In this document: piece by piece, positions 1 through 22,956 of the stretch
Numbering within the stretch: the stretch's first letter is position 1
How the letters are laid out: each line of letters starts with the position of its first letter
Virus record (IMG/VR): IMGVR_UViG_3300025138_000385
Location: 1 to 22,956 of that record
DNA: 22,956 nt
Direction: 5' to 3' (one strand)
DNA from: a virus
The notes under the pieces: generated by a model
Seen by the model: only the letters and a program-made list of their open reading frames with translations
Database searches by the model: none
Told to the model about the DNA's origin: nothing
Position numbers and translations under genes: made by a program

Positions 1-105
1 AAGTACTCTGCTGACACAGCCAAAGAGATTTACGAACAAGTGTTTTGGATCAAGGATCAGATTGAGGAGGCTGTAGCTGACTCACTGGATTTTACCAAGG
101 GCTGA
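1..105 (+). CDS. Tail assembly chaperone, C-terminal end (G-like), partial
   Basis: The window opens inside a reading frame coding 34 residues and ending with TGA at 103-105. The peptide is acidic and helical-looking (…EIYEQVFWIKDQIEEAVADS…). It lies directly before a second open frame and then the tape measure gene, the place of lambda gpG and its analogues, which chaperone the tape measure during tail assembly. The assignment rests on position and on the overlapping -1 frame; this short piece alone carries no diagnostic motif. The start lies upstream of the window. Confidence 0.6.
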   Translation, partial: KYSADTAKEIYEQVFWIKDQIEEAVADSLDFTKG

Positions 106-443
106 TTGATGACCTAGTTGAGTTTGCTGAATTTAACTTCAAACTTAATCAGCGTGATGAATCTGGAACCACCGAGAGAGAACACTTGGAACAAGTACAA
201 AGGCAGACAGGATTAGAACTAAAAGAATTGGATGGACCCGACTTCCCAACTCTTGTGGCTCATATCTGGTCTGCCTTTATTGCGTTAAGCAACTCAAGAA
301 CTGGTGGCTTTAGTGGCCCTAACCCGATAACATACGAACAAATAAAAGCATGGAAAGAACTAACTGACACGCCTATGACAGCTTGGGAAGTAGAAGCGGT
401 TAAGAGGCTTGACGGAGTTTATATGAGGGTAAACAATGGCTGA
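81..443 (+). CDS. Tail assembly chaperone frameshift extension (T-like part of GT)
   Basis: This frame is open from 81 (after an in-frame stop at 78-80) to the TGA at 441-443. It lies -1 relative to the upstream partial gene, overlapping it at 81-105. There is no ATG or GTG start: only CTG at 102, ATT at 105 and a TTG at 186 that would discard plausible coding sequence. The C-terminus (TYEQIKAWKELTDTPMTAWE, then VEAVKRLD) resembles the C-terminal part of siphovirus GT-type proteins. It is most likely made by programmed -1 ribosomal frameshifting, as with lambda gpGT, giving a fusion that recruits the tape measure. The family call comes from context and this motif. A separate 85-residue protein from TTG 186 is the alternative. 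It overlaps the tape measure start by 8 nt. Confidence 0.7.
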   Translation, partial: LTGFYQGLIDDLVEFAEFNFKLNQRDESGTTEREHLEQVQRQTGLELKELDGPDFPTLVAHIWSAFIALSNSRTGGFSGPNPITYEQIKAWKELTDTPMTAWEVEAVKRLDGVYMRVNNG

Positions 444-3072
444 TGATATCAAACTTGTTATAGACGTTGATGATAGGTCTGTAATTAAGTCCATAAAAAA
501 CCAAGAAAAACTTGAAAAAGAGATAATGGACACCGCCAAGGGTTTAAAGAGACTTAAAGACGCTCTGGCTACTGGTATGATAAGTCAGTCTAAGTTTGAT
601 AAAGGTACTGCACAAGTTAATAGCAGAATAAGTCACCTTACTAAAACTTTATATTCTGGTGCAGGGGCCATAGACCAGTGGGCTACACACGTAAACCAAG
701 CCAAGAATAAGACTAATAGGTTTGGTATGGTAGCACAACAAGTAGGTTATCAGGTTGGTGACTTCTTTGTACAGGTACAATCAGGTACTAGCGCACTTGT
801 AGCCTTTGGTCAACAGGGTACTCAGCTTGCTGGACTACTTCCCGGCGTTGCTGGTGCTGTTGTAGGTATTGGTATGTCGTTAGGCACCATGCTCCTTAAG
901 ACATTCCTAGACACCAGAGACGCAGGTAAACAACTTGAAGAAAGCGTAAAGGCTGTTGAGGAAGCACTATCTGACCTAAGTAATGTCTCTTCTATGCTAC
1001 GGGATACACTAGGCGCACCCTTTAGTGAGGCTAATACTGTACTAAGAGAGTACTTGGAACTACTTGAGAAATCTTCTGCTGCAAATGTACAAAAACAAGT
1101 ATCCTTGGCCTTTGGTGCAAAAGGTGAGTCAACTGGTATTTTAAACGAACTAGCCCTCATGGCTGAAGATATGACAGAGCCACCTTGGTGGGCAGGAGAA
1201 AAGTTCGGTGGTTCTAAAAAGGAAATTGAAGATGCCAACGAACTTCTAAGAGTCAGAGGGGAGATTGCAGAAATACTACGTGGTACGGCTGAACAACCTC
1301 GTATTATAGAAGGAACAGAAGGTCTTAGAGAACTAGGCGATGACCTACTTGCGTACTCTAAGAAGTTTAATGGGGCATTAGGGGAAAGAATTAGAACCCT
1401 GATGTTTGAAGCGGGTCTGACCAAACTTATGGTTGACGATGAAAAGGCTAAGGGTGATGCTGCTAATGATGCCTTAGAAAAACACGCTACCGAAATGGAA
1501 GCCTTCTATGATATGATTGCCAAAGAAGACAAAGACGAGGCAAAACGTAAGTCAGACCTTATGAAGAAGCAATGGGATGCTTTATACAAAAACAGAATGG
1601 AAGCTAAAAAAGCTGCTGAGGAGGCGTCCAAGAGAGAAGCAACAGCAATAGCCAGTTCAAAAGTACAAATTGAACAAGCAAGTGTAAGGCAAGCACTACA
1701 AGAAGCTGAATTACAGTACGGATCAAAGTCAATAGAGCATAGAGAGGCTCAAGTAAAAGCTGCTAAAGAACTAGCAAGAATTACTGCGGAGCAAAAGTTT
1801 ATAGCTGACGGTATTACTGACGCAGAACAAGATCAGATAGACCTGTTAGTAGAGGCTGCTGGTGAAGCAGAGGTTATGAGGCAAGCCTTAGCGGATTCTA
1901 AGATAGAAGCAGGAGGTTTAGCAAAGAACTTAAGGTCTGCGGTAAGCGCCCTTAACAGCCTTATGGGCCTAGGGGATAGTATTGACAAAGCTATAGCTGT
2001 TGCACAAGTTCGTCTAGGAACCTTGCAAATCACTGGTGACTCTAAAATGGCGGATATAGCTGCTGGGATAGAGGGTCAACGCCAAGACCTACAGAAGTTC
2101 TACGACAAAGCCTTTGAAGGTCTGAGTGCTGGAACCCCTGAGTTTAGCAAGTTGGTTGACGAACGGTTCGAAGCTAATCAGAAATTGTATGCGTTGGAGG
2201 GCTATCTAGAACTTATTGAAGAAGAGAACGATAGAATAAAAGAGTCGAATAAGTCTGGTCGTAAAGGCAAGAAAAAACCGGGCCTAATTATGACAGAAGA
2301 ACTCTTTGCTATGAAGCAGAAGCTAGACTTACAAACGGCAAGCTTAGGTAAGAGCGAAGAAGAGATTCTGTTTGAACAGAATAAGTCTCAACTGTTGTCA
2401 AAGATCACTGATCAAATGGTTGGCATGAGTGAGGTTGATAAAGCCTTCTACATACAGCAAGCAGAAGGTGCAGCAGAGTACATAACTAATAAACAACTTG
2501 AACTGATCGCACTTCAAGAGATTGAACAACAACAGGAGAAAGTAGCAGACACCATAGCTAACAGTATGGGCAATGCCTTAATGTCTATGGTTGATGGTAC
2601 TAAGTCCGTTAAAGATGCCTTTAAATCTATGGCTAGTGATATTATAAAGGATTTATATAGGATACTTGTAGTAGAACAAATGGTGAAATCAATTAAGACT
2701 GCAACACTTGGTTTCTTTGAAGATGGCGGTGTTTTTCAAGGTGGTTCCCAAGTACAAGCATATGCTGATGGTGGTGTCGTAGGCTCTCCAACTACCTTCC
2801 CTATGGCTGGTGGTCGTACAGGACTAATGGGAGAGGCTGGCCCAGAAGCTATTATGCCACTCAAGCGTGGTGCCAATGGTAAGCTAGGGGTACAGGCAGA
2901 GGGTGGTGCTGGTGACGTTGTAATTCATCAGAACTTTAACTTTACAGCTAATGGTGACGAGAGTGTTAAGAAACTTATTGCACAGGCTGCACCACAGATT
3001 GCTAGTATGACTAAGAGTTCTATCATTAGTGATCGTCGCCGTGGTGGACAAATGAAAGCAACCTTCGGGTAA
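436..3072 (+). CDS. Tail tape measure protein
   Basis: This 878-residue protein fixes tail length and is threaded through the tail tube of long-tailed phages. The N-terminal ~100 residues and residues ~340-660 are charged and coiled-coil-like, with many Lys/Glu/Gln. Residues ~118-157 form a hydrophobic Gly/Ala-rich stretch typical of the membrane-active part of tape measures. Near the C-terminus is the usual glycine-rich tail with GLMGEAGPEAIMPLKRG, a hallmark of the family. It is the largest gene after the chaperone frame, as in lambda gpH. By the rule of about 0.15 nm per residue the tail would be near 130 nm, a rough inference. No lysozyme or peptidase domain is evident. The ATG overlaps the preceding stop. 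Confidence 0.93.
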   Translation: MADDIKLVIDVDDRSVIKSIKNQEKLEKEIMDTAKGLKRLKDALATGMISQSKFDKGTAQVNSRISHLTKTLYSGAGAIDQWATHVNQAKNKTNRFGMVAQQVGYQVGDFFVQVQSGTSALVAFGQQGTQLAGLLPGVAGAVVGIGMSLGTMLLKTFLDTRDAGKQLEESVKAVEEALSDLSNVSSMLRDTLGAPFSEANTVLREYLELLEKSSAANVQKQVSLAFGAKGESTGILNELALMAEDMTEPPWWAGEKFGGSKKEIEDANELLRVRGEIAEILRGTAEQPRIIEGTEGLRELGDDLLAYSKKFNGALGERIRTLMFEAGLTKLMVDDEKAKGDAANDALEKHATEMEAFYDMIAKEDKDEAKRKSDLMKKQWDALYKNRMEAKKAAEEASKREATAIASSKVQIEQASVRQALQEAELQYGSKSIEHREAQVKAAKELARITAEQKFIADGITDAEQDQIDLLVEAAGEAEVMRQALADSKIEAGGLAKNLRSAVSALNSLMGLGDSIDKAIAVAQVRLGTLQITGDSKMADIAAGIEGQRQDLQKFYDKAFEGLSAGTPEFSKLVDERFEANQKLYALEGYLELIEEENDRIKESNKSGRKGKKKPGLIMTEELFAMKQKLDLQTASLGKSEEEILFEQNKSQLLSKITDQMVGMSEVDKAFYIQQAEGAAEYITNKQLELIALQEIEQQQEKVADTIANSMGNALMSMVDGTKSVKDAFKSMASDIIKDLYRILVVEQMVKSIKTATLGFFEDGGVFQGGSQVQAYADGGVVGSPTTFPMAGGRTGLMGEAGPEAIMPLKRGANGKLGVQAEGGAGDVVIHQNFNFTANGDESVKKLIAQAAPQIASMTKSSIISDRRRGGQMKATFG

Positions 3073-3086
3073 AGGAAGTATAACAG

Positions 3087-3674
3087 ATGGCACTGACGTA
3101 CCCACTAAGTACACCAACTACTATCGGGATTGAAAGTATTGAGTTACGTGCAGTCAATGCAGTAGCTACCTCTCAGTCTCCCTTCACGTATAAACAACAG
3201 ACTGTAGTACATGGTGGTCAAAGGTGGGAAGCCTCAGTTACTATACCATCAACAAGACGTGATCTAGCTGCTGAGTGGAAAGCTATGCTAGTAGGTCTTA
3301 GGGGTTCACAAGGGACATTCCTATTAGGTGATCCTGACTATGCTACACCAAGGGGTGATGTTAGTTCTTGTGTCGTAACTGGTACGGTTGGTGCTGACTC
3401 TGCTACTGTAGTTATGACAGGTACCCTTAAGGCTGGTGATTACATACAACTTGGGTCAGGGTCTACCTCTAAACTCTACCAAGTGTTGTTAGACCAAACA
3501 GGTGATGGTACAATACAGATATGGCCTTCACTTAGAAGTGCACACACAAGTTCCACAGCAGTGTTAAGTTCCCCTAAAGGGGTCTTTAGGTTGTTAGAGA
3601 ATGTAACCTCTTGGTCAATAAATAATGCTTCCGCTTACGGTATATCTTTTGAAGCTGTAGAAGTTATTTTATAA
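3087..3674 (+). CDS. Minor tail / tail-tip protein (M-like position)
   Basis: This 195-residue, beta-rich protein lies directly after the tape measure, where lambda places gpM and other siphophages place the distal tail protein. It begins MALTYPLSTPTTIGIESIEL and contains a segment on replacing or measuring the array (GQRWEASVTIPSTRR, GSQGTFLLGDPDYATPRG) of the type seen in small tail-tip proteins. The GTGTVGAD…GTLKAGDYIQL part (residues ~90-125) looks like a small inserted beta domain. No membrane segment or cysteine cluster is seen. The ATG is preceded by AAAGGAAG. The role in tail-tip assembly is from position and style of sequence, not a firm family match. Confidence 0.7.
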   Translation: MALTYPLSTPTTIGIESIELRAVNAVATSQSPFTYKQQTVVHGGQRWEASVTIPSTRRDLAAEWKAMLVGLRGSQGTFLLGDPDYATPRGDVSSCVVTGTVGADSATVVMTGTLKAGDYIQLGSGSTSKLYQVLLDQTGDGTIQIWPSLRSAHTSSTAVLSSPKGVFRLLENVTSWSINNASAYGISFEAVEVIL

Positions 3675-3683
3675 GGAAATACT

Positions 3684-4250
3684 ATGTCCAACTATGGCTC
3701 AAGAGACCTGACAGCTACGACAGACACTAACATAAATGCAGATACGGTTTACCCTTTCTTTGCTGTTGAACTTATTTTTGACACTGCTGCTCTTCGTATG
3801 TGGACAGGACAAGGCACTCTTCCTATATCCCCTACAGTAACGTACACTGGTGTAGGTAGCGTACTAAACATCTCAACCATTGAAGAGACCTCTGAGTTAG
3901 GCGTAAAGGGGGCTAACATAACTCTTAGTGGGGTATCTGACCCAGCCCTAGGCTTGGCACTCAGTGAGCCTTATCAGGGTCGTGTAGCTAATATCTACTT
4001 CGGTACTACTAGCGCACCAACCGAACTAAACTCAATATTCTCAGGTTACATGGATCAGATGAATATATCTGAGTCTGCTGAGACATCAAACATAGAACTC
4101 CTAGTGGAGAACAAGCTGATTGATCTTGAAAGGGCTAGGGTTTCCCGGTTTACATCTGGCTATCAGAAGTCTGTGTACCCTGCAGATTTAGGCTTAGACT
4201 TTATAGAAGATATGCAAGATAAAGATACATTGTGGGGTCGAACCAGATGA
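3684..4250 (+). CDS. Tail-tip protein (L / DUF2163-like)
   Basis: This 188-residue protein follows the M-like gene and precedes the central fibre, the place of lambda gpL or of DUF2163-type hub proteins of gene transfer agents. Features fitting that group are an opening segment on 'FFAVELIFDTAALRMWTG', a middle 'ITLSGVSDPALGLALSEPYQ', and a C-terminal 'DLGLDFIEDMQDKDTLWG' close to the usual ending of such proteins. It lacks cysteines, so the iron-sulfur cluster known from lambda gpL is absent. The start has AAGGAAATACT ahead of the ATG. Its stop overlaps the next gene's likely ATG (ATGA). Family placement is moderate. Confidence 0.68.
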   Translation: MSNYGSRDLTATTDTNINADTVYPFFAVELIFDTAALRMWTGQGTLPISPTVTYTGVGSVLNISTIEETSELGVKGANITLSGVSDPALGLALSEPYQGRVANIYFGTTSAPTELNSIFSGYMDQMNISESAETSNIELLVENKLIDLERARVSRFTSGYQKSVYPADLGLDFIEDMQDKDTLWGRTR

Positions 4251-4705
4251 TTAAGTATCAGCAAGAGTTTTTAAACCAAGTTGAAGATGACTCTAAATAC
4301 CTATTAGAATTACACTGGAATGAAATAGCACTAAACAAAGACCACATTAAGTTAAACCCTGATTGGGAATCTTACTACGAATTAGAACAAGTGGGAAAAC
4401 TTCGGATATTTACAGCCAGAAATAAAGGCACATTGGTGGGTTACTTCGTGGTTATTGTAAACAGCAACCTTCATTATAAAGACCACCTATTTGCAGCTAA
4501 CGACATAATATACTTACACAAGGACTACCGTAAAGGTTTTACTGGTATAAAGCTAATTAAGTTTGCTGAAGGGTGCTTAAGAGAAGATGGTGTCTCTGTT
4601 TTTGCAATTAATACTAAGGTGCATCAACCGTTTGATGTAGTACTTGAGAGGCTAGATTTCAATATGGTTGAACATGTATATTCTAAATACCTTGGGGGTA
4701 AATAA
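4247..4705 (+). CDS. GNAT-like N-acetyltransferase in tail module
   Basis: The 152-residue protein has the layout of GNAT acyl-CoA transferases: a beta strand pair (GTLVGYFVVIVNS), then DIIYLHKDYRKGFTGIKLIK, which matches the beta4-P-loop-alpha3 core that binds acetyl-CoA, and a C-terminal 'LERLDFNMVEHVYSKYLG' region typical of phage GNATs. A GTG at 4232 would extend it by five residues, but ATG 4247 overlaps the preceding stop as ATGA and has GGGG about 9 nt upstream, so it is preferred. It sits where lambda has K and I. Base composition is lower in GC than its neighbours (two 60-nt lines counted at 32-35% GC against 45% just downstream). Substrate unknown; it could modify a tail or host protein. 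Confidence 0.75.
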   Translation: MIKYQQEFLNQVEDDSKYLLELHWNEIALNKDHIKLNPDWESYYELEQVGKLRIFTARNKGTLVGYFVVIVNSNLHYKDHLFAANDIIYLHKDYRKGFTGIKLIKFAEGCLREDGVSVFAINTKVHQPFDVVLERLDFNMVEHVYSKYLGGK

Positions 4706-4707
4706 CT

Positions 4708-7665
4708 ATGGGCGTGGTTGCTTTAGGAGCGTTGGCAAGTTCAACAACACTTACCTTCTCTGTCTATACAGGGTTTGGATTAACGTTCTCAGCAAGTGCA
4801 TTTGCCATAAATGTTGCCCTTGGCCTAGCCCTAAACGCCCTTACCCCCAAGCCTAAAGCATCTGGTGCTAATCGTGGTTATCAGGTAAACGCAAGAGGTT
4901 CAGCACTAGACCATCAGATTATATATGGTAAGATGCGTGTTGGTGGGGCTGTAGTATATGACGAGTCTACAGGGGCTAACAATAGATTCTTTCATCGTAT
5001 TATTGCTGTTGCTGGTCATGAAGTTGAATCATTTGATAAGATATATATTAACGACCAAGAAGTAACCTTAGACGCTAGTGGTAATGTAATTTCCCCAGCG
5101 AATTACGTTAAGACTACGCAGACTAGGGTTAAGTATAGCACTGGCGATGGAAACGATGCGTGGCGGGTCAACACCACAACCACATACCTAGTCAGGTTTA
5201 AGTTTCATAACGGGTCTTCAACCCAACCAGCAGATACTGACCTTGTAGCAGAGTCCCAAAATTGGACCTCAGACCACAAGCTGTCAGGTATAGCCTACAT
5301 GTATGTGCGTCTTCAACACGATGCTGGCGCCTTCCCCAATGGTATGCCCACTATTACAGCAGAAGTTAAAGGCAAGAAAGTATATAACCCCGCTACCTCT
5401 ACAACTGCATGGTCAGATAACCCAGCCCTGTGCTTACGAGACTACTTGACCTCAAGCTACGGTCTAAGTGAGGAAGCTGCTAACATTGATAACACTCTTG
5501 TAAATAGTGCTGTTATTGTGTGTGATACACTTGTAGGTAGCCCTGAAGCTAAGAAATATACTTGTAATGGTACTTTCACTACTGCACTAACACCCTATGA
5601 ATTGATAAGTGATCTATTAACTTGTATGGGTGGCTCATTGTGGTACTCTCAAGGTAAGTGGCGTATGAAACCTGCTTACTGGACAAGTACAGTTATGGAC
5701 TTAGACGAGAATGATTTTCGTTCTAGTGTAGATGTAAGCACAAGGCATTCACGCAGAGATAACTTTAATACTGTCAAGGGTACTTTTCGAGGTCCAGAGT
5801 CTAACTTTCAGGTCACTGACTACCCACAGGTTCCTGAAAACACAGTCGCAAACCCCAACCCCCTCCTCGCCGTTGACGGTGGACAAGAGTCTGTTGCTGA
5901 CGTAGACTTACCCTTTACTGATAATAGTATAGAAGCAAGACGTATTGCTAGGATTAGCTTAGAGAGCAACCGACAACAACTTACTATCAACGCAGCCTTT
6001 GGCCTTAGAACTTTAGGGTTACAGGTTGGTGACAATTTAAGAATTACTAACACTAGGTTTGGTTGGACTGACAAAGAGTTTCAAGTGTTATCTTGGTCGT
6101 TTGGTCTTACAGATGGACTTGATCTGCAAGTCAACATGACCCTAAGAGAAACTGCTGAATCTGTGTATGATGAGGTAGACGATGGTGTAGTATATGAAAG
6201 AGATAACACTACTTTGTTGTCACCTTTTGAAGTACCTAACCTTGGCATAAATATTAGTACTGAATTAAGGACGGTAAAGGGTAAGACCCTTGGTGTTCTT
6301 CTAATTGACATTAACAACACAGACAACACCCTAGGTACAGCAGAGGTAGAGATTAGAAAGTCCTTAGTTGAGTTTGATGAAGCTGACTACACCTCTGTAG
6401 CAACTGTGGGTGCCTTTGTAGGTACAGAGAGGGTTGAGGTTGTTGCCATAGAGGAAACTCTTTACGACATAAGGGCTAGTGCTACTAACTTACTTGGTGT
6501 ACATGGTGAGTATAACACCATACTTAATTACCCTGTACAAACCTTGAGTGTACCTCCAGCAGATGTAACTAACTTTGATGGTAACGTAGTAGGTAGTAAT
6601 CTGTTCTTAAGTTGGACACCAGTAGCTGACCTAGACTTAGCACATTACATCATCAGGTACTCTCACCTAACTAGCGGGGCAGTCTATTCAGAGGCTGAAA
6701 ACATAGCACAAGTACCTGTAGGCAGTAGTACCCTTGCTTTACAGAATGCTGGTGTAGGTACATACTTTATTAAGGCTGTAGATGATACAACAAGTGGGTC
6801 TAACGCCTCTGTAAACCCTGCTGTGTTTGTAGTTACCTCTATAGGGCTTGGAGACCTTAATGTTGTAGCTACCCTTGCAGAGAACCCATCTTTTGCTGGT
6901 GTTAAATCTGGGGTATCTATTAATAACCAAGGGTACTTAGAACTAGCAGAAAGTTTTAAGTTTGACTCTGCTACAGGATTATTTGATGACAGGGGTCAAG
7001 ACACAGACCCTGTAGGACTCTTTGATGACTTTTCTGGGTATGATTCTTCTGGCATATACTACTTTAGCAATGACCTTGACTTAGGACAAAAGTACACAAG
7101 CCGCTTAAACTTCTCCTTTACAAGCACAAGGTTTGACAGGACAGCTAATTTTGACAGTGCTACAGGTAACTTTGATGATAGGGGTGATGGTGTTGCCTTT
7201 TTTGACGGTGATCCTACCGCCTTTAGTGATACTTCTGTTTCCCTACAATTAAGGCATACAGACGATGATCCTACAGGTACGCCTACTTGGTCTGATTGGC
7301 AAGCATTTTCTGTATCTGACATAACAGCTAGGGCCTTTGAGTTTAGGCTAGTATTATCATCCACAGACACTAATGTTACTCCTGTCGTAAGTGCTTTGTC
7401 AGCAACAATAGATATGCAGGATAGGACTACCTCTGGCAGTGATATAACCTTTACAGGAACAACTAATGTTACCTTTGATGATGCCTTTGCAGCTACACCA
7501 GCTATAGGTATATCCCTAGCTAACTTAACTGATGGTGACAGATATACAATAACAAACAAGACCCGAACTGGGTTCACTATAAACACTTTTACTGGGGGAT
7601 CAGCAAGCACCAATGCAGTGACCCTAGACTATGTAGCTAAGGGCTACGGAAAGGAACTAACATAA
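4708..7665 (+). CDS. Central tail fibre / host specificity protein (J-like)
   Basis: This 985-residue protein is the J-type central tip protein that caps the tail and contacts the host. Residues 1-50 are hydrophobic with Gly/Ala, as in other J proteins. Then 'DHQIIYGKMRVGGAVVYDES' (residues ~70-90) and 'HRIIAVAGHEVESFDKIYIN' match the conserved hub domains. A fibronectin type III-like domain lies at ~614-708 (SNLFLSWTPVADLDLAHYII). Beyond it are near-duplicate acidic segments (FDSATGxFDDRG at residues 752 and 815) and a C-terminal beta-rich end (DGDRYTITNKTRTGFTI…). GGGGGT lies 9 nt before the ATG. The C-terminal third probably determines receptor choice, by analogy with lambda J. Confidence 0.9.
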   Translation: MGVVALGALASSTTLTFSVYTGFGLTFSASAFAINVALGLALNALTPKPKASGANRGYQVNARGSALDHQIIYGKMRVGGAVVYDESTGANNRFFHRIIAVAGHEVESFDKIYINDQEVTLDASGNVISPANYVKTTQTRVKYSTGDGNDAWRVNTTTTYLVRFKFHNGSSTQPADTDLVAESQNWTSDHKLSGIAYMYVRLQHDAGAFPNGMPTITAEVKGKKVYNPATSTTAWSDNPALCLRDYLTSSYGLSEEAANIDNTLVNSAVIVCDTLVGSPEAKKYTCNGTFTTALTPYELISDLLTCMGGSLWYSQGKWRMKPAYWTSTVMDLDENDFRSSVDVSTRHSRRDNFNTVKGTFRGPESNFQVTDYPQVPENTVANPNPLLAVDGGQESVADVDLPFTDNSIEARRIARISLESNRQQLTINAAFGLRTLGLQVGDNLRITNTRFGWTDKEFQVLSWSFGLTDGLDLQVNMTLRETAESVYDEVDDGVVYERDNTTLLSPFEVPNLGINISTELRTVKGKTLGVLLIDINNTDNTLGTAEVEIRKSLVEFDEADYTSVATVGAFVGTERVEVVAIEETLYDIRASATNLLGVHGEYNTILNYPVQTLSVPPADVTNFDGNVVGSNLFLSWTPVADLDLAHYIIRYSHLTSGAVYSEAENIAQVPVGSSTLALQNAGVGTYFIKAVDDTTSGSNASVNPAVFVVTSIGLGDLNVVATLAENPSFAGVKSGVSINNQGYLELAESFKFDSATGLFDDRGQDTDPVGLFDDFSGYDSSGIYYFSNDLDLGQKYTSRLNFSFTSTRFDRTANFDSATGNFDDRGDGVAFFDGDPTAFSDTSVSLQLRHTDDDPTGTPTWSDWQAFSVSDITARAFEFRLVLSSTDTNVTPVVSALSATIDMQDRTTSGSDITFTGTTNVTFDDAFAATPAIGISLANLTDGDRYTITNKTRTGFTINTFTGGSASTNAVTLDYVAKGYGKELT
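6961..6996 (+). repeat. Internal repeat in J-like gene, copy 1
   Basis: Codes FDSATGLFDDRG (residues 752-763 of the J-like protein). It matches a second copy at 7150-7185 with 29 of 36 bases and 11 of 12 residues identical. A degenerate third piece (LFDDFSGYDSSG) follows at about 7018-7053. These look like tandem structural units in the distal part of the fibre hub. Confidence 0.7.
7150..7185 (+). repeat. Internal repeat in J-like gene, copy 2
   Basis: Codes FDSATGNFDDRG (residues 815-826), 63 residues after copy 1, with the same reading frame. The spacing between them holds a beta-rich segment (DLDLGQKYTSRLNFSFTSTR), so the repeating unit may be about 63 residues, with the acidic FDD pair possibly binding metal ions (inference). 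Confidence 0.7.
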
Positions 7666-8687
7666 TGTCGCAATATTCTTTTAGTGGCAACACTGTCGTA
7701 AACCAAAGTTTCCCAGATACTAGGACAGCTTTAAACTCTGCGTATGCGGCCTTAGCTTCTAACTCTAGTGGGGACAACGACCCTACTTCAGTAGCTGGTG
7801 GTAGCCTATCCACAGTACAGCATCAGTGGTGGTACGACAGTACTAACAACAAACTAATGCTTAGGAATGACGCCAATAATGCTTGGATAGAGATAGCGAC
7901 TATAGATGAAACCTCTGGTAATGTGTTGTCTATTACTACTCAGGGATTAACTCTTGGTGCTACAGCACTAACCGCCACAGGCGCAGAAATAAATAAGTTA
8001 TCTGGTGCAACTGTCAGTACTACTGAACTTAACCAACTTGATGCTATTACTAGGGGGTCTATCCTTTACGGTAATGCCTCTGGTGCTACTGCTCGGTTAG
8101 CTAAAGGTGCAGCCGATACAGTTCTTACCTCAGATGGTACAGACATTAGCTGGCAAGCTGCATCTTCTGGTGGTGGTGGCCGCACTTTAATCTCAACTAC
8201 CACTATATCCGACGATGCTAATGTACTAATTGAGGGTCTGGATAGCACTTATGGCCACTATCAATTTGTTATATCAGACTACTTGAATGCAACTGGCAAT
8301 AATAGTGGCTTACTTCTGCGTTATAAGTCGGGCGGGTCCGTAGATACGGGCACAAATTACAAGTATACGAATATAAGAACGATAGAGAGCTCATCCAGCA
8401 TAACCATCTATAATGTAAATTCAAGTTATATTGAATTAAACAAATATAATGCTACTGCAGCACCAGAAGCATCGCTAATTGTATTTGATATTTTTAACGC
8501 CGGGGACGGTACAAACAATACCACAGGGTTCTCAATGTCCATAAGCCCCAACTCTGCTACCCTTGGGTTTACCGTTTTTCGCAACACCTTTGTCTACGAG
8601 CCTGCCACAGCAGTTACAGGCGTCCAGTTTGTAGGAAGTTCCGGAAACATGGGGTCAGGAACAATTAAACTTTACGGTATAAGTTAG
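7665..8687 (+). CDS. Distal tail fibre protein
   Basis: This 340-residue protein starts on a TAATG overlap with the J-like stop and has AAGGA about 9 nt upstream. The N-terminal half contains the recurring marine-phage fibre pattern: WWYDSTNNKLMLRN, LTATGAEINKLSGATVSTTE, LNQLDAITRGSILYGNASGA and VLTSDGTDISWQA. A glycine-rich hinge (SGGGGRTL, residues ~166-173) leads to a beta-rich C-terminal domain ending in SGTIKLYGIS, a common terminal module of fibres. The C-terminal half uses different codons and fewer of the phage's favoured repeats, which suggests module exchange. Likely receptor binding; which domain binds is inference. Confidence 0.82.
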   Translation: MSQYSFSGNTVVNQSFPDTRTALNSAYAALASNSSGDNDPTSVAGGSLSTVQHQWWYDSTNNKLMLRNDANNAWIEIATIDETSGNVLSITTQGLTLGATALTATGAEINKLSGATVSTTELNQLDAITRGSILYGNASGATARLAKGAADTVLTSDGTDISWQAASSGGGGRTLISTTTISDDANVLIEGLDSTYGHYQFVISDYLNATGNNSGLLLRYKSGGSVDTGTNYKYTNIRTIESSSSITIYNVNSSYIELNKYNATAAPEASLIVFDIFNAGDGTNNTTGFSMSISPNSATLGFTVFRNTFVYEPATAVTGVQFVGSSGNMGSGTIKLYGIS

Positions 8688-8698
8688 GGGAGACTAAT

Positions 8699-8980
8699 AT
8701 GCCAAGATTTCATAATATAAACGGTGAGCGAGTGCAGTTTACCGCAGCCGAAGAAACTGCTCGTGATGCAGAAGAACAAGCATGGGCAGACGGAGCAAAT
8801 GACAGGGCGGCTGAACAAGTGCGTGAAGAAAGGGACATTAAGTTAGCTGAAACTGATTGGATGGCCTCTAGCGACCTTACCATGTCCTCTGAGTGGGTCT
8901 CCTATAGGTCTTCTCTTAGGGATGTACCTGCCCAAGAAGGGTTTCCTAATACAATAACTTGGCCCACTAAACCATCTTAA
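8699..8980 (+). CDS. Small tail-fibre assembly / chaperone-like protein
   Basis: This 93-residue protein follows the fibre gene. Residues ~45-93 read RDIKLAETDWMASSDLTM…WVSYRSSLRDVPAQEGFPNT…WPTKP, close to the pattern 'RDxxLxxxDW…W..YR..LRD.P.Q.GFP..I.WP..P' of the phage tail assembly chaperone family (Phage_tail_APC-like, Pfam PF16778). The N-terminal part (MPRFHNINGERVQFTAAEET) is the usual lead-in. Its role in fibre folding is by family and position; structural attachment is another possibility. GGGGAGACTAAT precedes the ATG. Confidence 0.75.
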   Translation: MPRFHNINGERVQFTAAEETARDAEEQAWADGANDRAAEQVREERDIKLAETDWMASSDLTMSSEWVSYRSSLRDVPAQEGFPNTITWPTKPS

Positions 8981-8990
8981 GGAGCAACCA

Positions 8991-9371
8991 ATGGGATACA
9001 AACTAGGACTACGAAGTAAGCAGAACTTGTCTGGGGTGCATCCCGATATGGTTGCTGTTGTCACAAGAGCATTAGAGATTAGTGAAAAAGACTTTAGTGT
9101 AACTGAGGGTGTTCGTAACATTGAACGTCAGCGTATGCTTAAGAAGACAGGTAAGTCAACTACACTTAAGTCTCGTCACCTGACGGGTCATGCAGTAGAT
9201 GTTGTTCCATACCCTGTGTCGTGGGAGTGGGACGAGTTCTACCCTATTGGTGATGCTATGAAGAAGGCAGCAGAGGAGTTAGACATTAAGATTGTTTGGG
9301 GTGGTGATTGGAAGAAGTTCCCGGATGGTCCTCATTTTCAGTTAGACTGGAAAGCCTACCCCTGTGACTAG
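8991..9371 (+). CDS. Endolysin, M15 family L-Ala-D-Glu-type peptidase
   Basis: This 126-residue protein is a zinc peptidase that cuts the peptide stems of peptidoglycan to release progeny. The motif SRHLTGHAVD supplies H63 and D70, and DGPHFQLD supplies D112 and H115. The spacing agrees exactly with the zinc ligands and catalytic aspartate of the T5 endolysin (known: H66, D73, D130, H133 in that protein). It has no signal peptide or cell-wall-binding domain, so a holin is required for export; the 3TM holin gene lies 1.3 kb downstream. GGAGCAACCAATG gives a good ribosome site. Confidence 0.93.
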   Translation: MGYKLGLRSKQNLSGVHPDMVAVVTRALEISEKDFSVTEGVRNIERQRMLKKTGKSTTLKSRHLTGHAVDVVPYPVSWEWDEFYPIGDAMKKAAEELDIKIVWGGDWKKFPDGPHFQLDWKAYPCD

Positions 9372-9393
9372 GGGGGTAGAAGATTGTTTCGTA

Positions 9394-9645
9394 ATGGGTA
9401 AAAACATATCGGCAAGTTTATTGTTTGCCTTAGTACTACAAGCTGCAATGATAGTTTGGAGTATATCACAGATGAGGGCAGATGTAGATGCTAACTCGTC
9501 ATCTATAGTTAGAATAAGTGCTGATGTTAAGGCTGTTGAAACATCCTCAGTTACCCAAGCCGTTCAGTTAGGTAAGATAGAAGAAAACATAAAGGGAATT
9601 AAAGAGTCCCTTGAAAGGATGCTTGAGGTAATGGAGAGAGACTAA
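9394..9645 (+). CDS. Small membrane-anchored coiled-coil protein (lysis region)
   Basis: With the ATG at 9394 the protein has 83 residues: a single membrane segment (SLLFALVLQAAMIVWSI, residues ~7-23) followed by a predicted coiled coil to the C-terminus (many Ile/Val/Lys/Glu heptads). A GTG at 9364 would add ten residues and overlaps the endolysin stop; the ATG is preferred because the extra stretch is not hydrophobic or conserved-looking, but this is uncertain. The layout resembles XhlA-type or holin-accessory proteins in other phages. Function otherwise unknown. Confidence 0.65.
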   Translation: MGKNISASLLFALVLQAAMIVWSISQMRADVDANSSSIVRISADVKAVETSSVTQAVQLGKIEENIKGIKESLERMLEVMERD

Positions 9646-10127
9646 TGCTAGACCCCATAACGGCCATATCAGCCTGTACCGCTGCCTTCACTATGACTAA
9701 GAAATTGGTACAACATGGCAGAGAGATAGAAGACGTTATGGGGCAGCTAGGGGAGTGGTTCGGAGCCGCTTCTGATCTTGCTAAAGCTGAACAACAAAGA
9801 AAGACACCTTCAACTATACAGAAGCTAACTGCTGGTGATAGTATAGAGAAGGAAGCCTTTGACATAATCGTACATAAGAAGAAACTAGCGGCTCAACAGA
9901 AAGAGTTAATGTTCCTTTTGAATATGCGATTTGGTCCTAATACTTGGGACGAGATGATTAAGTTAAGAAGGCAGATCAGAAAAGAACGTGAAGAGACTGT
10001 CTACAGGGCAATGGAAGCTAAGAAGGAGATGATTAATAACTTAGGCATGTTTGCCTTGTCTCTAGGTATCTTACTTGTCGTGTTTGGTGGAGTATATTTA
10101 ATTGGGTTAGGTACAGGTTCGTGGTAA
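9645..10127 (+). CDS. Membrane-anchored helical protein of lysis region, unknown function
   Basis: This 160-residue protein begins on a TAATG overlap with the preceding stop. It has a short Ala-rich N-terminal segment, a long basic/acidic helical core (residues ~20-130, with RRQIRKEREETVYRAMEAKK), and a C-terminal membrane segment (MFALSLGILLVVFGGVYLI, ~134-152). No family is recognised with confidence. Its position between the endolysin and the holin suggests a role in lysis or membrane attachment; a virion-associated role is an alternative. Confidence 0.6.
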   Translation: MLDPITAISACTAAFTMTKKLVQHGREIEDVMGQLGEWFGAASDLAKAEQQRKTPSTIQKLTAGDSIEKEAFDIIVHKKKLAAQQKELMFLLNMRFGPNTWDEMIKLRRQIRKEREETVYRAMEAKKEMINNLGMFALSLGILLVVFGGVYLIGLGTGSW

Positions 10128-10420
10128 AAGCATTATTGTTGGCGACACTCTTAATTTTCACTGTAGGGGTATCAGAAGCTAAAGAACCTAAGATGGTAAT
10201 CTGTAAGTTGTGGAAACGTATTGCTATAATGGGTGTACAGCAGTGCTGGTATCGTGGACCTAACGGATCATCTGCTACGTTTTTCCCTACACCTTTAATA
10301 CCTAAGTACGAGTACGGGGCAGCTTACCGACAATGCCCTCAGAGTTTTGAATGTGTATACGACTTTAAGAAACGTAGACCTTCTGCACAAGAAATTATAG
10401 ACGGATTGAAAGGACGCTGA
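10121..10420 (+). CDS. Exported small cysteine-containing protein
   Basis: The 99-residue protein begins with GTG at 10121 and overlaps the upstream stop by 7 nt. Residues 1-20 form a classic signal peptide (MVKALLLATLLIFTVGVSEA) with an A-x-A-like cleavage site before KEPKM. The mature part has four cysteines (C28, C42, C72, C78), consistent with disulfides in the periplasm. A spanin-like or exclusion role cannot be told from the sequence. No lipobox cysteine immediately follows the signal segment, so it is not an obvious lipoprotein. Confidence 0.65.
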   Translation: MVKALLLATLLIFTVGVSEAKEPKMVICKLWKRIAIMGVQQCWYRGPNGSSATFFPTPLIPKYEYGAAYRQCPQSFECVYDFKKRRPSAQEIIDGLKGR

Positions 10421-10621
10421 ATGACACCAGAAAAACTAGACGCATGGCGAATTGCACCAAGGCTACTTATACTAAGTTACATGATTGTGTTCTATCAAAC
10501 CTGTAACTGGTTTATGGATTTAAGTTCGCCAAACAATGCCCAAGCAGGATTCGTTAGTGTTATAGTTGGCGCAGGGGCAGCTTGGTTTGGTTTGTATCTT
10601 AACGGGGGTAATAAGAAATGA
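10421..10621 (+). CDS. Small two-transmembrane protein, holin-like candidate
   Basis: A 66-residue protein with two hydrophobic segments (residues ~13-32 and ~43-60) joined by a short polar loop with PNNAQ, and a Lys-rich end (GGNKK). The small size and two membrane spans fit a second holin or pinholin, though no family motif is visible. It begins immediately after the TGA at 10418-10420 and overlaps the next gene by ATGA at 10618-10621, so translation is coupled with the 3TM holin. Confidence 0.55.
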   Translation: MTPEKLDAWRIAPRLLILSYMIVFYQTCNWFMDLSSPNNAQAGFVSVIVGAGAAWFGLYLNGGNKK

Positions 10622-10974
10622 TAGGAGCAATTATTAGCAGTCTCTCAGGGTTAGCTACGAGTATAATTGATGGTAAGACACAACTCAAGCTAACTGAGGC
10701 AGAGATTAGGAAAAAACAATTAACTGGGGAGATTGATTGGGACTTAGCGGCTATAAAGTCTACGGAGAACTCTTGGAAAGATGAATGGATTACACTTCTA
10801 TTCTCAGTACCACTTGTACTTGCGTTCTTACCTTTTGCTTGGGCAGAAGATGTAGTAGCTAATGGTTTTGCAGCCCTTGAATCAATGCCACAGTGGTATC
10901 AAATTTCCCTTGGTGGGATTGTTAGTGCCAGCATAGGACTAAGGTCAGTAAGTAAATTCTTCGGCAACAAATAA
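10618..10974 (+). CDS. Holin, 3TM-superfamily-like
   Basis: The 118-residue protein ends the plus-strand block. It opens with an amphipathic/hydrophobic helix (MIGAIISSLSGLATSII), a charged helix (~20-56), then NSWKDEWITLLFSVPLVLAFLPF (membrane, ~58-74), and a last hydrophobic segment (~95-110, YQISLGGIVSASIGLRSV) ending in KFFGNK. This matches the layout of the Holin_3TM (PF11351) family found in alphaproteobacterial gene transfer agents and phages. It would form the membrane pore through which the M15 endolysin reaches peptidoglycan. Identification is from layout and motif, not alignment. Confidence 0.82.
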   Translation: MIGAIISSLSGLATSIIDGKTQLKLTEAEIRKKQLTGEIDWDLAAIKSTENSWKDEWITLLFSVPLVLAFLPFAWAEDVVANGFAALESMPQWYQISLGGIVSASIGLRSVSKFFGNK

Positions 10975-10999
10975 ATACAAGTATATATACAAAATAGTA

Positions 11000-11040
11000 A
11001 AGCCCCTGCGTCCACTCAAGGATACAGGGGCTTTTTTTTT
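11000..11040 (+). terminator. Rho-independent terminator at convergent gene junction
   Basis: A stem of nine base pairs (11000-11008 with 11025-11033, AAGCCCCTG / CAGGGGCTT) flanks an inner TCC/GGA pair (11011-11013 with 11020-11022) and is followed by a T run (11032-11040). It follows the holin stop by 25 nt and faces the plus-strand block, so it should end late tail-lysis transcription. On the minus strand the sequence beyond the stem has only a weak T run, so termination of the opposing transcripts here is less certain. Confidence 0.92.
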
Positions 11041-11200
11041 ATTTGTTGTGTTCCTCGTCTAAGTGTCTAAACAGAGCATACATAGGAACCTTCATCTTAA
11101 AGTCTATCTCCTTCTCTAGCTTATCCACCTTCCCAGCTAACCACAGTATTAACAATGTCTGTACGACCAACACGATAGAGGATAGATCAGGTATCTCCAT
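11039..11200 (-). CDS. Small single-TM coiled-coil protein (53 aa), unknown
   Basis: ATG at 11200-11198 opens a 53-residue frame on the minus strand, ending in TAA at 11041-11039. The product has an N-terminal membrane segment (SSIVLVVQTLLILWLA, residues ~7-22) followed by an amphipathic charged helix with KVDKLEKEIDFKMK. The start overlaps the DUF3310 gene by 14 nt and has AGAAG ahead of it, as in coupled phage genes. It is the last gene of the minus-strand block, running into the T run of the convergent terminator. Function unknown; it resembles the small anchored coiled-coil proteins of the lysis region in shape only. Confidence 0.6.
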   Translation of the reverse strand: MEIPDLSSIVLVVQTLLILWLAGKVDKLEKEIDFKMKVPMYALFRHLDEEHNK

Positions 11201-11441
11201 GTTCTTCTACCACCTTAATCAATCTAGCACCATACCACTCAGCTTTCTTTAGGTCTTCTATACCGTTCTTATATCGCCACCTATGTAGGTACTTGGCTAT
11301 ATTCCCACGTAGGTATCCTATGAACTCTTCCTTGGTTAAGAAGTCCTCTATATAGTCGATACACTCTATGACACCAGTACCGTAGTGAGGTGGACTATTT
11401 ACCATATCGGTTACGTTATTTAACTCTTTCCACTTAGCCAT
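11187..11441 (-). CDS. DUF3310 family protein
   Basis: The 84-residue protein has the DUF3310 signature: VNSPPHYGTGVIECIDYIED at residues ~13-32, then IGYLRGNIAKYLHRWRYKNG and an EDLKKAEWYGARLI helix (Pfam PF11753, found in many phages). Its function is not established; it lies in nucleotide-metabolism clusters. A GTG at 11447 would add two residues; ATG 11441 is chosen because AGAGG lies 5 nt ahead of it. The start overlaps the 43-aa gene, and the end overlaps the 53-aa gene. Confidence 0.85.
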   Translation of the reverse strand: MAKWKELNNVTDMVNSPPHYGTGVIECIDYIEDFLTKEEFIGYLRGNIAKYLHRWRYKNGIEDLKKAEWYGARLIKVVEEHGDT

Positions 11442-11565
11442 TGTCACCTCTTATAAGTTTAGCCTGTTCTTTTATTAGTTCTTGTTGTCGTTCTAGTTCA
11501 AGGTATTGCTTGTCTACCTCAGATAACTCTTTGGGGGCAGGATTAAGTTTAACAACATCCCCCAT
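11434..11565 (-). CDS. Small helical charged protein (43 aa), unknown
   Basis: ATG at 11565-11563 opens a 43-residue frame ending in TAA at 11436-11434. The start is fused to the preceding gene's TGA (TGATG), and AAGGAG lies 8 nt ahead, a strong ribosome site. The product is highly charged and helical (LSEVDKQYLELERQQELIKE) with no membrane segment. The stop overlaps the DUF3310 start by 8 nt. The run of overlaps on either side is good evidence it is real. No family recognised; a regulatory or partner role to DUF3310 is only a guess. Confidence 0.65.
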   Translation of the reverse strand: MGDVVKLNPAPKELSEVDKQYLELERQQELIKEQAKLIRGDNG

Positions 11566-11786
11566 CACAAGTCTCCTTTGTCTTTCATGTTAAAAGGCAT
11601 ACCGACACACTGACTAAAGAACTTTGCATTAGGCTCAGGTTTAGTCTCAAGTAAGTAAAGCATGTTTAACTCCCTTACAGCCTGACACCTTTCTTCTGTC
11701 TTGTAAGTTGCATTAGGTGCGCGTACAGAGAAGTGTGGTTCCCCGTCCTTCATAATACTAAGTACTACTATATACACATATATCAT
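11565..11786 (-). CDS. Small protein with hydrophobic N-terminus, unknown
   Basis: With ATG at 11786-11784 the protein has 73 residues. The start overlaps the PhoH stop (ATGA) and has AAGGAGAAACT ahead, a clear ribosome site, so the longer frame to 11816 is not preferred. The N-terminus is short and hydrophobic (MIYVYIVVLSI), followed by a Lys/Glu-rich part with two cysteines (ERCQAV and SQCVG). It could be exported or anchored in the membrane. No known family is recognised. Confidence 0.65.
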   Translation of the reverse strand: MIYVYIVVLSIMKDGEPHFSVRAPNATYKTEERCQAVRELNMLYLLETKPEPNAKFFSQCVGMPFNMKDKGDL

Positions 11787-12490
11787 AGTTTCTCCTTCAT
11801 AAATACCTTTACCCATTGAGCGCAGATATCGCTTCTGATAATGTCTTCAACACCAAACTCAATGATAGAGACAGGTAACATATGCTTCTTAGCTAAGTGG
11901 ATCACCTTAGATAGACCATCTGCTTCCTTTAAGTCTGATTGTTGTACATCACCATTAAGGACAATTGTAGAACATTCTCCAACTCTTGTCAACAACATCT
12001 TTAACTCATGGGTAGTTATATTCTGTGTTTCGTCAACTATTATAAAAGCATCATCAAAACTACGACCCCTCATAAGAGACATAGGTGCCATTTCAATGTT
12101 ACCAGACTTGATACCAGTTTCCACTGTGCCAGCCCCTAGATGTTTCTGTAGTACATCTAATACAGGTAAAGCCCACGGTTGAACCTTTTCCTCTAAGGTT
12201 CCGGGGAGATACCCCATGTCCTTGCCCACAGAGACCATAGGACGGGTTATGACGATCTTGTCTACCTTCTTAGTGGTGTAAAGGTCAGCAGCTACGGTGG
12301 CAGTAATGTAGGTCTTACCTGTTCCTGCTGGCCCCAGTACAAACACTTGACTGTATTCTTTAAGTGCATCTATAAACTCCTTCTGTTTGTCTGTCTTAGG
12401 AGTGAGGCCAGAAGTTTCCCTCTGACCTGCACCCTTGTATTTAGTCTTTCTACGTGACCTACTTGGCTTAACTAATTCTGAGTTATCCAA
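11783..12490 (-). CDS. phoH: PhoH-like ATPase
   Basis: The 235-residue protein has the PhoH fold: Walker A GPAGTGKT at residues 53-60, the characteristic RPMVSVGKDMGYLPGTLEEK (83-102), Walker B FIIVDETQN (149-157) and the DVQQSDL region (~181). PhoH is a predicted nucleotide-binding protein common in marine phages and induced by phosphate starvation in E. coli; its role in phage infection is not settled. The apparent start is TTG at 12490, which overlaps the RNR stop; no better ATG lies before the ATPase core. The N-terminal 20 residues are basic (SRSRRKTKYKG), perhaps for nucleic-acid binding. Confidence 0.93.
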   Translation of the reverse strand: MDNSELVKPSRSRRKTKYKGAGQRETSGLTPKTDKQKEFIDALKEYSQVFVLGPAGTGKTYITATVAADLYTTKKVDKIVITRPMVSVGKDMGYLPGTLEEKVQPWALPVLDVLQKHLGAGTVETGIKSGNIEMAPMSLMRGRSFDDAFIIVDETQNITTHELKMLLTRVGECSTIVLNGDVQQSDLKEADGLSKVIHLAKKHMLPVSIIEFGVEDIIRSDICAQWVKVFMKEKL

Positions 12491-14384
12491 TGTCTACCAT
12501 CTCACATACATCTCCTGTACAGGCCATAGTTTGCATACCTGAAGTGTTGTCCTCTTGTTCATACTCAGATAGTTTATTCCAATCAATACTTCTAGGCATC
12601 TGATCAAGTAGTATATGATAGTCTGTAGCTGCACACTCCTGATATGGTGCCTGTTGATATGTATGCTCATTGAAGGGCAAGAACGATACACCCGACATTT
12701 CATCAAAGTGTTCATACACAAATGCACCTACAGCAAACCACTCCTCCGACTTGACGTTAATAGTAACACTAGGCTTATGTTCACACCAATGTCTTTGATA
12801 CATCAACCACATCTCTAGCTGTTCTAAAGCTGTCGTATCGGCTGTGTGTACTGCACCCATAGGAGACCGCATAGGAAAGCTAAACACTGTTGTAGCGTCA
12901 GGCTTCATTACGTCAGGCTCATTAGGGATACCTTGATCCATCATAAACTGTGTTAACGGGTCTTTGTTGTCTCCTCTTACTGTACGAATATAGTATGGGC
13001 TGTGTCTTGCATGAATCCCACTGGAACTGTCTACAACTTGTGAAACCGTACCCGATGGTTTAACACAAGTTATAGCTGTTGATACTGGGATACCTAACTT
13101 CTCAGCCCACTCCTTATTTGTCCCTACTGCTACTTCTTTAAGGTGTTGTAGTGTCTTATCTAGTCCTGCGTTCTTTAGCGTCATTAACGGGTTGTCCATT
13201 ATCCCCGTGAGAGACACACCGAGCAATCGTTCTTCTGAGGTATTGTCAGTCCACATTTTACGCAAGTACGGAAAGTGGGTGTAGGTTGACTGAATGGTTC
13301 CAAGTATAGTTGCAAGACGGACTTTTCTTGTAAGGTCTTCCAGAGTGTCGTTAGCACGGATGACAACTTCCGTAAGATTACAGAACTGATTCGGTCGAAG
13401 TATGATTTCCGAACATGGATTAGTTCCGAACTCGTATTCTGCATTTCGTCTGCCATTCTTAGCCGCCTGTTTCTTCGATGCTTCACGATTAAATACACCT
13501 CGCTCACCTGATCCACTCTCCATTAATGACACCCACTCACGCATGAATGACATACTATCTGGCTTTTCTGTATAAGACACAGAGTTATTAGCTAAGGCCC
13601 GTTGTCCATTCAGTTCCCACCAGTTACCTGACTTGGCGTGACGCATACGATCATCAGATAGATTAGATAGACTGATCATAGCAGAGCGTCTAACGCCACC
13701 TACAACAACAACTTCCCCAATCTTACACATTAGGTCATGGCACTCAATAGAACTCAACTTACGCCCCTGTGCTGCCTTAAACGTAGACACAGAGAAGTTA
13801 AACAAATCAACCAAAGGAGCAGGACCACTAGCACGACCACCAAACGTCTTAAGTCTAGCACCCGCTGGACGTACTTTAGATACATCCCACTTAGGAATCT
13901 CACCAGCCCACAGGAGAGCCAGAACTTGTCTGAGACCTTTAGCCCAACCTTCCTTACTGTCCTTGATAACAATAGTCGTGTCACTTTCAAAGAGGGAGGG
14001 AACCTCTGGCAACTTAGTAATGAACTGACGCTCAACACTGAACCCGACACCAGTACCACAGAGCAGGATGAACATAGCCTCATCGAAGGCTTTAGGATCA
14101 TCTACGGGTAAGTAAGAACAGTTATACATACAAGTGTTGTCACGGGCTGAACTCTTACCAGCAGTCATAAGAGAACGCATACTAGGCATAACCTCAAGGC
14201 TGAGGATAGCACTGCTAATCTCTTCTTGGTGCGTAGGGGTTAGCCAAGGAGATACGATATTAGTCATATACCGACCAACTGTCTCACCCCATGTCTCACG
14301 GCGTCCTTCCTCTTCTAACCAACGTGCATAACGGCTAGTAGCAATAAATGTTTGGTAGTCTGTGGGCAAGTAGTTACTTTTCAT
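12483..14384 (-). CDS. nrdJ: Class II (B12-dependent) ribonucleotide reductase, monomeric RTPR-type
   Basis: The 633-residue protein makes deoxynucleotides from ribonucleotides, needed for phage DNA. NPCSEIIL gives N322, C324 (thiyl site) and E326; C335 lies 11 residues after C324, as in Lactobacillus leichmannii RTPR (C408 and C419). The C-terminal ACTGDVC gives the CxxxxC redox pair at C622/C627, same spacing as RTPR C731/C736. These show the AdoCbl-dependent, triphosphate-type monomer class, usually 690-740 residues, so this is a shorter form. It needs no NrdB subunit and no oxygen but does need host cobalamin. GAGGAACGAAG precedes the ATG; the start overlaps the DUF1127 end. Confidence 0.95.
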   Translation of the reverse strand: MKSNYLPTDYQTFIATSRYARWLEEEGRRETWGETVGRYMTNIVSPWLTPTHQEEISSAILSLEVMPSMRSLMTAGKSSARDNTCMYNCSYLPVDDPKAFDEAMFILLCGTGVGFSVERQFITKLPEVPSLFESDTTIVIKDSKEGWAKGLRQVLALLWAGEIPKWDVSKVRPAGARLKTFGGRASGPAPLVDLFNFSVSTFKAAQGRKLSSIECHDLMCKIGEVVVVGGVRRSAMISLSNLSDDRMRHAKSGNWWELNGQRALANNSVSYTEKPDSMSFMREWVSLMESGSGERGVFNREASKKQAAKNGRRNAEYEFGTNPCSEIILRPNQFCNLTEVVIRANDTLEDLTRKVRLATILGTIQSTYTHFPYLRKMWTDNTSEERLLGVSLTGIMDNPLMTLKNAGLDKTLQHLKEVAVGTNKEWAEKLGIPVSTAITCVKPSGTVSQVVDSSSGIHARHSPYYIRTVRGDNKDPLTQFMMDQGIPNEPDVMKPDATTVFSFPMRSPMGAVHTADTTALEQLEMWLMYQRHWCEHKPSVTINVKSEEWFAVGAFVYEHFDEMSGVSFLPFNEHTYQQAPYQECAATDYHILLDQMPRSIDWNKLSEYEQEDNTSGMQTMACTGDVCEMVDIG

Positions 14385-14559
14385 TCTTCGTTCCTCTTTG
14401 AATCATATCTTCGTCTAGCCAGATCATTCGGTTAATATCGCCTCTGTTGATGCCTATGTCTTTTAAGGCGGCATCACTCATAGTATTTAGTTGCTTAATG
14501 GTTTCTCTGTGTAACCGCCAAGTCTTTAGGTAGTTGTAGTATCGTGTAACCCAATTCAT
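14374..14559 (-). CDS. DUF1127 small protein
   Basis: The 61-residue protein carries the DUF1127 pattern: an N-terminal basic helix (TRYYNYLKTWRLHRETIKQL) and the LSDxxLxDIGIxRxxI-like motif 'MSDAALKDIGINRGDINRMI'. DUF1127 proteins are small Alphaproteobacterial (and enterobacterial) proteins; a few, such as CcaF1 of Rhodobacter sphaeroides, have been linked to RNA processing and turnover. A phage copy could alter host RNA metabolism, but that is inference. It sits between mazG and RNR with overlaps (ATGA with mazG at 14556-14559), so it is co-transcribed. Confidence 0.82.
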   Translation of the reverse strand: MNWVTRYYNYLKTWRLHRETIKQLNTMSDAALKDIGINRGDINRMIWLDEDMIQRGTKNEK

Positions 14560-14894
14560 CTGTTGTCACCACTGCCCTTAATAGTTCCACGTGCCTCACG
14601 GCTATCTAGTTTGTTAATGTTCTCTAGGATGGTAACACCCAAGTTAGCATGGTAGTAGTTAGATAAGGCTGTAGCATAAAACACAACGTCACCTAGTTCC
14701 TTTACAATGTCGTTAGGTGTAACCTCGGTCTTGTCTCGCATACTCTTCTTAATCTTCTCGGCTACTTCCCCAGCCTCACCCATAAGACCTAGAGCATTTT
14801 CCATCAGGCGGTCTTTACCCTCAGTAATTATCTTGTCCTCTACCCAATCACTATATTCCCGGAACGCTTCCATACTCTTGTGGCTCATAATCAT
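14556..14894 (-). CDS. MazG-like nucleotide pyrophosphohydrolase
   Basis: This 112-residue protein has the single-domain MazG fold: GEAGEVAEKIKK (E40, E43) and ELGDVVFYATAL (E66, D69) form the magnesium-binding pattern EExxE...ExxD, within two helices. The family hydrolyses nucleoside triphosphates or related molecules; phage versions have been proposed to clean modified dNTPs or tune (p)ppGpp. In context with RNR it likely belongs to nucleotide-pool control. The ATG at 14894 overlaps the methylase stop and is preceded by GGGAG. Confidence 0.88.
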   Translation of the reverse strand: MIMSHKSMEAFREYSDWVEDKIITEGKDRLMENALGLMGEAGEVAEKIKKSMRDKTEVTPNDIVKELGDVVFYATALSNYYHANLGVTILENINKLDSREARGTIKGSGDNR

Positions 14895-15439
14895 TGTATC
14901 ATTCTCCCATAAAACTGCGTCTGTTCTTCATTACTGTAGTCAAAGAGATACCAAGCACAATTATCCTTGCCTTGGCTCTTACTTCCTTCAATCCACTTAA
15001 CTCTTCCTACACTTACCACCGTCTTACAGTAGGTCATAAAGGTAGCTGACTGCTTAGTGTGCATCCAATCTGCATCGAACAACAACCAAACAGGACATAT
15101 ACCTAAGAAGTTATCTATTAACGGATGCAGTATCTTCCTGTCCCAAGGTGGGTTAGTAATAGCAAAGAAGTCCTTGCTAAAACTACCTGAGACACTTTCT
15201 ATAGTTAGCGCATTCATCTTCTGTACATAGTCATGTCTTGGCTCTATGTCGTAGGCACCTATACATTCCCCTAGTCCACTGGTTAACTGGCTTATATGAG
15301 AGATCAGTCTCCCGTCACCTGCACATGGCTCCAAGTAGTCAAAGGAGTATGGCAGGTGAGGGATCAGAGGCTCTACAGCCTGTATTGGGGTAGGATAGTA
15401 GTCCCTTGGCACTCGCTCAAAATTAGAACGCTTCCCCAT
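14891..15439 (-). CDS. SAM-dependent methyltransferase-like protein (N6-adenine type motifs)
   Basis: The 182-residue protein has motif I LEPCAGDGRL (residues 36-45) that binds SAM, D64 as the likely acceptor acidic residue, and NPPW (96-99), motif IV of amino-methylating DNA MTases. The opening VPRDYYPTPIQAVEPLIPHL is typical of small phage methylase-like proteins. It is short, with no target-recognition domain or restriction partner nearby. It may protect phage DNA or act on another substrate; rRNA/protein methylation cannot be excluded. AAGGAG lies ~9 nt upstream of the ATG, and the gene overlaps the phosphoesterase by 17 nt. Confidence 0.8.
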   Translation of the reverse strand: MGKRSNFERVPRDYYPTPIQAVEPLIPHLPYSFDYLEPCAGDGRLISHISQLTSGLGECIGAYDIEPRHDYVQKMNALTIESVSGSFSKDFFAITNPPWDRKILHPLIDNFLGICPVWLLFDADWMHTKQSATFMTYCKTVVSVGRVKWIEGSKSQGKDNCAWYLFDYSNEEQTQFYGRMIQ

Positions 15440-16214
15440 TACCGTACATCTCCTTTAGACGTTGAAGTGATACAAACTCAGGGTCGTACATGCCACCAGA
15501 AATGTCTCTCTTAATGACAACACCCTTCCACCAATCGTTGTTAGCTTGACCAGCCCAAGACTCTGCTGCACCCTTGTAACACCCCGCTACAAGCCCCATG
15601 ATACCACTAGGGTGCGCTCCATCCCTAAACTTAAGGTCTCGCTTGTGACTATGCCCACACGTACTGCTGTGGTTCCTATTAGCCATTAGTGCATTGGCAT
15701 GATGTAACCCTGACATAGCAGTACCGTAGTTGCCAGAACTGAAGTAGTGAGCATATGATATTCCATCGTAGTCCCTTATAGATGGCGCTGAGTTCTCGTA
15801 TTCATGGTATTCATCAAACCAGTGATCTGTCTGTAAGTGGCTATATGAGATACCATACTTGTCTCCTTCTAGTCGTGGGTCATGTGCTATGGCACGTTTG
15901 ATACGATGTTCATGGTTGCCCTCAAACCCAAACCATTGTGGCACCTTATACTTACGGGTACTGGGCTTACGTCTCAGGCGGTCCATAGCTTCGTTGTAGT
16001 GGTTAATATCTGCCTCGTAACTCTGAGCGCACATAGCTTGTGGGTAGCGTGTGTCATAAGTGTTAAGAGACTTCATATCTGCACCATCACCTAAGTCAAT
16101 GATGTAGTTAGGGTTGACCTCATAGATTAGTTCACCTAGCCAATCAAAACGCTCATTTCCCACTGAAGGGTCTACATGAGCGCAAGAGAATACAATAGCT
16201 GTTTTACCCGTCAT
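15423..16214 (-). CDS. Metallophosphoesterase
   Basis: The 263-residue protein has calcineurin-like motifs: LGDGADMK (D43), EGNHEHR (N100, H101), YAHYF (H157) and CGHSHKR (H188, H190). The expected N-terminal DxH is CAH (C11, H13), so the first metal-binding aspartate is replaced by cysteine, which may change the metal or lower activity. Such proteins occur in marine T7-like genomes next to replication genes; substrates (cyclic or polynucleotide phosphate ends) are not known. Its place between endonuclease I and the methylase suggests nucleic-acid processing. AGGTGAAGT precedes the ATG. Confidence 0.87.
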   Translation of the reverse strand: MTGKTAIVFSCAHVDPSVGNERFDWLGELIYEVNPNYIIDLGDGADMKSLNTYDTRYPQAMCAQSYEADINHYNEAMDRLRRKPSTRKYKVPQWFGFEGNHEHRIKRAIAHDPRLEGDKYGISYSHLQTDHWFDEYHEYENSAPSIRDYDGISYAHYFSSGNYGTAMSGLHHANALMANRNHSSTCGHSHKRDLKFRDGAHPSGIMGLVAGCYKGAAESWAGQANNDWWKGVVIKRDISGGMYDPEFVSLQRLKEMYGNGEAF

Positions 16215-16467
16215 ACTTCACCTCCATTCCTACATTGAACTCTATCAAGATCGGGTCAATAGACTTCTCAAAGTGTGTCTTAAAGTTGTAAGCGTTAGTC
16301 ATAGTCGAGAATGGTATCTCTTCATCAAACATAACATCCTCTCCGTCCACTGGGTCACAGTCCTCTACCCAACATAACAACCACCACAACCCCTCTTCTT
16401 CATCTTGGTATGGGCCATCCTTTACTTGATGAACCTTGAAGGTAGCTAACTTTGTTGGTTTAACCAT
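16204..16467 (-). CDS. Hypothetical protein (87 aa), acidic
   Basis: An acidic, tryptophan-containing protein (EEEGLWWLLCWVEDCDPVDG at residues ~23-42, then HFEKSIDPILIEFNVGMEVK). It has no membrane segment or known motif. It overlaps both neighbours (endonuclease I by 22 nt, phosphoesterase by 11 nt), so it is translated in the same operon. Unknown function; small acidic phage proteins often bind DNA-binding host proteins, but nothing here shows that. Confidence 0.6.
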   Translation of the reverse strand: MVKPTKLATFKVHQVKDGPYQDEEEGLWWLLCWVEDCDPVDGEDVMFDEEIPFSTMTNAYNFKTHFEKSIDPILIEFNVGMEVKYDG

Positions 16468-16853
16468 TCGTCGGGTATCCTTTTATCTGCATACAAGAAA
16501 CCGTGCTTGTCACACCAATCCCCATAGGTACTCTTTGCGCCTTTGTTTAACTTAGCCCTAGAGTTAGAAAAAACAAACCTAATATCTAGGAACGGATGCT
16601 GACTTTTAACCTTAAGGTGTTTCTTGCGATCCGCTGCAACAAACCTACCTTTTGACTCAATGATGATACCATTAGGTAACTTGAAGTCTGGGGTGTAGGT
16701 CTTCTGCTCTATAAGTTGCCACTGTATCTTTAGCTTCTCATACTCAAAGTCTACACCCCGTCCAATCAAGTCCTTAGAGATATCTTCCTCCAAGCCAGAG
16801 CGGTATCCATTCTTTATTGCGTGTCTCCGTCTCTCACTGTTGGAGGCTCCCAT
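16446..16853 (-). CDS. Endonuclease I (Holliday junction resolvase, T7 gp3-like)
   Basis: The protein matches T7 endonuclease I closely in order and key residues: YRSGLEED (E22), TYTPDFKLPNG (D56), IIIESKG (E66, K68), DRKKHLKVKSQHPFLDIRFV and STYGDWCDKHGF. T7 catalytic residues are E20, D55, E65 and K67, so all are conserved with matching spacing. It cuts branched DNA, degrading host DNA and resolving replicative junctions. ATG 16853 (GAGGAAG ~5 nt ahead) gives 135 residues and matches the T7 N-terminus better than the GTG at 16880, which would overlap the exonuclease by 67 nt. Confidence 0.94.
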   Translation of the reverse strand: MGASNSERRRHAIKNGYRSGLEEDISKDLIGRGVDFEYEKLKIQWQLIEQKTYTPDFKLPNGIIIESKGRFVAADRKKHLKVKSQHPFLDIRFVFSNSRAKLNKGAKSTYGDWCDKHGFLYADKRIPDEWLNQQS

Positions 16854-17554
16854 AACTCTTCCTCTCTTCTCCTTAGCCACAGTAGTTGGGCATTTTCCAC
16901 TACACGGTCATAATCACCATCATAAGCCTCTAAACAAGCGTACCACAGTTCTTCTTCTGTCGTACAATCCTTAAGCAACTTACCAGCTTTAACAGGTCCA
17001 ACGCCTTTGATACCTTTAATGTTGTCGGCTGCATCACCAGTTAGTATCTGAGTATAGAAGAACTTAGAGCCTCCCCACTCATCTACTTGTGACCATTCAT
17101 CCCTGCCAAAGTTATAGTGGTAACAAGGTATCTGTAACATATCCTTATCTATAGAGGCCACAACAGTATTAGGACCAAACTTAGTGGCAGCTATGGCTAT
17201 AAGATCATCAGCTTCTTCCCCGTAACTTACCACTGCGTTATACTTAGACACTAGATAATCCCTTGAATGTTGCAGATACTCAGGCTTCTCTGACTTACTC
17301 CTATTCCCCTTGTAGGGGTACGACTTAGCTATGGCGAACCTAAAGTTATCAGCCCCAGTTAAGAACGTATGGAACCTGTCAGGCACAGGGAAAGACATAG
17401 TGTTGGAAGCTATAAAGTTCATAACCTCGTCTACTTTGTCCTCTGCATCTGCACTGGTCTTACCCTCTGAGGCAAATCCAGCCCTGTACGCAACAATGTC
17501 ACCATCAACTAAGACATGCTTTGGCTCAAATGTCGGACCAGACAATAGTCTCAT
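16814..17554 (-). CDS. 5'-3' exonuclease (FEN-family, T7 gp6-like role)
   Basis: The 246-residue protein has FEN-type active-site motifs: LVDGDIVAYRA (D17, D19), YGEEADDLIAI (E113, D116, D117), SIDKDML (D136, D138) and ILTGDAADNIKGIKGVGPVK (D174, D177 with the helix-3-turn-helix GIKGVGP). It removes RNA primers and degrades host DNA for nucleotide reuse, as gp6 does in T7. The ribosome site is weak (AAAGAGG directly beside the ATG), and the start overlaps the 67-aa protein by 29 nt. The C-terminus overlaps endonuclease I. Confidence 0.93.
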   Translation of the reverse strand: MRLLSGPTFEPKHVLVDGDIVAYRAGFASEGKTSADAEDKVDEVMNFIASNTMSFPVPDRFHTFLTGADNFRFAIAKSYPYKGNRSKSEKPEYLQHSRDYLVSKYNAVVSYGEEADDLIAIAATKFGPNTVVASIDKDMLQIPCYHYNFGRDEWSQVDEWGGSKFFYTQILTGDAADNIKGIKGVGPVKAGKLLKDCTTEEELWYACLEAYDGDYDRVVENAQLLWLRRREEELWEPPTVRDGDTQ

Positions 17555-17729
17555 CCTCTTTTTCTAGGGCCACTGCCTTAATGTAAGTCCAGCCCCCTGC
17601 CACTGTAGCCTCGCTGTATAAGTATGCAAGATTCTCAAGAGTGTCTACATTGTGACGCTCAATAGTAGTCTTACTTTCGTACCCATCTACCTCTTCCGAG
17701 GTTTCAAAGATGATGGTGGCTTTAGTCAT
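17526..17729 (-). CDS. Hypothetical protein (67 aa)
   Basis: A small acidic protein starting on a TAATG overlap with the ssDNA-binding gene. It contains alternating beta-like strands (TKATIIFETSEEV, KTTIERHNVDTLENLAYLYS) and ends DETIVWSDI. No known motif or membrane segment. Its place between the ssDNA-binding and exonuclease genes points to replication, but the role is not known. Confidence 0.6.
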   Translation of the reverse strand: MTKATIIFETSEEVDGYESKTTIERHNVDTLENLAYLYSEATVAGGWTYIKAVALEKEDETIVWSDI

Positions 17730-18241
17730 TAGAAAGCACTCCCGTCTGACGCTTCGTATGGTACGTGTTCAACAACCTTAACTGCTTCTAAGGTAGTCAA
17801 CTTACCGTCCCATACATCTAGCTTTGCTACAACCTTACTACCGTTACCAATAAGACCGTCAGCCTCAAAGTCCCAATCAACTAGAACACCGTCAGCATCT
17901 TCTTTAAGGACACGGGGTGGTCCCATTACTACACCATATTCCCCTGTGTTCTGATCCTTGAACTTAGGGTTAAAGTGTCCTCGTCTTGCTGAGAAGTATT
18001 CCGTACCTTCCTGATCCTCCTTGAACAACTGCGCTTGCATACCCTTGTTAGGTACACCATCAGATACCATCTTTTTCTTAGTATCCTTATCAAGCATTAG
18101 CTGCACAGTGTAGCGTCCCTGTACCTCATCAATCTTGTTTCGTGCATCAGAACCTTCCTGCATGTTTTTACCCATGTCTCGGTCTTCTTCACGCAACTTA
18201 GCCCAATTAACTGGACACTCAACGTAAACTTTCTTTCCCAT
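17729..18241 (-). CDS. ssDNA-binding protein, T7 gp2.5-like
   Basis: The 170-residue protein has the pattern of T7-like ssDNA-binding proteins: a basic, beta-rich OB-fold core with RYTVQLMLDKDTKKKM, QLFKEDQEG.EYFSARRGHF, and LIGNGSKVVAKLDVWDGKL (residues ~133-151), as in DUF2815/gp2.5 proteins. It ends in GSAF with a final phenylalanine, as gp2.5 ends in Phe, but lacks a long acidic tail (T7 gp2.5 has 232 residues). The protein would coat single strands during replication. It is the first gene after the 40-nt promoter-like element, with AAGGAAAGGAAC ahead of the ATG. Confidence 0.88.
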   Translation of the reverse strand: MGKKVYVECPVNWAKLREEDRDMGKNMQEGSDARNKIDEVQGRYTVQLMLDKDTKKKMVSDGVPNKGMQAQLFKEDQEGTEYFSARRGHFNPKFKDQNTGEYGVVMGPPRVLKEDADGVLVDWDFEADGLIGNGSKVVAKLDVWDGKLTTLEAVKVVEHVPYEASDGSAF

Positions 18242-18264
18242 GTCGGGTTCCTTTCCTTATGCGG

Positions 18265-18304
18265 GTACTTATATATAGCAACATTTTTTGTACTTACGCA
18301 ACCA
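18265..18304 (-). promoter_or_regulatory. Putative promoter, conserved 40-nt element copy 1
   Basis: Read on the minus strand, the element contains TTGCGT (-35-like), an A-rich spacer with TTG(T) and TATATA (-10-like), spaced by 18 nt. It matches a second copy at 22340-22379 in 35 of 40 bases. It lies in the only gap between the DNA polymerase and ssDNA-binding genes, about 25 nt upstream of the ssDNA-binding ATG. The GTACTTA next to the -10 is also conserved. Promoter function is inferred from position and -35/-10 resemblance. Confidence 0.78.
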
Positions 18305-18319
18305 CACACCAAAAATAAA

Positions 18320-19729
18320 TTAGTGTATGTCAGCATAACTCTTTCCGAACTGAGCATCAATGCCTAAAGGTACATTTAGTTGCAACTCATCATTTAGTCG
18401 TTCAATGCTATCGTCCATACTTATCTTCTCTTGTGTCTCCTCTCCCTCTTTTACCATACTGATAATTTCATCGTGAAACTGTCCTATCGTTAACACACCA
18501 TCTTTACGACAATGCTTGACCCAAGTATCAAAGCAGTAGACACCTGTGCCTTGATTAAGTGTACTGAATCGGTCCTTCTCACTTCGTAGGCTGTACCAGA
18601 AACCACTGACAGGGTTCTTTAGCCACATACCCCCTAGCCCCTGTGGCTCTCGTACACGTACACCCCTTGCCACGGCCTCTACGGACCAGTTACGATCCCA
18701 GAAGGCAGCAAGTAGTTTTTTAGCCTCTGACTTCTTCATGCCTGTAGTACGAGACAACGTAGCCTCTTTGACACCATACGTGGCACTGTAGTTGACCACC
18801 TTGTAGTTCTTACGCAATGACTTTAAACTGCGTTCTCCTGTGTTGTGTTTGTCTATGTCCTCTTGGCTGATGACACCAGCATGTTTAGCTAGATCAAGGT
18901 GTGGGTCAAATCCGGGCTGTGACATTTCTGCAACATAACCCGGATCAAGCGGCTGCATGTAGTGACGCTTAGTTGTATCCTCTAGGCTAGTCATATCTGC
19001 ACCACATAACACGTAACCTTCTGGGGCAATCAGGCATCCTCGTATCTCAGCACCATAGGGTTTTTCCACTGAGGGGAGGTTAACTAAAGGTTTAGCATGT
19101 TTGAACCTCATAGTGTTAGTCATACCAGCTACCCCAGCTTGTAGGTATCCATCTACCTCACACTCTAGGAACGCCTTGAGTATCCCGATTCTGTGAGTAA
19201 GAACAGAAAGACCATCCAGAATAGAAACAGCAGCATCCACACTAGCCAACTTCTTAACTGACGGGCATAGTTCCCCATCTTTCCTGACTTGTTCGATCTG
19301 TCGTTCATCACCATTGCTCTCTCTTACAAACTTAAATGTTCTAGGTTGCCATCCTATACTGAACAACCAATCCTTGATCTGGGACACCGAGTTAGGATTA
19401 CCTCGTTCTACACCTGTCTGTACAACAAAACCCTGTACCGTCTCAGGCTGCTTGTACTGCTTTCTAAGAGCCTCGAAGTTCTCCCCGTGACTGCTTAGGC
19501 TACCATCCTTACGATACATCACCTTGGGCCTGTTCTGCACCTTAGTAAGTACATGACGGGGCATAGCATTAGCTAGTTGTTCTACCTTATCCTCTTTCAT
19601 ACCCTGCCATTCAGCAAGGTGCATACTGGCTTTAGCTACATCTAATTTCCACCGTAGGGCCTCCTGTTCCCTAGCGCAGTCTAACTTGAATGTGATGTAG
19701 TCGATAAGTCTCCACGCTTCACTGTTCAT
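18320..19729 (-). CDS. Family A DNA polymerase, polymerase domain only
   Basis: This 469-residue protein has the polymerase domain of T7-type family A enzymes. Motif A: ADMTSLED (D245, E250). O-helix: R306, K310, Y314, Y318 in RKNYKVVNYSATYG. Motif C: GQFHDEII (H419, D420, E421), ending in H as in T7 gp5. A ~70-residue insert near residues 60-130 lies where the thioredoxin-binding loop of T7 gp5 occurs. The 3'-5' exonuclease is a separate gene just upstream. ATG 19729 overlaps the exonuclease stop by 11 nt in the +1 frame, with GGAGAAACT ahead, so it is translated independently. Confidence 0.95.
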   Translation of the reverse strand: MNSEAWRLIDYITFKLDCAREQEALRWKLDVAKASMHLAEWQGMKEDKVEQLANAMPRHVLTKVQNRPKVMYRKDGSLSSHGENFEALRKQYKQPETVQGFVVQTGVERGNPNSVSQIKDWLFSIGWQPRTFKFVRESNGDERQIEQVRKDGELCPSVKKLASVDAAVSILDGLSVLTHRIGILKAFLECEVDGYLQAGVAGMTNTMRFKHAKPLVNLPSVEKPYGAEIRGCLIAPEGYVLCGADMTSLEDTTKRHYMQPLDPGYVAEMSQPGFDPHLDLAKHAGVISQEDIDKHNTGERSLKSLRKNYKVVNYSATYGVKEATLSRTTGMKKSEAKKLLAAFWDRNWSVEAVARGVRVREPQGLGGMWLKNPVSGFWYSLRSEKDRFSTLNQGTGVYCFDTWVKHCRKDGVLTIGQFHDEIISMVKEGEETQEKISMDDSIERLNDELQLNVPLGIDAQFGKSYADIH

Positions 19730-20198
19730 ATAGTTTCTCCAATTTCCTCTTTAGGTCTCGCCAAAGGCGCACATTGATCTTTACATCCTCTTCACAACGA
19801 TGGGCATACTCTTCTTTAGATAACCCCTCCCAATCATCTACCTTGGGCTTAGGTACACCATACTCTTCTCCGTACACTGCCAGCCCATGCTTTGTCCTAT
19901 TGTGATGCAAGTACCAGCTTAACCCAAGTGTATCTAATAGCTTGGCATTGACCTTTATACCTAACACCTTTTCCACTGCGGGTATATCAAAGCGTACAAT
20001 GTTATGCCCAGCTAAGGCTAACGTAGGATCCATACTGTACTCCAAGAAAAAGTCCCTCATTCCATCGTAGTCAAAGATAGACCTTGGCTCATCCATAGCT
20101 GCTGTTTGATACGACAACACATGTATCTTAGTCAGCTTATCTAACAGTCCATCTGTCTCTATGTCGAATACTGTCTCTGCATCAGGTGTCATCATCAT
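19719..20198 (-). CDS. DNA polymerase 3'-5' exonuclease domain (separate gene)
   Basis: The 159-residue protein is the proofreading exonuclease part of a T7-type DNA polymerase: ExoI FDIETDG (D12, E14), ExoII GHNIVRFD (D71), ExoIII YAHRCEEDVK (Y131, D138). Together with the polymerase gene it totals 628 residues, near T7 gp5 (704), and the two meet exactly at the domain linker, so little is missing. It starts with three Met codons and overlaps the HNH stop. The proteins probably join as a complex, a point that is inferred. Confidence 0.93.
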   Translation of the reverse strand: MMMTPDAETVFDIETDGLLDKLTKIHVLSYQTAAMDEPRSIFDYDGMRDFFLEYSMDPTLALAGHNIVRFDIPAVEKVLGIKVNAKLLDTLGLSWYLHHNRTKHGLAVYGEEYGVPKPKVDDWEGLSKEEYAHRCEEDVKINVRLWRDLKRKLEKLYEQ

Positions 20199-20736
20199 AT
20201 AGCCCCACTTCTTCGTTTGTCTTTGTGAATTGTCGTTCTAGCGGTGATAACTCTTCTTTAACAAACTTATCATATGCTCTTGCAGCCTCTTCTGGAGTTT
20301 TAAAAAAACCCACATATTGTTGTTTACCGCCTTTATTTGCTCTGCAACGATACCTACCCTGTTCTATAGTCACACCTTTAAACTTACAACTACCGTAACC
20401 TAATCTGTTTCTTGAGTTAAGGCCGTTTATTGCAGGTCTTAAGTTTTCTACCCTGTTGTTAAGTTTGTCCCCATCTATATGATCTAGCATTTTAGGAACA
20501 CTACCATAGTTAAGGAACCAAACAACTCTGTGATTAAGATAGGAAAATTTTTTCCTGTCTATATAACAAGAAAAACCCATATACCCACGCCCTTTATCAC
20601 TTCCCACCAAATTCCTCGTTCTACGTCCACGTAAACTAGGGGTAGTCCATAAAAGATTTCCCGTCTCACTATCATAACGAAGATTATCTTTAAACCACTG
20701 CTTCTCTTCTTCTGACCACTCTCTTGCCTTTGGCAT
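20182..20736 (-). CDS. HNH homing endonuclease with AP2 domain
   Basis: The 184-residue protein has an HNH fold: LNHRVVWFL (H69), MLDHIDGDKLNNRVENLRPA (H86, N93, N97), followed by an AP2-type DNA-binding domain at residues ~117-162 (KFKGVTIEQGRYRCRANKGG, YVGFFKTPEEAARAYDKF). This pairing is typical of phage free-standing or intron-borne homing endonucleases. It sits between the primase-helicase and the polymerase exonuclease. It is AT-rich (one line at 20521 counted 28% GC against 55% at 21001), consistent with separate origin. GGAG lies about 10 nt upstream of its ATG. Confidence 0.93.
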   Translation of the reverse strand: MPKAREWSEEEKQWFKDNLRYDSETGNLLWTTPSLRGRRTRNLVGSDKGRGYMGFSCYIDRKKFSYLNHRVVWFLNYGSVPKMLDHIDGDKLNNRVENLRPAINGLNSRNRLGYGSCKFKGVTIEQGRYRCRANKGGKQQYVGFFKTPEEAARAYDKFVKEELSPLERQFTKTNEEVGLYDDDT

Positions 20737-20738
20737 TA

Positions 20739-22307
20739 TTAGTACTCCTGCTTTAGTGTGAACGTATCACTGTTAAACTTCATTCTGCCAGCCCGTCCTT
20801 CTTCACTGCAAGGGCGGTTTTTTTGTACCGTGATGTATGTTGTGTTTCTCTCATCAAGGTCTTCCGCTTCTTTATCCCTAGACAGATCAATGATAACACT
20901 GGCACGTTGTCCTATCATCTTACAATACTTAGGGTCTCCGTCTTCATTAGTGTGCGCGATAGTAACAATGCCCACATTTAGTTCCGCTGATAGCTTAGAC
21001 AGCCTTACGGACAGGTCAGCCAGTAACTCCTCCTTAGACGCCTCTGATCGTCCAGACACAACGTCTTGGATAGGCTCAAAGAACACATACTTACATCCAC
21101 ATGCCTGACTGAAGAAACGTATCTGATCACACAGTTCATCAGTACCTTGACCATCACCTAAGTAGAACTGATAGAAGTTCTCGTCCCTAGTGACACTCTT
21201 AATTGCTTCTATGACATCCTCATTCCTTCCCTTCTCATCAATCAAGTCGCGTCTAGTTAGGTTATCTTGTAACTCATACGACACAAGCCCAAGTAGTGAC
21301 CTTAGTTTAGTCTCTTCTAGGTGCCATGCAGCAATAGGAACCTTACGCTGTAGCATGTTGTATTCCAAGTATCGCATAACCTCAGTCTTGCCTATGCCAG
21401 TAGGTGCCTTAATCACTGTGAAGTGACCCTGCATAAGCCCCATAATCTTATCATCTAAGTCAGTGATACCTGTAGGAACATATACATGGTCTGGTGTATC
21501 CCGATATAACGACAAGAACTGGTCAGCAGTGTTTAGAATGTTTTCTGGCGTATACTTAGCAGCGTTCCACCATGCACTTTTGAACTCCGCATGTGCATTA
21601 TCCTGTAGGAACTCATTAGCATCCTTATACTTGTCATGTGGTACTCGGTACACCTTGTTAGGAAACAACTTAGCCACCCGATCAGCTAAGGCATTACCAG
21701 TATCATCATTATCTACTGACAACACAATCTTCTGGAAACTATCTAGCCACTCCTTACAATTCTCCCACAGCTTCTTAGATGGCGCACCAGAGGGTAATGA
21801 TACAACAGGATTAATGTACTGACTCTTCATCATCTGTGCTACTGATAAGGCGTCTAGTTCCCCCTCAGTAATGGTTACAGTCTTAGAACAACCAGCGGTA
21901 AACATATTCATACCAAACAGTTCATCCCCCTTGAACCCGTCCTTAGTATAGAAACCTTTCTCATGCAGGGTACGGACTTTAATTCCACCGCTGGGGTATA
22001 TGTACTCTTGGCGACCATCATATGTCTTAACATTGAAGTCCTCCATAGTACGGGCATTAATCCCTCGGAGGGGTGTATAACGACCATCACCAGCGGTCTC
22101 TATCCTCTTAGGTGTAAACGACATAATATTTTCCTTTTCTGCTAGTGGGTACTTGTCTCTGGCCCACTCAAAGGTATCACCAGTTTTACTTGGATACGAC
22201 TTAAGACAAGAGTGACAACGACCAAACCCATCTGTGTTATAACTGAAAGCATCAGACGATCCACAATCAATATATGGACATGGTTGATGTACTCTTTCTT
22301 TATTCAT
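20739..22307 (-). CDS. Primase-helicase (T7 gp4-like)
   Basis: The 522-residue protein unwinds DNA and makes primers at the fork. The zinc-binding part uses C10, C15, C31 and C34 (CPYIDC ... CHSC). The TOPRIM core includes TEGELD (E148) and VDNDDTG (D199, D201). The helicase has Walker A APTGIGKT (301-308) and a Walker B-like VFFEPIQD, then the H-motif IVTIAHTNED. An internal in-frame ATG (M62, 22124) has its own ribosome site and would make a helicase-only form as T7 4B does. It starts 33 nt downstream of the second 40-nt promoter-like element. Confidence 0.95.
   Translation of the reverse strand: MNKERVHQPCPYIDCGSSDAFSYNTDGFGRCHSCLKSYPSKTGDTFEWARDKYPLAEKENIMSFTPKRIETAGDGRYTPLRGINARTMEDFNVKTYDGRQEYIYPSGGIKVRTLHEKGFYTKDGFKGDELFGMNMFTAGCSKTVTITEGELDALSVAQMMKSQYINPVVSLPSGAPSKKLWENCKEWLDSFQKIVLSVDNDDTGNALADRVAKLFPNKVYRVPHDKYKDANEFLQDNAHAEFKSAWWNAAKYTPENILNTADQFLSLYRDTPDHVYVPTGITDLDDKIMGLMQGHFTVIKAPTGIGKTEVMRYLEYNMLQRKVPIAAWHLEETKLRSLLGLVSYELQDNLTRRDLIDEKGRNEDVIEAIKSVTRDENFYQFYLGDGQGTDELCDQIRFFSQACGCKYVFFEPIQDVVSGRSEASKEELLADLSVRLSKLSAELNVGIVTIAHTNEDGDPKYCKMIGQRASVIIDLSRDKEAEDLDERNTTYITVQKNRPCSEEGRAGRMKFNSDTFTLKQEY
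22122..22140 (-). promoter_or_regulatory. Internal translation start for helicase-only form
   Basis: Within the primase-helicase gene, ATG at 22124-22122 (codon 62) is preceded by AAAAGGAAA with the GG eight nt upstream of the ATG. T7 gene 4 makes 4B from internal Met64 in the same way. The codon follows the zinc-binding part directly, so a product from here loses only the zinc domain. Confidence 0.65.
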
Positions 22308-22339
22308 ATTATTATTTCCTTTTCCTAAGTAAGACCTCT

Positions 22340-22379
22340 GTACTTACCTATAGCAACATTTTTTGACTTTACGCAACCA
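22340..22379 (-). promoter_or_regulatory. Putative promoter, conserved 40-nt element copy 2
   Basis: On the minus strand the sequence again has TTGCGT, 18 nt, then TATAGG, with the same surrounding bases as copy 1 (35 of 40 identical). It lies directly after the sigma-like stop at 22386 and 33 nt before the primase-helicase ATG at 22307, in one of only two sizeable gaps of this block. AAAAGGAAA ahead of the ATG lies between element and start. Confidence 0.78.
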
Positions 22380-22385
22380 AAGCCC

Positions 22386-22955
22386 CTAAATGTTCATAGC
22401 TTCTGTGACTTTATTAACACACCTCTTCAACTTCTTCTCTATTGCTTGTCGTGTTACACGCTCAGATATAGCTATATCATCTGTTGTCTCCATTTCTAAG
22501 TAGTGCCTAGAGAACAAATCCCAATCACTGTCGTTAAGCGTCTCCCTAGATAACCTTACTATGTCAAGTACAATCTGCTTTTTCTCATACACAACAGCAG
22601 GATCAGATTCCTCATCAGCTACCTCAACACTTTCTAGTGGGGTACTGGTTGAATTGATAGCCTGTTGCAATTTTGTCACACCCCCCTTGCTCATGGTTGA
22701 CTTGTAGTCTGTACCCCTAGCCAAAGACCTAGCTGGCTCACTTAGAGGTACACTCACAGCTAGTGTCTTAATGTTTATGTAGTCGTGCATAGCCCTGTTA
22801 GCCATACGCCTTAGATTAGCCCCATGCGTGTTCCCCTTATCCACTTGTTCTAAGCACTCCAACATTCCCTCGGACACCAGATCATCAAATTGATTGGGTG
22901 AATTATACTTGTACGCAAGTGAACGACACATCTTCATCATTTCTTCAGTGTTCAT
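22386..22955 (-). CDS. Sigma-70-like RNA polymerase sigma factor
   Basis: The 189-residue protein resembles a minimal sigma factor: residues ~9-66 (YNSPNQFDDLVSEGMLECLE, then LRRMANRAMHDYI) match region 2, which binds core RNA polymerase and the -10 element, and residues ~125-187 (LNDSDWDLFSRHYLEMETTD, ISERVTRQAIEKKLKRCVNKV) match the region 4 helix-turn-helix that reads the -35. Sigma regions 1.1 and 3 are absent, as in ECF-like forms. It may direct host polymerase to phage promoters. The first Met is at the window edge, so an earlier start cannot be excluded. Confidence 0.78.
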   Translation of the reverse strand: MNTEEMMKMCRSLAYKYNSPNQFDDLVSEGMLECLEQVDKGNTHGANLRRMANRAMHDYINIKTLAVSVPLSEPARSLARGTDYKSTMSKGGVTKLQQAINSTSTPLESVEVADEESDPAVVYEKKQIVLDIVRLSRETLNDSDWDLFSRHYLEMETTDDIAISERVTRQAIEKKLKRCVNKVTEAMNI

Positions 22956-22956
22956 C

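Follow-up and report, generated by a model that had tools for sequence, protein, structure and literature searches.

Segment-by-segment co-variation of a predicted phage sigma factor and its putative promoters among close relatives of a marine phage

The 22,956-base viral fragment analysed here (IMG/VR record IMGVR_UViG_3300025138_000385, in full length referred to as the window) carries two almost identical 40-base elements ahead of replication genes on its minus strand, which raises the question of what reads them. On that strand, element 1 (18304–18265, TGGTTGCGTAAGTACAAAAAATGTTGCTATATATAAGTAC) and element 2 (22379–22340, TGGTTGCGTAAAGTCAAAAAATGTTGCTATAGGTAAGTAC) are identical at 35 of 40 positions in a pairwise comparison, while their flanks agree at only 18/60 nt upstream and 13/60 nt downstream. 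A pattern scan of the whole record that allowed three mismatches returned these two elements alone, with 0.00 matches expected from shuffled sequences. As described in a first-pass annotation of the window, both have a TTGCGT-N18-TATA layout, with a predicted −35 of TTGCGT followed by ATGTTGC-TATATA in element 1 and by ATGTTGC-TATAGG in element 2, and both aim at gene starts on the same strand: element 1 lies about 23 nt upstream of the ATG of a 170-aa ORF (17729–18241), and element 2 about 32 nt upstream of the ATG of a primase-helicase gene (20739–22307, minus strand; phrog_239, 3.8e-97). The same annotation had placed them in the only sizeable gaps of the minus-strand block, which does not quite hold, since another gap of about 117 nt (11448–11564) occurs near the block end. 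Its remark that a GTACTTA flank is conserved was right only for part of the sites: GTACTTA/TAAGTAC is kept at the primase and 170-aa sites of close relatives with any sigma type, but it is missing from a third site near the terminase genes (see below) and is therefore not a core part of the element.

Element 1 is predicted to drive the 170-aa gene, a conserved minus-strand gene without a family match, together with the downstream block of exonuclease, MazG-like, ribonucleotide reductase and PhoH-like genes that it heads, and element 2 is predicted to drive a primase-helicase/DNA polymerase block. An HNH/AP2 endonuclease ORF (20182–20736, minus strand) is situated between the primase-helicase and the polymerase-exonuclease genes and is among the few stretches where the window diverges from its near-identical relative L046. 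The DNA polymerase of the window (18320–20198, minus strand) is in two parts, a 159-aa exonuclease and a 469-aa polymerase, whereas that of Roseobacter phage CRP-6 is a single protein of 612 aa. Extra genes directly follow the primase-site element in L021 (7899–9138, with ORFs of 265 aa and 143 aa before the primase gene), L006 and L009, so that the first gene of this promoter varies among relatives.

A candidate reader is encoded next to element 2, where a previously unannotated ORF for a 189-aa protein (22386–22955, minus strand; TIGR02937, 3.2e-10) ends directly upstream of the element. Taken alone, the window protein falls slightly short of the curated cut-offs for sigma proteins (39.9 vs 42.9 and 20.6 vs 24), that of Pfam Sigma70_r2 included. 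Among 13 sampled relatives of the protein, TIGR02937 matches all 13 (best 8.4e-21), Sigma70_r2 is found in 11 (best 4e-4) and Pfam Sigma70_r4 in seven (best 4.8e-14). Its parts can be delimited as sigma2 (residues ~1–60), a variable middle (~58–90) and sigma4 (~120–187), and the AlphaFold2 model of this short protein has two confident helical domains with a weak, low-confidence middle segment (~65–105). The best matches of the model among solved structures are sigma factors, with residues 127–189 superposing on −35-binding sigma4 domains (e.g., 3vfz_A, Z 9.3, rmsd 2.2 over 62). The family profile likewise matched mostly sigma factors in the PDB, and a phmmer search of the PDB with the single window sequence gave nothing useful. 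Residues D25, L26, E29 and G30 are conserved in region 2, and both the region 2 homology and the region 4 helix-turn-helix of the sigma-70 family are present. The ORF encodes a small, ECF-like and apparently two-domain protein of the sigma-70 family, for which binding to core RNA polymerase is inferred, and it is most likely the reader of both elements. That it has no sigma3 domain is suggested by its length of 189 aa alone, given the low confidence of the modelled middle. Its middle segment is comparable to sigma-70 region 3.0, an inference from position only. No relative was detected when the sigma profile was searched against 84,980 bacterial and archaeal species genomes, and no host or prophage source is therefore seen.

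The core element pattern is present in 23 viral contigs. In line with the expectation from the first pass that a wider search would yield more copies at gene starts, relatives with a readable site share both positions of the window and have a third site on the opposite strand, about 240–290 nt upstream of a small-terminase-like gene that is followed by a terminase-like ATPase; the third site of the window itself falls outside the fragment. The closest isolate to the window is CRP-6 (MK613348, 44,927 bases, complete; host Rhodobacteraceae FZCC0042), in which a search with the window element gave no match above chance. A de novo repeat search in CRP-6 recovered an element of its own, GTTGACT...GACGTCATA, which occupies the three corresponding positions (4093–4121, 8032–8060 and 42211–42183) and is absent from the rest of the genome, even with three mismatches. 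A further, different element is present in a 36-kb relative (L062), again three times and no more. In both genomes the putative cognate promoters are found ahead of non-early gene blocks and nowhere else. Across the relatives it is the positions of the elements that are conserved and not their sequences.

Ahead of the small terminase gene, the leader contains a conserved motif, ACCATGAC...GTCATGCCGATG, located at ~830–1000 (minus strand) in L021 and at ~41980–42060 in CRP-6 (L026), and also found in L005, L008, L019, L023, L045, L052, L053 and L149. Its stem varies on both sides (CATGAC/GTCATG, CATAAC/GTTATG and CATGAT/ATCATG), and these paired changes suggest that the late transcript carries a conserved RNA hairpin, a structure predicted from the sequences; a search of Rfam with the late leader gave no match. 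Near the right end of CRP-6 (44504–44732) there is an array of short, GTGACATTTTTGCAAC-like repeats about 16 nt apart, which are possibly iterons.

Most lineages share a layout in which the −35 begins about 24 nt before the TATA. The TTGACT −35 of the CRP-6, L066 and L061 lineages is close to that of sigma-70, and the arrangement TTGCGT-N17-CTATAT in the window resembles alphaproteobacterial housekeeping promoters, so the elements could be ordinary promoters of the host housekeeping sigma-70, with the phage sigma-like protein acting elsewhere. We regard this as very improbable, given that a scan for the sigma-70 consensus (TTGACA-N16-18-TATAAT) lists neither window element at 9/12 and that the −35 sequences among relatives range widely, including GCATAA, GTTACA, GTCTAA and GTTATA. 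A host sigma factor would also have no need for the −35 and the bases flanking the −10 to track separate parts of a phage protein in genomes whose neighbouring genes are up to 99.6% identical, which is the pattern observed here.

That pattern is seen in L046, where the primase, the polymerase and the 170-aa protein are more than 99% identical to those of the window, the sigma protein is 63.5% identical and neither element is the same. At the remote site of L046, i.e., the one before the 170-aa gene, about 38 bp are replaced between flanks that are near-identical to the window. Over 40 genomes, the elements at the primase and 170-aa sites match each other much better within than between genomes (mean score 19.0 vs 9.5), and the observed match was reached in 0/20000 permutations. 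The two halves of the remote element follow different parts of the sigma protein in partial Mantel tests of the 170-aa site that controlled for the polymerase and for the other sigma blocks (n=40): the −35 follows sigma4 (r=0.51, 0/1000 permutations) and is not tied to the middle segment (271/1000), and the sequence just ahead of the −10 is associated with the middle segment (r=0.51, 0/1000) and is not tied to sigma4 (849/1000). Remote sites differ at 0.75 of 10 −35 positions when the sigma4 type is the same and at 6.0 when it is different, and a test restricted to the remote sites, with labels permuted within clades, gave 0/2000 for both halves. The truncated sigma protein of L097 has the middle type that is implied by the element on the terminase side of the same contig. 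The −35 can therefore be predicted from the sigma4 type, and the bases directly upstream of the −10 from the segment that follows sigma2.

Evidence from the primase site is weak, because sigma4, the stop codon and the −35 adjoin there and one exchange could move both; sigma4, −35 and −10 are nested at this site. Hence mosaic recombination that moves the sigma gene and the adjacent element as a single tract could in principle account for the match there without any function. Our argument instead rests on the remote sites, which are free of this linkage: the coupling is also seen 4–9 kb from the sigma gene, across conserved replication genes with up to 99.6% identity, and there are three sites per genome, which leaves a purely mosaic origin with almost no plausibility.

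Natural combinations of the sigma segments reproduce the same correspondence. L038 has the sigma2 and middle segment of the window type with another sigma4, and its ATGTTGC-TATA half is unchanged with a new −35. L046 has the sigma4 type and −35 in common with L038, with SDLSRSL in place of SEPARSL in the middle segment and AAGTTGC in place of ATGTTGC in the element. The more distant L043 also combines SDLSRSL with AAGTTGC, and both its sigma4 and its −35 (GGTTGC) resemble those of the window. In the L061–L094 clade, two middle types (KHNVARRL with TATCCC and KSWTARDV with AAGTCCC) occur with four sigma4 types, whose −35s are GTTGACTT, GTTACA, GTCTA and GCATAA, and all 8 of the 8 possible combinations (2 middle × 4 sigma4) are present at the primase site.

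The correspondence has exceptions. One 170-aa site each in L087 and L082 carries the −35 of another sigma4 type, for which contig chimerism or recent recombination could be responsible, though they remain real exceptions, and in L040/L117 and L042 the two −35s of one genome are only weakly alike. The contigs are metagenomic, the choice of anchor patterns and block limits followed inspection of the data, and shared ancestry is not fully removed from the Mantel and permutation counts. Other genes of unknown function in the early region are variable as well (L005 vs L045/L060), so that some other variable factor cannot be ruled out completely. This bears on the idea that the elements bind a different phage DNA-binding factor, such as an activator, a repressor or a replication protein, which would suit the conserved bases beyond minimal −35 and −10 boxes and the location of two sites before replication genes. 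It would not suit the bipartite layout with its fixed spacing, TATA and distance to the start codons, nor a third site that fronts structural genes instead of replication genes, nor the separate co-variation with sigma4 and the post-sigma2 segment, the parts of a sigma factor expected at just those positions. We consequently hold this idea to be highly unlikely.

A three-promoter phage regulon that is read by host core RNA polymerase together with the phage's own sigma (CDS 22386–22955) is, in our view, very probably the correct interpretation, even without mapped transcript 5′ ends, binding assays or reporter data. The first-pass suggestion of phage-specific promoters that mark two transcription units fits all of these findings, with the same lack of transcript data. 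Early genes, including that of the sigma factor, would be made first by the host holoenzyme, an inference by analogy with phage 7-11 (PMC8948821); inspection of the 3300–4100 region of L021 gave no clear early promoter of host type. The sigma gene is not driven by element 2, which is located downstream of it. The phage sigma would then steer host core RNA polymerase to two replication units, i.e., the primase-helicase/polymerase unit from one promoter and the 170-aa gene-exonuclease-ribonucleotide reductase unit from a second, and to the divergent terminase/structural unit from a third promoter that would lie off the fragment. Sigma4 is inferred to touch the −35, which begins 24 nt ahead of the TATA, and the post-sigma2 segment to touch the bases that immediately precede the −10. 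Near-identical phages appear to have swapped sigma segments together with the matching promoter halves, distant sites included. It can be proposed only tentatively, and with rather less than an even case in its favour, that promoter codes are under diversifying selection, with matched modules shuffled among co-circulating phages and re-fitted at three promoters. If so, the non-early transcription programmes of near-identical phages would be mutually unreadable, and a possible gain would be escape from reading by a competitor or from block by an anti-sigma defence.

Phage sigma factors with cognate middle or late promoters are already known from phiEco32 (gp36) and phage 7-11 (gp47); these two sigmas show a resemblance of about 15% and are regarded as independent acquisitions (PMC8948821). 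For natural modular co-recoding on the fine scale seen here, we found no report in the open-access literature, with incomplete coverage. As inferred here without transcription data, a small phage sigma reprogrammes host RNA polymerase as in those phages, with a small number of cognate promoters ahead of oppositely transcribed blocks of replication and of structural genes, and as between phiEco32 and 7-11, promoter locations are kept and sequences are not (PMC8948821). A tblastn search of a phage collection with the window sigma (E 1e-3) returned CRP-6 only, so there is no detectable sequence kinship with gp36 or gp47, and a distant one is not excluded. CRP-6 has the same replication gene order and three elements at equivalent places, and a homologous sigma-like ORF, gp14, is annotated there as a "hypothetical protein"; the papers on CRP-6 (PMC6918029) make no mention of sigma factors or promoters in their main text. 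Unlike in CRP-6, the window element does not have the sequence GTTGACT...GACGTCATA. For a group of abundant marine phages, the analysis identifies a sigma factor that had gone unnoticed, along with the full regulon predicted for it. The joint change in specificity of a regulator and the dispersed sites it recognises is an evolutionary question of long standing that becomes testable here among close relatives, and the sigma/promoter pairs are candidate orthogonal expression parts. In contrast to phiEco32 and 7-11, the switch takes place among near-identical phages, through exchange of parts within one sigma family. Promoters in which −10 and −35 have been recombined are activated by engineered chimeric ECF sigmas (Rhodius et al. 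2013, PMC3817407), and in both cases −10-reading and −35-reading domains are recombined; those chimeras were a laboratory design, whereas in the phages sigma segments and the promoter halves that fit them occur in a natural set of combinations, 2 × 4 in one clade, with three genomic promoters changed per phage.
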